From: Pseudoxanthomonas sp. JBR18 | Lineage (GTDB): Bacteria > Pseudomonadota > Gammaproteobacteria > Xanthomonadales > Xanthomonadaceae | DNA: 64,000 nucleotides | NCBI RefSeq assembly: GCF_028198165.1 | Contig: NZ_CP116339.1 | Location: 4,532,556-4,596,555 of the forward strand | Direction: 5' to 3' | Shown here: one piece after another, positions 1-64,000 of the stretch | Layout of the letters: each line of letters starts with the position of its first letter | Numbering within the stretch: position 1 is the first letter of the stretch | Made by a program: the position numbers and the translations under genes | Notes under the pieces: model-generated | Database searches by the model: none | The model's input: the letters and a program-made list of their open reading frames with translations, nothing else | What the model was told of the DNA's origin: nothing

Positions 1-140
1 GCGCCCAGGCGCTTGCGACCGAAGCGGCGCGGCTGCTGGAGACGCGCAACATCGGCTCGGGCCTGATCGTCGTCGACGCACGGAATCAGGTCATCGGCGC
101 GCTTAACATTCACGACCTGTTGCGAGCCCGCGTGGTGTAA
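1..140 (+). CDS. kdsD: Arabinose-5-phosphate isomerase, C-terminal end (partial)
   Basis: Only the last 45 codons are present, read from base 3 to a TAA at 138-140. The visible peptide contains RNIGSGLIVVDARNQVIGAL followed by NIHDLLRARVV, which is the end of a second CBS domain as in KdsD/KpsF/GutQ isomerases. That enzyme converts ribulose-5-phosphate to arabinose-5-phosphate, the first step towards Kdo. The call depends mainly on kdsC starting 49 bases downstream and on the lpt genes that follow. The catalytic SIS domain lies before the window. Confidence 0.8.
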   Translation, partial: AQALATEAARLLETRNIGSGLIVVDARNQVIGALNIHDLLRARVV

Positions 141-189
141 GACCGGTTGCGCCGCGTTCCATCCCCCTTTCTTTCGCAAGTCCCGCAGG

Positions 190-738
190 ATGCATCTGAG
201 CCATCTCCACAACATCACCGACGAACTGCTGGACCGAGCCTCACGCGTGCGCCTGGCCTGCTTCGATGTCGACGGCACGCTGACCGACGGCGGGCTGTTC
301 CTCGACGCCGACGGCCGCGAAGCCAAGACCTTCCACGTGCAGGACGGACTCGGCCTGGTCCTGCTGCGCCGCCACGGGATCGAGGTGGCGCTGGTGACCG
401 CCCGCAGCGGCCAGGTCGTCGAGCACCGTGCGCGCGAGCTGGGCATCGGCGTGCATCAGGGCGTCAAGGACAAGCTGACAAAACTGCAAGCCCTGTGCGC
501 CGAACGTGGCCTCGGCCTGGACCAGGTGCTCTTCATGGGCGACGACCTGGCCGACCTGACCAGCCTGCGCAACGTCGGCCTGGCGGTGGCGCCGGCCAAT
601 GTCCATCCATGGGTCGCGCCTGCCGCCCACTGGACCACCCGCGCCGCCGGTGGCCGCGGCGCCGCGCGCGAAGTCTGTGACCTGGTGCTGGCGGCCCAGG
701 GCCACGTGGACAAGCTGCTGCAGGAGGGGGCCGCGTGA
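190..738 (+). CDS. kdsC: 3-deoxy-D-manno-octulosonate-8-phosphate phosphatase
   Basis: A 182-residue cytoplasmic HAD phosphatase, full length for KdsC, which releases phosphate from Kdo-8-P before CMP activation. HAD motif I is FDVDGTLTDG with nucleophile Asp26 and acid/base Asp28. Motif II is the VTARSG segment (LVTARS), the motif III Lys lies in GVKDKL, and motif IV is MGDDLADL. It belongs to the HAD subclass C0 with no cap, as expected for tetrameric KdsC. It is followed at once by lptC, whose GTG start overlaps its stop codon, so the genes form one LPS operon. Confidence 0.95.
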   Translation: MHLSHLHNITDELLDRASRVRLACFDVDGTLTDGGLFLDADGREAKTFHVQDGLGLVLLRRHGIEVALVTARSGQVVEHRARELGIGVHQGVKDKLTKLQALCAERGLGLDQVLFMGDDLADLTSLRNVGLAVAPANVHPWVAPAAHWTTRAAGGRGAAREVCDLVLAAQGHVDKLLQEGAA

Positions 739-1295
739 GCTGGCGCGCCGGCTTGGGCTGGTGCCTGCTCGCAGGCGTGCTGGTGTTCGGCTGGCTGGCC
801 TGGAACAACCGGCACAAGCCCGCAGCGGTCGCGGTGGACCCCAACAAGTACGACTACATCATGCACGACTTCACCATGGTCGCCCTGGACAAGGAGGGCC
901 AGGAGTCGGTCACGCTGGAGGCGCCGGAGATGCGACGGCTGGCCAGTGACGAGACCTACACCATCACCGACCCGACCTTCCTGATGCCCGACAAGGAGGG
1001 CGCGCACTGGAAGATGGTCAGCAAGACCGGCTGGGTCGCGGCCAAGGGCGAGAAGCTGCGCATGGAAGGCGACGTGGTCGGCACCAGTCCACCCGGCACG
1101 GCCCCGTCCACGTTCAAGACCACGCTGCTGGATATCTATCCGGATCAGCACCTGGCCTCGACCGACCGCGAGGTGGTCCTGACCCAACCCGGCGCCACCA
1201 TGAGCGGCACGGGTTTCGAAATCGATTCGCAGACCCAACAATACAAGTTCAAGTCCAAGGTGAGATCGCGCTATGTCCCCAAATCTGCGCAGTAA
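735..1295 (+). CDS. lptC: LPS export ABC transporter periplasmic protein LptC
   Basis: A 186-residue bitopic inner-membrane protein that passes LPS from LptB2FG to LptA. The GTG start at 735 overlaps the kdsC stop and has AGGAGG just upstream. Residues about 4-20 (GLGWCLLAGVLVFGWLAW) form the single membrane anchor. The rest is a beta-jellyroll with DYIMHDFTMVALDKEGQ near the start and a GTGFEIDSQTQQYKF segment near the end, matching the LptC family. The 3' end overlaps lptA by 23 bases, implying translational coupling. Confidence 0.93.
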   Translation: MSWRAGLGWCLLAGVLVFGWLAWNNRHKPAAVAVDPNKYDYIMHDFTMVALDKEGQESVTLEAPEMRRLASDETYTITDPTFLMPDKEGAHWKMVSKTGWVAAKGEKLRMEGDVVGTSPPGTAPSTFKTTLLDIYPDQHLASTDREVVLTQPGATMSGTGFEIDSQTQQYKFKSKVRSRYVPKSAQ

Positions 1296-1841
1296 TGCAG
1301 GCCCGCTGCTGCTGATGACTGGTCTGGCGATGGCCTTGCTCGCCGGTGGCGCGCTGGCCAAGACCTCCGATCGCAATCAGGAGATGAACCTGGATGCCGG
1401 TTACCAGGACGGCAACGTCACCCAGGATGGCGTGATCCACCTGGACCAGGGCGTGCACCTGACCCAGGGCACGCTGGACATCCAGGCCACCAAGGGCCAG
1501 ATCGTGCGCAAGAACGGCGAGATCACCCAGGTCACCTTTACCGGAGGACCGGTGAAGCTGAAGCAGATCAACGACGATGGCACCCCGATGAACGCGCAGG
1601 CCGACCTGATCGTCTACGACCTGATGAAGGAAATCATCACCCTGACCGGCGATTACACCGTCACCTCGCCCAAGGGCTCCAACTCCGGCCAGAAGATGGT
1701 CTACAACACCAAGACCGGCAACATGCAGAGCGGCGGCGATGGCTCGCGCGTGCATACGGTGATCCAGCCCAAGAACAAGTCCCCCGGGGCCACGGTGGGC
1801 TCGCCCACCCAGGTGCCGCCGGCCAAGCCGGGGAACAAGTA

Positions 1842-1842
<1 letters not shown>
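1273..1842 (+). CDS. lptA: LPS transport periplasmic bridge protein LptA
   Basis: A 189-residue periplasmic protein. Residues 1-30 form a signal peptide (basic start, hydrophobic [19 protein letters not shown] at the cleavage site). The mature part is an OstA-type beta-jellyroll whose units oligomerise into the filament that carries LPS across the periplasm. The family patterns [20 protein letters not shown] and [19 protein letters not shown] are visible. The C-terminal 30 residues are rich in Pro, Gly and Lys and probably disordered. The stop codon shares one base with the lptB ATG (TAATG). Confidence 0.93.
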
Positions 1843-2561
<719 letters not shown>

Positions 2562-2612
2562 CGTGCAGCTGCGTGCGGGTGGCGGTCGCACCTGTCGTAC
2601 TCGGGCCCTCGG

Positions 2613-4046
2613 ATGAAACCACGCCTCCAGACATCGTTGGGACAGCAACTGGTCATGACGCCCCAGTTGCGCCAGGCCATCCGCCTGCTGCAGATGTCCA
2701 CCGCCGAACTGGAAGCCGAGATCGCCGAGGCAGTCGAGACCAATCCCCTGCTGGACTGGGAAGAGAACGCCCCTCCGGAAGCGCAGCCGGGCAGCGATGC
2801 GTCGGACCGGGCACCGGACGAACAGGCCGAGCGCAGTCCTGAGAGCGACGACTGGCAGCCGGATGAAGCGCCCTGGAGCAACGAGTCGGGAAGCGCATCC
2901 GGCGGATCATTCGACGACGACGAACAGGGCAGCGCGGCCGAGCGCGTGGCCGAGTCCAACAGCCTGCAGGACCACCTGCTTTGGCAGCTGCACCTCTCCC
3001 ACCTGTCCCCGCGCGACCGCCGCATCGGCGCGGCGGTGATCGATGCGATCGAGGACGATGGCTACCTGCGCACGCCGTTCTCGGAAATCGCACAGACCCT
3101 GCGTCCCGAAGTCACCGCCGGCGAGGACGAGATCCAGACCGTGCTGCGCCAGTTGCAGCGCTTCGACCCTGTGGGCGTCGGGGCGCGCTCGTTGGGCGAG
3201 TGCCTGCGCCTGCAGCTGGACGTGCTTTCGGAACAGACCGCCGGCCGCGACCTGGCCCTGCGTATCGCCGAAGGGCCGCTGCTGGAGAAGCTCCCGCGCA
3301 GCGGCGCGGCGGGCCTGGCCAGCGAGCTCAAGCGCGGCCTGGACGAAGTCGAGGAAGCCGTCGCCCTGCTGCGATCGCTCGATCCCAAGCCCGGCGTGCA
3401 GATCGGCGAATTGACCCAGGACACCTATGTGGTCCCCGATTGCGTGGTCTGGCGCCAGAAAGGCGTCTGGCGTGCCGCGCTGGCCAGCCAGCACCTGCCG
3501 CGGGTGACCATCCACCGCGGCTACGAGTCGATGATCCGGCGCTGCAGCGAGTCCGATGCCGGCTACCTGCGCGGGCACCTGCAGGAAGCCCGCTGGCTGC
3601 TCAAGAGCCTGGAGGCCCGCGGCGATACGCTGCTCAAGGTCACCCGCTGCCTGATCCACCAGCAGGCCGGCTTCCTGGAGTTTGGCGAGCAGGCCCTGCG
3701 CCCGCTGACCCTGCGCGAGGTCGCCGCCGAGGTGGGGCTGCACGAATCCACCGTCTCGCGCGCCATCGCCCGCAAGTACGTGCGCACGCCGCGTGGCACC
3801 CTGCCCCTGCGCGCGTTCTTCGCCTCGGGCGTCAGCACCGAGGGCGGCGGCGAGGCCTCCAGCACGGCCATCCAGTCGATGATCCGCAAGCTGATCGACG
3901 CGGAAAACCCGCGCAAGCCCCTGTCCGACGCCAAGCTCGCCGACCTGTTGAAATCGTCAGGCGTGCCAGTGGCGCGGCGCACGGTCGCCAAGTATCGTGA
4001 AGCCATGGACATCCTGTCCTCGCACGAACGCGTCAGGATGGGATGA
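2613..4046 (+). CDS. rpoN: RNA polymerase sigma-54 factor
   Basis: A 477-residue alternative sigma factor recognising -24/-12 promoters and needing AAA+ activators. Region I is the Gln/Leu-rich start (LGQQLVMTPQLRQAIRLLQ). Region II is an acidic linker at about 50-115 with runs of Asp, Glu and Ser. Region III binds core polymerase and carries the HTH (LREVAAEVGLHESTVSRAI). The C-terminal RpoN box ARRTVAKYRE is intact about 15 residues before the end. The gene sits in its usual place between lptB and hpf. Confidence 0.97.
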   Translation: MKPRLQTSLGQQLVMTPQLRQAIRLLQMSTAELEAEIAEAVETNPLLDWEENAPPEAQPGSDASDRAPDEQAERSPESDDWQPDEAPWSNESGSASGGSFDDDEQGSAAERVAESNSLQDHLLWQLHLSHLSPRDRRIGAAVIDAIEDDGYLRTPFSEIAQTLRPEVTAGEDEIQTVLRQLQRFDPVGVGARSLGECLRLQLDVLSEQTAGRDLALRIAEGPLLEKLPRSGAAGLASELKRGLDEVEEAVALLRSLDPKPGVQIGELTQDTYVVPDCVVWRQKGVWRAALASQHLPRVTIHRGYESMIRRCSESDAGYLRGHLQEARWLLKSLEARGDTLLKVTRCLIHQQAGFLEFGEQALRPLTLREVAAEVGLHESTVSRAIARKYVRTPRGTLPLRAFFASGVSTEGGGEASSTAIQSMIRKLIDAENPRKPLSDAKLADLLKSSGVPVARRTVAKYREAMDILSSHERVRMG

Positions 4047-4213
4047 ACTGCCCGATTGGTGGTCGGTTCATCGTCCACCTGCCAGCTTGAAAGCCGGACC
4101 TTCCGGTGCGTTACTTGAACCCAACCCAGCCCATAGAGGAGTCGACGAGGAACCCCACGCAGCCCGGTTTGTCCGAACAACCGAAAGCAACAACAACTGC
4201 AGGAGACAACGCG

Positions 4214-4528
4214 ATGCGAATTGAGACCTACGGCCAGTCGATGGAAGTCACCCCGGCACTGCGTGACTACGTCGAGACGAAACTCAAGCGCCTTGAACGA
4301 CACTTCGACCAGCCGCTCGAATGCCGCACGCAACTGGGATTCTCCAAGCCCGACTACGTGGCCGAAGCCACGCTCAACCTCTCCGGTCGCACCCTGCACG
4401 CCGATGCCGGCGCCGAGACCATGTATGCGGCCATCGACATCCTGGCCGATAAGCTCGACCGCCTGGTGCTCAAGCACAAACGCAAGCAGATCGACCGGCA
4501 GCGTGGCCGCGGCGAGAACGCCGACTGA
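4214..4528 (+). CDS. hpf: Ribosome hibernation-promoting factor, HPF/YfiA type (short)
   Basis: A 104-residue protein starting at ATG 4214 behind a strong AGGAGA. An upstream in-frame extension to 4106 is possible but unlike the family. It contains QSMEVTPALRDYVETKLKRL at the start, an AEATLNLSGRTLHADA strand pair and AIDILADKLDRLVLKHKRK at the end, the beta-alpha-beta fold that binds the 30S decoding centre and helps form 100S dimers in stationary phase. It lacks the long-form C-terminal dimerisation domain. Its place directly after rpoN is conserved. Confidence 0.93.
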   Translation: MRIETYGQSMEVTPALRDYVETKLKRLERHFDQPLECRTQLGFSKPDYVAEATLNLSGRTLHADAGAETMYAAIDILADKLDRLVLKHKRKQIDRQRGRGENAD

Positions 4529-4558
4529 TTCCTCGCCCGCCCTGGCAATCTCACTGCA

Positions 4559-4582
4559 ACGGCGACCCGATCGGGTCGCCGT
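4559..4582 (+). terminator. 24-bp perfect palindrome between hpf and hprK
   Basis: The bases ACGGCGACCCGA are followed directly by their own reverse complement, giving a hairpin of up to 10 G+C-rich pairs with a CGAT-type turn, 31 bases after the hpf stop. No T-run follows, so it could be a Rho-assisted terminator, an attenuator or an RNA-stability element rather than a classic intrinsic terminator. Confidence 0.45.
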
Positions 4583-4666
4583 TCGCGCAAAGAGGCCGGG
4601 CATGACGGTTCGGCGATGGCGGCTCGCGTCGTATCATGCGGTGTCGACGCCGCCGATCAGGACGCC

Positions 4667-5617
4667 ATGAACTCCAGCATCTCCGCCAGCGAGCTGTTCG
4701 ACCAGATGAAGGACAAGCTCGGCCTGCGCTGGCTGGCCGGCCGCGCCGGCGCCAAGCGCCAGATCGATACCGCCGGCAAGGTCAAGCGCCGGCCGTCGCT
4801 GGCGGGTTACCTCAACGCGATCTATCCCAACAAGGTGCAGATCCTGGGCACCGAGGAACTGTCCTGGCTGGACGGCCTGGACTCGCGCCTGCGCTGGGAG
4901 ACCATCGAGAAGATGGTCGCCGCGCGCCCGCTGGCCCTGGTCATCAGCAAGAACCAGTCCTGCCCGGAAGACCTGCGCGCGGCCGCGGAGGAGTCCGAAA
5001 CCCCGCTGTGGTCCTCGCCCAGGCGTGGCCATGAACTGCTCAACTTCCTGTCCTACCACCTGGCCCGCACCCTGGCGCCGCGGGTCACCCTGCATGGCGT
5101 CTTCATGGAGATCTACTCCATCGGCGTGCTGATCACCGGCGAGGCGGGCTCGGGCAAGAGCGAGCTGGCCCTGGAACTGCTGACCCGTGGACACCGCTTG
5201 GTCGCCGACGATGCCCCGGAGTTCACCCAGATCGCTCCCGATGTCCTGGATGGCACCTGCCCGGAACTGCTGCAGGACCTGCTGGAGGTCCGCGGCCTGG
5301 GCGTACTCAACGTGCGCGACATGTTCGGCGACACGGCGGTGAAGAAGAACAAGTACCTGCGCCTGATCGTGCACCTGACCCGGCCGATGACCGAGCCTGG
5401 GGTGCATGGCTACGACCGGCTCACCGGCGACTCGGGCACGCGCCACGTGCTCGATCTCGATGTGCCCTTGATCACCTTGCCGGTCATGCCCGGGCGCAAC
5501 CTGGCGGTCCTCACCGAGGCGGCCACGCGCCTGCACATCCTGCGCACCAAGGGCATCGATCCGGCGGCAATGTTCATCGCCCGCCACAGCAACCTGCTTG
5601 AGCGCAGCACGCCATGA
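4667..5617 (+). CDS. hprK: HPr kinase/phosphorylase
   Basis: A 316-residue bifunctional enzyme that phosphorylates and dephosphorylates a serine of HPr. ATG 4667 gives the typical start ([20 protein letters not shown]). An upstream in-frame ATG at 4616 would add an atypical 17 residues. The N-terminal domain spans about 1-130. Walker A GEAGSGKS is at 158-165, followed by [10 protein letters not shown] and the HprK signature region [15 protein letters not shown]. In Proteobacteria it works in PTS-based regulation rather than Gram-positive-style carbon repression. It overlaps rapZ by four bases, and its substrate HPr (with Ser46 present) is encoded 1.9 kb downstream. Confidence 0.96.
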
Positions 5618-6525
5618 GCGAGGCGACGCACCCGGACGCGCCCGCGCCGGCCACTGGCCCGCAGCCGCCCTTCGTGCTCATCGTCAGCGGCCTGTCCGGC
5701 TCGGGCAAGTCGGTAGCGCTCAAGACGCTCGAAGACCTGGACTACTACTGCGTGGACAACCTGCCCATCGAGCTGCTGCCGGAGTTCATCCGCAGCATGA
5801 TGCGCGAGGATGTCCTGCGGCAGAAGGTGGCCGTCGGCATCGACGTGCGCAACCGGCACAGCGACCTGTCCAAGCTCGCACAGTGGCGTGCGGCGGTGGT
5901 GCGCCTGGGACTGACCGCCAAGCTGGTGTTCTTCGATTCGGACGACGAGGTGCTGCTGCGCCGCTATTCGGACACCCGCCGCCGCCACCCGCTCAGCTAC
6001 CTGGGCCTGTCCCTGCCCGAGGCCATCGTCCAGGAACGGGCGATCACCCAGCCCCTGCGCGCCGAGGCCGATGTCCTGATCGATACCGGCCAGCTCAACG
6101 TGCACCAGTTGCGCAGGCGGATCGTCGGCGAGTTCGCCTTCGACAGCCGCGATGCGCCGTCGCTGTTGTTCGAATCCTTCGCCTACCGGCGTGGCGTGCC
6201 GGCCGATGCGGACTTCGTGTTCGACGCCCGCGTCCTGCCCAATCCGCACTGGCAGCCGGAACTGCGCCCGCTGACCGGTCGCGACGGACCGGTGCGCGAC
6301 TATCTGGACGCGCAGGAAGACGTGGTGCGCTACGTCGAGCAGGTCAGCGGGTTCCTGGACACCTGGCTGCCCCGCCTGCGCGGCGAAACGCGCAGCTACG
6401 TCACGGTTGCCTTCGGCTGTACCGGCGGCAAGCACCGTTCGGTTTATCTGACCGAACGCCTGGCCGCGCACGCACGCACACAAGGCTGGGACCAGGTGGC
6501 GACCTTCCATCGCGAACTGGACTGA
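5614..6525 (+). CDS. rapZ: RNase adapter protein RapZ (YvcJ family nucleotide-binding protein)
   Basis: A 303-residue P-loop protein. Walker A GLSGSGKS is at 26-33, followed by [20 protein letters not shown]. The C-terminal domain ends with [18 protein letters not shown], characteristic of RapZ. In enterobacteria RapZ presents the sRNA GlmZ to RNase E and senses glucosamine-6-P. In this family outside Enterobacteria only nucleotide binding and hydrolysis can be assumed. The start ATGA overlaps the hprK stop, so the two are co-translated. Confidence 0.93.
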
Positions 6526-7123
6526 GACACGCTGCACATTGCCAAGGACCAGGCATGGCAACACACGGATGACCGCATCCGCATCTGGCCACCACCTCCA
6601 CGGCACCGCGCGCCCGCCGTCCCGCGCATCATCGATGCCGACTTGGCCAGCCGCTGGCAACCCCTGTTCAATGTGCTGATCGATGCGGCTGGGCATCTCG
6701 CGCCCTACGTGGCCTTCCTGTGGGGGTGCCAATCGAAAGCCCGCCATTGGACTACCGCATCCAGCGCATGGACCCTGATCGAACGCCATCTGACGAGCAC
6801 GATCATCATGGGCATCTACGCCGCCTCCCGGGCGTCGCTGTCCCGGATGACGCTGGACAAGCCGATCACCGGCACCCCGCGTGGTCGACGAGCAGGGTGA
6901 GCGCCCGACGTTGGTCCAGATCAGCGTGCATGCGCTATGCCGCTTCATCCCCTTTGAGACTTTCTCGGCGCTGTTCGTGCACAGGGACGCGGATTCACGA
7001 CTGCCCCTCGCAGACCCGGGTCATCTAGCGCGACTGACCGGCAGGTAGCGCGCGGCGCGCGGGACAGAGAAACCCGCACCTTCTTCTCGATGCGTGCATG
7101 CCTGGCCTGTTAATGTTGCGCCC
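6526..7123 (+). other. 598-bp interval without a convincing gene, possibly a decayed ORF
   Basis: The stretch separates rapZ from the EIIA gene inside an otherwise tightly packed operon. The longest open + strand frame (6643-6900) encodes ASRWQPLFNVLIDAAGHLAP-type sequence that looks protein-like. The reading quality appears to continue in another frame after about 6720 (PIESPPLDYRIQRMDPDR), which would fit a frameshifted remnant. I recognise no family. Nothing resembling a structured RNA or terminator stands out. Confidence 0.3.
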
Positions 7124-7516
7124 ATGACCTGCGGCGTCCTGCTCATTACCCATCCTGGCATCGGCACGTCACTCCTGACGGTGGCCCAGGGCCTGTTGCG
7201 CTCCTTGCCCCTGAAGGCCGAAGCCTTCGAAGTGCCGCTCGATGCGGACCTGCCTGCACTACTGCCGCAGGCCTCTGCTGCGCTGCGGCGTGTGGACGAC
7301 GGTGACGGCGTGCTTGTGTTGACCGATGTGTATGGCGCGTCTCCCAGCAATCTGGCCGCCCAGGTCGCGCGGCTCGGGACGCCCGTACGCCGGGTGTCGG
7401 CGCTGAGCCTGCCGATGTTGTTGCGGGTGATGAACTATCCGGAACAGGGACTGGACGAACTCCCGGCCACCGCGGCGGCCGGCACACGAAACGGAGCCAT
7501 CCTCGACGATGCTTGA
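7124..7516 (+). CDS. PTS system EIIA component, mannose class
   Basis: A 130-residue cytoplasmic phosphocarrier that accepts phosphate from HPr. ATG 7124 gives MTCGVLLITHPGIGTSLL with His10 at the phosphorylation site. An upstream in-frame ATG at 7094 would add ten atypical residues. DGDGVLVLTDVYGASPSNLA matches the conserved EIIA-Man core. There is no EIIB, EIIC or EIID here, so the protein probably serves regulation, as in other Xanthomonadaceae. The end overlaps ptsH by eight bases. Confidence 0.9.
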   Translation: MTCGVLLITHPGIGTSLLTVAQGLLRSLPLKAEAFEVPLDADLPALLPQASAALRRVDDGDGVLVLTDVYGASPSNLAAQVARLGTPVRRVSALSLPMLLRVMNYPEQGLDELPATAAAGTRNGAILDDA

Positions 7517-7778
7517 ACGCGACCTCACCGTGACCAACAAACTGGGCCTGCATGCCCGCGCCACCGCCAAGCTGGTGCAAGTGGTCGCGCCCTTCCGAAG
7601 CAACGTGACCCTGGCCGCCAAGGGGCGTCAGGTGAACGCCAAGAGCATCATGGGCGTCATGCTGCTGGCCGCCGGCCAGGGCACCGCGGTGACGGTGCGG
7701 ACGGAGGGCGAGGACGAGGGCGACTGCATGGAGGCGATCGTGGGCCTGTTCGAGCGCCGGTTCGACGAGGAAGGCTGA
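7509..7778 (+). CDS. ptsH: Phosphocarrier protein HPr
   Basis: An 89-residue phosphocarrier between Enzyme I and EIIA. The His15 site is in LGLHARATAK. Ser46 in NAKSIMGVM is the HprK target site. Both phosphorylation residues are intact, consistent with hprK being present in the same cluster. It overlaps the EIIA gene and precedes ptsI by 154 bases. Confidence 0.96.
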   Translation: MLERDLTVTNKLGLHARATAKLVQVVAPFRSNVTLAAKGRQVNAKSIMGVMLLAAGQGTAVTVRTEGEDEGDCMEAIVGLFERRFDEEG

Positions 7779-7840
7779 CGCCTACTGCCCCGCCCAAACG
7801 CCAGGCGGCCACGGCCTGGCCCGGAGCAAGGAGCAAGCCG

Positions 7841-7933
7841 ATGCACACCCGCGCCACCGCCATGACACGGCCATCGATCCGCCAACGCCAAGCCAAGCGC
7901 GCGGCGCGCACGTCCATGGCCGGGCCACGCTGA
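7841..7933 (+). CDS. Possible 30-residue basic leader ORF overlapping the ptsI start
   Basis: ATG 7841 is preceded by an AAGGAG sequence about seven bases upstream, the best ribosome site in the ptsH-ptsI gap. The frame runs 30 codons, rich in Arg, Lys, Thr and Ala (eight basic residues), and stops with TGA at 7931-7933, sharing one base with the ptsI ATG (TGATG). The ptsI start itself has no clear Shine-Dalgarno, so translation of this ORF could deliver ribosomes to ptsI. It resembles no known protein and could be fortuitous. Confidence 0.4.
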   Translation: MHTRATAMTRPSIRQRQAKRAARTSMAGPR

Positions 7934-9651
7934 TGCGCAAGCTGCTGCCAGGACACGGCGCCTCGCGCGGTAGCGCCCTGGGCCGTGCCCGCGTACGTCT
8001 GCCCCATGCGCTGGACGTGGCCGAGCAGCGCATCCGCGCGCGCGAGGTCGACGACGAACTCGCGCGGCTGCACCAGGCCGTGGACGCGGCCCGCGCCGAG
8101 ATGCACGACCTGCGCGCGCGCCTGCACGGCGCACTCGCGCGCGAAGTCGGTGAATTCATCGACCTGCATGCCCTGCTGCTGGACGATCCGGAACTCCTGC
8201 AGGGCCTGGATGACCTGATCCGCAAGGGGCGCTACGGCGCCAACTATGCGCTGCGCCTGCAGCGCGACCGGCTTGCGGCAGTGTTCAAGGACATGGACGA
8301 CGCCTACCTCAAGAGCCGCATGGACGATCTGGACCATGTGATCGGGCGCATCCATGCGCACCTGCACAGCCGCCCCAGCGACGCCGAGGGCTTGGCCGGC
8401 GAGATTCTGGTGAGCGACACCGTGGCCCCGTCCGAACTGGCCCAACTGCAGGCCCAGGGCGTGGTCGCGGTAGTGACCGCGACCGGCAGCACGCTGTCGC
8501 ACAGCGCGATCCTTGCCCGCAGCCTGCACATGCCGCTGGTGGTCGGCGCCAGCCAAGTGCTGGCCAAGGTCAACGATGGCGATGCCCTGATCGTCGACGG
8601 CGACAGCGGCGAGGTGATCGTCGATCCGTCGGCTGCGGACCTGCGCGCCTTCCGCCAGCGGCTCAAGGACGCCGCGCGCGAACAGCGCGAACTGGGCCGC
8701 CTGCGCACCAAACCCACGCGGACGCGCGATGGCGTGGACGTGGCGCTGCATGCCAATGCCGAATCCCGCGAGGACGTAGCGCGCGCCCACGCCCTGGGGG
8801 CGGCAGGCATCGGCCTGTACCGCACCGAATTCCTGTTCCTGCAGCGCCAGGAGCTACCGGACGAGGAAGAGCAGTTCCGCGCCTATCGCGATGTGGTGCT
8901 GGGCATGAGCGGGCGACCGGTCACCATCCGCACCCTCGATCTGGGGGCCGACAAGGCCGACCGCACCGGCCTTGCGTTGCGTGGCGAGGACAATCCCGCG
9001 CTGGGGCTGCGCGGCGTGCGTCTGTCGCTGGCCAACGGCGCGGTGTTCGACACCCAGCTGCGCGCCATCCTGCGGGCCTCCGGATATGGCCCGGTGCGGG
9101 TCCTGGTGCCCATGGTCAGCGTGCGCGAGGAACTGGTCCTGGTCCGCCGCCGGCTCGCACGCCTGAAGGCGCAGCTGCGCAAGGCCGGTCACGAAATCGC
9201 CGCCGAGGTCCCCCTGGGCGCGATGATCGAGGTCCCGTCGGCGGCGATCTGCGTGGAGCACTTCATCGACCTGGTGGATTTCGTGTCGGTGGGAACCAAT
9301 GATCTTGTGCAGTACCTGCTGGCGGCGGACCGCAACAACGATGCGCTGGGCGAGCTCTATTCGCCGCTTCGGCCTTCGCTCTTGCGGCTGCTGGATCTGG
9401 TGCTGCGCACGGGGCGCGCACATGGAAAACAGGTGACCGTCTGCGGCGAGATCGCGGGCGATCCGGCCATGGCGCCAATCCTGCTGGCCCTCGGCCTGGC
9501 GCATTTCAGCCTGCATCCGTCCAACATGCTCGAACTGCGGCGCGCGATCCGCGCCTACGACCAGGCCGAACTGCAGGCGGCCGCAGGAAAACTGCTTGGC
9601 GCACGCGACCGCGCCGGCATCGAACGCTGGCTCGCACGCGTCGCGCATTGA
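7933..9651 (+). CDS. ptsI: PTS Enzyme I (phosphoenolpyruvate-protein phosphotransferase)
   Basis: A 572-residue cytoplasmic enzyme that autophosphorylates from PEP and passes phosphate to HPr. The N-terminal domain carries the active His190 in TGSTLSHSAILARSLHMPLV. The C-terminal TIM barrel has GIGLYRTEFLF, GAMIEVPSAA, FVSVGTNDLVQYLLAADRN and the catalytic Cys in VCGEIAGDP. There is no N-terminal GAF domain, so it is EI of the ptsI type and not EI-Ntr (ptsP). The start may be translationally coupled to a short upstream ORF. Confidence 0.95.
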   Translation: MRKLLPGHGASRGSALGRARVRLPHALDVAEQRIRAREVDDELARLHQAVDAARAEMHDLRARLHGALAREVGEFIDLHALLLDDPELLQGLDDLIRKGRYGANYALRLQRDRLAAVFKDMDDAYLKSRMDDLDHVIGRIHAHLHSRPSDAEGLAGEILVSDTVAPSELAQLQAQGVVAVVTATGSTLSHSAILARSLHMPLVVGASQVLAKVNDGDALIVDGDSGEVIVDPSAADLRAFRQRLKDAAREQRELGRLRTKPTRTRDGVDVALHANAESREDVARAHALGAAGIGLYRTEFLFLQRQELPDEEEQFRAYRDVVLGMSGRPVTIRTLDLGADKADRTGLALRGEDNPALGLRGVRLSLANGAVFDTQLRAILRASGYGPVRVLVPMVSVREELVLVRRRLARLKAQLRKAGHEIAAEVPLGAMIEVPSAAICVEHFIDLVDFVSVGTNDLVQYLLAADRNNDALGELYSPLRPSLLRLLDLVLRTGRAHGKQVTVCGEIAGDPAMAPILLALGLAHFSLHPSNMLELRRAIRAYDQAELQAAAGKLLGARDRAGIERWLARVAH

Positions 9652-9823
9652 CGTGTTCCCGGCGCAATGCCGCTGACTGGCGCCACGCCATGTGTTCCTG
9701 GGTGATGCATGAGGGTGTCCTTTCCCTGGATGCAGGGGGATAATGCGCGGATGAACATCTGACCTGCAGCGCATCGTCCAGTGGCGAAGCGGTGCGACCA
9801 CCGACCGCACAGGGGCCAAGCGC

Positions 9824-11185
9824 ATGGCTGAAGCCGTCCGCCACGACAAGACCGCGCGCCAGCTCCGGCTGCTGTCCGATGCACTGGACAGCGGGCGCCT
9901 TGGCCCGGTCCGCAGGCTGGTCAACACCCTCTCTCCGGCCGAGATCGGCAACCTGCTCGAGTCGCTGCCCCCGGGCAAGCGCGAGGTGGTGTGGGGCCTG
10001 GTCGATCCGGAAGACGATGGCGAGGTGCTGGTCCACGTCGGCGACGAGGTGCGCGAAAGCCTGCTGGCCGAGATGGACCCCGACGAGATCATCGCGGCGG
10101 TCGAAGACCTGGATATCGACGACCTGGCCGACCTGGTCGAGGACCTGCCCGACACGGTCATCGACGAGGTCCTCAAGTCGATGGACCGCGAGAACCGCGA
10201 GCGTCTGGAGCAGGTGCTGTCCTACCCGGAGGACTCGGCCGGCCGCCTGATGAACCCGGACGTGGTCACGGTGCGGGCCGACGTCAACATCGAGGTCGTG
10301 CTGCGCTACCTGCGCCTGCGCGGCGAGTTGCCCGACCACACCGATTACCTGTTCGTGGTCAGCAAGAAGCACCAGTACCTGGGCCGCGTGCCGTTGGCCG
10401 CGCTGGTCACCCATGAGCCGTCCACGCCGATCAACCGCCTGATCGACGACGAGCAACCGGCCATCGACGTGGACGAGCACTCGGAAGGCGTCGCGCGCAA
10501 GTTCTCCGACCACGACTGGGTGTCGGCGCCGGTGGTGGACGACAACAACATCCTGCTCGGCCGCATCACCATCGACGACGTGGTGGACATCATCCGCGAA
10601 CAGGCCGAACACCAGGCCTTGAGCGCGGCCGGCCTGGACGAGGACGAGGACCTGTTCTCGCCGATCCGGCGTGCCTTCCGCCGGCGCATGCTGTGGCTGG
10701 GCATCAACTTGGGCACGGCCTTCATCGCCTCCAGCGTGGTCCAGCAGTTCGAAGGCACCATCGCCAAGCTGGTCGCACTGGCCGCGCTGATGCCCATCGT
10801 GGCCGGCATGGGCGGCAACGCCGGCACCCAGGTGCTGGCGCTGATGATCCGTGGCCTGGCCCTGGGCCAGATCGGTGGGTCCAACGTCTATGTCCTGTTG
10901 CGCAAGGAACTGGGCGTAGCCCTGATCAACGGGCTGGGGCTGGGCACGCTGCTGGGCTTGATCGTGCTGGTCTGGTTCCGCCAGCCGGGGTTGTCGCTGG
11001 TGATCGGGATCGCGCTGACCCTCAACCTGCTGACCGCGGCGGCCGGCGGCGTGGGCGTGCCGCTGCTGCTCAAGCGCATGGGGTTCGACCCCGCCCTGGC
11101 CGGCAGCGTCATCCTGACCACGCTGACCGACGTGATGGGCTTCATGAGTTTCCTCGGCCTGGCCACGCTGGTCCTGCTGCACTGA
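9824..11185 (+). CDS. mgtE: Magnesium transporter MgtE
   Basis: A 453-residue Mg2+ channel. Residues about 1-130 form the superhelical N domain (SPAEIGNLLESLPPGKREVV; repeated acidic DDLADLVEDLP helices). Residues about 130-260 hold the paired CBS domains that sense Mg2+ (FVVSKKHQYLGRVPLAAL; VVDDNNILLGRITIDDVVDI). Residues about 280-453 hold five membrane helices with the pore signature ALMPIVAGMGGNAGTQ. The length is typical. It follows ptsI by 172 bases, an arrangement shared with other xanthomonads. Confidence 0.95.
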   Translation: MAEAVRHDKTARQLRLLSDALDSGRLGPVRRLVNTLSPAEIGNLLESLPPGKREVVWGLVDPEDDGEVLVHVGDEVRESLLAEMDPDEIIAAVEDLDIDDLADLVEDLPDTVIDEVLKSMDRENRERLEQVLSYPEDSAGRLMNPDVVTVRADVNIEVVLRYLRLRGELPDHTDYLFVVSKKHQYLGRVPLAALVTHEPSTPINRLIDDEQPAIDVDEHSEGVARKFSDHDWVSAPVVDDNNILLGRITIDDVVDIIREQAEHQALSAAGLDEDEDLFSPIRRAFRRRMLWLGINLGTAFIASSVVQQFEGTIAKLVALAALMPIVAGMGGNAGTQVLALMIRGLALGQIGGSNVYVLLRKELGVALINGLGLGTLLGLIVLVWFRQPGLSLVIGIALTLNLLTAAAGGVGVPLLLKRMGFDPALAGSVILTTLTDVMGFMSFLGLATLVLLH

Positions 11186-11258
11186 TCGCTGCGCTGCGGC
11201 GTGTGCCAGCGGCCGCGGCACACCATACTGGCGACCTCGCATGTAAACGATTCCAGTC

Positions 11259-12047
11259 ATGTCCCTTCGCCTGTTGCTGCTCCTGCTCAGCGCCCTGATG
11301 CTCACGGCCTGCGCCCATGTCCGCCACGCCACGCCCGGACATTTCGTCGCACGCCAGGTCCAGGTCGACGGCGCCTGGCATCGCTATCAGGTCTTCGTTC
11401 CGGCACGGTCGGCCTACCCCGGCAAACCCGCGCTGGTGCTGTTCCTGCACGGCTCGGGCGAGCGCGGCAGCGACAACGCCTCACAGCTCAAGGCCGGCCT
11501 TGGGCCTTACCTGAAACAGCACACAGCCGACTTCCCCGCCGTGGTGGTGATGCCGCAGGTGCCCGATGGCGAAGAATGGACCGGCACCAACGCGCGCGTG
11601 GCCCTGGCCGCGCAGGCGGCCGCCCTCGATGAGTTCGGCGCCGACCCGGACCGGGTCTACCTGACCGGCATGTCGATGGGGGGCTACGGGACGTGGGAGG
11701 TCGCGCTGATGGACCCGGACCGCTTCGCCGCACTGGTGCCGGTCTGCGGCGCGGTGCATCCCAACCGTCCCGATCGCCCTAGCCTGCGTGTCACCGAGGT
11801 GGACGGCGTGGCCGACCCGTACGCGGACATCGCCCGGCGACTGGGCGGCAAACCGATCTGGATCTTCCACGGCGCGCTGGACGATGTGGTCCCGCTGGAA
11901 GACGACCACCGCCTGGTCGCCGCGTTCAAGGCCCAGGGCACGCCGGTGCGTTACACCGAACTGCCACAGGCCAACCACAACGCCTGGGATCCGACCTATG
12001 CCGACCCGGCCATGTGGTCCTGGCTGCTGGCCCAGCACCGCCACTGA
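11259..12047 (+). CDS. Lipoprotein alpha/beta hydrolase (esterase-like)
   Basis: A 262-residue secreted hydrolase. The lipobox LTAC ends a 20-residue signal, so the mature protein should be lipidated at Cys20. The fold shows an oxyanion segment LFLHGSGERGSDN, the nucleophile elbow GMSMGGYGTWE, an Asp in FHGALDDVVPLEDD and a His in QANHNAWDPTYADP, a complete catalytic triad. The architecture matches the dienelactone hydrolase/phospholipase-like or PHB-depolymerase-like prolyl oligopeptidase clan, and the substrate is unknown. It stands alone behind mgtE. Confidence 0.85.
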   Translation: MSLRLLLLLLSALMLTACAHVRHATPGHFVARQVQVDGAWHRYQVFVPARSAYPGKPALVLFLHGSGERGSDNASQLKAGLGPYLKQHTADFPAVVVMPQVPDGEEWTGTNARVALAAQAAALDEFGADPDRVYLTGMSMGGYGTWEVALMDPDRFAALVPVCGAVHPNRPDRPSLRVTEVDGVADPYADIARRLGGKPIWIFHGALDDVVPLEDDHRLVAAFKAQGTPVRYTELPQANHNAWDPTYADPAMWSWLLAQHRH

Positions 12048-12129
12048 GCAGCACGGAACGCCGCGGCGCCGCTTGCCACGGACCTGATGATCGGCGACAT
12101 TCGCCGCACATCGGCTGGGACGTCGAATC

Positions 12130-12864
12130 ATGCACGCGTCGTGGAAGACCTGGCTGCTTGCGTTGTCCTGTGCATCGCCCGCCATCGCGCAAGCGCAGGT
12201 GGAGATGGTCGAGAGCCGCCTCTATTACCAGGCCGAACCCGCGACCGGGTTTGCCTACCGCGATGACGTCGGCAAGGCCACCAAAGCCATGCTCGCCGGC
12301 GACATGGCGACCGCCGCCCCGCTTCTCGAGCGAGCCATCAAGTACTGCGATGCCCAGCGCAACCAGCCAGGCCGCAAGAGCGTGAGCTTCTCCAGCCGCC
12401 GCGAATACGAGCAGTACATGGAGGGGCCCGGCAAGGGCCAGCCGACCGAATGGCTGGACATCGCCTGTGCCTCGGCCTACCAGCAGGCCGGTTATGCGCT
12501 GGCGGGCGCGCGCCGGCCAGCCGAGGCGCTGACCTATCTGGAAATTGCCACGCAGGTCGGACCGTACTATCCGGTCGCCTGGACCGAGAAAGGCTTCGTC
12601 CTCAACCAGTTGGGACAGCCTGCACAAGCGCTGGAGGCCTATACCACCGCCCTTGAAGTCGCCCGCGCGCATCCGGAGGCCGCCTACGTCAGCGCCGTCG
12701 CCTGGCGCGGCATCGGCTACTCCAAGGTGGAACTGAAGGATCTGGAAGGCGGACGCGAAGCCTACCAGCAGTCGCTGCAGCTCGAGCCGGGCAACGCCAC
12801 CGCCGTGCGCGAACTGGACTACATCGCACAACGGCAAGCGACCGGGAACCCACCTGCGCCTTGA
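12130..12864 (+). CDS. Secreted tetratricopeptide-repeat protein
   Basis: A 244-residue protein with a signal peptide (TWLLALSCASPAIAQAQ, probable cleavage after AQA). The mature part contains at least three TPR-like helix pairs: AGYALAGARRPAEALTYLEI, KGFVLNQLGQPAQALEAYTT and GYSKVELKDLEGGREAYQQS. TPR domains bind protein partners, so a periplasmic scaffold role is likely, but nothing points to a partner. The next gene is a peroxiredoxin on the same strand 75 bases away. Confidence 0.8.
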   Translation: MHASWKTWLLALSCASPAIAQAQVEMVESRLYYQAEPATGFAYRDDVGKATKAMLAGDMATAAPLLERAIKYCDAQRNQPGRKSVSFSSRREYEQYMEGPGKGQPTEWLDIACASAYQQAGYALAGARRPAEALTYLEIATQVGPYYPVAWTEKGFVLNQLGQPAQALEAYTTALEVARAHPEAAYVSAVAWRGIGYSKVELKDLEGGREAYQQSLQLEPGNATAVRELDYIAQRQATGNPPAP

Positions 12865-12939
12865 GACAGCCGACGCCGCGTACGGCGAGCAGGCAAACAG
12901 GCGTATAACGGTCGCCGTTCTCGTCTGGAGCCTATTGCC

Positions 12940-13491
12940 ATGAAAACCCGCTTCAAGTTTGCTGCCGGCCTGATCGGCACGCTGGCCCTGGCCTGCACGG
13001 CGTCGGCCGCGCTGAAGGAAGGCGCCAAGGCCCCGGAATTCAGCCTGCCGGCCTATCTGGCGGGCAAGCCGTTCACCTTCGACCTGGATGGCGCGCTGAA
13101 GAAGGGCCCGGTGGTGGTGTACTTCTTTCCGGCCGCCAACACTTCTGGCTGCAACCTGGAGGCGCATCTGTTCTCCGAGGCGGTCGACAAGTTCAAGGCA
13201 CACGGTGCGACGGTCATCGGCGTGACCGCGGGCAACACCGACCAGCTGGCCGAGTTCTCGAAGAACACCGAGACCTGCGGCGGCAAGTTCCCGGTCGCCG
13301 CCGATGACGGGGCGAAGATCGCCAAGGAATACGACGCCGTGCTGCCGATGAAGCCCGGCTGGTCCAACCGCACCTCGTATGTGATCGGCCAGAACGGCAA
13401 CGTCGTCCATGTCTATTCGGACATCAACCCGAAGCAGCACGTGACCGAAACCCTCAGCGCGGTCGAGTCGCTCGAGCACGCCGGGCATTGA
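12940..13491 (+). CDS. Exported peroxiredoxin (BCP/AhpC-TSA family)
   Basis: A 183-residue protein with a cleavable signal (residues 1-23, ending TASAA). The thioredoxin fold begins EGAKAPEFSLPAYLAGK. The peroxidatic motif is VVYFFPAANTSGCNLEA, matching PxxxTxxC with the Cys of TSGC. A second Cys in TETCGGKFPV about 40 residues on could act as resolving residue. It reduces peroxides, and the signal places it in the periplasm, unlike cytoplasmic Bcp. The upstream segment has a TATAAC near 12904 that could be a -10 element. Confidence 0.87.
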   Translation: MKTRFKFAAGLIGTLALACTASAALKEGAKAPEFSLPAYLAGKPFTFDLDGALKKGPVVVYFFPAANTSGCNLEAHLFSEAVDKFKAHGATVIGVTAGNTDQLAEFSKNTETCGGKFPVAADDGAKIAKEYDAVLPMKPGWSNRTSYVIGQNGNVVHVYSDINPKQHVTETLSAVESLEHAGH

Positions 13492-13539
13492 ACCAGCGCG
13501 CGCGATGGTCCCGCATGGAGGCGGGTGCGATCTGACGGC

Positions 13540-14031
13540 ATGTCCTCGCTGAAATACCTCGCCGGCTATCCCACGCATCTGCAGGACCAGGTGCGTGCTC
13601 TGCTCGATGCCGGCAAGCTCGGCGACGTAATCGCCCGGCGCTACGGGCAAGCGCATGCCGTGCGCAACGACCGCCAGCTCTACGACTACACCCAGGCGCT
13701 CAAGGAGCGCCACCTGCGCTCGGCCCAGCCGCTGCACAAGGTGGTCTACGACGGCAAGCTGCAGGTCATCAAGCACGCCCTGGGCACGCACACCACGCTG
13801 TCGCGCGTGCAGGGCGCCCGTCTCAAGGCCAGCCGCGAGATCCGCATCGCCAGCGTCTTCCGCGATGCGCCGGCCGCCTTTCTGGAGATGATCGTGGTCC
13901 ACGAGCTGGCCCACATGCGCGAGGCGGAGCACAACAAGGCCTTCTACCAGTTGTGCACGCACATGACCCCGGACTACCACCAGCGCGAGTTCGACCTGCG
14001 CCTGTATCTAACCGAGCTGGAGCATCGCTGA
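13540..14031 (+). CDS. YgjP-like zinc metallopeptidase (DUF45/M48-related)
   Basis: ATG 13540 gives 163 residues. A GTG at 13525 would add five, and neither start has an ideal ribosome site (GGAGG lies at 13517-13521). The zinc motif is VVHELAHMRE (HExxH) followed by HNKAFYQLCTHMTPDYHQRE, the spacing seen in YgjP/DUF45 proteins. The N-terminal half (YTQALKERHLRSAQPLHKVV) also fits the family. Its substrate is unknown. A hairpin follows the stop codon. Confidence 0.82.
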   Translation: MSSLKYLAGYPTHLQDQVRALLDAGKLGDVIARRYGQAHAVRNDRQLYDYTQALKERHLRSAQPLHKVVYDGKLQVIKHALGTHTTLSRVQGARLKASREIRIASVFRDAPAAFLEMIVVHELAHMREAEHNKAFYQLCTHMTPDYHQREFDLRLYLTELEHR

Positions 14032-14036
14032 ACCGG

Positions 14037-14059
14037 CTTGCCACGCGAGGCGTGGCAAG
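14037..14059 (+). terminator. Perfect 10-bp hairpin after the YgjP-like gene
   Basis: CTTGCCACGC, a GAG loop, then the exact complement GCGTGGCAAG, starting six bases after the stop codon. A short G/T-rich stretch follows but no T-run, so it may act as a weak or Rho-assisted terminator. Confidence 0.5.
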
Positions 14060-14561
14060 CAGCGACGGCGTTGTTCCGCCCTCGCTGCGACCATCCCGAT
14101 CCGCCCTGGGCCGCCGCGTCCAGGTTTGATGGACGCGTCGCCTTGGCAGCGCCGGCCGGCTCCTGACGTCCACAGCGCCGGGACCGGCATTACCGCGACA
14201 GCGGCGGGAGGCACGGTACTGCGCGTGACAGGACAGAAGTGCTCCTGCGCGGCGCCCGATAGCGATCCCGATCACGCGACCTGGACGGACCAGTGCAAGA
14301 CCGTCACCCATTTCCGGATCGACCTGACCCAGGCAAGCCAGACACCGCGCCTCACGCGCAACGCCGGCGTCGACTCCGCTCGAATGGAAACCACCAAGCG
14401 GGTCGACTGTCGACTGCCCCACGCCGTGCCGCACCCAGCATGAAGGTCGCATCGACGCGCCAGTCCGCCTCCTGAAACTGGGGGCCAGGCCTGAGGCCGC
14501 GCCTGGGCGATGCGGGCCGCTCGGGTTCCTGCATAATCGGTCCTTAGGGGAACCACACCAG
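14060..14561 (+). other. About 500 bp without a recognisable gene, upstream of the GGDEF gene
   Basis: An open frame at 14126-14443 encodes 105 residues of low-complexity, non-family sequence with no ribosome site and is probably fortuitous. Close to the downstream gene, TGCATAAT at about 14530-14537 could be an extended -10 element of its promoter, followed by AGGGGAACC as a weak ribosome site. I see no structured RNA or repeats. Confidence 0.35.
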
Positions 14562-17500
14562 ATGAATCGACTCGGCGCAGTGCTTGTAGGCCTGCTGTGC
14601 TGTGCCATGGCCACCGCCCAGGCGGCGACCGGCACGGGCACCCCGGCCCGTGCGCTGGATCTGGCCGACCTGGAATCGCCTGCGTTTACCAATTTCACCA
14701 CCACCGACGGGCTGCCCGACGCAGGCGTGCTGTCCATCGCCGTGGACCGCGAAGGCTTTGTCTGGGGCGCCTCCGGCGCAGGCATCTACCGCTACGACGG
14801 ACGTCGCTGGTCCGCCAGCCCCGATCCTGCCGTCGCGCATCCGGCGACCAGCGTCTTCGTCGACCGTACCGGAAGACTCTGGGCGGCCTTCCGCAACACC
14901 GGGCTGGCGTTCTACGACGGCCAGCAGTGGCATGCCAAGACCACGGCCAACGGCCTGCCGTCCAATCAGATCCACCGGTTCGCCGAGACCGTCGATGCGT
15001 CCGGTACGGTGACCCTGTGGGCGCTGACCTGGGACCGCGGCCTGATGCGTCTGGCCAGCGAGCATTGGGAACTGGACCCCGGCAACGCCTCGCTACCGGC
15101 CGATCCGCTGCGCTCCCTGGCCCAGACCCGGCAACTGGGCGCGCCCGGCCGACAGTGGCTGGGCACCAACGCGCGCGGGCTGTGGTACCGCGATTCCGGC
15201 CAAACCGATTGGCGACCGTGGGAAGGCCACCAGCTGGATGCCAACCAGGTGGAGGACCTGCTGCCGGTCATGCAGGACGGCCACGAAGCGCTGTGGATTT
15301 CCACCTATACCGGCGGCCTATGGCGCATGCGCGCCGACGACATGCGCCACTGGAGCGCGAAGACCGGCGACTTCCCCAGCAAGATCGTCTACACGATCGC
15401 CAGCACGGCCATGTCCGACGGCAGCCGGGCGATCTGGGTGTCCAGCCGGGCCGGCCTGCTGCGCGTCCACGGGGACACCTTCCAGCTGTTCGATCGGCGC
15501 GACGGTCTGCGTTCCAACCTGGTCCGCGATGTCGTGGCCTGGCACACCCCCGACGGCCTGGACGTGCTGTGGATGGCGACCGATGACGGCGTGGCCCGCA
15601 CCGTCCTGGGCGCGAACCCCTGGGCCGTGGCCTCGCGGATGGGCGCCGACGCGCTGGGCGTGTTCGGGTTCCTGGTCGAGCCGGACGGCAAGGGCGGCGA
15701 GCGCCTGTGGGTGAGCTCGTCCGGCGAGGGCCTGGCGCTCTACCAGGACCAGCGCTGGCACCGCTTCACCACCGAAGAGGGCGTGCCGCCGGACGCGAAC
15801 ATCGGCTCGGTCATGCGCACCCTCGATGCCGAGGGACGTAGCACCCACTGGGTCAGCCTGCGCGGCGGTGCACTGCTGCGACGTGGCCCGGCGGCTCAGC
15901 GCTTCGAGCCGATGACCACGCCGTGGCGCCAGACCACCGGCGAGATGGTGTACGACACGCTGGTGCGCCCGTTCGAGGGATCGCGTGAACAGTGGTTCGC
16001 CACGCGCGAGACCGGCCTGTACCGCCTGCGGGAGGATCGCTGGACGCACTACCCCTCACCGGATCCGCGCGTGCCGTGGCGGGCCATGCGTATCCGCGAG
16101 GTCATCGATGCGCATGGACGGGCCTGGCTGTGGGCGGCCACCAGTCAGGGACTGGCCCGGTTCGACGGCGACCGCTGGACCGTCATGTCCCACGATATCG
16201 GCATGCCGGAGACCAACACGATCGGGATGACCCTGATCCCCGACCGGCATGGACGCCAGATTCTCTGGGTCGGCACCAGCAGTGCCGGCGTCACCCGCGT
16301 GGATGTCAGCGTGCCGTTGGCACCGCGCGTCTTGCCCAACGACCTGCCGCCGCCGCCGGATCCGAGCATCTACAACCCGGCCCCCGACAGCGCCGGCCGC
16401 GTCTACCTGTGCACCAACAATGGCGTGCAACTGCTCACGCCCGATGGCGACGGCTACACGAGCCGCGTGTTCACCCGGCACGACGGCCTGCTGCACCAGG
16501 AATGCAACTACGTCCATACCGTCGATGCGCACGACCGCTTCTGGGCCGGCACCCTCGGCGGTCTTGAGGTCTACGACCCGCGGCGCGAACTGCACGACAC
16601 CCAGCCCAAGCGCCTGAAACTGACCGGACTGGCGGTCGACGGCACGCCGGCCGAAGGACGTCCGCTGCGCGTCCCCGCCGACGCCCGCGAGATCCGCGTG
16701 GACTTCGCGCTGCTGTCCTGGTTCCGCGAGGCGGATTCGCGCTTCAGGACCCAACTGCTGGGCTACGAGTCCGCGCCCACGGCCTGGAGCGAACAGAATT
16801 TCCGCACGTTCAATGCGCTGCCGCCCGGCCGCTACCGCCTGCGGATCGAGGCCCACGATCATGCGGACAACCCCAGCGTGCCGGTGGAACTGCCCATCGT
16901 CATCGCCGCGGCCTGGTGGCAAACCCAATGGACGGTGGCTGCGGCGGCAATGCTCCTGGCGGCGCTGATCTACGCGCTGGTGCGGTGGCGCACCTATCAC
17001 CTGCGCGCGCGCCAGTCGGTGCTGGAACAGCATGTGGCCGAACGCACCGCCGAACTGCATGCCGCCAACGCGCGCCTGCACGCCCTGTCCTATCGCGACG
17101 AACTGACCGGCCTGGACAACCGCCGACGTCTGCTCGAGGTGCTTGCGCCGCCCGCCGAAGGCAGTCAGCCCAGCAGCCTGATCCTCTTGGACGTGGACCA
17201 CTTCAAGGCCTTCAACGACCGCCACGGCCACCCTGCCGGCGACGAGGCCCTGCGCCGGGTCGCCGAGGCACTGCGCACCTGCATTCCGAGCGACGCCCAC
17301 GTGGCCCGTCACGGCGGCGAGGAATTTGCCTGCGTGCTCCCCGAGGCCGACCTGCCGCGCGCGCTCCGGGTGGCCGAGTGCATCCGCGCCGCCGTGGCCG
17401 CTTGCCCGATCCCAGTGCCAGGCCACAGCGCACCGCGCCACGTCACCATCAGCGCCGGCGTGGCCGCCCTGGAGATCACCACGCGCGAGGACATGTTGCG

Positions 17501-17582
17501 CCTGTTCAACGATGCCGACCTGGCGCTCTACCAGGCCAAGGCGCAGGGACGCGATCGCGTCCAGGCCTACGTGACGCCCTGA
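14562..17582 (+). CDS. Periplasmic beta-propeller sensor diguanylate cyclase (Reg_prop / Y_Y_Y / GGDEF)
   Basis: A 1006-residue transmembrane signalling enzyme. Residues 1-22 are a signal peptide. Residues about 35-680 carry repeated propeller blades of the two-component regulator type (FTTTDGLPDAGVLSIAVDRE; GFVWGASGAGIYRYDG; further blades ending in LWVGT- or LWISTYTGG-like strands). A Y_Y_Y domain follows (FALLSWFREADSRFRTQLLG). One membrane helix (AAAMLLAALIYALVRW) is at about 790-805, then a short coiled coil (ERTAELHAANARLHALSYRD) and a GGDEF domain with an active GGEEF site near residue 918. It should make cyclic di-GMP in response to a periplasmic ligand, perhaps a glycan or protein fragment. 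I see no RxxD-type product-inhibition site. Confidence 0.92.
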   Translation: MNRLGAVLVGLLCCAMATAQAATGTGTPARALDLADLESPAFTNFTTTDGLPDAGVLSIAVDREGFVWGASGAGIYRYDGRRWSASPDPAVAHPATSVFVDRTGRLWAAFRNTGLAFYDGQQWHAKTTANGLPSNQIHRFAETVDASGTVTLWALTWDRGLMRLASEHWELDPGNASLPADPLRSLAQTRQLGAPGRQWLGTNARGLWYRDSGQTDWRPWEGHQLDANQVEDLLPVMQDGHEALWISTYTGGLWRMRADDMRHWSAKTGDFPSKIVYTIASTAMSDGSRAIWVSSRAGLLRVHGDTFQLFDRRDGLRSNLVRDVVAWHTPDGLDVLWMATDDGVARTVLGANPWAVASRMGADALGVFGFLVEPDGKGGERLWVSSSGEGLALYQDQRWHRFTTEEGVPPDANIGSVMRTLDAEGRSTHWVSLRGGALLRRGPAAQRFEPMTTPWRQTTGEMVYDTLVRPFEGSREQWFATRETGLYRLREDRWTHYPSPDPRVPWRAMRIREVIDAHGRAWLWAATSQGLARFDGDRWTVMSHDIGMPETNTIGMTLIPDRHGRQILWVGTSSAGVTRVDVSVPLAPRVLPNDLPPPPDPSIYNPAPDSAGRVYLCTNNGVQLLTPDGDGYTSRVFTRHDGLLHQECNYVHTVDAHDRFWAGTLGGLEVYDPRRELHDTQPKRLKLTGLAVDGTPAEGRPLRVPADAREIRVDFALLSWFREADSRFRTQLLGYESAPTAWSEQNFRTFNALPPGRYRLRIEAHDHADNPSVPVELPIVIAAAWWQTQWTVAAAAMLLAALIYALVRWRTYHLRARQSVLEQHVAERTAELHAANARLHALSYRDELTGLDNRRRLLEVLAPPAEGSQPSSLILLDVDHFKAFNDRHGHPAGDEALRRVAEALRTCIPSDAHVARHGGEEFACVLPEADLPRALRVAECIRAAVAACPIPVPGHSAPRHVTISAGVAALEITTREDMLRLFNDADLALYQAKAQGRDRVQAYVTP

Positions 17583-17649
17583 GCGCCATCCGCGGAACGC
17601 TCACCACCGGGCTGCTAGGCTCGAGGCTCTCCCCCAATCACCCACGCAT

Positions 17650-18129
17650 ATGCCCAGCCACATGCCGTCGGTGCTGTTCGTCTGCACCGGCAACATCTGC
17701 CGCTCCCCGACCGCCCAGGCACTGTTGCAGCACAAGGCCGCCGCCCTTGGCCTGCAGGTCACCACCGACAGCGCGGCGGTCACCACCGAAGAAGTGGGCA
17801 ATCCCCCAGATCGCCGCGCCCTGGCCGAACTGCGCCGGCGCGGCGTTCCGATGCCCGACCATCGCGCACGCCAGGTGCGCGACGAGGACTTCACTGCCTT
17901 CGACCTGGTGCTCGGCATGACCGCGCACCACGTGCATGCGCTTGAGCGCATGGCACCGGCGCACGCCACCGCGCGCATCGGGCTGTTGATGGATCACGCC
18001 GACGGACCACGGGCGCGCGATGTGCCCGATCCCTGGTACGGCGGCCAGCAGGAGTTCGTGGAGGCCTTCGACATGATCGAAGCCGGGGTCGAGGGCCTGC
18101 TGCACCAACACAAGGCGCGCGGTCGCTGA
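17650..18129 (+). CDS. Low-molecular-weight protein-tyrosine phosphatase
   Basis: A 159-residue cytoplasmic phosphatase. The active loop is FVCTGNICRSPTAQ (CX5R, Cys12 and Arg18 from ATG 17650). The general-acid Asp lies in VPDPWYGGQQEF near residue 130. An alternative ATG at 17662 removes four residues. LMW-PTPs often control exopolysaccharide tyrosine kinases, but no kinase is nearby. The next gene follows after only three bases, so the pair is co-transcribed. Confidence 0.92.
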   Translation: MPSHMPSVLFVCTGNICRSPTAQALLQHKAAALGLQVTTDSAAVTTEEVGNPPDRRALAELRRRGVPMPDHRARQVRDEDFTAFDLVLGMTAHHVHALERMAPAHATARIGLLMDHADGPRARDVPDPWYGGQQEFVEAFDMIEAGVEGLLHQHKARGR

Positions 18130-18132
18130 GCC

Positions 18133-18987
18133 GTGCACGACGCCGATCGCATCGAGGCGCTGCTCGGGCGGCGTCCCGACCGGCTGACGCCCTTGTCGGG
18201 CGGCGACATCGCACGCAGCCTGTGCGCGGAGCTGGACGAGGGCACGCGGGTGATGGCCAAGTTCGCCCGTCCCGGCCAACCCTCGCTGACCCTGGAGGCG
18301 CGCATGCTGGCCGATCTGCGCAAGGCGGGCCTGCCGGTCCCCGACACCCTGGCCGTCGCCGATGACCTGATGCTCCTGGCGTGGATCGATCCTGGCCAGC
18401 GCGGCTGGGATGCGCACGCCGAGCACGCCGCAGGCCGTGCCATCGCCACCCTGCACATGCAGCCGGTCGGAGCGGCCTTCGGCCATGACTACGACACCGT
18501 GATCGCCAGCCTGGCCCAGGGCAATCCGTCGGTCGCGGACTGGAGCGTCTTCTATGGCGAGCACCGCCTGCTGGCCAGGGCCCGCAGCGCGCATGCCATC
18601 GGGCGACTACCGTCGGCGCTGTTGACACGCATCGAGACACTCAGCGACCAACTGGCGCGCTGGGTGCCTGCGCGTGTCCGACCCAGCCTGCTGCATGGCG
18701 ATCTGTGGGGCGGCAACATGCTGCCAGCGGCCGACGGTGAGGCCTGCTTCATCGACCCGGCAATCTATCGCGGTCATGGCGAGGTCGACCTGGCCATGGC
18801 GCTGCTCTTCAACAGCGTGGGCGAGGCCTTCTTCGAGGGCTATCGCACGGTTGCCCCGGTGGATCCGGAGTTCTTCCGACATCGCTGCACGCTCTATCAG
18901 CTCTACCCCCTGCTGGTGCATGTGGAGCTGTTCGGCGCGTCATACCTGGACGCGGTGGCACGCGCGCTGGACCGCCTTGAGGTGTAG
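18133..18987 (+). CDS. Fructosamine-3-kinase family protein
   Basis: A 284-residue phosphotransferase of the aminoglycoside-phosphotransferase-like fold, with GTG start three bases after the phosphatase gene. It has a nucleotide-loop SGGDIARSLCAEL, a Lys in VMAKFARPGQ, the catalytic loop LLHGDLWGGNML and the metal Asp in CFIDPAIYRGHGEVDLAMA, all as in FN3K relatives. It may deglycate proteins or low-molecular-weight Amadori products. Pairing with an LMW phosphatase gene is common for bacterial FN3K homologues and suggests joint removal of sugar-phosphate adducts, which is inference. Confidence 0.88.
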   Translation: MHDADRIEALLGRRPDRLTPLSGGDIARSLCAELDEGTRVMAKFARPGQPSLTLEARMLADLRKAGLPVPDTLAVADDLMLLAWIDPGQRGWDAHAEHAAGRAIATLHMQPVGAAFGHDYDTVIASLAQGNPSVADWSVFYGEHRLLARARSAHAIGRLPSALLTRIETLSDQLARWVPARVRPSLLHGDLWGGNMLPAADGEACFIDPAIYRGHGEVDLAMALLFNSVGEAFFEGYRTVAPVDPEFFRHRCTLYQLYPLLVHVELFGASYLDAVARALDRLEV

Positions 18988-19019
18988 CACGCAGATGCGC
19001 GATGCAGTGCAGCATCCAC

Positions 19020-19040
19020 GGCCGCAAGATGCGGCCTTTC
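19020..19040 (+). terminator. Rho-independent terminator after the fructosamine-kinase gene
   Basis: GGCCGC, a five-base AAGAT loop, GCGGCC, then TTTCC. It is a six-pair all-G:C stem with a short T-run, 33 bases after the stop codon, correctly oriented for the two-gene phosphatase-kinase operon. Confidence 0.6.
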
Positions 19041-19190
19041 CACAACAAAGCTGAATCACCATGTCGCGGCATGCACGGCCGGCGCTGGATCTGCCCGGAC
19101 TTTCATGAATCCGACCCCGCACGTACACCACCCTTGAACACATCGCACTCGATCATGCGCGCCCGCTCGGCACCCCGGCAGAACCGCACC

Positions 19191-19547
19191 ATGAACGACC
19201 CGATCCTGATGTCCCGCACCACCACCATCGCCCTCGACCGCAATGCCCAGATCGAAGACAGGATCTTCCGGCGTGGCGTCAGCGACCAGGATGTCAGGAC
19301 CGCAGTGGAACTGATCCGCGAATACGTCTCCAACCGCCTGGACAGCGAGGCCGATGAGCACGCGTGGTGGATGGCGTTCGGCGAGATTTTCGAGGATCTC
19401 TCGCGCAACTTCACGCCGGCCCAGCTGGCGGCCTTCGAGATCGCGACCGATACCATCCTGGTGGGGTACGGCTGCCCATCGTGGACACGCTCACGTGCAG
19501 GCCTGTCCACGCGCGTGAGCGACGCACCTGGCTGCGAAGCCGCCTGA
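19191..19547 (+). CDS. Small protein of unknown function
   Basis: ATG 19191 gives 118 residues. An in-frame ATG at 19155 adds twelve more, mostly basic. I do not recognise the family. The body reads as a helical cytoplasmic protein (DQDVRTAVELIREYVSNRLD; HAWWMAFGEIFEDLSRNFTP; AQLAAFEIATDTILVGYG) without signal peptide or membrane segment. It faces the oxidoreductase gene tail to tail. Codon use looks like that of the neighbours, which supports it being real. Confidence 0.5.
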   Translation: MNDPILMSRTTTIALDRNAQIEDRIFRRGVSDQDVRTAVELIREYVSNRLDSEADEHAWWMAFGEIFEDLSRNFTPAQLAAFEIATDTILVGYGCPSWTRSRAGLSTRVSDAPGCEAA

Positions 19548-19566
19548 GGCATTGCGCGCACGGCCG

Positions 19567-20505
19567 CTAAGCGGCGGCCGAGGCCGGCAGGCGCATCGCC
19601 ATCAGCGCGCGGTGTGCCGAGGCAGCGGCGAGCGTGCCACCCGCAACCGCCAGCGCTGCGCTCTGCATCGGATTGGCCATGTCGCCAGCGGCGAACAGGC
19701 CTTGGACGCAGGTCGCGCCCACCGGATCGACGACGACACGCGGCCCCAGCGGCCCTTCGACGATCTCGCATCCCAGGTTGCGCGCTAGGTCGCTCGCGAA
19801 GGCCTGCCTTGGCGCGGTGAACAGCGCGGCCAAAGCGACGCGGCGCCCGTCGGCCAGCCGGACCGACGACAGGGAACCGCCCTCGCCTTCCAGTGCCACG
19901 ACCGGCTGGCGCTCGGTCGAGACATCCAGCGCCTGCAGTCGCTGCAGCGCTTCGGTGGTGGGCTCGAAGGCCCCCTGGGTGAAATACGTCGTGGGTCCCC
20001 ACTCGGGAATCATCTCGCCTTGATGCGGACTCATGGGGCCGGTGGCGAGCACGCCAAGGGCCTGCCCAGCGAACTCGTACCCGTGGCAATAGGGACAGTG
20101 CAGCACACTCTGGCCCCAGCGTTCGGCCAGGCCAGGAAGCGGTGGTAATACATCGCGCATGCCGGTGGCCAGCACCAGGGTGCGGCCCTCCACCGGCGCG
20201 CCCTCGTCCAGGTGCAGACGAAAGCCATCGTCCACCCGGCTGCCGTCGCGTGCGAAGGCGATGCGCAATTCTACGTTCGGATAGGCCATGAGCTGGTCGA
20301 TGGCTTCGCCCAGCAGCATCGCCGGAGGCTTGCCGTCGTGGCCAATCAGGTTGTGCGCGTGGTTGGCAAAGCGGTTGCGCGGCTGGGCGTTGTCGACCAG
20401 CAGCACACGCTTGCGTGCACGGGCCAGCATCAACGCGGCAGACAAGCCGGCAAAACTCCCGCCCACGATCAGTGCGTCATAGCGGTTCGATGGAGGAAAG
20501 GTCAT
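19567..20505 (-). CDS. NAD(P)/FAD-dependent oxidoreductase, thioredoxin-reductase-like
   Basis: A 312-residue flavoprotein. ATG at 20505 (GGAGGAAAGGTC-like purine stretch nearby) gives MTFPPSNRYDALIVGGSFAG with the FAD-binding GxGxxG-type loop (GGSFAG). A redox-type CxxC is in LHCPYCHGYEFAGQ. The C-terminal FAD motif is LFAAGDMANPMQSAALAVAGG. It lacks the typical TrxR CATC, and such proteins are often ferredoxin-reductase- or gliotoxin-reductase-like with an unknown partner. It lies directly downstream of an Rrf2 regulator gene with a palindromic site between them, so it is probably that regulator's target. Confidence 0.9.
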   Translation of the reverse strand: MTFPPSNRYDALIVGGSFAGLSAALMLARARKRVLLVDNAQPRNRFANHAHNLIGHDGKPPAMLLGEAIDQLMAYPNVELRIAFARDGSRVDDGFRLHLDEGAPVEGRTLVLATGMRDVLPPLPGLAERWGQSVLHCPYCHGYEFAGQALGVLATGPMSPHQGEMIPEWGPTTYFTQGAFEPTTEALQRLQALDVSTERQPVVALEGEGGSLSSVRLADGRRVALAALFTAPRQAFASDLARNLGCEIVEGPLGPRVVVDPVGATCVQGLFAAGDMANPMQSAALAVAGGTLAAASAHRALMAMRLPASAAA

Positions 20506-20582
20506 GGATGAGCGCTCCGTTTCTGGTCGCCGTCGGCGTGCCTGCACACAGCGGCATGCCCTTCGGCCTGGGGCACAATCTT

Positions 20583-20603
20583 AAGGTACTTTTATTGTTA
20601 CTT
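20583..20603 (-). promoter_or_regulatory. Candidate Rrf2 operator upstream of the oxidoreductase gene
   Basis: AAGGTAC, seven A/T-rich bases, then GTTACTT: an imperfect dyad (five of seven positions complementary) in an A+T-rich island of an otherwise G+C-rich region. It lies 78 bases before the oxidoreductase start and 69 bases after the end of the Rrf2 gene. Dyads of this size are typical for Rrf2-family repressors. It could overlap the promoter. Confidence 0.5.
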
Positions 20604-20671
20604 TAAAAGGCGTCGGACAACACTCTGTTGACGGACGCGCGTGGCGCGACCCCGGATCCTGGATTGGAGGG

Positions 20672-21136
20672 CTACGGCAAGTGGGCGCGGGCCGTCCTGC
20701 GCTTCCAGCCGCCGGATTCGCACAACGCGTCGAAGTCCGCTGCCAGGTCGGCGAGTGAAACCTCGCCCAGGCGGGCCAGCAGCAGCGCCTCGGCCTGCTG
20801 CAGGGCATCGTCGATGGCGGCGTTGACCACCCGTTCGACACCGCAGTCCGGGTTGTCGTGCTCGTGGCCGAGGGCGAACAGTCGGTTGCCGCCGACCGCC
20901 CGGTGGACGTCCAACAGGCTGACCTGGTCCAGGTCGCAGGCAATCTCCCATCCGCCGCCATGTCCCCGGGTTGCGCTCACATAGCCGGCATCGCGCAATC
21001 CGGCCATCGTGCGCCGGACAACCACGGCGTTGGTGCGCAGCATCGCGGCGATCTGCTCGGAGGTCATGGGCGATGCGTGGCGCGCCATGTGCAGCAGCAC
21101 ATGCAGCATGCGGGAGAGTCGGCTGTCGGTTCTCAT
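20672..21136 (-). CDS. Rrf2-family transcriptional regulator
   Basis: A 154-residue DNA-binding protein. The winged helix is in the first 70 residues (RLSRMLHVLLHMARHASPMT; SEQIAAMLRTNAVVVRRTMA; GYVSATRGHGGGWEI). The Rrf2 helix VSLLDVHRAVGG follows. Cys residues occur at ACDLDQ, DCGVER and LCESGG but not in the three-Cys cluster that binds Fe-S in IscR or NsrR, so it may sense redox by thiols or a small ligand like YwnA. It is transcribed towards the oxidoreductase gene. Confidence 0.88.
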   Translation of the reverse strand: MRTDSRLSRMLHVLLHMARHASPMTSEQIAAMLRTNAVVVRRTMAGLRDAGYVSATRGHGGGWEIACDLDQVSLLDVHRAVGGNRLFALGHEHDNPDCGVERVVNAAIDDALQQAEALLLARLGEVSLADLAADFDALCESGGWKRRTARAHLP

Positions 21137-21306
21137 CGTCGGGCAGCGCAGCAGCGGGACACCGGTCCATGCCCGGCGCGGCGCAGGCTAACACGGCACC
21201 CCGGCGTCTCTCGCGCAGCATGCACCCAAACGCAGACGACTGATCTATGCTTGTCTCCTGTTCGCGGAAGCCTGCGGACTTTGCTCGCTCACAAGGAAGT
21301 TGTGCC

Positions 21307-21543
21307 ATGCGTCCATCCCACCCCGCCCTCGCGTTCGCGCATGTCGTGCTCGGATTGATGCTGCTCGCGCGCGGGCTCAGGCATCTGTCCGACGCGCATC
21401 CGGCGCTGTCCACCGCCCTGGCCTCGCCTTCCGCCTTTGGCTATGCCTGCGGACAGGCGCTGGCGAGCACCCTCATGCTGGCGGCGGGCATCGCCCTGCT
21501 CTGGCTGGGGGCGCGGCGTCGCCCGATCAATCCCGCTGGATGA
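21307..21543 (+). CDS. Small two-helix membrane protein
   Basis: ATG 21307 follows a good AAGGAAG ribosome site and gives 78 residues. It has two hydrophobic segments (LAFAHVVLGLMLLARGL and ALASTLMLAAGIALLWLGA) and a basic C-terminus (ARRRPINPAG). I do not recognise the family. It lies 536 bp beyond the Rrf2 gene's far end in the divergent direction, and 88 bases before a secreted hydrolase gene on the same strand. Confidence 0.55.
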   Translation: MRPSHPALAFAHVVLGLMLLARGLRHLSDAHPALSTALASPSAFGYACGQALASTLMLAAGIALLWLGARRRPINPAG

Positions 21544-21630
21544 CCTGTGGGTCAGGTCCAATTGGACCTGACACCACGTCGGGAGGCGGCTTGCTATGTT
21601 GCGCGCTCCGTCCTGCCGCAGGAGCCCGCC

Positions 21631-22518
<888 letters not shown>

Positions 22519-22641
22519 CCCCACCGGCGCGCGGTGTGCTGCGGCAGGCCGCGCCCAGTACGCGGTCCCCGCCTGCGTGGGTTTCACGACAAGCCGACGC
22601 GGTGGCTGTCAAACATGGACGTGCACCCGCAAGAGACGCCC

Positions 22642-22812
22642 ATGACGACACTGCGCAGCACCAAGGCCATGCCGCCTGATTCGCTTTTTTCCCGCCCGCG
22701 CGAAGACAAGCGCGCCGCCCAGCAGACCCTGCAGGACCAGTTGGACGCCTTCGAGCGGTCCGGTGGTCGTATCGAGCGACTCGGCACCACGCCGCTGCGA
22801 AAGCCCGGATAG
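22642..22812 (+). CDS. Small conserved-looking protein of unknown function
   Basis: ATG 22642 gives 56 residues. An in-frame ATG at 22615 would add nine. It is charged and helical (LFSRPREDKRAAQQTLQDQL; DAFERSGGRIERLGTTPLRK), with no membrane segment. The sequence has the look of a small xanthomonad regulatory or ribosome-associated protein, but I cannot assign it. The 248 bp to the next gene hold nothing I can identify. Confidence 0.5.
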   Translation: MTTLRSTKAMPPDSLFSRPREDKRAAQQTLQDQLDAFERSGGRIERLGTTPLRKPG

Positions 22813-23060
22813 CCTCGCTTCCACCCTTCCCGACCATCCTCCACACAAGCCTCGCCCCGCATCCTGCAGCGAGGATGCGCGTGGAGGAAGAGACCTCTGC
22901 ATGGCGACCTGCGGCTGCGGAGCGGGATCGACGACCTGCACACACCATTAGCTGCCGGCACGGCAATGCCCTGCCACACGGTTTCATGAGGCGGCACCTG
23001 TCAGTCCTTTGTTAGAGTGCCGGCCGCTTTTCAAAGACGCCACCGCGCACGAGGACTGCC

Positions 23061-23990
23061 ATGCACCCCACCACCGACCCGACCACCATCGGCACACCCG
23101 GCCAGCCCTGGGGCCCGGCGGAAAAGGCGCAGTGGCGCGCACAGCAGAGCCGGCGCCGCAGCTATGAAGACGAGGTGGCCAGCAAGATCCGGGCGCTGGG
23201 GGATCGCTTCGACATCGCCGCCTATGGCGAGCTGGACTACGCGCCGGACGGGCGCTACCCGCTGCTGGCCGTCCGCAGCCGCGACTGGGACGAGCGCCTG
23301 CCCTGCGCGGTGGTCACCGGTGGCGTGCACGGTTATGAGACCAGCGGCGTGCACGGCGCGCTGCAGTTCGTCGCTCGGCACGCCGCCGCCTATGCGGGCA
23401 AGGTGAATCTGCTGGTGGCTCCGTGCGTGAGTCCATGGGGGTACGAGCGCATCCATCGCTGGAACCCCGACGCGCTGGATCCCAACCGCTCCTTCAGCGC
23501 GGGCAGCCCCGCCGGCGAGTCGGCCGCGCTGTTGGACCTGGTCGCGCCACTGCGCGGCAAGGTGCTGGTCCACATCGACCTGCACGAAACCACCGACAGC
23601 GACGAAACCGAGTTCCGTCCAGCGCTGGCCGCGCGCGACGGCAAGCCCTACGAACCCGGCGAAATCCCGGACGGCTTCTACCTGGTCGACGACAGCGAAC
23701 ACCCGCAGCGCGGCTTCCAGGCCGCGATCATCGAGGCGGTCTCCAAGGTCACCCATATCGCCCCGGCCGACGCGCGCGGCGAGATCATCGGCTCGCCCGT
23801 GGTCTCGCCCGGCGTCATCGAATACGCCGTGGGACCGTTGGGCCTCTGCGCGGGCATCACCGGCGCGCGCTACGTCACCACCACCGAGGTCTATCCCGAC
23901 AGTCCGCGCGCCACGCCGCAGCAGTGCAACGACGCCCAGGCTGCCGCGGTGTGCGCTGGGATCGACTACGCCCTGGCCCACCAGGCCTGA
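23061..23990 (+). CDS. M14-family zinc carboxypeptidase-like protein
   Basis: A 309-residue cytoplasmic protein. Zinc ligands are visible as HGYE in VTGGVHGYETSGVHG (HxxE) and the distal His in VLVHIDLHETTDSDE. The catalytic Glu is likely in RYVTTTEVYPDSPRAT. It belongs to the succinylglutamate-desuccinylase/aspartoacylase-like or YPD-type M14 branch rather than digestive carboxypeptidases. No signal peptide is present. It may deacylate amino acids or trim small peptides. Confidence 0.83.
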   Translation: MHPTTDPTTIGTPGQPWGPAEKAQWRAQQSRRRSYEDEVASKIRALGDRFDIAAYGELDYAPDGRYPLLAVRSRDWDERLPCAVVTGGVHGYETSGVHGALQFVARHAAAYAGKVNLLVAPCVSPWGYERIHRWNPDALDPNRSFSAGSPAGESAALLDLVAPLRGKVLVHIDLHETTDSDETEFRPALAARDGKPYEPGEIPDGFYLVDDSEHPQRGFQAAIIEAVSKVTHIAPADARGEIIGSPVVSPGVIEYAVGPLGLCAGITGARYVTTTEVYPDSPRATPQQCNDAQAAAVCAGIDYALAHQA

Positions 23991-24152
23991 ACCAGCACCA
24001 CCCAGGTCCGGTGCCCGCACCTTGCAGGCATTCCGGCATCGCCCGGCGCGTGCCATGCATTAACACGTGATCCGAACGGCACATCCCTAGAATGGCGCGC
24101 TCACGCTGCGCCGCCGGCCGCTGCTCGCCCTGCCTTCGTTTCAAGAGTTTTC

Positions 24153-24797
24153 ATGAACCACCTTGCCCAGTGCGTCTTCCACTACGCGCAATGCCTGTGG
24201 GAGACCCAGGCGCTGCTCGCTCCCGCGGTGGACGAACCCGCTGCCACTGCGCCTAGCGTCGTGCTGGCCGACCGCTACCTGGTCAGCCTGTCTACCTCAC
24301 TCATGCGGCTTCCCCATGCCGAACGCGCCGCCGTGGCCCGCGCCGCGCGCCACGGCTGGCAGCTGCGCGCCAGCGGCGCGCCCGCGCCAGACCCGGTGCG
24401 CGAGGCCTTGATCCAGGGGCATGGACTGCACGCGGTCCGTGCGCTGCCGCGCGGCCTGCGCCGCTGGGAAGACCCCTCCCTGGCGGCGCTGACCCTGCGC
24501 AGCCTGCGCTACGCCCTGGACCTCAGCCAGGCCCTGCCCGATCCCGATGCGCCCCTGGCTTCCTCCGGCCCGGCCACGGCCTTGCATGCCACCCTGTGGC
24601 GCACCGCCCACGCGATCGACGATCAGCAGGCAAGGCTCTGGGATGCCGTCGAATCCATCACCCGCGCCGAAGCCGATGCCCTGGCCGAGGTCGCGCGCGC
24701 GCAGGTGCCACACGCCCCATCCGGCACTCAACACGCCGACCTGCTGGCCTACTTCGCCAGCGGCATCTTCGTGGAACGGCTGAAGGCGCGCGGCTAA
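24153..24797 (+). CDS. Unknown 214-residue helical protein
   Basis: No family recognised. The protein looks soluble and mostly helical (NHLAQCVFHYAQCLWETQAL at the start, LRSLRYALDLSQALPDPD in the middle, LLAYFASGIFVERLKARG at the end), with no signal or membrane segment. ATG 24153 follows TTCAAGAGTTTTC, a weak ribosome site. The codon bias favours the + strand reading here. It converges on the M1 peptidase gene 61 bases away. Confidence 0.6.
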   Translation: MNHLAQCVFHYAQCLWETQALLAPAVDEPAATAPSVVLADRYLVSLSTSLMRLPHAERAAVARAARHGWQLRASGAPAPDPVREALIQGHGLHAVRALPRGLRRWEDPSLAALTLRSLRYALDLSQALPDPDAPLASSGPATALHATLWRTAHAIDDQQARLWDAVESITRAEADALAEVARAQVPHAPSGTQHADLLAYFASGIFVERLKARG

Positions 24798-24858
24798 CCC
24801 GCCGCGGCACCTCCACCGGCCCGGCCAGGCCTGCCCGGGCATGCACGACCCCGAAGCC

Positions 24859-26874
24859 TCAGCTGCCCAGGCTGGACGTGTTGTTGCCGCGGTCAGCGTC
24901 GGGCAGCGCGTGGTCCGGGTCCAGCTCCAGACGCGCAATCGGCTTGGTGGTCGGGAAGGTCAGCTCGGGCGCGCTACGCTGGATCCAGGTTTCCACCGGG
25001 ATGCGGCGATCCTCGTGGGTGCCGTCGGTGTAGTCGATGCGCAGGGTCACCGGCATCACCAGCTTCTGTTCGCTCTCCAGGGTCACCGCCACGCCCTTGG
25101 CCACGTCACCGTCGACGTAGTGCGCCGCCTGGATGCCCATGTCCAGCTGCCAGTTGTTGAAGTACCAGCCGCGCCACCACCACGACAGGTCCTCGCCCGA
25201 CTCGCTCTCCATGAAGCGGAAGAAGTCCGACGGGGTGGGATGCTTGTAGGCCCAAGTGGCGATGTACTTGCGGAACGCCGGGTCGAAGCGCGCCGGCCCC
25301 AGGATCTGCTCGCGCAGCAGCACCAGGCCCAGCGCACCCTTGAAGTAGGTCACCGGGTGGCGGTACTTCTCGCTGGTCGCATCGGCCAGGTCCATCAGCG
25401 TCGGCGCGTCCTGGTCGGCCAGCACCGGCAGGATCTCGTCGACCGGGTTGCCGCCCTTGGGCGCGTACTCGCCATCGCGCTTGGGACCGTATTCGCCGTG
25501 GTTGAATTCGTCCGAGGCGTAGACGTCGATGAAGGTGTTGAAGCCCTCGTCCATGAACGCGTGGCGGCGCTCGTTGGAGCCGACGATCATCGGGAACCAG
25601 CCATGGCCCAACTCGTGCGCGGTGATCCAGAACAGCTTGTCGTCCTTGTCGTCATAGCCATCGAACACGATGCCCGGGTATTCCATGCCCGCGCCGTGCC
25701 CGCCCAGGTTGACCGCGACCGGCCACGGGTAGCTGTACCACTTGTTCGAGAAGTGCTCGATCGCGCCCTTGACGTATTCGGTCGAACGCACCCAGTTGCT
25801 CGCGCCCTCCACCGGATACACCGACATGGCCAGCGCGTGCTTGCCCTGCGGCAGGTCGATGCGCGCGGCATCCCACACAAAGGCCGGCGAGGCGGCGAAC
25901 GCCACGTCGCGGGTGTGGTCCATATGGAAGCGCCAGGTCTGCGTGCCGCTGGTCTTGGGCCGACTGGCCGGATCGGTGACTTCGGCCGGGGTCCGGATCA
26001 TCACCGTCTTGTCGCTGCCATCGGCCTGCTTCAGGCGCGCGCGCTGGGTGGCGGTGAGCACCTCATCGCCATTGGTCAGCGCACCGGACCCGGCGACGAT
26101 GTAGTCCCACGGCACCGTCACGGCGTAGTCGAAATCGCCGTATTCCAGGTAGAACTCCGAACCCAGGTAGGGTTGAGTGTCCCAGCCGCGCACATCGTCG
26201 TAGACGGCCATGCGCGGGTACCACTGGGCGATCTCGTAGATGTCGCCGTTCTTGGTCGGGGTCACCGCGGTGCGGCCGCCCCAGGTGCCAGGCACGGTGT
26301 AGCGATAGTTGATGTGCAGCTTGACCGTGCCGTCCTTGGCGGCCAGTGCGGTCGGCAGGTCCACGCGCATGCGGGTGTCGTCGACCAGATAGTCGGCCTT
26401 GGTGCGCTTGCCGCCCTGCTCCACCTCGATGCTGGCGATCTCGAAGCCCTGGGTGGACGGGGTCGGCGTGGCCGGCTGGCCCGGCCGCCGCCATGGCGCG
26501 CGCACGAACTTGGCCCTGGCATCGTCGCGGTAGATGTTCTGGTCCAGTTGCACCCACAGCACGTCCAGCGCGTCGGGACTGTGGTTGGTGTAGGTGATGG
26601 TTTCCTGCCCGGTCAGGGTGTGGCTGGCCGGGTCGATGGTGGCATGCAGGTCGTAATCGGCGCGGTTCTGCCAGAACAGGGCGCCCGGCTTGCCACCGCC
26701 ATCGCGGATGGCATTGGCCGGCGCCGGCAGTTGCAGCGGCGCAAAGAATTCCAGTGGGTTGAAGCCTGCATCCTGCGGCTTGGCGGTTTCGGCCGCCTGG
26801 GCCGTGGCGGCACAGGCGATGGAGGACAGCAGCAGGACCGGGACGCGCAGGCCCCGGTAATGGCGCAGGTTCAT
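24859..26874 (-). CDS. M1-family aminopeptidase, exported
   Basis: A 671-residue gluzincin from ATG 26874. An in-frame extension of 17 residues is possible but would bury the signal peptide. Residues 1-29 form the signal (VPVLLLSSIACAATAQA). The N-terminal beta-saddle domain contains HATIDPASHTLTGQETITYT. The catalytic domain has TAHELGHGWFPMI (HExxH near residue 418) and the third zinc ligand in RRHAFMDEGFNTFID, 18 residues on. A GAMEN-like substrate loop appears as GHGAGMEYPGI. It should remove N-terminal residues from peptides in the periplasm. Confidence 0.93.
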   Translation of the reverse strand: MNLRHYRGLRVPVLLLSSIACAATAQAAETAKPQDAGFNPLEFFAPLQLPAPANAIRDGGGKPGALFWQNRADYDLHATIDPASHTLTGQETITYTNHSPDALDVLWVQLDQNIYRDDARAKFVRAPWRRPGQPATPTPSTQGFEIASIEVEQGGKRTKADYLVDDTRMRVDLPTALAAKDGTVKLHINYRYTVPGTWGGRTAVTPTKNGDIYEIAQWYPRMAVYDDVRGWDTQPYLGSEFYLEYGDFDYAVTVPWDYIVAGSGALTNGDEVLTATQRARLKQADGSDKTVMIRTPAEVTDPASRPKTSGTQTWRFHMDHTRDVAFAASPAFVWDAARIDLPQGKHALAMSVYPVEGASNWVRSTEYVKGAIEHFSNKWYSYPWPVAVNLGGHGAGMEYPGIVFDGYDDKDDKLFWITAHELGHGWFPMIVGSNERRHAFMDEGFNTFIDVYASDEFNHGEYGPKRDGEYAPKGGNPVDEILPVLADQDAPTLMDLADATSEKYRHPVTYFKGALGLVLLREQILGPARFDPAFRKYIATWAYKHPTPSDFFRFMESESGEDLSWWWRGWYFNNWQLDMGIQAAHYVDGDVAKGVAVTLESEQKLVMPVTLRIDYTDGTHEDRRIPVETWIQRSAPELTFPTTKPIARLELDPDHALPDADRGNNTSSLGS

Positions 26875-27027
26875 GGGCGCAAGGGTTCCACGATGACGAG
26901 GGGGGACCTTGATCCTACCGCGCACGTCCCCGCGCGCATGGGCCGTTTGGCATGGTCGGGCGCCCTGGACTGACGGGACTTCGGCCAGGCCCGCGGCCTC
27001 CCGTCGCGCTGGAACGCGGCGCGGCGC

Positions 27028-27969
27028 TCAGCCCAGCAAGGTCTCCAGCACCGCCATGCGGATGGCCACGCCGTTACCGACCTGACGCAAGACCAGCGAT
27101 TGCGGGCCATCGGCGACCTCGTCGGTGATCTCCACGCCACGATTGATCGGGCCGGGATGCAGCACCACCGCGTCGGGTGCGGCGCGGGCCAGGCGCGCGG
27201 CATCGAGGCCGTAGTCGCGGTGATAGTCCTCCAGCGAGGTCACCAGCCCTTCCTCCATGCGCTCGCGCTGCAGGCGCAGCATCATCAGCACGTCGGCCCC
27301 TTCCAGCGCGGCGTCGAAATCGCCGGTGGTCTTGCAGCCGACGCTGATGGCCGCCTCGGGCATCAGGCTCTCCGGCGCGCACAGGGTGATGTCGGTCGCG
27401 CCCAGCGTGCGCAGGGCCTGCAGGTCCGAGCGGGCCACGCGCGAATGCTTGATGTCGCCCACCATCACCACCTTGAGCCGGCCGAAGTCCGGCCCCTTGG
27501 CCTGGCGGATGGACAGCATGTCCAGCAGGCCCTGGGTGGGGTGCGAGGCGCGGCCGTCGCCGGCGTTGATCACCGTGGTGCCCTCGTGCGCGTGGCGGGC
27601 CAGCATCTCGGCCGCGCCATCGTCGGGGTGGCGCACCACGAAACCGCGCACGCCCATGGCCTCCAGGTTGCGCATGGTGTCCAGCGCGGTCTCGCCCTTG
27701 CGCGCCGACGAGGTGGACGCGTCGAAGTTCACCACGTCCGCGCCCAGGCGCTGGGCGGCGATCTGGAACGAGCTGCGGGTGCGCGTGGAGGGCTCGAAAA
27801 AAAGCGTGCAGACCGTGCGCCCGAGCAGCGTGTCGCGCTTCTGGGTCCGCCCCAGCGCGGTGTCGCGGATCATGCCCGCGCGATCCAGGAGGCGACACAG
27901 CGTCTCCTTCGGCAGGCCCTCCAGGGTCAGCAGGTGCAGCAGGCGTCCGTCGGAATCCAGTTGGCTCAT
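27028..27969 (-). CDS. pyrB: Aspartate carbamoyltransferase catalytic subunit
   Basis: A 313-residue enzyme of pyrimidine synthesis joining carbamoyl phosphate and aspartate. The carbamoyl-phosphate loop is FFEPSTRTRSSF. The trimer-interface SARKGE, FVVRHPDDGAAE, INAGDGRASHPTQGLLD and VLHPGPINRG motifs are intact. ATG 27969 is chosen because it gives the family-length N-terminus. It is the third gene of algH-ruvX-pyrB. No dihydroorotase-like pyrC' or pyrI follows, since an M1 peptidase is next. Confidence 0.97.
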   Translation of the reverse strand: MSQLDSDGRLLHLLTLEGLPKETLCRLLDRAGMIRDTALGRTQKRDTLLGRTVCTLFFEPSTRTRSSFQIAAQRLGADVVNFDASTSSARKGETALDTMRNLEAMGVRGFVVRHPDDGAAEMLARHAHEGTTVINAGDGRASHPTQGLLDMLSIRQAKGPDFGRLKVVMVGDIKHSRVARSDLQALRTLGATDITLCAPESLMPEAAISVGCKTTGDFDAALEGADVLMMLRLQRERMEEGLVTSLEDYHRDYGLDAARLARAAPDAVVLHPGPINRGVEITDEVADGPQSLVLRQVGNGVAIRMAVLETLLG

Positions 27970-28050
27970 GGTGTGCTCGTGATGGTGCAGGAAACGACGA
28001 CCGCGACGCGATCGCCCGGGGAAGGAATCAGGCAATGGCAGGCCAACGCC

Positions 28051-28500
28051 CTACTCGACATGCGTGGCGTCCTGCGGCGCAGCCAGCCAGCGCTCGACGA
28101 TGACCGCCGCGGCCACGGCGTCCAGCGCGGCGGCATCGCGTTTGCGCTTGCGCCCCTGTGCGCGGTCGACCGCGAAACGCTGCGCGGCCTCGACCGAACT
28201 GGAACGCTCGTCGACCAGGACCACCGGCAGCTTGTAGCGCATGCGCAGCTCGCGCGCGAAGGCATGGGCCCGCTTGCGGATCGGCTGGTCGCCGCCGTCC
28301 AGGGTCAACGGGTCGCCGACGACCAGGCCATCGGGCGACCATTCACTGCGCAGCCGGTCAATGGCGGCCCAGTCCGGCCCGGCCGGATGCACGTCCACCA
28401 CGGCCAGCGCACGCGCGCCGGTCCCGAAGGCGCTGCCCACCGCCACGCCGATCCGCCGCGCGCCCACGTCGAACCCCAACACGGTGCCGTCCAGCTTCAT
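28051..28500 (-). CDS. ruvX: Holliday junction resolvase-like / pre-16S rRNA nuclease
   Basis: A 149-residue YqgF-family nuclease (RNase H fold) involved in 16S rRNA 5'-end maturation. Conserved acidic residues lie in GTVLGFDVGARRIGVAV, VLVDERSSSVEA and KRDAAALDAVAAAVI. ATG 28500 removes an eight-residue in-frame extension. It lies between algH and pyrB, the standard gammaproteobacterial order, with an 81-base gap to pyrB. Confidence 0.94.
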   Translation of the reverse strand: MKLDGTVLGFDVGARRIGVAVGSAFGTGARALAVVDVHPAGPDWAAIDRLRSEWSPDGLVVGDPLTLDGGDQPIRKRAHAFARELRMRYKLPVVLVDERSSSVEAAQRFAVDRAQGRKRKRDAAALDAVAAAVIVERWLAAPQDATHVE

Positions 28501-28591
28501 GGCCGACTCCGATCGAGGAAACAAGCGAGAAAAGGCAGGACCAGCCCGGGCAGGCGCCGCTGTGGGGCGCGCGGAGGCGGGGTCCAGGAAC

Positions 28592-29158
28592 TCATGCGTG
28601 GCCGCTGTAGTCCGTCATGCGGGTCATGTCCACGCCGATGCGCCCGCCGGCCGCTTGCCAGCGCTGCTCCAGCGGCAGGTCGAACAGCAGCTCGCCATCG
28701 GCCGGCGCGGTCAGCCAGCTGTTCTCGCCCAGCTCGAACTCCAGCTGCCCGGCACCCCAGCCGGCGCACCCAAGTGCCACCACCGCATGGGCCGGGCCGT
28801 GGCCGCCGGCCATGGCCTCCAGGATGTCGCGCGAGGTCGTCAGGTACAGGCCCTCGGCGATCTCCAGGGTCGAGTCCCACTCACCGCTGCCGTCATGCAG
28901 GACGAACCCGCGCTCGGGATGCACCGGTCCGCCATAGAGCACCACGCGGTTGCGCAGCGCCTCGTCGTCGGTTTCCAGCTGCATCTGGCGCAGGACTTCG
29001 CCCAGGGTGTACTCGGAAGCGCGGTTGACCACCACGCCCATGGCGCCGTCGTCGTCGTGCTGGCAGATCAGGGCCACGCTCCGGGCGAAATGGGGATCGT
29101 CCAGGGCAGGCAGTGCGATCAGCAGCTGGTTGGCCAGGTTGTCGGACAGCGCGGGCAT
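28592..29158 (-). CDS. algH: YqgE/AlgH family protein (DUF179)
   Basis: A 188-residue cytoplasmic protein of the AlgH family. The family opening [20 protein letters not shown] and the pattern [18 protein letters not shown] are clear, with [15 protein letters not shown] and [16 protein letters not shown] further on. AlgH is implicated in alginate and virulence regulation in Pseudomonas, but its biochemical role is unsettled. It heads the algH-ruvX-pyrB group and is divergent from a DJ-1 gene. Confidence 0.94.
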
Positions 29159-29293
29159 GGCCCCATTCTAGCCCGAGCCCTGCCGTCAGCCGCGCGCCGC
29201 GTTCACGCCATGGTCTTCCCGACACGGCAATCACCCCGTTTTTCAGGCGTTTGCCGACAATCGTGTCCATCTTCTGGAACAGGGATCCGGCCA

Positions 29294-29869
29294 ATGAGCA
29301 CGATCGCAGTGGTGATGATCGACGGCGTCGCAGACTGGGAAATCGGCGTGATCCTTCCCGCCGCACGCGAATGGTTCGGCGATACGGTGGAGATCGCGAG
29401 CATCGATGGCCAGCCGGTGAGCTCCATCGGCGGCCTGCACATCGTGCCGCCCAGCGCGCTGTCCGACCTGGATCCGATGGCGGCCGACCTGTGGATCCTG
29501 CCGGGTTCGGAGCGATGGCAGGCCGGCGAGATTCCCGGGCTGAGCGGGCTGTTGCAGGCGCGCATCGAGGCGGGGCGTCCGGTTGCCGCCATCTGCGGCG
29601 CGACCCTGGCCCTGGCCTATGCCGGCTTGCTGGACGCGCGCCCGCACACCAGCAACTCGCTGGAGTTCCTGCAGGACCGGGTGGGTGCGGTCTATGCCGG
29701 GCAGGCGTCGTATCGCGAACAACCGGTGGTCAGCGACGGCCTGGTGGTGACCGCACCGGGGACCAGCCCGGTGGGATTCGCCCAGGCCTGCCTGCGCCTG
29801 CTGCACCCGGAGCGCGAGGACGATATCGCCCGGACCGGCGAGATGTTCGCCGCCGAATTCGCCGCCTGA
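29294..29869 (+). CDS. DJ-1/PfpI family glutamine-amidotransferase-like protein
   Basis: A 191-residue protein beginning STIAVVMIDGVADWEIGVIL. The nucleophilic Cys101 is in VAAICGATLALAYAGLL, at the elbow typical of DJ-1/PfpI. A Glu-containing loop LPGSERWQAG precedes it. The family includes protein deglycases, chaperones and isonitrile hydratases, and this one is closest in look to YdeA/type-1 amidotransferase-like members, so no substrate is assigned. It is a single-gene unit converging on the flavodoxin-like gene. Confidence 0.88.
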   Translation: MSTIAVVMIDGVADWEIGVILPAAREWFGDTVEIASIDGQPVSSIGGLHIVPPSALSDLDPMAADLWILPGSERWQAGEIPGLSGLLQARIEAGRPVAAICGATLALAYAGLLDARPHTSNSLEFLQDRVGAVYAGQASYREQPVVSDGLVVTAPGTSPVGFAQACLRLLHPEREDDIARTGEMFAAEFAA

Positions 29870-29881
29870 CGCCCTGCGCGC

Positions 29882-30389
29882 TCAGTACACGCCCAAGGCC
29901 AAGGCGGCCGCCAGCGTGGCCCCGAGCTCGGCGCAGCGCGCCCGGTCGCCCTCGCCCAGGGTCTTGGGCGCCAGAATGGCCTCGGGCGTCTGCGCACCGG
30001 TGCGCACCAGCACCGGCTCGGCCACCTCGACCAGGCGCCAACCTGCCACCACACGGCGCAGCTGCGCGATCGCAGCCTGCCCGTCGTTGCCGGCGCACAC
30101 CATCAGCGCACAGGGCTTGCCCGCACAGCGCTCCAGCAGCGGGTAATAGCAGCGATCCAGGAAATCCTTCAGCCGCCCGCTGACCGCCGCCAGGCACTCC
30201 GGCGTGGCCAGGACCAGCAGGTCGGCCTGCAGCACATCCGCTGGCCCGGCCTGGTCGGCATGCAGGCTGCGCACGTGGACGTCCGTGCCTGACTGCGCCC
30301 GCGCCGCGCCCACCGCGGCTTCGACCATGGCCGCCGTGCCCCCAGTCTGGCTATGCCAGACGAACAGCAACGTCTTGGCTTGCGCCGGC

Positions 30390-30397
<8 letters not shown>
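29882..30397 (-). CDS. Flavodoxin-fold NAD(P)H-dependent oxidoreductase
   Basis: A 171-residue cytoplasmic protein. The FMN phosphate loop is [15 protein letters not shown], and a second loop is [20 protein letters not shown]. It is short for WrbA-like quinone reductases (about 200) and resembles flavodoxin-like NADPH reductases. Its start overlaps the msrA stop by eight bases, suggesting joint expression in oxidative repair (inference). Confidence 0.82.
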
Positions 30398-31061
<664 letters not shown>

Positions 31062-31097
31062 GGGGAACCTCCTTCTTGAGAAGTGGCCCCGCCGCAA

Positions 31098-31364
31098 TCA
31101 GGCGGGCAGCAGCCCCGGATCGGGTAGCTCCTCGGAAATGGGGGCGGGCGGCTCGTCCAGCAAGCCCGAGGCCTGCAGCGCGTCGCGGGCCTGCGGCAAA
31201 GCCACGTCCGGCACACAGACCCGCAGCACGCCGAACAGCGGCAGTTCGCCACCGGCCCCCAGCAAGGACTCACCGAACACGAAGGCCGGGATGCCGGCAT
31301 CTTCCAGCGCGTGCCTGGCCAGATGGGCATCGAACAGGTTGTCAGCGCGATAGGCGACTTGCAT
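31098..31364 (-). CDS. DUF2007-type small protein (putative signal-transducing protein)
   Basis: An 88-residue protein beginning QVAYRADNLFDAHLARHALE and containing GIPAFVFGESLLGAGGELPL and VRVCVPDVALPQARDAL, the alpha/beta pattern of DUF2007, which resembles PII-like or ACT-like folds. The function is unknown. The C-terminal tail is Pro- and Glu-rich. It is transcribed 36 bases ahead of msrA, probably in one operon with it. Confidence 0.8.
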   Translation of the reverse strand: MQVAYRADNLFDAHLARHALEDAGIPAFVFGESLLGAGGELPLFGVLRVCVPDVALPQARDALQASGLLDEPPAPISEELPDPGLLPA

Positions 31365-31440
31365 GAGCGTCCTTTTCGGCGTGTGGGCTGGCCGCGAGCA
31401 TACGCCCGGCCGCGACGCTGCATTGTCGACACGGCAAGCC

Positions 31441-31507
31441 GTGGGAGCCGCTACAGCGGCGATGGGGCTTGACGGAAGTGCCTCATCGCCGCTGTAACGG
31501 CTCCCAC
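31441..31507. repeat. REP-like inverted repeat pair (GTGGGAGCC family), copy 1
   Basis: A 67-bp element whose outer 28 bases each side are near-perfect inverse complements. The left arm starts GTGGGAGCCGCTACAGCGGC and the right arm ends CGGCTCCCAC. It lies between the DUF2007 gene and glnS. Two related copies are at 35391-35457 and 40344-40408. Confidence 0.85.
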
Positions 31508-31581
31508 AAGGGAGGCGCGGCACGGGAAGACGTTGAGCCATCGGCTAAACTTGTCGTTCATTCGACGTCCCTGATGCCCTC

Positions 31582-33326
<1,745 letters not shown>

Positions 33327-33327
<1 letters not shown>

Positions 33328-33770
33328 TGCGTCTGCGGCGCGCCCTGCTCGCCCCGCTGCTGGCGGTCGCCGTGCTGCTGGTCGGCTGCGCCGCACCGGC
33401 CCAGACGCAGACCGCGCCTTCGGAGATGCCCGCGCCGGCCACCGGCGTGCGCGAGCCGCCGCCGCCCATGTCGACGCCGTTCCCAGCACGCAAGACGCCG
33501 ATCAAGGTCGACACGCATTGCACACGCGATGCGCAGTGCATGGTCAAGAACGTCGGCAGCTGCTGCGGGCAGAAGCCCGCCTGCGTGAACGTCGACAGCC
33601 CCACCGATCCGGCCGCCGTCCAGGCCCAGTGCCAGGCCAGCGGCCGCATGGGCATCTGCGGCTTCCGCCAGATCACCGCCTGCCAGTGCCAAGCCGGCAC
33701 CTGCATGCCCGCCGACGATGGTCCCGGCGTTTCCAATGGATCGATCCCCGCACCGGAGCCGATCCGTTGA
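33327..33770 (+). CDS. Cysteine-rich putative lipoprotein
   Basis: A 147-residue protein with a lipobox (LLVGCAAPAQ, Cys near residue 22) followed by a Pro-rich linker. The folded part has about eleven Cys (THCTRDAQCMVKNVGSCCGQ; GICGFRQITACQCQAGTC), suggesting several disulfides in the periplasm. No family recognised. It overlaps glnS at the start and the deaminase gene at the end by single bases, so a translationally coupled three-gene unit is likely. Confidence 0.7.
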
Positions 33771-34330
33771 TGCTGTACGCGCAAGTCCACCTCACCCTGC
33801 CCGCCTGGGTCCACGACGCGGTGGACATGGCCCGCACCTACGACAGCGACGCCGACAAGGTGGCGCTGGCGATCGACCTGGCGCGCCTGAACGTCGAGCA
33901 CGCCAGCGGCGGCCCGTTCGGCGCGGCCGTGTTCGATGCGCAGCACCGCATCGTCGCGGTAGGCGTCAACCGCGTGGTGCCGCAGAACACCTCGCTGGCA
34001 CATGCCGAGAACATGGCCTACATGCTGGCCCAGCAGCGCGTGCAGTCCTTCCGCCTCAACGCGGTGTTGCCCGGCCCGGTGACCCTGGCGACCTCGGCCC
34101 AGCCGTGCTGCCAGTGCTTCGGCGCCACGGTGTGGGCCGGCGTGGACCGGCTGCTCATCGGCGCGCGGGCCGAGGATGTGGAGGCGCTGACCGACTTCGA
34201 CGAAGGCCCGCTGCCGGCCGACTGGATCGGTGAACTCAACAAGCGCGACATCGAGGTCTTGCGGGATCTACACCGTGACGACGCGTGCGCGGTCCTGGCC
34301 CATTACGGCCAGCACGGCCCGCAGTACTGA
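33770..34330 (+). CDS. Nucleoside/guanine deaminase-like protein (CDA fold)
   Basis: A 186-residue zinc deaminase. ATG 33770 overlaps the preceding TGA. The zinc and catalytic residues are His78 and Glu80 in SLAHAENMAYML and Cys113 and Cys116 in QPCCQCFGATVW, the HAE...PCxxC signature. It starts with an atypical N-terminal 30 residues and ends DDACAVLAHYGQHGPQY. It is closest to guanine-deaminase/tRNA-adenosine-deaminase-like proteins, and substrate is unassigned. Confidence 0.85.
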   Translation: MLYAQVHLTLPAWVHDAVDMARTYDSDADKVALAIDLARLNVEHASGGPFGAAVFDAQHRIVAVGVNRVVPQNTSLAHAENMAYMLAQQRVQSFRLNAVLPGPVTLATSAQPCCQCFGATVWAGVDRLLIGARAEDVEALTDFDEGPLPADWIGELNKRDIEVLRDLHRDDACAVLAHYGQHGPQY

Positions 34331-34335
34331 ACGCC

Positions 34336-35382
34336 GTGACCGGCCTGCTGTGCACCTGCCGCCAGGGCTTCGAGCCGGAACTGGCCGGCGAGCTGACCCA
34401 GCGCGCGGCCGAGGCGGGTTGTGCCGGCTACGCGCGCACCCAGCGCAACGACGGCTACGTCGTGTTCGCCTGCGATGACATCGGCCTGGCCGCCGCCCTG
34501 CCCTGGCGCGGGCTGGTCTTCGCCCGACAGAAGCTGGCCCTGGTCGCCGAACTGCGCGACCTGGACCCAGCCGACCGCATCGCCCCGATGCTGGCCGCGC
34601 TGGCCGGTGCGCCGCGCTTGGGCGATGTGTGGGTGGAGCATCCGGACACCGACGCGGCCAAGCCCCTAGCTGGGCTGGCACGCAGCTTCGGCAATGCGCT
34701 GCGTCCGGCGCTGCGCAAAGCCGGCTTGCTGACGCCCAAGGAAGACGCGCGCCTGCCGCGCCTGCACGTGCTGTTCGTCGAAGGCACCCACGCCCTGCTC
34801 GGCATCGCCCAGCCGGCCGATGCGGCGCCCTGGCCGCTGGGCATCCCGCGCCTGCGGCTGATGCCCGATGCCCCGTCGCGCTCGGCCCTGAAGCTGGAAG
34901 AAGCCTTCCTGGCCCTGCTCGCCCCCAGCGAACGCGAGACTCTGCTGCACCCCGGTATGACCGCAGCCGACCTAGGCGCCGCGCCGGGCGGCTGGACCTG
35001 GGTGCTGACCCGGCAGCAGTTACACGTGACCAGCATCGACAACGGCCCGCTGCGCCAGCACGTGCTCGATACCGGCCTGGTGACCCACCTGCGCGCCGAT
35101 GGCTTCCGCTGGCAACCCGCCCAGCCGCTGGACTGGATGGTCTGCGACATGGTCGAACAGCCGCGCCGCGTGGCCGAACGCATGGCCACCTGGCTGCGCG
35201 AAGGCTGGTGCCGGCACACCGTGTTCAACCTCAAGCTGCCGATGAAGAAACGCTGGGACGAGACCGTGTTGTGCCTGGAGATCCTGCGCGAACAGGCCGG
35301 CGGCCTGCGCACGCTGCGCGCCAAGCAGCTCTACCACGACCGCGAGGAGATCACGGTCTTCGCGACCAAGGGCCCGCGCTGA
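34336..35382 (+). CDS. rlmM: 23S rRNA 2'-O-ribose C2498 methyltransferase
   Basis: A 348-residue SAM-dependent enzyme. GTG 34336 gives the family-length start (TGLLCTCRQGFEPELAGELT). An upstream in-frame start at 34285 would add 17 atypical residues. A THUMP-like N-terminal half is followed by a Rossmann domain with DLGAAPGGWTWVL (SAM loop), DWMVCDMVEQPRRVAE (with catalytic Asp) and FNLKLPMKKRW (with catalytic Lys). It methylates the peptidyl-transferase-centre nucleotide. Confidence 0.93.
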   Translation: MTGLLCTCRQGFEPELAGELTQRAAEAGCAGYARTQRNDGYVVFACDDIGLAAALPWRGLVFARQKLALVAELRDLDPADRIAPMLAALAGAPRLGDVWVEHPDTDAAKPLAGLARSFGNALRPALRKAGLLTPKEDARLPRLHVLFVEGTHALLGIAQPADAAPWPLGIPRLRLMPDAPSRSALKLEEAFLALLAPSERETLLHPGMTAADLGAAPGGWTWVLTRQQLHVTSIDNGPLRQHVLDTGLVTHLRADGFRWQPAQPLDWMVCDMVEQPRRVAERMATWLREGWCRHTVFNLKLPMKKRWDETVLCLEILREQAGGLRTLRAKQLYHDREEITVFATKGPR

Positions 35383-35390
35383 GCGCAGGC

Positions 35391-35457
35391 GTGGGAGCCG
35401 CCATGGCGGCGAGGGGCATTGGCGGCAGAACCCCATTGCTGCTGTAGCAGCTCCCAC
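35391..35457. repeat. REP-like inverted repeat pair (GTGGGAGCC family), copy 2
   Basis: A 67-bp element beginning GTGGGAGCCGCCATGGCGGC nine bases after the rlmM stop and ending AGCAGCTCCCAC. The arms have drifted more than in copy 1. It borders the decayed oxidoreductase fragment. Confidence 0.8.
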
Positions 35458-35460
35458 ACA

Positions 35461-35579
35461 GATCGCCGCAATCCCTCGTCGAGCAGGCGGCCATCGCCGC
35501 GTCGATCGCGCACGCCGCTCTCGCTGCGGAATAGCGCCAGCGTGTACCAGCCATCAACGCAGTCGGCGCGCTTCGACAC
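35461..35579 (-). pseudogene. Fragment of a decayed second Gfo/Idh/MocA oxidoreductase gene
   Basis: On the - strand this piece reads ADCVDGWYTLALFRSESGVR then DRRGDGRLLDEGLRR. The intact oxidoreductase next door has ADCADGWYALEPFQSYSGVR then GQASDGRRLDATVR. The match is about 35 residues and ends abruptly at the REP-like element on the 35457 side. There is no start codon or catalytic region. It is a relic of a tandem paralogue. Confidence 0.8.
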
Positions 35580-35638
35580 TAAGAGGATCGGCTGAGGCTT
35601 GTCGAAGCAACGGCCTCAAATCCGGTCAACGCCGTCCC

Positions 35639-35712
35639 GTAGAGCGGAGCTTGCTCCGCTGCCCTTCGACCGGTTCGCGGGGAAAGCCCCAGCGGAGCAA
35701 GCTCCGCTCTAC
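35639..35712. repeat. REP-like inverted repeat pair with GTAGAGCGG head
   Basis: GTAGAGCGGAGCTTGCTCCG at the left and its reverse complement CGGAGCAAGCTCCGCTCTAC at the right, separated by 30 bases. Each arm also contains its own smaller hairpin (AGCGGAGC/GCTCCGCT). It sits 19 bases beyond the end of the intact Gfo/Idh gene and differs in sequence from the GTGGGAGCC family. Confidence 0.85.
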
Positions 35713-35730
35713 GAGCCGCTCCCCCATCAT

Positions 35731-36834
35731 TTACAGGGTGATCCGCCGCCCATTCTCCTTGGCCGAGCGGAAGATCGCGTCCATCACCCGCAGGTCGCGC
35801 AGGCCTTCCTCGCCGGGCACGAGCAGCGGCCGGCCCTGCAGGATCGCCAGTGCGTCGTCATCCATCTGCAGCGCCTGCTGGTGGCGCACCGTGGCGTCCA
35901 AGCGGCGTCCATCACTGGCCTGCCCACGCACTCCGCTGTAGCTCTGGAACGGCTCCAGCGCGTACCAGCCATCGGCGCAGTCGGCGCGCAAGGTATTCAT
36001 CGAGCGCCCGAAGCTGGTGGCGCACTCGGCCACCACGCCATCGGGGAACTCCAGGGTGAAGTCCATGTGCTCCTCGACCTGGTCGAACACCTCAGGCCGG
36101 TCCACGCGGCTGCGTGCGCTGACCGCCAGCGGTTCGACGCCGGTGGTGTAGCGCGCGGCGTTGAGCGGATAGATGCCCATGTCGTACATCGGCCCGCCCC
36201 CGAACGCGCGCGCCAGCCGCCAATTGCGCGGGTGCAGGTCACCGGTGTCGTAGCCGCGATAGCCGGCCTGCGCGGTGACGCGCTGGATGCGGCCGAACGG
36301 GCGCGACGCCGCGTAGCCCATCAGCGTGCGCGTATTGGGTTCGTGCTGCATCCGGTAGCCGATGGCCAGGGTGACCTTGTTGCGGCGGCAGGCGGCGATC
36401 ATCTGCTCGCATTCGGCCGCGTTCATCGCCATCGGCTTTTCGCACCACACATGCTTGCCGGCATTGGCCGCGCGCACGGCCAATGCAGCGTGCAGGTGTG
36501 GCGGGGTGATGATGTAGACCACGTCGATGTCGGGGTTGTCGGCGATCCGGTCGAAGCTCTCGTAGCTGTAGACATTGCGGTCAGGCAGCCGATGACGTGC
36601 CTGCCATACCGGGATCTTGGCCGGCGTACCGGTCACGATGCCGGCCAGGCGGCAGTGCCGGGTCAGCGCCAGGCCCGGGGCGATGCGTCCCTGCGCGTAG
36701 TTGCCCAGCCCGGCGATGGCCACGCCCAGCCTCCGATCGGGTGTGGCGGCCAGCGCGCTCGGCAGCGCCATCGACACAGCGGCCGCGCCCAATCCGGCCA
36801 GCACGCGCCGGCGTCCAAATGACATGCTGGTCAT
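35731..36834 (-). CDS. Exported Gfo/Idh/MocA family oxidoreductase
   Basis: A 367-residue NAD(P)-dependent sugar-type oxidoreductase with a twin-arginine signal (FGRRRVLAGLGAAAVSMALP, cleaved after ALA near residue 31), so it is a periplasmic enzyme like Zymomonas glucose-fructose oxidoreductase. The cofactor loop is VAIAGLGNYAQGRIAP. The catalytic EKP motif is KHVWCEKPMAMNAAECE. The substrate is unknown. A start three codons later (36825) is equally possible. A decayed paralogue fragment lies just downstream. Confidence 0.9.
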   Translation of the reverse strand: MTSMSFGRRRVLAGLGAAAVSMALPSALAATPDRRLGVAIAGLGNYAQGRIAPGLALTRHCRLAGIVTGTPAKIPVWQARHRLPDRNVYSYESFDRIADNPDIDVVYIITPPHLHAALAVRAANAGKHVWCEKPMAMNAAECEQMIAACRRNKVTLAIGYRMQHEPNTRTLMGYAASRPFGRIQRVTAQAGYRGYDTGDLHPRNWRLARAFGGGPMYDMGIYPLNAARYTTGVEPLAVSARSRVDRPEVFDQVEEHMDFTLEFPDGVVAECATSFGRSMNTLRADCADGWYALEPFQSYSGVRGQASDGRRLDATVRHQQALQMDDDALAILQGRPLLVPGEEGLRDLRVMDAIFRSAKENGRRITL

Positions 36835-36998
36835 CGCGTCTCCACACAGGATTCCGCAGGAATCTCGACTCTAGCGCCGCCATGCGAAGGCCAGGTCAAG
36901 CCGGCGGGCCCGCCCTGCGGAACTGTGGTCGACATCGCGCTGGGTCTCAGACCGCGTGACAGGCCCATGGCATCCTGATCGTCAACGGAGGGAATGCC

Positions 36999-37718
36999 AT
37001 GTCACCGATCCAACTCAAGGACCCGGCCGGGTTCGCCGAGCAATTCCTGCAGCTGTCGTTGATGCAGGGCTTTGGCTCGCTCAACAAACGCGACCTGGAA
37101 CTGCTGATGTTCGTGCTGCTGGAGCGAGACGGCGCCGTCTCGCGCGCCAGCTCCAATGCGGCCGCCGCCCTGCAGCTGCGGATCACGCCGGCACGGGTCA
37201 AGAGCCTGCGTCGTGACGGTTATGCGCGCTGGCGGGCGCTGGTTCCGGAAGAATCCGACGCGGCCCTGCAACGCATCGTGGCCACCGTGCTGACCGAGGA
37301 CAACCTGCGTTCGGGCGCCAAGCACGTCAGCGAACGGGCCAAGAAGGACGGCTTTCTCGCCATCCGCGTCGAGCATCCCGACGATGCGCAGCAGTTCGAG
37401 CAGGCCATCCTGGAGGTCGGCGCCCTGCCGGTGTACGAGCGCAACCGCGAGGTCGTCGCCGTGCGCTTCGACACCTTGCTCAGGATCGCCGAGAAGTGGG
37501 GTTACCTGCAGCCAGACCCAACCGCGATCACCCGCGAACTGAAGAAACTGCAGCCCACCGCCAGCGAGGTCGCCGACCTGCTGCAAAAGGACCTCACCAA
37601 GCTGCGCTGGGAGGACGCCCGCAACGCCCTCAACAGCCTGGGCGCCAAGGCCATCGCCTCCACAGCCGAGGGCGGACTCAAGGGACTGCTGAAGGTGGTG
37701 TTTCCGTTCCTGCCCTGA
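36999..37718 (+). CDS. Unknown 239-residue protein, possibly DNA-binding
   Basis: ATG 36999 follows GGAGGG. I do not recognise the family. Near residues 30-75, RDLELLMFVLLERDGAVSRA and ALQLRITPARVKSLRRDGYA look like a winged or helix-turn-helix unit. The middle has DGFLAIRVEHPDDAQQFEQA. The end (EGGLKGLLKVVFPFLP) has a short hydrophobic stretch that could touch membrane. It is a single gene divergent from the Gfo/Idh gene. Confidence 0.6.
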   Translation: MSPIQLKDPAGFAEQFLQLSLMQGFGSLNKRDLELLMFVLLERDGAVSRASSNAAAALQLRITPARVKSLRRDGYARWRALVPEESDAALQRIVATVLTEDNLRSGAKHVSERAKKDGFLAIRVEHPDDAQQFEQAILEVGALPVYERNREVVAVRFDTLLRIAEKWGYLQPDPTAITRELKKLQPTASEVADLLQKDLTKLRWEDARNALNSLGAKAIASTAEGGLKGLLKVVFPFLP

Positions 37719-37893
37719 CCGGGCGGCAACTTAGCAGCCGCTGCAAAGCCACGAGGCACGCGCTCTGGCCAGGATCGATGGCGAGCGTGCTCGATTCAGC
37801 GCGGCAGATGACGAACCCATTCGCTGGGTCAAGCGTCGCCTGATCTGCACGGATCTCACCCTCCAGCTTCGTGGGTGGTCAAGAGCACGCCGC

Positions 37894-38499
37894 TCACGCC
37901 GTCGCCCGCCGCAGGTTGGCGCGTGCCGCGGCGTCCAGGCGGGCGTGGAAGAAATCGCTCAGATAGATCCGCTGACCCGCCAGCACGCCGGCCAGGAACT
38001 GGCGGCGCTTGCGTCGGAACAGCCAGCCCGGCACCACGTGCCGGTATTCCTCGGCGATGGCCCGGTCGTAGGCGTCGAAGGCCGCCGGTTCGGCCCCCAG
38101 GATCGCCATGTCGCAGTCCAGAAACAGCGCAGCCTCGGCATCGACATCACCCGGCGACAGGCTGCCGTGGCGCGCGGTGAGCTGGATCAGCGTGGCGACG
38201 CGATCGACATCCAGTCCTGCATCGGGCAGCCAGCGGGCGATATGGGCCCGCGCCAGGTCGGCCGAGCGCGCCTCGTTGTCGGCGTGGCCGGCCTCGTAGA
38301 TGGCGTCGTGGTAGAGCGCGGCCAACCGCACTTCCCGCGGATGCTGCCACCCAGGGCCAGCGGCGACCTCATCGACATGGTGCAGGACTTCGCGCACGTG
38401 GCCAAAATGGTGATAGGCGCGCGGCGGCTGCGCGTAGGCGGCTTCCAGCGCGACCTGCTGGTCCGGCGGAAGCTGCAGCGGCAAGATGGAATCGACCAT
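37894..38499 (-). CDS. HD-domain phosphohydrolase-like protein
   Basis: A 201-residue protein from ATG 38499. It begins VDSILPLQLPPDQQVALEAA and has YHHFGHVREVLHHVDEV followed by ALYHDAIYEAGHADNEARSA with the His64-Asp65 doublet, matching predicted HD-superfamily metal-dependent phosphohydrolases of the YedJ-like small class. The C-terminal half is helical with basic runs (LFRRKRRQFL). Activity on nucleotides is plausible but unproven. Confidence 0.82.
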   Translation of the reverse strand: MVDSILPLQLPPDQQVALEAAYAQPPRAYHHFGHVREVLHHVDEVAAGPGWQHPREVRLAALYHDAIYEAGHADNEARSADLARAHIARWLPDAGLDVDRVATLIQLTARHGSLSPGDVDAEAALFLDCDMAILGAEPAAFDAYDRAIAEEYRHVVPGWLFRRKRRQFLAGVLAGQRIYLSDFFHARLDAAARANLRRATA

Positions 38500-38679
38500 A
38501 CCGGCAAGGCTACACCGCATCGCCCGGCGCCCGGCCTCGCCGGAAAACGGACCAGGCGAGCATGCCATTAGCGCTTGACGTCACAGTTTTGAAACGCCAA
38601 CCCGGTCCGGCGCCAGATTCCCCTCAAGAATCGCCTGGCCCGGCCGATGCGCGGTTATCTCCCAGCTGGACACGTCCCC

Positions 38680-38919
38680 ATGAAGCTCGATCCCTGCGTT
38701 CCCTATCTGGGCTCCCTGCTGGTCCTGGTGCTGAGCGCGGCCACGGCCCTTGGTGCGCTGGTATTGGGCAAGTTCAGTCTGCTGATGGGCTCGCCGACCT
38801 TCCTGCTGGGCAACGCGACCGCGCTGCTGGTGCTGCTGGGTTCCTACCACGCGCTGGGCGCTCCGCTGGAGCCCGAACCCAAGCGCCTGCCGCTGGGCAT
38901 GCGCACGCACAACCACTGA
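38680..38919 (+). CDS. Small two-helix membrane protein
   Basis: ATG 38680 gives 79 residues with two hydrophobic helices (YLGSLLVLVLSAATALGALV and GNATALLVLLGSYHALGA) and a short basic tail ending RTHNH. No family recognised. No strong ribosome site precedes it. It lies between the HD gene (divergent) and thrC (convergent) with a hairpin after it. Confidence 0.5.
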   Translation: MKLDPCVPYLGSLLVLVLSAATALGALVLGKFSLLMGSPTFLLGNATALLVLLGSYHALGAPLEPEPKRLPLGMRTHNH

Positions 38920-38960
38920 GCAACGCGGCGCGAAAAAACGCGCCAGCACCGTCGGCCCAA

Positions 38961-38995
38961 ACAACGCCGCCCCGTGACTGACGAGGCGGCGTTGT
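38961..38995. terminator. Bidirectional hairpin between the small membrane-protein gene and thrC
   Basis: ACAACGCCGCC pairs with GGCGGCGTTGT across a 13-base loop. On the + side it follows an AAAAAA run at about 38933, and it is 20 bases past the thrC stop on the - strand. It could terminate both convergent transcripts, though neither side has a clear T-run. Confidence 0.6.
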
Positions 38996-39014
38996 CATGT
39001 CCGAGCGCGGCGTC

Positions 39015-40301
39015 TCAGCCCGCGATCCGGGCCACCAGCGCGTCGTAGTGCGGGTCGATCAGGTCGGCATGGGCCGGGCGCTGCAACAGCTCATTCAAGG
39101 CTGGCGGCACCGCGACCGCGCCGACCAACGGCTCGACCACGCTCTCGAACTTGGCCGGGTGCGCGGTGGCCGCCACCGCCCAGTCACCATCCGCGCCCTG
39201 GTTGCGCAGATCCTCCAGCACCTTGATCGCCGTGGCGGTGTGCGGGCAAAAGACCTCGCCGAAGTGGCGAAACCGCCGGGCGATGACCAGGCGGATCGCC
39301 TCGTCATCCACGCTGGCCGAGGTGAAGGCCTCACGCAGCGCCGCGTCGTCGCCCTGGTAGAGCCAGCGCAGGCGCTCGAAGTTGCTTGGCGCGCCCACAT
39401 CCATCGCGTTGGCGATGGTCGCCACGCTGGGCTGCGGCGCGTAGTCACCGCCGTCGAAGTAGTCAGGCAGTACGCGGTTGGCATTGGTGGCCAGCACGAT
39501 GCGGCCGATCGGCACGCCCAAGGCGCGCGCCAGGATCGCGGCCATCGCATTGCCCAGGTTGCCGGTGGGGATGACGAAGTTCAGCACGTTGCCGGTCTGC
39601 GCGTGGTGGCGCAACGCCGCGTGCGCGTAATAGCTCATCTGCGGCAGCAGCCTCCCCAAGCTGATGCTATTGGCCGAGCTCAGCGGCGCACGCGCCTGCA
39701 GCCCCTCGTCGCCCAGCGCGCGTTTGACCAGCGCCTGGCAGTCGTCGAACCAGCCGGCCACGCGCAGCGCGGTGATGTTGTCGCCGAAGCAGCCCAACTG
39801 GTGCGCCTGGCGCGGCGACACGCGCCCGTCCGGATACAGCACCACCACGCGCAGGCCCGGCTGCTGGTGGAACGCGGCGGCCACCGCCGCGCCGGTGTCG
39901 CCCGAGGTGGCGACCAGGATGGTGAGCGGCTTGGCCTGCGCGCCACGCAGGCGAGTCAGGCACTGCGCCAGGAAGCGCGCGCCGAAATCCTTGAACGCCG
40001 CCGTCGGCCCATGGAACAGCTCCAGCACGTGGTCGCCCGGTGTGGCCAGTGGCAGCAACGGCGCGGGGAAGCCGAAAGCGGCCTCGCAGATCGCGGACAG
40101 CTCGCCTTCCAGGCCGTCACCGGCGAAGAATGGCTGCAGCAGCGTGGTCGCGGTCTGCGCCAGGGTGTCGCCAGCGACCAGCGTGCGCGCGGCCGGCATG
40201 ACCTGCGGGACGTACAGGCCTCCGTCGGGCGCCAGGCCGGCGGCGATGGCCGCGCTCAGGGAGGCTGCGGGGGAGGCGTTGCGGGTGGAAACGAAGTTCA
40301 T
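39015..40301 (-). CDS. thrC: Threonine synthase
   Basis: A 428-residue PLP enzyme converting O-phosphohomoserine to threonine. The PLP lysine is in HGPTAAFKDFGARFLAQ. PDGGLYVPQVMP, VATSGDTGAAVAAAFH and NFVIPTGNLGNAMAA (phosphate-binding) are conserved. It is the last gene of the thrA-thrB-thrC operon and ends 20 bases from a bidirectional hairpin. The 118-base gap from thrB contains a REP-like element, which may separate mRNA stability of thrC from that of thrAB. Confidence 0.97.
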   Translation of the reverse strand: MNFVSTRNASPAASLSAAIAAGLAPDGGLYVPQVMPAARTLVAGDTLAQTATTLLQPFFAGDGLEGELSAICEAAFGFPAPLLPLATPGDHVLELFHGPTAAFKDFGARFLAQCLTRLRGAQAKPLTILVATSGDTGAAVAAAFHQQPGLRVVVLYPDGRVSPRQAHQLGCFGDNITALRVAGWFDDCQALVKRALGDEGLQARAPLSSANSISLGRLLPQMSYYAHAALRHHAQTGNVLNFVIPTGNLGNAMAAILARALGVPIGRIVLATNANRVLPDYFDGGDYAPQPSVATIANAMDVGAPSNFERLRWLYQGDDAALREAFTSASVDDEAIRLVIARRFRHFGEVFCPHTATAIKVLEDLRNQGADGDWAVAATAHPAKFESVVEPLVGAVAVPPALNELLQRPAHADLIDPHYDALVARIAG

Positions 40302-40343
40302 GGGTGGATTCCAGAATGAAGCGGTGATCTTGATGGGGCGGTG

Positions 40344-40408
40344 GTGGGAGCCGCCATGGCGGCGAGGGCTTTACCGGAAAGCCTCATCGTCGCCGTGGCG
40401 ACTCCCAC
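40344..40408. repeat. REP-like inverted repeat pair (GTGGGAGCC family), copy 3
   Basis: A 65-bp element (GTGGGAGCCGCCATGGCGGC at left, GGCGACTCCCAC at right) in the thrB-thrC gap inside the threonine operon. As an RNA it would form a long hairpin able to block exonucleases or cause partial termination. Confidence 0.8.
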
Positions 40409-40419
40409 AACAACCGATC

Positions 40420-41340
40420 TCACAGGACATGCGCGCCAGGCGCGGCGATGCGCGACACCCAGGCCTGCGAGCTGAAACCGGCCTGGTCGAAGGCCGCCTG
40501 CACCGCCGGCGCGGCGGCCTGCGCCTCGGCCCGGCTCTCGAACCAGCCGAAGAGGCTGGGCCCGGCGCCGGAAATGCTGGCGCCCATCGCACCGCCCGCC
40601 AGCATCGCCGCCTTGGCCGAGTCGAAGCCGACGATCAGCGGCGAGCGACGCGGCTCGACCAGCACGTCCTTGAGGCCCGCACGCACCAGCGTGGCATCGC
40701 TGGCATGGCAGCCGGCCAGGACCAGGGCCAGGTTGGCGCTTTGGTGGACGAAGTCCTTCAACTCGTACGCGCCCTGCAAGGCGGCGCGGGCGCGACGGGT
40801 TTCCAGGATCGCATCCGGGTGCACCAGCAGGCTGTGCCAGCCTTGCGGCACCGGCACGCTGGCCAGGTGTTCGGCCGTGGCCAGGACCAGGCCGCCCAGC
40901 AGCATCGGCCCCAGGTTGTCGCCGTGCTTGCCGCCACTGGCGACCGCCTCGCCTTCCAGCGCGAACGGGTACAGCGCCTGCGGCGTCAGCGGCGCATCGA
41001 GCAGCGCATTGGCCGCCACCAGCGCCGCGACGCACGAAGCGGCCGACCCGCCCATGCCCGAGCCCAGCGGAATGCCCTTGTCGATCTCCATCTCGAAGCC
41101 GAACGACAGCCCCAGCGCCTCGCGCATCGCGATCAGCGCCGCGCCGGCGGTGTTGGACGGCGCGTCCAGCGGCAGGTCGACGGTGGTGCCGCGGATGGCG
41201 ACGATGCGCACTGTCGCCGCATCGATGCGACGCACGGTGACCGTGTCGCCCGGACCTTCGATGACGTGACCGAGGATGTCGAACCCGACCCCGACATTGC
41301 CGACCGAAGCCGGCGAGAAGGCGCGCGCTTCCCGCCTCAC
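40420..41340 (-). CDS. thrB: Homoserine kinase
   Basis: A 306-residue GHMP-family kinase phosphorylating homoserine. The ATP loop is [38 protein letters not shown] at the N-terminus and [12 protein letters not shown] at the C-terminus are family motifs. The GTG start overlaps the thrA stop by four bases (GTGA), giving tight coupling. Normal length. Confidence 0.97.
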
Positions 41341-43832
41341 AGGCGCGCCCCCTGCCCGGCCGCCACACGCAGCAGGTCGGCGAACACGCCGGCGGCGGTG
41401 ACTTCCGGGCCGGCGCCTGGGCCCTGCACGATCAACGGATTGTCGCAGTAGCGGCGGGTGGTGAACTGCACGATGTTGTCGGTCAGACGCAGGTTGGCGA
41501 AGGCATGGTCGGCCGGCAGCTCGACCAGGCCGACGCTGGCGCCGGCGTCATCCAGGCGCGCCACGTAACGCAGCACCTTGCCGGCGGCCTTGGCATCGGC
41601 CAGGCGCTGGGAGAAGGCGGCGTCCACCTCGTGCAGACGCGCCATGAAGTCCTCGACGCTGGCCTGGCGCAGCGCCTCGGGCACCAGGCTTTCCACCTGC
41701 ACGTCCTCCAGCGACAGCGCCCGGCCGGCTTCGCGCGCCAGGATCACCAGCTTGCGGCCGACATCGGTACCGGACAGGTCATCGCGCGGATCCGGCTCGG
41801 TATAGCCCATCGCGCGCGCCTGGATGACCAGGTCGGAGAACGGCACCGAGCCATCGAACTTGTTGAACAGCCAGGCCAGCGTGCCCGAGAAGATGCCCTC
41901 GATGCTGGTGACCGTGTCACCAGTGTCGACCAAGTCGCGCAGCGTGGTGATCACCGGCAGGCCCGCGCCGACCGTGGCCTCGTAGCGGAAGCGCGCGCCG
42001 CTGCTGGCGGCGGCTTCCTCGATGGCCTCGTAACGCTGCAGCGAGCCGGCGCCGGCCTGCTTGTTGGGCGTGACCACGTGGATGCCGGCGGCCAGCCAAG
42101 CCGCGTAACGGTCGGCAACTTCCGGGCTGGCCGAGCAATCGACGATCACCGTATGCGGCAGGTGCGAGGCCAGCAGGTGCTCGGTGAAGCGGTCTAGGTC
42201 CAGCGGCTCGCGCGCCTGCTGCAGCTGCGCCTGCCAGTCGCCTTCGATGCTGCGCCCGGACAGCAGCATGCGCCGCGAGGAAGCGATGGCGCGCAGGCGC
42301 AGGTCCACATCGGCCTTGCCCAACAGCTGCGGCTGGGCGGCCTGCAGCTGCTGCAGGAAGGCCCGGCCCACATTGCCGGGGCCGATCACGCCCACCGCGA
42401 AGGTCTGCGCCGAGAGCCAGAAGCCGGCATGCGCCGCGCGCAGGGCCTTGGTTGCATCGCTGCTGGCGATGGCCACCGAGATGTTGCGCTCGGACGAGCC
42501 CTGGGCGATGGCCAGGATGTTCACCCGCGCCCGGCCCAGCGATTCGAACAAGCGCGCGGCCACGCCGGGCATGCCGGCCATGCCGTCGCCCACCGCGGCC
42601 AGCACGCTGACCCCATCGGTGAGCTGCACGCGCTGGATCTGGCCGATGCCCAACTCGTGGGCGAAGGCGCTCAGCAGCGCAGTGCGCGCCCGCACCGCGT
42701 CGGCGGATTTCACCACGCAGCAGATCGAATGCTCCGAGGAGCCCTGCGAAATCATCACCACCGACACCCGCGCGGCGCGCAGCGCGGAGAACACGCGCTC
42801 GGCCGTGCCCGGCACGCCGATCAGGCCGGTGCCCTCCAGGTTGACCACCGCCAGCTCGGGCGAGAGCGTCAGACCCTTCACCGGCCCGTTGGCGTCCTTG
42901 CGCGCGGTGATGCGCGTGCCCGGATGCTCGGGCTGGAAGGTGTTGCGGATGATGATCGGCAGGCCACGCTCGATCGCCGGCGACATGGTCTGCGGATGCA
43001 CGACCTTGGCGCCGAAGTAGGCCAGCTCGCAGGCCTCGTCGTAGCTCAGGGTTTCCAGCTGCACCGCTTCGGGCACCACGCGCGGATCGGCCGAGAGCAC
43101 GCCATCGACATCGGTCCAGATGTGCAGCTCGTCGGCGTTGAACAACGCAGCGAAGATCGCACCGGAATAGTCGCTGCCGTTGCGGCCCAGGGTGGTGATG
43201 CGGTTGCCGCGGTCGCGCGCGACGAAGCCGGTCACCACCACGCGCCGCGCCGGATGCGCCTGCCGCCACTGGGCCAGGCGCTGGGCGCTGGTGTCCCAGT
43301 CCACGTCTACGCCCAGCTCACCCCGGTCCACCACCAGCACCTCGCGCGCGTCGAGCACGTCGGCATCCTCGCCGCGACTGCGCAGGTGATCGCCCAGCAG
43401 GCGCGCCGAATACACCTCGCCGAGCCCCTGCACGCGCTCGACCACCTCGACCGGCAGCCCGCCAATCACCGACAGCGCCTGCAGCACCTCGGCCAGGCGG
43501 TCGAACTGCGCATCCAGCCAGTCCACCGTCGGGCCCGAGTCCTCGCCCAGCAGGGCCACGGCCGCGCCACGATGGCGGGCGCGCAGTTCATGCCAGTGAT
43601 CGCGCCAGTCGGCCTGGTCGTCCGCCGCGCGCGCGGCCAGGTCGATCAGGGCGTCGGTCACGCCCTTCATCGCCGACACCACGGTGACCTGCTCGTCCTC
43701 GTCGCGCGCCAGCAGCAGATCGGCCACGTGGCGATAGCGCGCGGCATCGGCCACGGAGGTGCCGCCGAACTTGTGGGCGACGACCCTGTGCGATGGAGAA
43801 GCTTGGACGGGTTCGGATGCGACGGACGACAT
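41337..43832 (-). CDS. thrA: Bifunctional aspartate kinase / homoserine dehydrogenase I
   Basis: An 831-residue fusion enzyme catalysing steps 1 and 3 of the threonine branch. ATG 43832 is preceded by GAGG. Upstream in-frame codons overlap the attenuator. The kinase domain begins [20 protein letters not shown] and has [28 protein letters not shown] domains with [19 protein letters not shown] and [19 protein letters not shown] follow. The dehydrogenase has [19 protein letters not shown] (NAD loop) and [18 protein letters not shown]. Threonine feedback through the ACT domains is expected from family knowledge. Confidence 0.97.
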
Positions 43833-43863
43833 GGGGACCTCGGGGAAGGGAGGCCTCGCGCGC

Positions 43864-43891
43864 ATCAGGATGGGGGCTCCCGCATCCTGAT
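43864..43891 (-). promoter_or_regulatory. Candidate threonine-operon attenuator hairpin
   Basis: On the - strand, ATCAGGATG and CATCCTGAT form a nine-pair stem closing a loop with extra G:C pairs, 29 bases after the leader-peptide stop and 31 bases before thrA. A second hairpin (CACCCGG/CCGGGTG, 43942-43960) lies in the leader just after the threonine codons and could be the competing pause structure. There is no T-run after the distal stem, so termination may be incomplete or Rho-assisted. Confidence 0.6.
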
Positions 43892-43920
43892 CCGGGTGCG
43901 GGGCGGTGGTTGCGAAAAAC

Positions 43921-44055
43921 TTACGCTTGCACGGCCATCCACACCCGGTAGCCCCGGGTGATGGTGGTGGTAATGGTCGTGGTGCCAACGACTTCCAAAC
44001 GCAGGCTCGCGCCGGGCGCGTGCAAGGGTTCGGAAGGGGTGGGCAAGTGCGTCAT
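43921..44055 (-). CDS. thrL: thr operon leader peptide
   Basis: A 44-residue ORF on the - strand containing TTTITTTIT at residues 25-33 (seven Thr and two Ile), then RGYRVWMAVQA and TAA. This is the hallmark of ribosome-mediated attenuation of threonine biosynthesis, as in E. coli thrL. It ends 88 bases before thrA with hairpins in and after it. The N-terminal part (MTHLPTPSEPLHAPG) is not conserved in kind, so the true start might be an internal codon such as TTG. Confidence 0.8.
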   Translation of the reverse strand: MTHLPTPSEPLHAPGASLRLEVVGTTTITTTITRGYRVWMAVQA

Positions 44056-44063
44056 GGGCGGCT

Positions 44064-44092
44064 ACTGAAACCCATGCATGCAGCGCTGTCAA
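44064..44092 (-). promoter_or_regulatory. Possible thr operon promoter
   Basis: A perfect TTGACA -35 hexamer lies at 44092-44087 on the - strand, with TTCAGT 17 bases further as a weak -10. It would start transcription just in front of the leader-peptide ATG at 44055, leaving little or no 5' untranslated region. If real, the leader is nearly leaderless or starts at an internal codon. Confidence 0.4.
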
Positions 44093-44286
44093 GCACTGTG
44101 AAACAAGGCATTTGATGGTTTCACGAGCAACTTCGACAGCCGCCGTACGACGCCACGTGGTCTGCAAGCACGCGCCCGCCGAACACCTTCAAGTACAACC
44201 GAGGGAGCATGACGTGTGATCGGCTCGCTGCGTGCCCGATGCTGCACCTTGCATCGCGCTCGCTGCGCGGAACTGGCAGTCGCAAT

Positions 44287-44336
44287 TGGTGACCCCGAGT
44301 GGATTCGAACCACTGACCTTCCCCTTAGGAGGGGGA
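44287..44336 (-). other. Prophage attachment site: 3' half of tRNA-Arg(CCU)
   Basis: On the - strand the sequence reads TCCCC, loop CTCCTAA (anticodon CCT), GGGGA, a variable segment, T-arm AGTGG-TTCGAAT-CCACT, acceptor 3' strand CGGGGTC, A and CCA. The anticodon arm, T-arm and CCA are perfect, but the 5' half (D-arm, acceptor 5' strand) is absent upstream, where prophage-type sequence begins. This is the pattern left when a phage integrates into a tRNA gene and the complete gene is rebuilt at the other end. Confidence 0.8.
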
Positions 44337-44411
44337 CGCTTGGGTCAATGTTCATGCGGGTTTGCGCGCCTAGTGTGACCGCGCTGTGCCCATGGTGACC
44401 GGCGCGACCAC

Positions 44412-45617
44412 CTATCCCGCCCGCTCCACCAGACCCATGGCCCGGTCAACCGTGAACGTGACCGGATGTGTCCCGCATAGCTCGAACCAGGCGACACCCT
44501 CGGCAACCAGGTCCAGCGTGAGGGTGAACCTATTGGCCACCGGCCAGGAGATGAGCCCCTTGATCATGCAGTCTCCCCCAGGAGGAACCGCGGCCGTTGA
44601 CACGGCAAGCCGGCCCCAGTCATGGTCATAGGTGCCGTGCTCGTCCTTCATGTGTGCACCGAGGTTGACCGAGCCAATGTCTCCGAACGACGGCAGCCAT
44701 GTGGCCCCGCCTGTGTTCGCTATGACGCCCGCGACCTCAATGCCGGCAGGCGTGCATTCCAGGCTCAAGCCGTCCAGGGAAGCCGCCAGGCCCGTTGACG
44801 ACCGCGAGTCGGTGGCGCAGTGGCCGCCCTTGTACAGGAAGAAGACGCGGCGCTGTTCGCACTCCAAGCGCGCCTGTTCTGCGAGCCATGCGCCCTTGTC
44901 TCCGCGGCGTCCAAGGAACTCCCGATAGCCATCCAGATCCATGAATGCAGGATGGGTCCCATAAGCCGCGAGCTGCATGCGCTCGAAGCCGACGCGCTCC
45001 GCCTCTGCAAACAAGTCCTCGACCACGACGTCACCCTCGATGACATCGAAGTGGCGCATCTCGTACTGGGACTGGGGACTGCGGGAGTGGTCGGGGCCCG
45101 GCTCATGGAATGCGACGATGCCACCGGGTCCCAGCACGCGGAAGAACTCGCCAATCATTGGGAGCTGATCGCGGCAATGATGGAAGGCATCGAAGATCAC
45201 GATGCGATCGAACGACTCATCCGCGAACGGCAGCTTAGGGCCATCCAGCAGGGCGAAGGAAACGTTCAAGTGCCTGCCGACGGGATCGGAGTTGATGAGC
45301 TGTTTGCCAATTCGCAAGGCGTTAGCTGACACATCGGCCGCTGTAACCTCGCACCCCATCATCGCAAGAAGACGACTCACCCAGCAGGTGCCGGCGCCGA
45401 AGTCGAGAACCCTTGCAGCGTGGAACAGATTCAGCCCGGAGACGACCATGGCAATGCCGCCGACCGTGCCCGGCACCTCGTGGGGAGAGGCAAACGGTTT
45501 GCGGGCAACCGGGGAATCGATGGTGATCTTGGCGAAGTAGTCGTTGGCCTTCGCTGCATGCTCGGCGAAGGTGTACTTCTCCGCGATTTCCCGATAGTCA
45601 ATCAGATCTTGTTCCAT
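44412..45617 (-). CDS. Phage-borne methyltransferase with C-terminal polysaccharide-binding-like domain
   Basis: A 401-residue protein. Residues about 60-180 form a class I SAM methyltransferase (VLDFGAGTCWVSRLLAMMGC; FDRIVIFDAFHHC; FRVLGPGGIVAFHEPGP). The C-terminal 130 residues are beta-rich (VAGVIANTGGATWLP; VNLGAHMKDEHGTYDHDWGR; LTLDLVAEGVAWFELCGTHP), resembling domains appended to polysaccharide-modifying glycosyl- and methyltransferases. It is the last gene before the attachment site, downstream of the spike, a usual place for lysogenic-conversion genes. It may methylate host surface glycan to alter receptors. This is inference. Confidence 0.8.
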   Translation of the reverse strand: MEQDLIDYREIAEKYTFAEHAAKANDYFAKITIDSPVARKPFASPHEVPGTVGGIAMVVSGLNLFHAARVLDFGAGTCWVSRLLAMMGCEVTAADVSANALRIGKQLINSDPVGRHLNVSFALLDGPKLPFADESFDRIVIFDAFHHCRDQLPMIGEFFRVLGPGGIVAFHEPGPDHSRSPQSQYEMRHFDVIEGDVVVEDLFAEAERVGFERMQLAAYGTHPAFMDLDGYREFLGRRGDKGAWLAEQARLECEQRRVFFLYKGGHCATDSRSSTGLAASLDGLSLECTPAGIEVAGVIANTGGATWLPSFGDIGSVNLGAHMKDEHGTYDHDWGRLAVSTAAVPPGGDCMIKGLISWPVANRFTLTLDLVAEGVAWFELCGTHPVTFTVDRAMGLVERAG

Positions 45618-45625
45618 GCCCGGTC

Positions 45626-45662
45626 GCCGTCCTGAGATAGAGTCATCCTACCGCAGGACGGC
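45626..45662 (-). terminator. Hairpin between tail spike and methyltransferase genes
   Basis: GCCGTCCTG and CAGGACGGC form a nine-pair stem with a 19-base loop in the 52-bp gap. No T-run follows on the - strand, so read-through into the methyltransferase gene is possible. Confidence 0.4.
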
Positions 45663-45669
45663 GGGCCGG

Positions 45670-47652
45670 CTACATGCTCTCAGCCTGCCACATGACGGTG
45701 AGATTGGTCCCAGAGCCGACCGTCGTCCCCGACGTGTTTTTCACGCGCACCTTGAAGGTCGTCGCATTGCGTGAATGCACGCGCAGGTAGTAGCCAGTGT
45801 CCGGCTCGGTCTGCTGCACGTACACGCGCCGCGGCGTCATCGCCAGGTTGTGGGTAATCGTCAGATCACCGGCGCCATCCGTGGCCAGCGCAACCTCGCC
45901 GCCGCCAACGTAGCCAAACATCAGGCCCGTTCCACCCCAAAGCGGAGCAGAGCTGCCCGAGCGCGTCACATTGGCCTGCCTGACTTCGTTGCTGCTCGCA
46001 ACCTGGATGGCCGTCGTACCCGCTGTCACTTTGGCCCAGTTGGAGATGTGAACGTTCGTCATGCGCAGCAGCGAGTTGGTGCCGGACATGGCGATGGCGT
46101 ATGACCCGTAGTTGCCCAAGTCGCAATTCGCCATCGCAACTCGGTTTGCGTCACCTTCCATGATCATGCCGAAGGATCCAGCAACCTCGTCGGCTCCTGC
46201 AAAGATGCAGTTCTCAAAGAGCGCGGTTGACCCATCAGAGCCGGCCGTGAACTGGATCCCAATCGCGCCCGGGTCGATGTTGCAATTGCTGATCCTGAGC
46301 GCGTAGGCGGTGTTGCCCGCATTGTCCCCGTCGATGTAGATGCCCACGTTGTGGTAGATCGAGAAGCAACTGGACAGGACCGCATTGTCAGACCTGGAAA
46401 TGCGATAGGCCTTCAGGTTCGCCAGGGTGTAGCCGCGCACGTTGACGTGATCCGACCAGAACGGCCAGATCTGCACGTTCTCGATGCGGCACGTATCGAA
46501 GGACTGATCCAAGTCGATGCCCGTGTTGAACGGCTGCATCTTCAGGCGATTCACGTGGAGGCGCCCGAATCCTGCAGAGGTGATCTTGATGCCCTTGTAA
46601 GCGTTGAGCAGGCAAACGTCCTCGACGGTCAGGTCAACGCCATAAGTGATGATGTCGTAATCGTAGACAGTCGGGGCCCAACCCGCCCCAGGGGTGGCAT
46701 GCGTGCGGAACACGCCAATCCTCCGCACCATGACACCGCCGCCGACAGGGCTCCCCGCGTTTGCGTTGCACTGGAACGCTACGCCGCTGTGCGCAGCATG
46801 GAACCAGGTGCCGCCTCCGCGTGGCTTCGGCGCTTCGGTTGAGTTGGTGTAGGGGGTGACGCCCACACCAGAGATGATGACGCCGTTCTTGACGTTGATG
46901 GCGCTGGTCGTCTTGTAGACGCCCGGCGGGCAGAACACCTCCGCCCCCCCGATCAGGTAGGCGTAGTCGATGGCCGCTTGCACAGCAGACGTGACATCGA
47001 GCAGTTCCGTCCCCGCCTTGACATCGGCTCGCTGGGCAGAGGTCATGAAGTCGAAAGCGCTGATCGAATCATCGAGCTTGTCCCTTGCGGACCTCTGCTG
47101 GGCCCCAGTGGCAGAGCGCTTGTAGGCCACCAGGTCTGCGCCCTTCCCAACGGTGGGGTCGGCGAGATTCGGACGCAGCAACATATCCCCGGTGAGGGTA
47201 TTGCTCCCGACTTCAACGCCTTGCCCATCTGCAGAGACCACGAGCGGCCCCAGCGCGCTCCAGTTCGGAATTTCCCCGTTGTTGGAAGACGTGAGCGGGA
47301 CCTTCAGAGAGCGAGTCGTGTCATCGGCAACCTGCTGAATCTGCATGACACGTGCGTCGAAAGCGTCTTCATGCAGCTCGGGGAGGAACTTCCCCTGATT
47401 GGTGATGTCGGTGTCCTGCGTGAGCGGCATGGTGCGCACCAGGACGATGCTGGCGCCATTTGCAGGCGGCGTGATGAAGGTGATGGTGGTACTGACGGCG
47501 CCCAGGTTCGCCACCGAATACCCGGACGTGAGCAGCACTGAGTCCAGATAAACCTGGATGTGGCTCGCGCTGAACGCGCGGGGTCCGTTGAAAACCAAAG
47601 CAGCACCGTTGCCCGTGTAAATCTTCCGGCGATCATTGCTTGCGACGGTCAT
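45670..47652 (-). CDS. Tail spike / tail fibre protein with beta-helix
   Basis: A 660-residue virion protein starting at ATG 47652 with GGAGAGGAAGA ahead. Residues about 1-125 are a podovirus fibre head-binding domain (TGNGAALVFNGPRAFSASHI; TTITFITPPANGASIVLVRT; LHEDAFDARVMQIQQVADDT). Residues about 205-560 have pectate-lyase-like right-handed beta-helix repeats (GAEVFCPPGVYKTTSAINVK; ALRISNCNIDPGAIGIQFTA). The C-terminal part has DLTITHNLAMTPRRVYVQQT. It should bind and perhaps cleave host polysaccharide. There is no C-type lectin fold as in BPP-1 Mtd. Confidence 0.85.
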   Translation of the reverse strand: MTVASNDRRKIYTGNGAALVFNGPRAFSASHIQVYLDSVLLTSGYSVANLGAVSTTITFITPPANGASIVLVRTMPLTQDTDITNQGKFLPELHEDAFDARVMQIQQVADDTTRSLKVPLTSSNNGEIPNWSALGPLVVSADGQGVEVGSNTLTGDMLLRPNLADPTVGKGADLVAYKRSATGAQQRSARDKLDDSISAFDFMTSAQRADVKAGTELLDVTSAVQAAIDYAYLIGGAEVFCPPGVYKTTSAINVKNGVIISGVGVTPYTNSTEAPKPRGGGTWFHAAHSGVAFQCNANAGSPVGGGVMVRRIGVFRTHATPGAGWAPTVYDYDIITYGVDLTVEDVCLLNAYKGIKITSAGFGRLHVNRLKMQPFNTGIDLDQSFDTCRIENVQIWPFWSDHVNVRGYTLANLKAYRISRSDNAVLSSCFSIYHNVGIYIDGDNAGNTAYALRISNCNIDPGAIGIQFTAGSDGSTALFENCIFAGADEVAGSFGMIMEGDANRVAMANCDLGNYGSYAIAMSGTNSLLRMTNVHISNWAKVTAGTTAIQVASSNEVRQANVTRSGSSAPLWGGTGLMFGYVGGGEVALATDGAGDLTITHNLAMTPRRVYVQQTEPDTGYYLRVHSRNATTFKVRVKNTSGTTVGSGTNLTVMWQAESM

Positions 47653-47663
47653 TCTTCCTCTCC

Positions 47664-47692
47664 AAATGAAAAGGCCCGCGCATGGCGGGCCT
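47664..47692 (-). terminator. Terminator between giant ejection-protein gene and spike gene
   Basis: On the - strand AGGCCCGC, short loop, GCGGGCCT, then TTTTCATTTGG. The T-run directly follows the stem, and the spike ribosome site GGAGAGGAAG comes immediately after. The same layout occurs before the capsid gene. Confidence 0.75.
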
Positions 47693-47715
47693 GGTGGCGT
47701 GCGGGGTGTGGTGTG

Positions 47716-50700
47716 CTACTGCTCGTCTTTCGGGCGGCGGTACATGAGGTAGGCCGCCGCCTCGGCCGGGTTGTCAGGGGTGTACTGCCCGGTGCCCACG
47801 TCGTAGAGGTATTCGCCGGTGGTCAGCATCTGGTTGCTGGGGATGCCGGTCACCGGTCCGGCAGCGCGAACGCCGGTCTTGATCAGCTTCTCCGTGTCGA
47901 CCTCATCGTCCTCGGCGAACCAGTCGTGTCCCTCAGTCCATGCCGCCTGGCCGAACCTGGAGAGGGCCACGCCAGCGTCGACGATCGGATTGGGCCGGCT
48001 CGACTGGTGTTTGCCTTCCATGGCCGCCTCGACGGCCGATGCCACTTCACGCACCAGCGGGAACGTCTGCAGCGGGAACAGCGCCGACTTGCGTGCAAGC
48101 CAGGCCGCCCAGTCGTCTGCATCCAGGCCGTCGTCGTCATCGTCTCCAGGACCGCGCCCCATCATCAGCTCGAACACGGCGTTGGAGACCACGGCGGCAG
48201 ACAGCCACGTGCCGATGGCTCGCGCTGGCGACTGCACCCGGCCCAGGTACAGCCCGCGCAAGCCTGACTCCTGCAGCCGGTTGTTCATGATGACCATGGG
48301 GCCGATGAACATGCGCACCCACTTGTAGCGTGGGTCGCGCTCGGCGGCCGAGAGATCCTTGGGGGCGCCGGCTTGCTGCGTCTGCCGGATCGCCTTGTCC
48401 GCCAGCAGCACCGCATCGGCCTGGCCAGCTCCCTCGGCCAGGGCCTGCTGGTAGCGGCCCAGCCAAATGGCGCGCTCCGAGATCGGCACCACCCAGCGGT
48501 GCACCTCCATGGCCATCTTCATGGCCGCGGCGCGGATCCCCTTCTTCCCAGTGAGCTTGCCGAGCACCTGCTGGTAGCTCGTATCCAGCGAGTCCGCCCG
48601 GTCCAGCATGAAGGGCGACAGCTCGTGGATCGCGCGCGTTGCCGCAGCCGGGTTGCGGTAATAGGCCGTGTAGCCGGTCGCCAGGTACTTGGGATCCACG
48701 CGCGCGGCCGCCTGGATCGGCGCCACGACCGAGTTGGCCAGCACCAGCGGGATGCGAAAGCCGAGCGCGGCCACGGCCGTGTTGGTCAGCACGGCGTCGG
48801 CTAGCTTCTCGGTCATCTTCGACCCCGGCTCGGCGATCGACGCGCCGGCGACCGCGTTCTTCACGCTGCCGTAGAGCGAGTGATAGGCGCCCTCGGACAG
48901 CCGCTCGATGATCAGGCCTTTCAGCTCGCCGTCCTCCAGGACCCGCAGCGCCTGCTTCACATAGCCGCGGTGGGACAGGTCGGTGATCACGTCGTTAAGG
49001 TGGCGCGACAGCACTGCGTGGTAGTCCAGCAGCATCGGTGCGACGTAGTCGGTGCGCTCCTTGGTGTGACCCTTGCTGGTCATGGCCCGCGAGAACGTCC
49101 CGCCCATCACGCGCTCCTCGGCCGCGCGCGCCTGTTGGGTGCCGCCGCGCGAGGCCCGGGGGTCGTACACGGCCGGGTAGTAGCCGCCGCGCAGGCTGAT
49201 CTGCGCGCCGCCGGCACCGGTGAAGACCAGGGGCGTCGGCTCGATGCGCTCCGGCGCAACACCGGATAGGCGCTTCTGCTGCGCCTCGATGTCCGGCCAC
49301 AGCGAATCCACGGCATCCCAGATCCGCTGGATCATCTGCCCATCGGCCGGCGTCAAATGCCCCAGCATCTCGGCGATGGTCCCATGGGTGAATCCGGTCG
49401 TGCCGCCGTCGGACAGGTAGCCGCCGCGCATCAGCTTGTCGCGATTGCCGGCGTTGCCCATGTTCAGCGCCAGCGACACGATCGTGTTGCGGGACACCGA
49501 GCGCCCAAGGCCCTGGATGTACACCTTCCGCTGCAGGTCAGCGCGCTGCTCGCTGGTCATCGCGTCGGCCATCTCGGCCAGCATGCCGCCGACCTTCTTG
49601 CGGTAGTCGATCCGCAGCTGTTGGGCGGCCTCGGCCTGGTTCCACAGGTAGTCGTGCCAGGGGCCGGATTCGCCGCCGTCCAGCCACTCGACGACCGTTT
49701 CCGGCCGCACGACCCAGTCCAGCAGGCCCTCGTAGGCCGCGCCCACGCGCTGCATCACGGTGCGGTCGGCGTCCGAGAACGGGACCGGGGCGCCAGACGC
49801 AAGCGCGGTGCGGATCGCGTCGGCCATCTCGGCCTGGGCGGCCTTCCATTCCCGCTTGTCCTTGCCCTTCAGCAGTTCGTTCTTGAGCCTGGCCAGGTGC
49901 GCGATGTTGGTCACCGCGTCGTGCAGCTCGCGCAGCTCGGCCAGCGTCATGTCCTGGTAGTTGGTGACCCGCTCGGCCTCCACGCGCGCCAGCAGCGTGT
50001 CCGTCACGGCGGTCAGGTCGTCGTCGGCCTGCCGCGCCTCCACCCAGGCCCGCAGCGACTGACGGCGCGCCACTTCGCGGCCAGACACCGGCCGGAACTC
50101 GAACGCCTCGGTCAGCGCGTCCATGGCCTCCAGGTAGTCGGCGCCGGCCAGGCCCAGGCGCTCGCGGGCCTTGCCCTCGCTCTGCCTGCGGATGTCGCCC
50201 GCCTTGCTGGAGATCTCGTCCTTGGCGCGACGCGCGGCGGCGTAGAGGGCCGCGTTCAGCGCCTGCCGGCGCTTGGCCAGCAGCGCGGCCCCATAGTCAC
50301 CGCCGGCCGCCGCGCGTGCGGAGTCGGCAGCCGCGCGGCGCTCGGCCACCAAGTAGTCGTTCGGGCGGATCTGCCGGTCCGTCTTGCGGGCCACCACGTC
50401 TTCCGCAACCGCGCGCAGCTCGCGCCGATTGGGGCGCGGCTCGCCGGCCAGCTGCGCCAGCACAGCCAACTCGCGATCAAGCACCTGGACGCGCTTGGAG
50501 TTGTGCACCGCTTCCAGTGCCAGCGCCGGCAGCGACCCATCGGTCATCGGGTTGCCGTGCCGCTCGTGCATGCGCCGGCGCACCTCATCCGGGATCGTCG
50601 CCAGCACCTGGTCCACACCCCACAGCCCCTGCACCAGCTCGTCGCCGGAGGAGAACCCCAGCAGCGCCGCCGCCTCGTCTGGATGAATCCCGCCATCGCG

Positions 50701-53700
50701 CGTGTAGACCCTGCCCAGCTTCTTGAGGTGATCGGCGCCGTAGTCGGCCACCAGCGTTGCGCGGTCCAGCTTCATGCCCTGCAGCTCTGCCGGCACAGCC
50801 TCGCCCGCCGCTTCGGCCGCGCCGGACAGGATGCGCCGCGCGCGCACCGCCGGCTGCGCCTCGATCTCGGCCTGTACCTCCTCGCGGACCTTCGCCGATT
50901 CGTCCTTCCACCAGCGTTCGCGCTCGCGGTTGTGCGCCTCCTCCAGCTTCTGCTGCACCTCGGCCCGGGCTTCTTCCGCAGCGGCGGCGAGCAGGCGCTG
51001 GTAGTCGCTGAACTGCTTCTCGGTGAGCCCGAGCTGGGCCGCTTCGTTGGCCGTACGAGCCAACGGCTGCGCGCCGGACCTGGCCTGGGCCACCTCGATC
51101 TCGGCCTCGGTCGCCAGCATGCGGTCGAACACGCCGCGCACCTCGTCAGTCAGCTGCACATTCAGGCCGGCCAGGGTGCGGTAGACGCCCAGCAGCCAGG
51201 CCCGGAACTGCGAGAACACCGACTGCAGGTCAGCCGACGGCGCCCGGCCCTCGCCCAGATACGCCTCGAAGCCGCGCGCGAACTGCTCGTGCTGCTCGGT
51301 GCCGATCTTCTCCGGCGAGTCCACGCCCAGCCACTGCAGCAGCGCGTCGAAGTCCGCGCGCACCTGCGGCGATGCGCCCTCTGCCGTCGCGGCGTCGCTG
51401 TAGACCTCCAGGAAGAAGTGCCCGGACTCGTGCAGGAACGTGGACAGGTCAGCCGACTCGAACAGGCTGATCGCCATGCGCTGGTCGGGGAACACGTCGA
51501 TGCGACCACGGTTGTCGGCATCCTCGGTCGGCGCCTGGAAGAACCGGCGCACCGATTCGAACGCACGCCGCAGGATGCCGCCCTCAGAAGCAGGAACCCC
51601 GCCGGTGGGCGGGGTCTGGTCGGTTACTTGCTGGCGGTCTGCCGGTTCAGGTTGTCCACCACGACCTGCGCCCAGTTGCTGGGCATCTTCGGTCGGCTTT
51701 CCGAGGAAGCCTTGGTAGGCGGTATCGGAGATTTCACCGGCGGCGCGGGCTTCTTCAAGGCTGGCGCGAAGGTCTTCATAGAGACGAGTCTGCTCCACTT
51801 CCGGCAGGCTTTCAAGCGGTGCCAGCACCGCGGCATTGCGCCCTCGGCTGTTGTCTACCGCTACCACCTCGACCCGGTCGTCACCGGCGTACCGCTCGGC
51901 CAGCTGTCGGATCACCTTGGCGGAGCCGGCGTGGGTCTTGGCGTGCTCGGCGATCGGCACGGTTCGGCCGGTCCCCTGCTCGGCGGCCATGCGCATCGCC
52001 CGGGGCAACGCGCCGCCGCGCAGCGCCTCCACCGGGTCGCGGTAGGTGTACAGGATTTTGACATCGCGTCCTGCCTGCAGCGCCTGGTCGATCTTCTGCG
52101 CAGCGGAGGCCAGCGTGTTCATGTTCGTGTCGTAGATGATCTCCGGCCTGCCGAGGCTGTCCCCCAGCATGCGCAGGCCCGTCGTCTTGCCGGCACCGGT
52201 GCCGCCGGCCGAGAACAGCACGGTGGGGCTCATCCCTTCCGGCGTCGGCGCTTCCAGCTTGCGGCGATACAGCTCCTTCACGAAGTCGCTGGCCGCTTCG
52301 TGCACGTCGGCGCTGCGCGTGCGGTCGGCCCGATATTCCGGGGACAGCTCGCGCGCCAAGTCCGTGTTCAACACCCGGCCGCCTTCGGTGTCGAACTCGC
52401 CAGTCTGTGCGGCGTAATCAGCTGCGGCGGTGTCGAAGTCGGTCGTCCAACGCTCGCGCATCGCCGCGCCAGCGGCGGGCTCGTTGGCGGCTGGAGCCTG
52501 GGCCATGGAGGTCGCGCCAGGCGTCTCGGATTCGGTCCCGGCGCGGATGCCGGCCATCCGCTCCCGGTAGAGCGTGAGCGGATCCTGGCCAGTCATCTCG
52601 CCCAGGCGCCCGAAGGCTGCCCCCCAGAGTTTGGACTGGGCCTCTGCCTGCGCCGGGGTGTAGCGCTGCGTGGCCAGGAGCTGCGCGTAGACATCGGCCT
52701 GCACCTCGGTGGCCGTGTTGGGCGCCTGCGCATCGCTGGCCGTCTGCGGCCCGATGCCCAGTTCCTGGGCGATCGACTCGGGGTCGAAGGTCTCCAACTC
52801 GACCTCGGACATCCCCTCCGCGGACAAGCGGGCGTGCCGCCGGATCTCCTCGACGTTGGGCATGCGCGACACGACGCTGACCCACTTGGCCATCGGGATC
52901 GAGACATCGCCGCTGGCCATCTGCTCGGCCAGCACCTCAGGACCGCCGACCGCTTCCTCAAGCGTGCCCGGCGACGACTGAAACAAGGTCGAGACCGCGT
53001 CGGCCGGCAGGTAGACCCGTGCATCGCCGGCGCCGGAGGCCTCTACGAACGCCTCGGCATCCGCCGGCGAACGCTCCACCAGCTTGGTGCTCGCCGCGGT
53101 GTCGGTGATGTCCTTCAGCTGCGCGACCTGGTCGGTGGAGGCAACGGCCTGCTGCACCTGCTCGCCGAAGGCGCGCTGCTGGGCCTGAGATGGCCCGCCG
53201 CCGCCGGCAGCCTCCAGCAGACCCATCGGACCGCCCACGATCATGGCGTCCAGCACCTGCGCGAGTTTCTCGCTGGTCGGGGTCTGCTTGCCCTGCAGCA
53301 GATCCTCGGCGTCCACCTGGGCAGCCTGGGTGGCGCCTTCCGAGATGGCCTCGGACAGCGGCGTGGTGATGAACCGACGCGCGCCGCCGCCGAATGCGTG
53401 CGACAGGGGCACGATGGAGCCGACCGCCTCGATGCTGCCTTGTGCTGCGCCCTCTTGCAGCGCCTGCATGTCGCTCGCGCCCTCGTTCACCCGGTCCGCG
53501 TAGGTCTGCATGCCCGTGGTGGCGCCCATCGCCGCGGCGCCAATGTCCGGCCTGCGCGTGGCCAACGCAAACAGCATGGCCGGGACCGAGTCGGCCAACA
53601 TGCCGCCGTAGTACCGCAGGGAGTTGCCGGGCGCATCGACCGCCGCGCCCACGCTGGCCGGGCGCTGGGCCTGGCTTCCAAGGCTCTGCTGCTGCGCGGT

Positions 53701-54390
53701 CAGATCGCGCGTGAAGCCCTGGGCGGCGTTGGACAACCCCTGCACGCCCATCGGGTCCCGGTACGCTTCTGCGGCGCGCGCCAGGGCCTGCTGGCGCTCG
53801 GTGTCGCCCTGCTCGGCCGCCGCCTCTGCTGCGCGCTGGTACTGCTCGGATACGGTCCGATTGGCGATGTCCGCGAAGGACAGCATGCGGCCGAGAGACT
53901 GCGCCGCGGTCGAGAACATCTTGGCGTCGGAGACCTTGAACCTGGCGCCCAGGTAGTCGAGCGTGGTCCCCACGTCGGCGTTGTAGGTGCTGTCGCTGAT
54001 CGGCAGCAGGTTGCGGATGGTGCGATGGAAAAACCCCATGTCCTCCGGCTCGCGCGTGCCGGCCAGGCTGCCGGACAGCCGCTCCAGGCCCTGGGCCTCA
54101 TCACCAGCCAACGCCATGCGGCGGGGATCGGACAGGAACTGGCCCACGACCGGGGCGCGCTGCCCGACCGAATCGAGGTCATCGAGCCGATCCTGCTGGT
54201 GGAAGTCCTGCAGGTTGTCGGCGACCACACCGAAGGGCAGGCCACGCCGCGTTGCGATGTCGTTGGCGCGGGCGGCGTCTTCGGGGCGCTGCTCGCCCGT
54301 GGAGACAGCGGCCGCGCGCAGGCGTTGCTTGCGCTGATCCTCGATCTGGTCGGCGAGGTCGTCGAATCCGTCCAGCAGGTTGTCGGTCAC
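47716..54390 (-). CDS. Giant polyvalent virion (ejection) protein with zeta-toxin-like kinase and HExxH motif
   Basis: A 2224-residue protein with GTG start overlapping the previous stop by four bases. It lies in the place of T7 gp16. From the N-terminus: about 250 polar helical residues, small hydrophobic segments at about 260-360 (GMLADSVPAMLFALATRRPD; GAAAMGATTGMQTYADRV), a P-loop kinase at about 715-870 (LFSAGGTGAGKTTGLRMLG with Lys735; IIYDTNMNT; ILYTYRDPVEALRGG; GRTVPIAEHA) resembling zeta toxins, a HExxH segment STFLHESGHFFLEVYSD at 987-991, a long coiled coil (about 1130-1230), and a C-terminal LPD38-like region (FRIPLVLANSVVAPIQAA; ISERAIWLGRYQQALAEGAG) with a hydrophobic stretch near 2090. 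The multi-domain make-up is that of polyvalent proteins co-injected with DNA. Kinase and peptidase activities are unproven. Confidence 0.85.
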   Translation of the reverse strand: MTDNLLDGFDDLADQIEDQRKQRLRAAAVSTGEQRPEDAARANDIATRRGLPFGVVADNLQDFHQQDRLDDLDSVGQRAPVVGQFLSDPRRMALAGDEAQGLERLSGSLAGTREPEDMGFFHRTIRNLLPISDSTYNADVGTTLDYLGARFKVSDAKMFSTAAQSLGRMLSFADIANRTVSEQYQRAAEAAAEQGDTERQQALARAAEAYRDPMGVQGLSNAAQGFTRDLTAQQQSLGSQAQRPASVGAAVDAPGNSLRYYGGMLADSVPAMLFALATRRPDIGAAAMGATTGMQTYADRVNEGASDMQALQEGAAQGSIEAVGSIVPLSHAFGGGARRFITTPLSEAISEGATQAAQVDAEDLLQGKQTPTSEKLAQVLDAMIVGGPMGLLEAAGGGGPSQAQQRAFGEQVQQAVASTDQVAQLKDITDTAASTKLVERSPADAEAFVEASGAGDARVYLPADAVSTLFQSSPGTLEEAVGGPEVLAEQMASGDVSIPMAKWVSVVSRMPNVEEIRRHARLSAEGMSEVELETFDPESIAQELGIGPQTASDAQAPNTATEVQADVYAQLLATQRYTPAQAEAQSKLWGAAFGRLGEMTGQDPLTLYRERMAGIRAGTESETPGATSMAQAPAANEPAAGAAMRERWTTDFDTAAADYAAQTGEFDTEGGRVLNTDLARELSPEYRADRTRSADVHEAASDFVKELYRRKLEAPTPEGMSPTVLFSAGGTGAGKTTGLRMLGDSLGRPEIIYDTNMNTLASAAQKIDQALQAGRDVKILYTYRDPVEALRGGALPRAMRMAAEQGTGRTVPIAEHAKTHAGSAKVIRQLAERYAGDDRVEVVAVDNSRGRNAAVLAPLESLPEVEQTRLYEDLRASLEEARAAGEISDTAYQGFLGKPTEDAQQLGAGRGGQPEPADRQQVTDQTPPTGGVPASEGGILRRAFESVRRFFQAPTEDADNRGRIDVFPDQRMAISLFESADLSTFLHESGHFFLEVYSDAATAEGASPQVRADFDALLQWLGVDSPEKIGTEQHEQFARGFEAYLGEGRAPSADLQSVFSQFRAWLLGVYRTLAGLNVQLTDEVRGVFDRMLATEAEIEVAQARSGAQPLARTANEAAQLGLTEKQFSDYQRLLAAAAEEARAEVQQKLEEAHNRERERWWKDESAKVREEVQAEIEAQPAVRARRILSGAAEAAGEAVPAELQGMKLDRATLVADYGADHLKKLGRVYTRDGGIHPDEAAALLGFSSGDELVQGLWGVDQVLATIPDEVRRRMHERHGNPMTDGSLPALALEAVHNSKRVQVLDRELAVLAQLAGEPRPNRRELRAVAEDVVARKTDRQIRPNDYLVAERRAAADSARAAAGGDYGAALLAKRRQALNAALYAAARRAKDEISSKAGDIRRQSEGKARERLGLAGADYLEAMDALTEAFEFRPVSGREVARRQSLRAWVEARQADDDLTAVTDTLLARVEAERVTNYQDMTLAELRELHDAVTNIAHLARLKNELLKGKDKREWKAAQAEMADAIRTALASGAPVPFSDADRTVMQRVGAAYEGLLDWVVRPETVVEWLDGGESGPWHDYLWNQAEAAQQLRIDYRKKVGGMLAEMADAMTSEQRADLQRKVYIQGLGRSVSRNTIVSLALNMGNAGNRDKLMRGGYLSDGGTTGFTHGTIAEMLGHLTPADGQMIQRIWDAVDSLWPDIEAQQKRLSGVAPERIEPTPLVFTGAGGAQISLRGGYYPAVYDPRASRGGTQQARAAEERVMGGTFSRAMTSKGHTKERTDYVAPMLLDYHAVLSRHLNDVITDLSHRGYVKQALRVLEDGELKGLIIERLSEGAYHSLYGSVKNAVAGASIAEPGSKMTEKLADAVLTNTAVAALGFRIPLVLANSVVAPIQAAARVDPKYLATGYTAYYRNPAAATRAIHELSPFMLDRADSLDTSYQQVLGKLTGKKGIRAAAMKMAMEVHRWVVPISERAIWLGRYQQALAEGAGQADAVLLADKAIRQTQQAGAPKDLSAAERDPRYKWVRMFIGPMVIMNNRLQESGLRGLYLGRVQSPARAIGTWLSAAVVSNAVFELMMGRGPGDDDDDGLDADDWAAWLARKSALFPLQTFPLVREVASAVEAAMEGKHQSSRPNPIVDAGVALSRFGQAAWTEGHDWFAEDDEVDTEKLIKTGVRAAGPVTGIPSNQMLTTGEYLYDVGTGQYTPDNPAEAAAYLMYRRPKDEQ

Positions 54391-56594
54391 TTCGTGGCGC
54401 CTCGCTTGGTGGCGATGTACTGGGTGATCCAGGCATCGGTTGGGTTGCTGCCGTACTTGGCGCGGTAGGCGTCGCGCACTGCGGCCCGGTCTGCCTCGCT
54501 GATCTGGAGCTGGTAGCCGGCGGCGCGGCTGTACATGCCGCCCTTGCTCTCCCGATCGAGCTTCAATTTCCCATCATCCAAGGTCACGCCCAGGGCGCCA
54601 GAGGTCATGCGCGGCGCGAACTGCTTGGCGACGGTGCGCAGCAGCACGTCGGCCTGCTCGGGCGTCGGCTTCTTTCCGGTGCCCTGCATGAGTGCAGCTT
54701 CGGCGTTCTGGTAGGCGATGCGGAACTCACCGCGCAAGCGCTCGCGCGGAGCGTTGGCCGCATCCGAGCCCTTGCCACTCGCATCCCCTTCCTTGCCGAT
54801 GCCCAGCATGGTCATGCCGCGGCTGACACGCTCGTCCTGGGTTGACCAATCCGCACGCTTGGCGGCATTGCCGGCCTGGCGCTGATCGTCGGCCAGCTTC
54901 GCCATAGTGGCGCCACTGAGTTTGTCGGCGTACTCGGCCAGCGGCGTGCGCGCGAATGCGCCGGGGTCGGTGGCCTGGAGCCGGTGGAGCCGGTCAAGCG
55001 TGACCGGGTCGTCCTGCACGATCGCGCCGCTGGCCTGCAGCTTGCGGAATCGCTCGATCGACTCGTTGAGGCTGGCCGTCCGCCCCACCAGCGACATTTC
55101 ATCTGGCGAAAGGATCTGCGACAGCGGGGTGGTGGCGCTGGCCTCGGTCACCTTCTGGTAGACCGACATGCCGGTGGTCTTGTCCGCGTCCTCACGCTGC
55201 AGCTTGGCGACCTCCCACCGGTCCTTCAGTCGACGCTCGGCGGCGGCGCGGCGGCGCGGGTCAGCGATGCTGTCGACGCGCGCCAGGGCGTCCCCCTTCG
55301 TGGCCGCCGGCCCGGGCATGACTGCGGTGCCATCTGCACCGCTGGCCCGCCAACGGGCCGCGCGACCGCTGACCTGGCGCACGTACAGCGCCGTCTTGGG
55401 GTTCTCGTCCACCCGCCCCCGGTTGACCACCGCGTCTGCGCCTTCGTCCCCGGCGAAGTGCGCGGCGATGGCGTAGGCCGCGCCACCCTTGTCCATGCGC
55501 TCCTTGAACTGGCGCGCAGCGGCATCGGCAGAGGCCCGGGGGTCGGTCCGGTCGAAGTTGCCCAGCTGTGCTGAGGTGGCGCGCCGGTACTGCAGCAGGC
55601 CCTCGGCATGGTCCCCGTCGTCCAGCGCCTGCGGGTTCTTCGCCTTTGGGTTGAATCCAGATTCCTGCTCGGCCAGGGCGTAGAGGTATTCGCGGGGGAC
55701 GCCGTGCTTGGCTGCCGCCTCATCCAGGGCGGCCGACACCTCCGGGGATGGAGCGCCACGCGCGGCCGGCACGTTGTCCGGGTCGGCGCCGCCCTGCTCG
55801 GCCCACGTCGCATCGGCGTCAGCCTGGCGGTCCTCAACGTAGGGCAGCAGCGTGCGCTCGGTGACTGCCCGGTCCTCGGGAGTCATCTGGTCGGCGAAGC
55901 GCTGGTAGTACGCCTCCGCGGCGAACGGGTCGCGCGTCATCATGCCGACCACGGTCTGCCGGCGCACGGACGACACGATACCGCGCTCGCTGGCCTTGAT
56001 CGCCTCCTCGCCGTATCCCTGAGTCTGGTAGGCCGCGCGCGCGATGCCCAGCACCTCCTGCATGCGCGTCTCGGCCAGGCCGTAGTCGCCCGACACCGCA
56101 GCGCTGACGGCGTCCTGGGAGACGTTTTCCATCGTCGCCTTGCGCTCGGCGGCCTCGTAGCCGGCGTATTCGCGGTCGGCGTAGTTGGCCACACGGTTCT
56201 GCACCGAGTCGCGGAAGCTGTAGGCCACCCGATCGAACTGGGCCTGCTGGTCGCGCGTCAGCCCCGCGCGGATGTCCGAGACGCGGCTGTCCAGATCCGG
56301 CAGCAGCGCGTTGGCTGCGTTCAAAGATTCCTTGCCCTGGTACTTGGCGATGCCATCGGGGTTGTCTGGCCGGAAGGTGTTGCCCTCCCAGTCCGACAGC
56401 TGGCGGCGCGCCGCCATCACGGCGGTGAGGTCCGCCTTGTCCTTCTCGCGCTGGGCGTACTGCGCGACTGCGCCGCCCAGGATCTCACCGGTGCGGATCG
56501 CGGGGGAGAAGTCGACCTGGGCCGTGTTACGGACGCTGGGCGCGGCCTGGACCTGGACCTGCGGGCCCGGGCTGCGGGGGATGATGGTTGCCAT
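54387..56594 (-). CDS. Internal virion (ejection) protein with lytic transglycosylase domain
   Basis: A 735-residue protein from ATG 56594. It is polar and helical at the start (VDFSPAIRTGEILGGAVAQY), with an SLT-type lytic transglycosylase at about 290-420: KHGVPREYLYALAEQESGFN, catalytic Glu311 in AEQESGF, then GDHAEGLLQYRRATSAQLGN and AYAIAAHFAGDEGADAV. The rest is helical and ends AWITQYIATKRGATK. It corresponds in position to T7 gp15 but carries the muralytic activity that T7 puts in gp16. It should open peptidoglycan when DNA is injected. Confidence 0.88.
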   Translation of the reverse strand: MATIIPRSPGPQVQVQAAPSVRNTAQVDFSPAIRTGEILGGAVAQYAQREKDKADLTAVMAARRQLSDWEGNTFRPDNPDGIAKYQGKESLNAANALLPDLDSRVSDIRAGLTRDQQAQFDRVAYSFRDSVQNRVANYADREYAGYEAAERKATMENVSQDAVSAAVSGDYGLAETRMQEVLGIARAAYQTQGYGEEAIKASERGIVSSVRRQTVVGMMTRDPFAAEAYYQRFADQMTPEDRAVTERTLLPYVEDRQADADATWAEQGGADPDNVPAARGAPSPEVSAALDEAAAKHGVPREYLYALAEQESGFNPKAKNPQALDDGDHAEGLLQYRRATSAQLGNFDRTDPRASADAAARQFKERMDKGGAAYAIAAHFAGDEGADAVVNRGRVDENPKTALYVRQVSGRAARWRASGADGTAVMPGPAATKGDALARVDSIADPRRRAAAERRLKDRWEVAKLQREDADKTTGMSVYQKVTEASATTPLSQILSPDEMSLVGRTASLNESIERFRKLQASGAIVQDDPVTLDRLHRLQATDPGAFARTPLAEYADKLSGATMAKLADDQRQAGNAAKRADWSTQDERVSRGMTMLGIGKEGDASGKGSDAANAPRERLRGEFRIAYQNAEAALMQGTGKKPTPEQADVLLRTVAKQFAPRMTSGALGVTLDDGKLKLDRESKGGMYSRAAGYQLQISEADRAAVRDAYRAKYGSNPTDAWITQYIATKRGATK

Positions 56595-57169
56595 TAGGAG
56601 AGCATGCCTCCCGAGTAGATGTTGGATCGGCCATAGGTGCTGCCCCCGAGATTGGCGCTGCCGTTGACGCGCGAGGCCGATCCCGCAGAGGCGCCGCCAT
56701 AGATCGAAGCGGCGGACGCCAGCGAGCCGAGCACAGTCCCCGTGGCCTGCGACTTGCCCGACCACCTGGAGAGGCTGCCCTGGTTGCGGTAGTTCGTCGC
56801 CTGCGCGTTGTAGCCCCAAGCCTGGCGCGCAGCGTTGAGGCGGATCGTCTGCTGGTCCACCTCGCCAAACATGGCCGTCTCACCCAGGATCTCCGACGGC
56901 GTGCCCAACGTCGGGTCGATGTTGTTCGCCGCAATGGCGGCGCGCTGCTGCCCGATCAGCGCCCGGGTGCGCCACGCCTGCTCCTGAGACTCGCGCGTTC
57001 CCATCGCGTTGGCGTTGTCGGCCTCCGCCTGGGCCAGGCGCGCGTTGTTCTCCTCGATCTCGGCTTGCGCCTGGCCCTGCTTCTTCTGCTGGTCGGCGGT
57101 GTACAGGCCGGTCGCCACGGTCGCGCCGATCGCGAGCCAGGCGGCAGTGACGGTGGTGACTTCACACAT
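56594..57169 (-). CDS. Internal virion protein, gp14-like
   Basis: A 191-residue protein. ATG 57169 gives MCEVTTVTAAWLAIGATVAT with one hydrophobic segment at about 5-25, then a long Gln/Ala/Glu-rich helix (TADQQKKQGQAQAEIEENNA) and a Gly/Ser-rich C-terminal half. Size, hydrophobic start and place (before the gp15- and gp16-position genes) match T7 gp14, which forms the outer-membrane pore during ejection. The stop shares one base with the next start (TAATG). Confidence 0.75.
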   Translation of the reverse strand: MCEVTTVTAAWLAIGATVATGLYTADQQKKQGQAQAEIEENNARLAQAEADNANAMGTRESQEQAWRTRALIGQQRAAIAANNIDPTLGTPSEILGETAMFGEVDQQTIRLNAARQAWGYNAQATNYRNQGSLSRWSGKSQATGTVLGSLASAASIYGGASAGSASRVNGSANLGGSTYGRSNIYSGGMLS

Positions 57170-57644
57170 GGGTTGCACTCCGGCGATAGAAAGGGCGGAA
57201 CGGAAGCGCATCCGGCCCGTAGGTGATCGGATCGATCAAGGTGAAGCCGAGCCAGCGCAACCAGCGCTTGGCGGCGGTGTTCCGGTCGTCCACGAGGTTG
57301 AACAGCATCTCGGGGAACTGGTCCTGCATGAACTCGACCACCGGGCGGGACAGGCGCACCAGCTCCTTCTGCACGGACGCCGGCTGAAGGCCGGTGGACC
57401 CGATCATCCAGGGCGAGCCCTTGCTGCTCAGGATCGAGTAGGGCGCGATGCCGAACATGCAGACCGGCACGCCATCGATCAGGCCGGTGTAGGCGTGGCG
57501 CGATACGGTCAGGCCCTGCCGCATGGCCTGCTCGGGGGTCACCCTGCAGCTTGCCCACAGCTCCGCCACGTCGGCCGGGCGCGGCGTGGCTGCGATGGCC
57601 TCGATATGCGCCTCGGTGGCGGCGACGATCTGCGCGCGCGCCAT
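57162..57644 (-). CDS. Phage acetyltransferase-like protein (T7 gp13 / DUF2833 type)
   Basis: A 160-residue GNAT-like protein: ARAQIVAATEAHIEAIAATP, AYTGLIDGVPVCMFGIAPYS, PEMLFNLVDDRNTAAKRWLR and LGFTLIDPITYGPDALPFRP. T7 gp13 has this fold and is needed for assembly of the ejection proteins, usually without confirmed acetyltransferase activity. Its start shares one base with the nozzle C-half stop, and its end overlaps the gp14-like gene by eight bases. Confidence 0.78.
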   Translation of the reverse strand: MARAQIVAATEAHIEAIAATPRPADVAELWASCRVTPEQAMRQGLTVSRHAYTGLIDGVPVCMFGIAPYSILSSKGSPWMIGSTGLQPASVQKELVRLSRPVVEFMQDQFPEMLFNLVDDRNTAAKRWLRWLGFTLIDPITYGPDALPFRPFYRRSATHV

Positions 57645-59293
57645 CAGGTCTCCGATGCCGCGATCTTCGGCAGGATCGACAGCACCTCCATGGGCAGCGG
57701 ATCATCCGAGACGATGTGCACGTGTCCGGTGTCCTGGCCCCATTGCGCGCTCAGCGGCAGCTGCAGCACGCCATCGGATGGACTGGTCGGTTCGTCGTAG
57801 TTCTCGAACTCGCGCTGCGGGACCGGATCCAGCAAGTCCAGACTGGTGCCGAAGTAGACGCCCACCGTGTGCCGGACCTGTAGCGCCATCTGAAACGTCA
57901 GCTTCTTCATCGGTCGCATCGGCTCGCCGCCGGACGCGTTGACCTCCAGGGTCTCGATGTGACCACGGTAGCCCAGACCCACCTGCACCACGCCGGCCGG
58001 GCTGTCCAGGGAAATCGCGCCCCCCGTGACCGTTCGCTTCGGGTGCACGGAGCCATCCACCAGCACGACGACCTCCCGGCCTTCCAGGTGACCAAGCCCC
58101 GAGATGCTGTCGCGCTGGAAGGTCCACCCGGTCGTAGCCACGCCGCGCAGTGCCTCGGGCACGGTGCCGATCGAGTTGACCGTCACAACCGTCGATGAGG
58201 TGTAACCGATGATGCGCACGCGCACACGGCTCTCGCCGCTGGTGATGACAAACCCGTCGCCCACATCACTGGCGCCCACGAACTTCGCGGCGCTGGCGGT
58301 CAGGGTCAGTGCGTCGTTCTCGGTCCAGCCGCCGCCCGGGCTGTCCAGCTTCACCGTCGTGGTGTCGGTATTCCGGCCGTCGTAGGTCAGCAGCGAGTCG
58401 GAATATTTGTAATCCGCTGGATCCTCGTAGCGCGTCGGCGCCATCTGCTCGATGTACTGGACCGATTGCCCATTGATCTGGCGCTGCACCAGGACATAGG
58501 TCTGCGTCTCGTCCTGCCGTGGCAGGCAGCACACGTCCAGGATCTGCCCCTGGGTGTCGTGCGGATGCCAGCCGGTCACCTCCTGCTCGGGCAGGTAGGT
58601 GCAGCCGATCATGACGCCATCGTTGCGCACGATCCACACGACAGACCACGGCGCCGGCGCAAATTCGAGCTGCTTGAAGCTGTAGCCCTCCACCAGGTGG
58701 TCGGCCCAGATCGACAGATCCACGCCGCGGAACCCGTCTTTCTCGAACTGGTAGCCCAGATCGCGGACGTGCTGGCCCTGCTCCTTGATGAACAGCGCGG
58801 TGTCGCCGGTGACGCGCGCCTGGGTCGATCCGGAGCCATGGTTCGATTGCGGCTTGACGCCGATCGTGCTGGGCGTGACCACATCGTCCTGGCCGCCGGT
58901 GACCTTGTACTCCCCGCCCGTGGTCATGATCAGCAGGCTGTCCAGCGGCACCAGGTCGCGGATGGCGTTCACCTGCCGCGCGTTGATCGTGAAGGAGACC
59001 GCGTCGCTGTCGATGATCGGGGAGCTGCGCCCGAAGTTGTTGTAGTCGCCGATGTTCGACGCCCACACCGTCTGCGGGTCGGCCACCGATCCGGCGAACC
59101 ACAGCCGGTCATTGAAGAACTCGGCTTCGCCTGGATACCCGAAACGCTCCGACCAGGCGCCGACCGCCCAGATGTAGGTCCCGCCCGATCCTCCAGCACC
59201 GAACTCCTTGACGCTGATGGCCGCGCCGTTTGCAGGCGGCTCGTAGAACGTGATCGTGTCCGCCGTGGCATTGATCGTCCAGCCCTGTGCCAT
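57644..59293 (-). CDS. Tail nozzle/stabilisation protein, C-terminal half
   Basis: A 549-residue virion protein from ATG 59293 with AGGAG seven bases ahead. It opens inside a beta-sandwich domain (AQGWTINATADTITFYEPPA; NGAAISVKEFG) whose first strands lie at the end of the preceding gene. The remaining part is the family's C-terminal region: GAWSERFGYPGEAEFFNDRL, WFAGSVADPQTVWASNIGDY and NAIRDLVPLDSLLIMTTGGE. In related phages these features sit in one polypeptide with the N-half, so this gene is probably a product of gene division. It lies in the same frame as the N-half, after an amber codon and three sense codons. Confidence 0.82.
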   Translation of the reverse strand: MAQGWTINATADTITFYEPPANGAAISVKEFGAGGSGGTYIWAVGAWSERFGYPGEAEFFNDRLWFAGSVADPQTVWASNIGDYNNFGRSSPIIDSDAVSFTINARQVNAIRDLVPLDSLLIMTTGGEYKVTGGQDDVVTPSTIGVKPQSNHGSGSTQARVTGDTALFIKEQGQHVRDLGYQFEKDGFRGVDLSIWADHLVEGYSFKQLEFAPAPWSVVWIVRNDGVMIGCTYLPEQEVTGWHPHDTQGQILDVCCLPRQDETQTYVLVQRQINGQSVQYIEQMAPTRYEDPADYKYSDSLLTYDGRNTDTTTVKLDSPGGGWTENDALTLTASAAKFVGASDVGDGFVITSGESRVRVRIIGYTSSTVVTVNSIGTVPEALRGVATTGWTFQRDSISGLGHLEGREVVVLVDGSVHPKRTVTGGAISLDSPAGVVQVGLGYRGHIETLEVNASGGEPMRPMKKLTFQMALQVRHTVGVYFGTSLDLLDPVPQREFENYDEPTSPSDGVLQLPLSAQWGQDTGHVHIVSDDPLPMEVLSILPKIAASET

Positions 59294-59302
59294 CGTCGTC
59301 TC

Positions 59303-60817
59303 CTACGGCTTGTACAGGATGTTATGCGTGGCGATCGTCGAATCGCTGCGCTCACCGGCGAAGAACATGCAATTGCCGAAGTCCGGCTTGCATACGGCCC
59401 GGCGGCCCATCGGCATCACCGAGGCCACCTCGAATCCATCCCTGTGCGTCAGCACCTGCTCGCCGTCCAGGTCCGGCGTCTTGACGACGCGCCCATCCTT
59501 CATGTCCATGGGCGTGCTATTGCTCTGCACCACGCTTCCATGCGCCGTGCTGACGCGGCAGCAGTCCTCATATCCGAACGTCATGGCCAGTAGTGGCTTG
59601 TAGGTGCGCTCGCCGGTGGCGATGTCCACGCATTCGACCAGGTCGCCAACTCGCAAGCTGCGCACGAGCCGGCCATCTGGCAGAACGGAATTCCAGTCCA
59701 CGCAGTATGGTAGGTCGGGATCGCCGTAACCAGGATTTGACTGGGCCGGAGATCCGGCAATCGACACGGTATAGCTGGCCTCGGAAAGCGCAGTGGCCCC
59801 GGTGATGTTGAACACGGTCTGAGAGCCGTTCCCGGTGAAGGACCACGTATTGCCGGGTGTCGGAAGGGTGCCGGCGACGCTATCGGGCAGGCGCTCGATC
59901 ACCACGGCGGTCGCGTTGCGCGCGTCGGTCACCGCCTGGATGCGGAGGATGCCAAAGGTGTTGTGCAGGAATTCCCACTCCACACCGGTGGCGTAGCTGT
60001 TCACGCCGTCGTCCTTGATGTCCTGGGGGCCGTCGAATGCCCGGCCCGTGTCGTGCACCGGCCTGGTGCCGCCGGTCTGGTAGAACGGCGTGCCCTTGCC
60101 GCCCAGGCTGGACGGGATGCTGACCAGCTTATAGACCTTCTCGTCCGAGCGCCGGATAGTGCCCACCGGCGGGTTCTTCTCGCCGCTCACCCATGGCTTG
60201 ATCCCGCGAAGCTCCTTCTCCTCCATGTAGATGAGTGAGCCGATCATGGCGCTGGTGAACACGTCCACGTTCGTGCTCACTGCGACCACGCCTGTCGTAG
60301 CAGAGGCCACCATCAGGTAGGCGTCGTTCGTGTTGGGCTGACGGAACGGACCGCGCTTGAACGCGAAGTCCACGATCACAAAGGTGGTGGCGTCCGTGCG
60401 ACGCAGCTCCTTGGGCGCGACGCTGGGATGCACCATGTAGAGCACGTCGGCCGACTGCGTGAACCGCACGTCATAGATCATGCTGCCGATGTACGGCGTG
60501 GCGACCTCCACGATGTTGTTGCTGCCGTCGCGCAACAGCACGCCATCGACCCAGAAACGCAGATAGGCGTCGCCCATCTCGATCAGGTAGTTGATGGTTG
60601 TGGAGTAGATGAAGGGGATGATGCGGGTGGCCCGGTCGCTGTATTTGACCTGCCCCCGGAACATGAAGCCGGGGCGCTTGGCCGCGCCGCCGGTCGGCTT
60701 GGTGATCACGTTCCGGCAGGTCTTCAGGCTTGTGGCGTAGCGGGCCAGATCGATGCGGCCCTGCAGGCCGGGCGAAAGCTCGCCGCCGGATAGGCTGGGC
60801 TGGGTGAATCGTGGCAT
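59303..60817 (-). CDS. Tail nozzle/stabilisation protein, N-terminal half, ending in a Hint (intein-like) domain
   Basis: A 504-residue protein. Residues 1-371 are the nozzle N-half (RFTQPSLSGGELSPGLQGRI; KTCRNVITKPTGGAAKRPGF; VYKLVSIPSSLGG), ending in FTGNGSQTVFNITGATALSE and YTVSIAG, the first strands of the domain that resumes in the next gene. Residues 372-504 form a Hint domain: Cys372, LPDGRLVRSLRVGDLVEC, TAHGSVVQSNSTPMDMKDG, and HN at 498-499, then ILYKP and TAG. The adaptor gene ends one base upstream of this start. Confidence 0.82.
   Translation of the reverse strand: MPRFTQPSLSGGELSPGLQGRIDLARYATSLKTCRNVITKPTGGAAKRPGFMFRGQVKYSDRATRIIPFIYSTTINYLIEMGDAYLRFWVDGVLLRDGSNNIVEVATPYIGSMIYDVRFTQSADVLYMVHPSVAPKELRRTDATTFVIVDFAFKRGPFRQPNTNDAYLMVASATTGVVAVSTNVDVFTSAMIGSLIYMEEKELRGIKPWVSGEKNPPVGTIRRSDEKVYKLVSIPSSLGGKGTPFYQTGGTRPVHDTGRAFDGPQDIKDDGVNSYATGVEWEFLHNTFGILRIQAVTDARNATAVVIERLPDSVAGTLPTPGNTWSFTGNGSQTVFNITGATALSEASYTVSIAGSPAQSNPGYGDPDLPYCVDWNSVLPDGRLVRSLRVGDLVECVDIATGERTYKPLLAMTFGYEDCCRVSTAHGSVVQSNSTPMDMKDGRVVKTPDLDGEQVLTHRDGFEVASVMPMGRRAVCKPDFGNCMFFAGERSDSTIATHNILYKP
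59306..59704 (-). other. Hint (BIL/intein-like) self-processing domain
   Basis: A 133-residue segment from Cys1 (codon 59704-59702) to the amber stop. Block A is CVDWNSVLPDGRLVRSLRVG with the catalytic Cys. The block B region reads SVVQSNSTPMDMKDG, where the usual TxxH is SxxT, so the block B His appears replaced. The end is ATHN followed by ILYKP. HN is the standard intein terminus, but the +1 residue is Ile, not Cys, Ser or Thr, which points to cleavage rather than splicing. No homing endonuclease is present. Confidence 0.75.
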
Positions 60818-60818
60818 G

Positions 60819-61460
60819 TCAGGCCCTCGCCGCCAGGCTTTCGGTCATCGGCCTGACGTTCTGCTCTGCCTGGTTGAACTCGACCGCAGCAGCCTCGCTG
60901 AGCGCGGTCTGATACAGCTGCTTGAGGTTCGGCTTCGCGTTCATGCCGCGGTCGCCGATCATTGGGGGCGCCGCCTCCTCAGCCAACTTGCAGGCCAGGG
61001 CATCCACGAAATGGGGCGGGAAGCGCTCGGTATCGGAGACGCGGCAGATGTAGATGAGCCAGGCCTTTTCCAGGTCGGTCTGTATGCTGGTGCTGCTCTC
61101 GCCGTAGCTGCGCTCGAACTCGTAGGCGTACTGGGCGGACGCCTGCTGGTCGCACCAAATCGACATGCGACGCGTGGCGCGCATTCCCTGTTCGTCCGTG
61201 ACCGCCACCACGCGCAAGCAATCGCTCGGCGTCGAGTAGCGCCACTGCCAACCCGGGAGCGGGGCGTCACCCGCAAGCGCCCCAAGCTGAGCCTTCAGTG
61301 CCCACGGCCAGTTCCGCTCAACCAGCACCAGGTCAGACATTGGATCCCACAGCCGGCCGAACACACGCGCGGCCTTTGACTGGTCGGTGACCGCGGCAAT
61401 GCCGACATCCTGCGCCAGCTTGCCGATGGCCAGGTTGATGATGTCCACCTTGGAGACCAT
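60819..61460 (-). CDS. Head-to-tail adaptor / tail tubular protein A-like
   Basis: A 213-residue protein from ATG 61460 with GAGGAC just ahead (MVSKVDIINLAIGKLAQDVG). Family patterns are SKAARVFGRLWDPMSDLVLV, ERNWPWALKAQLG, YSTPSDCLRVVAV and FVDALACKLAEEAAPPMIGD, as in T7 gp11-like adaptors (helical bundle with a C-terminal hook). It docks the nozzle to the portal. A terminator hairpin separates it from the capsid gene group upstream. Confidence 0.85.
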   Translation of the reverse strand: MVSKVDIINLAIGKLAQDVGIAAVTDQSKAARVFGRLWDPMSDLVLVERNWPWALKAQLGALAGDAPLPGWQWRYSTPSDCLRVVAVTDEQGMRATRRMSIWCDQQASAQYAYEFERSYGESSTSIQTDLEKAWLIYICRVSDTERFPPHFVDALACKLAEEAAPPMIGDRGMNAKPNLKQLYQTALSEAAAVEFNQAEQNVRPMTESLAARA

Positions 61461-61480
61461 GTTCGTCCTCAAAATGCAGA

Positions 61481-61498
61481 GGGCGCCCGAAGGCGCCC
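61481..61498 (-). terminator. GNRA/UUCG-type hairpin terminator upstream of the adaptor gene
   Basis: On the - strand GGGCGCC, TTCG, GGCGCCC: a seven-pair all-G:C stem with a stable UUCG tetraloop, followed by TCTGCATTTTG. It would lower transcription from the capsid genes into the tail genes. Confidence 0.7.
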
Positions 61499-61526
61499 CC
61501 TGTCTGTGCTGCGGTGGTTGGTCGGA

Positions 61527-61868
61527 TTACGCGCTTGCCGAGCGCGAGGCGGTCTCGGCGTCGATGGCGTCCAGCACGCCCTTGCGGTTCTTGCCCTTCG
61601 CTTCCTGCTCGCGGTAGCTGACCAGCTGTTCCGGCTTCAGGGACGCCAGGTCATCGGTGATCTCCGGCACATTCCGCTCCAGGAACGGATCTGCCGGCGG
61701 CTGGGTCGATGCCGGCGGCTGGCTCGAGGAGGCCTTGCCGCCCACCCGCTCCATCCACTTGCCCAGCTCGTCCTCGCTGGCGATCTCGAACTCCGCATTG
61801 TCGGTGCCCGGGACGTGCAGCACGTTGCCGTAGTAGCCCACGGCGATGGCTTTGACTTTGATGCCCAT
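61527..61868 (-). CDS. Small phage protein, possible HeH/LEM-like C-terminus
   Basis: A 113-residue protein with a strong GAGGGAGG ribosome site. It starts GIKVKAIAVGYYGNVLHVPG, has a Pro/Ser-rich linker (SSSQPPASTQPPADPF) and ends in two helices (DLASLKPEQLVSYREQEAKG; KGVLDAIDAETASRS). The terminal part resembles HeH/LEM-type helix-extended-loop-helix motifs in phage head proteins. The role is unknown. It is a structural or decoration candidate because it lies between the cement and adaptor genes. Confidence 0.65.
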   Translation of the reverse strand: MGIKVKAIAVGYYGNVLHVPGTDNAEFEIASEDELGKWMERVGGKASSSQPPASTQPPADPFLERNVPEITDDLASLKPEQLVSYREQEAKGKNRKGVLDAIDAETASRSASA

Positions 61869-61883
61869 GTGTCAGTCCCTCCC

Positions 61884-62306
61884 TCAGACCGTGTAGTTGC
61901 GCGGGTAGGACTTCCAGCGCTGCGGATCCAGCGTCAGGCCGGCGGTGATGGTGCCCGCCGAGACAGTGCCGCCGGTGGTGTAGCTCAGCCGCAGGTACTT
62001 CTCGGCGCCGCTCGGCAGCGGGATGACGACCGGGCCGGCAGCGAAGGCGGCCGGGATGAGCGCCGCGCTCGTCGCCAGGACCGCAGGCGAGGAGAACGCG
62101 GCGTTGTCATCGGTCTGGATCGCCACGGTGACAGTCGGCGAGGTGCCGGCCAGGGTGGTGGGGGTGGTCAGCACCAGATAGACCGGCTGGCCAACACCGA
62201 CATCACGCGCCGCAGCCTTCAGCGGGGTGAGGTCGATCACGTTGGTGGACACGGCGGTCGCAATGGTCTGCGCCGTCGAGAACTCGTTTTTTGCGTCGAG
62301 GAACAT
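61884..62306 (-). CDS. Capsid cement/decoration protein, Bbp16-like
   Basis: A 140-residue beta-rich protein (FLDAKNEFSTAQTIATAVST; AVSTNVIDLTPLKAAARDVG; YLRLSYTTGGTVSAGTITAG) with AGGAGAACC ahead of the start. Size, place directly after the capsid gene and overall pattern match the Bbp16 cement protein of Bordetella phage BPP-1, which stabilises the capsid. Assignment is from memory of the family, not from alignment. Confidence 0.75.
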   Translation of the reverse strand: MFLDAKNEFSTAQTIATAVSTNVIDLTPLKAAARDVGVGQPVYLVLTTPTTLAGTSPTVTVAIQTDDNAAFSSPAVLATSAALIPAAFAAGPVVIPLPSGAEKYLRLSYTTGGTVSAGTITAGLTLDPQRWKSYPRNYTV

Positions 62307-62321
62307 GGTTGGGTTCTCCTG

Positions 62322-63320
62322 TTAGACCACGCGGGCTTCGGTGTTCAGCAGCGCGTCCACGCGGCGGAACGGGACTTCTTCCAGCATCAGAATCCGCTTG
62401 CCAGCGACATCACCCCACGCGAGGGTGCTGTTGGCGATCTTGTTCACGGTCTGGCGACGGAAGAAGGACGACAGGGTGCGATTGCCGTAGAAGCGCGGCG
62501 TCACCCCGGTCAGGCTGTGGATCTTCTCGACGGCCTGAGCGACCAGGTCCAGAAGATCGGCACCGGACGCGGCGTTCTTGGTCAGGGCATTCACATCGAT
62601 GTTCGCGATGCGCACCACATAGCGCCAGTCCTTCATGACCAGGCCGTTCTGCCACTTGTAGTCGTCGATGTAGGCGCGGAAGCGGTTGTTGCTCGCGTCG
62701 AAGGCCCAGTCATCTCCGGAGCCCTTGTTGAACTCAAGGCCCGCCTTCGAGCCCTTGGGGTAGCCGCACCACACGGTGTGATCGGACCAGCCGACCAGCC
62801 ACAGCGAGGTGTTGTTCGAGCCGGTGCCGCCGGCATCGATGATGTTCACCCCGTTGTCCGCACCGGTGATGGTGCTGAAGCGGGGCGCCAGGCCCTGGAT
62901 CTCCTCGCCGTTGGCGGCCACGTTGCCGTAGAACAGTTTCTGGCAGAAGGTCTGGTTCATCGCCTCGATGAAGGCGCGAGCCTCGCTGAGGCGGAAGGCT
63001 GCGGTGTTGCCGTTGAGATCGGCGATGGACTTGTCGATCTCGCACAGTGCGGTCAACTCGCCGAAGGCCTCATCCACCTGCGCGGTGGTGCTCTTGGACT
63101 TCGGGATACCTGCATTCATCTTGCGGTAGTACGCCGCCGGCATGCCGGTGCGCTGGGTCAGGCGGTGGCCGGTGGGCAGATTGCCCTCGTACCACGGGAT
63201 GTCCAGCAGGATTTCGTAGTTCTGCGTCAGCAGTTCCGCGACGTCCGCGGTGTTGCCATCTGGATCCAGGCGCTTCGCCACGTCCACAAGGGTTACTGCA
63301 TCGCCACCGATGGTAGCCAT
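62322..63320 (-). CDS. Major capsid protein, Bbp17-like HK97 fold
   Basis: A 332-residue protein starting MATIGGDAVTLVDVAKRLDP. Features are IPWYEGNLPTGHRLTQRTGM near residue 45, NQTFCQKLFYGNVAANGEEI (spine-helix region), SLWLVGWSDHTVWCGYPKGS, and the C-terminal ILMLEEVPFRRVDALLNTEA, all as in BPP-1-type major capsid proteins with circularly permuted HK97 fold. ATG 63320 has a GGAG site directly after a terminator. No delta-domain extension is seen because a separate scaffold-like gene precedes it. Confidence 0.85.
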   Translation of the reverse strand: MATIGGDAVTLVDVAKRLDPDGNTADVAELLTQNYEILLDIPWYEGNLPTGHRLTQRTGMPAAYYRKMNAGIPKSKSTTAQVDEAFGELTALCEIDKSIADLNGNTAAFRLSEARAFIEAMNQTFCQKLFYGNVAANGEEIQGLAPRFSTITGADNGVNIIDAGGTGSNNTSLWLVGWSDHTVWCGYPKGSKAGLEFNKGSGDDWAFDASNNRFRAYIDDYKWQNGLVMKDWRYVVRIANIDVNALTKNAASGADLLDLVAQAVEKIHSLTGVTPRFYGNRTLSSFFRRQTVNKIANSTLAWGDVAGKRILMLEEVPFRRVDALLNTEARVV

Positions 63321-63336
63321 AGTGCTTTCTCCAATG

Positions 63337-63355
63337 AAAAAGCCCCTTTCGGGGC
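63337..63355 (-). terminator. Terminator between scaffold-like and major capsid genes
   Basis: On the - strand GCCCC, GAAA loop, GGGGC, then TTTTT and CATTGGAGAAAG, the capsid ribosome site. It is a classic intrinsic terminator, weak enough (five pairs) to allow partial read-through, so capsid translation probably relies on read-through or an internal promoter. Confidence 0.75.
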
Positions 63356-63381
63356 CGTGTGGTCAGGGTTGTGTGTCGGTG

Positions 63382-64000
63382 CTATTTGCCGTCGCCGAAC
63401 AGCCGGGTGGCGAGGTCGGTGGACCTGCTGGGCGCGGTGCTACCGCCCAGGCCGTCCATGCCGCTGTCGCGGGCGATGCCTCCGAAGAACGCGAACGCCT
63501 TGATCAGCGCTGGATGGCTTCCCCACCCCAGGTCCTCGAATGCCGCGATCAGTGCCGGGTCGTTCACCGCCCGAACGGCGGTGCGTGCCAGGTCGACATG
63601 CTCGTCGTACTTCTCGCCGAGCTGGGTCTTCGCTTGCGCGCCCCAGTCCTCGATCTGCTGCTGGCGCTGGGCGGTGAGCGCGGCCTGGATCGCTGCGGCG
63701 TCTTCACCGGCGACGCGGGTGTACAGGTCGACGGCCTCCTGGGCCTGTTCCTGCGTCCACCCCTTCGCCTTGAAGAACTCCGTCGCGGTGTTCAGCCGAT
63801 CCCCCTCCAGCGAGAAGCCGTCCGGCAGCTTGAACTGCCCGTACTGCTCCGGTGCGCCGGCGGGCTTGTCTCCGCCCTCCTTCTCCCCGTCCGCGGGCTT
63901 GTCGCCCTTGGCCGGTTCCTGCTTACCACCTTCGTTGCCCTGACCCTCGGAGGTGCCCGGCGCGGTGGCCTGCCCCTCCTGCTGCTTCGCGGCCTCGTTG
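63382..64000 (-). CDS. Scaffold-like head assembly protein (C-terminal part)
   Basis: The last 205 codons are visible, with the start beyond the window. The N-terminal visible part is disordered and rich in Gly, Glu, Lys and Pro (KQEPAKGDKPADGEKEGG). Then come helices (NTATEFFKAKGWTQEQAQEA; DAAAIQAALTAQRQQQIEDW; GAQAKTQLGEKYDEHVDLAR) and a short C-terminal domain ending STDLATRLFGDGK. Place before the capsid gene and the acidic/coiled composition fit a scaffold. It could instead be a capsid-associated protease fusion in its missing part. Confidence 0.7.
   Translation of the reverse strand, partial: NEAAKQQEGQATAPGTSEGQGNEGGKQEPAKGDKPADGEKEGGDKPAGAPEQYGQFKLPDGFSLEGDRLNTATEFFKAKGWTQEQAQEAVDLYTRVAGEDAAAIQAALTAQRQQQIEDWGAQAKTQLGEKYDEHVDLARTAVRAVNDPALIAAFEDLGWGSHPALIKAFAFFGGIARDSGMDGLGGSTAPSRSTDLATRLFGDGK

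Follow-up and report, generated by a model that had tools for sequence, protein, structure and literature searches.

A phage tail nozzle encoded by two genes and divided within an accessory beta-domain, with a Hint domain at the end of its first chain

Two adjacent nozzle genes in the window

The window analysed here, a stretch of 64,000 nucleotides from Pseudoxanthomonas sp. JBR18, contains two adjacent genes on the minus strand that together correspond to a podovirus tail nozzle. The first (ORF1, 59303–60817, minus strand) encodes the N-terminal half, 504 aa long, made up of nozzle core (residues 1–318), the first half of an accessory beta-domain with a short linker to Cys372 (residues 319–371; 59705–59863, minus strand), and a Hint domain with its tail (residues 372–504; 59306–59704, minus strand). 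The second (ORF2, 57644–59293, minus strand) encodes the C-terminal half, 549 aa long, in which residues 1 to about 39 are the second half of the beta-domain and the remainder is nozzle core. At the junction, TAGGAGACGACGATG (59291–59305, minus strand), the ORF1 stop codon overlaps a Shine-Dalgarno sequence and the ORF2 start follows after 9 nt. A sequence error as the cause of the two ORFs was ruled out, as ORF2 has its own Shine-Dalgarno sequence and the layout (stop, 9 nt, ATG) recurs in five other Hint-bearing nozzle loci.

The genes around the pair encode tail, internal virion and transglycosylase proteins. The upstream neighbour is a tail protein in the tubular A or adaptor position (60819–61472, minus strand; phrog_394), and the downstream neighbour is an internal virion protein (57162–57644, minus strand; phrog_308). 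A 2224-aa ORF in the virion gene cluster (47716–54390, minus strand) matches LPD22 and Zeta_toxin-type entries of Pfam and may encode a large polyvalent protein of the phage. Position 64000 of the window is the end of the only contig (4,596,555 bases); if this contig is circular, the prophage continues at its other end.

PHROG 376, a family of one-chain tail proteins, is matched consecutively by the two ORFs, at 5–271 by ORF1 and at 273–709 by ORF2. This order, among virion genes, bears out the original prediction of a nozzle encoded by two genes. The best PHROG matches are to two half-nozzle families, phrog_20269 for ORF1 and phrog_15566 for ORF2, so split forms of the nozzle are already present in PHROGs. 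Alignment to undivided homologues, which had been proposed as a check, placed both ORFs consecutively on one-chain nozzles: one chain spans both halves in epsilon15, BcepC6B, YA3 and AF, and ORF1 residues 55–318 match the Carin1 tail chain 8ck1_A, the corresponding gene being named tail nozzle in the Carin1 phage record. The expectation that nozzles of related phages are single chains held for epsilon15, BcepC6B, YA3 and AF, but not for other relatives: the sequence of phage CP2 has the same two genes, split, without a Hint domain, and eight other Xanthomonas phages have a CP2-like pattern, read from match tables only. Three longer ORF1 relatives that were scanned have a Pfam E1_FCCH match at residues 113–173 approximately, outside the Hint and beta-domains.

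Position of the break and its distribution among relatives

The break was located by comparison with undivided chains. The gap between the two nozzle parts is 1–9 residues in 64 of 66 measurable single chains, and 86 and 90 residues in the single chains of L054 and L067. The beta-domain is absent from 64 of the 66 chains and whole in two; L067 carries a continuous form of the domain that is divided in the window. Undivided relatives with this domain may be undercounted in the protein searches, which were limited in length (about 882 and 961 aa). Because single chains mostly lack this domain and L067 has it whole, the cut affects an accessory domain and not the nozzle core, and it probably lies at a tolerant site. 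Nozzles of the epsilon15, BcepC6B and Carin1 type are thus like the window's pair in that both halves align to them, and unlike it in being one chain, mostly without the beta-domain.

The prediction that the break lies inside a single beta-domain is supported by the second half at the start of ORF2 and by the whole version in L067. It had also been claimed that the spike of the same phage (45670–47652, minus strand) carries this domain uninterrupted; the N-terminal domain of the spike does resemble it, and the likeness was convincing for the second half but not for the first. The first half-domain alone was modelled by AF2 with a pLDDT of about 32 over ORF1 residues 321–370, a low value that would be expected if the second chain is needed and that a shallow alignment could give as well.

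The break and the Hint domain are distributed differently. The best 120 of 486 ORF1 relatives were considered (query included, taken from the 8000 candidates sharing most words, with chains up to about 882 aa). In this set, 26 chains end with a Hint domain and 94 with a Gly-rich tail without Hint (for example NPYYPGGGGVGGGGGG..RPG); the latter, judged by their ORF1 ends with their ORF2 outside view, have GGG in the last 50 residues in 87 cases and a looser Gly-rich tail in seven. Given its length limit, this set does not serve to count undivided nozzles, and a second protein search, which listed 30 proteins of 540–570 aa (chains up to about 961 aa), says little on them either.

On a tree built from the N-terminal part only, the Hint label changes four times (shuffled mean 23.7): 23 Hint-bearing sequences form one clade and three others (P0022, P0043, P0075) lie singly inside Hint-less clades. 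A single Hint clade was rejected (p-AU 7.7e-6; 73 of the 120 sequences, namely the 26 with Hint and 47 of the 94 without) in a test that was run after the tree had been seen, with groups defined by protein ends. The changes could be gains or losses; the three lone sequences, whose contigs are likely metagenomic and could in part be chimaeras, favour gains.

Searches of viral, phage and genome sequences (best 80 of 582 in one search) gave at least 116 distinct nozzle loci, of which 49 are split and 67 have one chain; these exclude seven loci that have no nozzle genes and L046, where ORF2 is missing at a contig end. Removal of L146, a broken nozzle without beta-domain, brought the domain-split loci from 49 to 48 and those with a Gly-rich tail from 39 to 38. 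Many of these 48 loci are near copies. In 38 of them ORF1 has a Gly-rich tail and ORF2 is directly adjacent, five have a Hint domain (six with the window), three (L047, L071, L078) have the Gly-rich stretch where ORF2 starts instead of where ORF1 ends, and two have an endonuclease-like ORF between the halves.

These distributions bear directly on the proposal that the nozzle gene, once intact, was split by the entry of an intein-like element. The Hint domain and the break are at the same place, and ORF2 is in the same frame as ORF1, 9 nt past its stop codon, in six of six Hint-bearing nozzle loci, window included. However, the break occurs at this same place in Hint-less relatives, which make up most of both the listed chains and the split loci, the Hint-bearing sequences are scattered in Hint-less clades, and the 9-nt spacing is also present without Hint (L041, L045) and fits a Shine-Dalgarno sequence. 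A split caused by the Hint domain is largely contradicted and highly improbable; the Hint domain looks like an added module rather than the cause of the split.

Another origin is suggested by L061 and L058, where an ORF lies exactly between the nozzle halves (L061:6384–6965, 194 aa; L058:6399–6926, 176 aa) and matches PHROG endonuclease VII (E 8e-10 and 8e-14) as well as phrog_26577. A free-standing endonuclease gene may have inserted in a loop of the beta-domain and later been lost in most lineages, leaving a gene in pieces. PMC10448857 describes how a homing endonuclease gene split the gene of a nucleotide reductase; as may be the case for the nozzle, two half genes give one protein there. 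Against this origin, the intervening ORF was found in only two of the 48 loci and may have entered an existing gap, and a Pfam scan of the two ORFs gave no endonuclease match. Because of this low count the endonuclease origin is only a lead, tentative in our view, and compatible with the explanation that we favour below. Fractured genes likewise consist of two half genes that give one protein; the nozzle pair differs from them in that its ORFs carry no split-intein halves and that it is a virion structural gene.

The Hint domain, its class and its carriers

ORF1 residues 372–504 match the intein fold, as had been predicted for a Hedgehog/intein (Hint) domain, and the domain is well folded in the AF2 model. 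Cys372 aligns to intein residue 1, Ser432 occupies block-B position 7 (B:7) and Thr435 the B:10 position; the domain ends at His498-Asn499, followed by the tail ILYKP. The gp41-1 intein was matched better (E 8.8e-5) than the BIL 2lwy, whose profile match is at noise level (E 0.14, with the unrelated NifE at E 0.15). Pfam and NCBIfam do not see this phage family, and Pfam PT-HINT (PF07591) gave no match to it.

Residues were counted in 57 distinct Hint members. Ser at B:7 and the terminal His-Asn are present in 57 of 57, an invariance that is partly built in because the sequences were selected by HN and to some extent by Ser. This does not apply to Cys1, present in all 56 readable members (L175, a partial match, was left out), nor to the loss of the block-B His, which is replaced in every member, by Thr in 51 and by Ala in 6. 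The +1 residue is not Cys, Ser or Thr in 55 of 57 (Ser or Thr in two, Cys in none), and 4–11 residues follow HN. GGG occurs within 30 residues before Cys in 37 members, and not in the window's copy.

A class 1 intein was rejected for the window's domain: the +1 residue is Ile500, there are five residues and then a stop, with neither a +1 Cys, Ser or Thr nor a C-extein, and in block B Ser432 is present but Thr435 stands in place of His. The same features set the phage Hint apart from the gp41-1 and DnaB mini-inteins, which are class 1. Trans-splicing by a split intein was rejected as well, as ORF2 starts directly with the nozzle beta-domain, with no intein C-part, and the Hint domain on ORF1 spans the whole intein fold. 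The sequence His498-Asn499-Ile500, that is, a C-terminal HN without +1 nucleophile, is the arrangement of type A BIL domains; the phage Hints differ from these by the replaced block-B His, by the few residues after the domain and by their carriers, which are phage proteins. The Hedgehog C-terminal autoprocessing domain has a sterol-recognition region; the phage Hint, in contrast, retains the intein-type C-terminal HN, and nothing that follows it is able to be such a region.

The Hint domain is kept by selection, as its dN/dS is 0.10–0.31 (five pairs from six sequences, with dS near 1 in places); the corresponding range for the ORF1 core is 0.07–0.35. In the window's clade, the Hint protein sequence changes about two to four times faster than the ORF1 core. 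This faster change, the replacement of the block-B His throughout the family and the well-folded predicted structure would suit a Hint domain with little or no catalytic activity that remains attached to the nozzle in a structural or folding role. We consider this unlikely, as Cys1, Ser, His and Asn are kept across very different carriers and, according to PMC7664689, some inteins that lack the block-B or the penultimate His are active and splice.

These carriers are not only nozzles. Members of the Hint family also stand at the end of proteins that match tail or tail-fibre families of PHROG (P0121, P0122, P0124), of large unclassified ORFs of 858–1473 codons (L178–L183, L186, L187), of proteins from the jumbo phages LucasX, XacN1 and PhiXhv-12, of a VlrC-named protein of DLP_6, and of others. 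The protein end lies within 4–11 residues of HN in 29 of 29 non-nozzle Hint loci read. The module is rare, being found in 5 of 398 genomes of the order and in 3 of 398 of a phylum sample (own genome in both, at most 10 candidates scored per genome), and a protein search of the own genome found only the ORF1 copy. The Hint domain recurs at the C-terminus of phage tail proteins, and on more than one occasion it was apparently acquired at the same chain end. A literature search by titles and openings of abstracts, with bioRxiv and most subscription papers outside its reach, showed nothing on a two-gene nozzle or on a C-terminal Hint domain on phage tail proteins.

Several individual cases were observed. 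In DLP_6 (L003:4447–6114), the gene of the VlrC-named protein with the terminal Hint overlaps by 1 nt with another VlrC-named gene downstream of it, a layout that resembles the nozzle pair. The genome G782, outside the order, has five Hint-module matches on five contigs (L171–L175). The nozzle N-terminal half P0014 has a tandem partial duplication of the start of its Hint domain, perhaps an assembly artefact. L188 and L187 share DNA of 95% identity that starts shortly before the linker (in L188, linker and Hint begin at about 3952), spans the Hint domain and extends about 4 kb beyond it. In front of this stretch they differ, with a long ORF of tail type in L187 and, in L188, a short N-terminus that is lipoprotein-like and includes a Pro-rich stretch. 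Either a module was swapped at the linker or the assembly is chimaeric.

A divided nozzle and a candidate processing module

The explanation that we favour, with a probability of roughly 0.6, is that the nozzle is encoded by two genes split in an accessory beta-domain, and that the Hint domain is a separately added C-terminal module plausibly capable of intein-like processing. The two adjacent genes, probably translationally coupled, would give two chains that come together to complete the shared beta-domain. The split would be an old trait of the phage clade, independent of the Hint domain, and a mobile module, often consisting of a Gly-rich linker, Cys, Hint, His-Asn and a short tail, would have joined the first chain at its C-terminus more than once, and other phage tail proteins likewise.

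Type A BILs, with HN and no +1 nucleophile, mostly cleave; the route proposed for them is that an N-terminal thioester forms, Asn cyclises and the amine so released attacks (PMC4031507). In a similar way, Cys372 may take over the preceding peptide bond as a thioester, and the Hint domain may then be hydrolysed off, or the short tail may take its place once Asn499 has cyclised. The product would be a nozzle N-chain that, as in Hint-less relatives, ends in a short flexible tail. Self-cleavage is plausible from the residues as aligned; it may also be slow, conditional or absent, because the His that normally drives the first step is the one replaced in all members of the family.

The short tail, which often ends in KP, may be transferred, or the thioester may join both nozzle chains. 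In the latter case the Cys372 thioester would weld the N-chain to an amine, either the N-terminus of ORF2 or another, neighbouring virion protein, during assembly, giving a covalently closed nozzle. Two chain ends do meet in one beta-domain, attack of a free amine on the thioester is part of the BIL route just described, and the module recurs on several phage proteins. However, most relatives manage without a Hint domain, and no second half was seen beside the few non-nozzle carriers viewed downstream (L080, L085), which makes such ligation quite improbable. If it were true, a split gene would be re-joined at the protein level by a one-sided Hint domain acting on a separate polypeptide, and the tail-tip-like proteins bearing the module would make use of the same chemistry.

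The favoured explanation, a divided nozzle with an independently acquired Hint module, separates two matters that the original prediction had joined, the two-piece nozzle and the recurrent Hint family. The nozzle is one chain in many phages, yet it is encoded in two pieces in one phage clade. If the Hint domain cleaves, these phage tails would undergo a post-translational trimming driven by their own subunits and achieved without the usual block-B His, which would bear both on Hint catalysis and on tail assembly.
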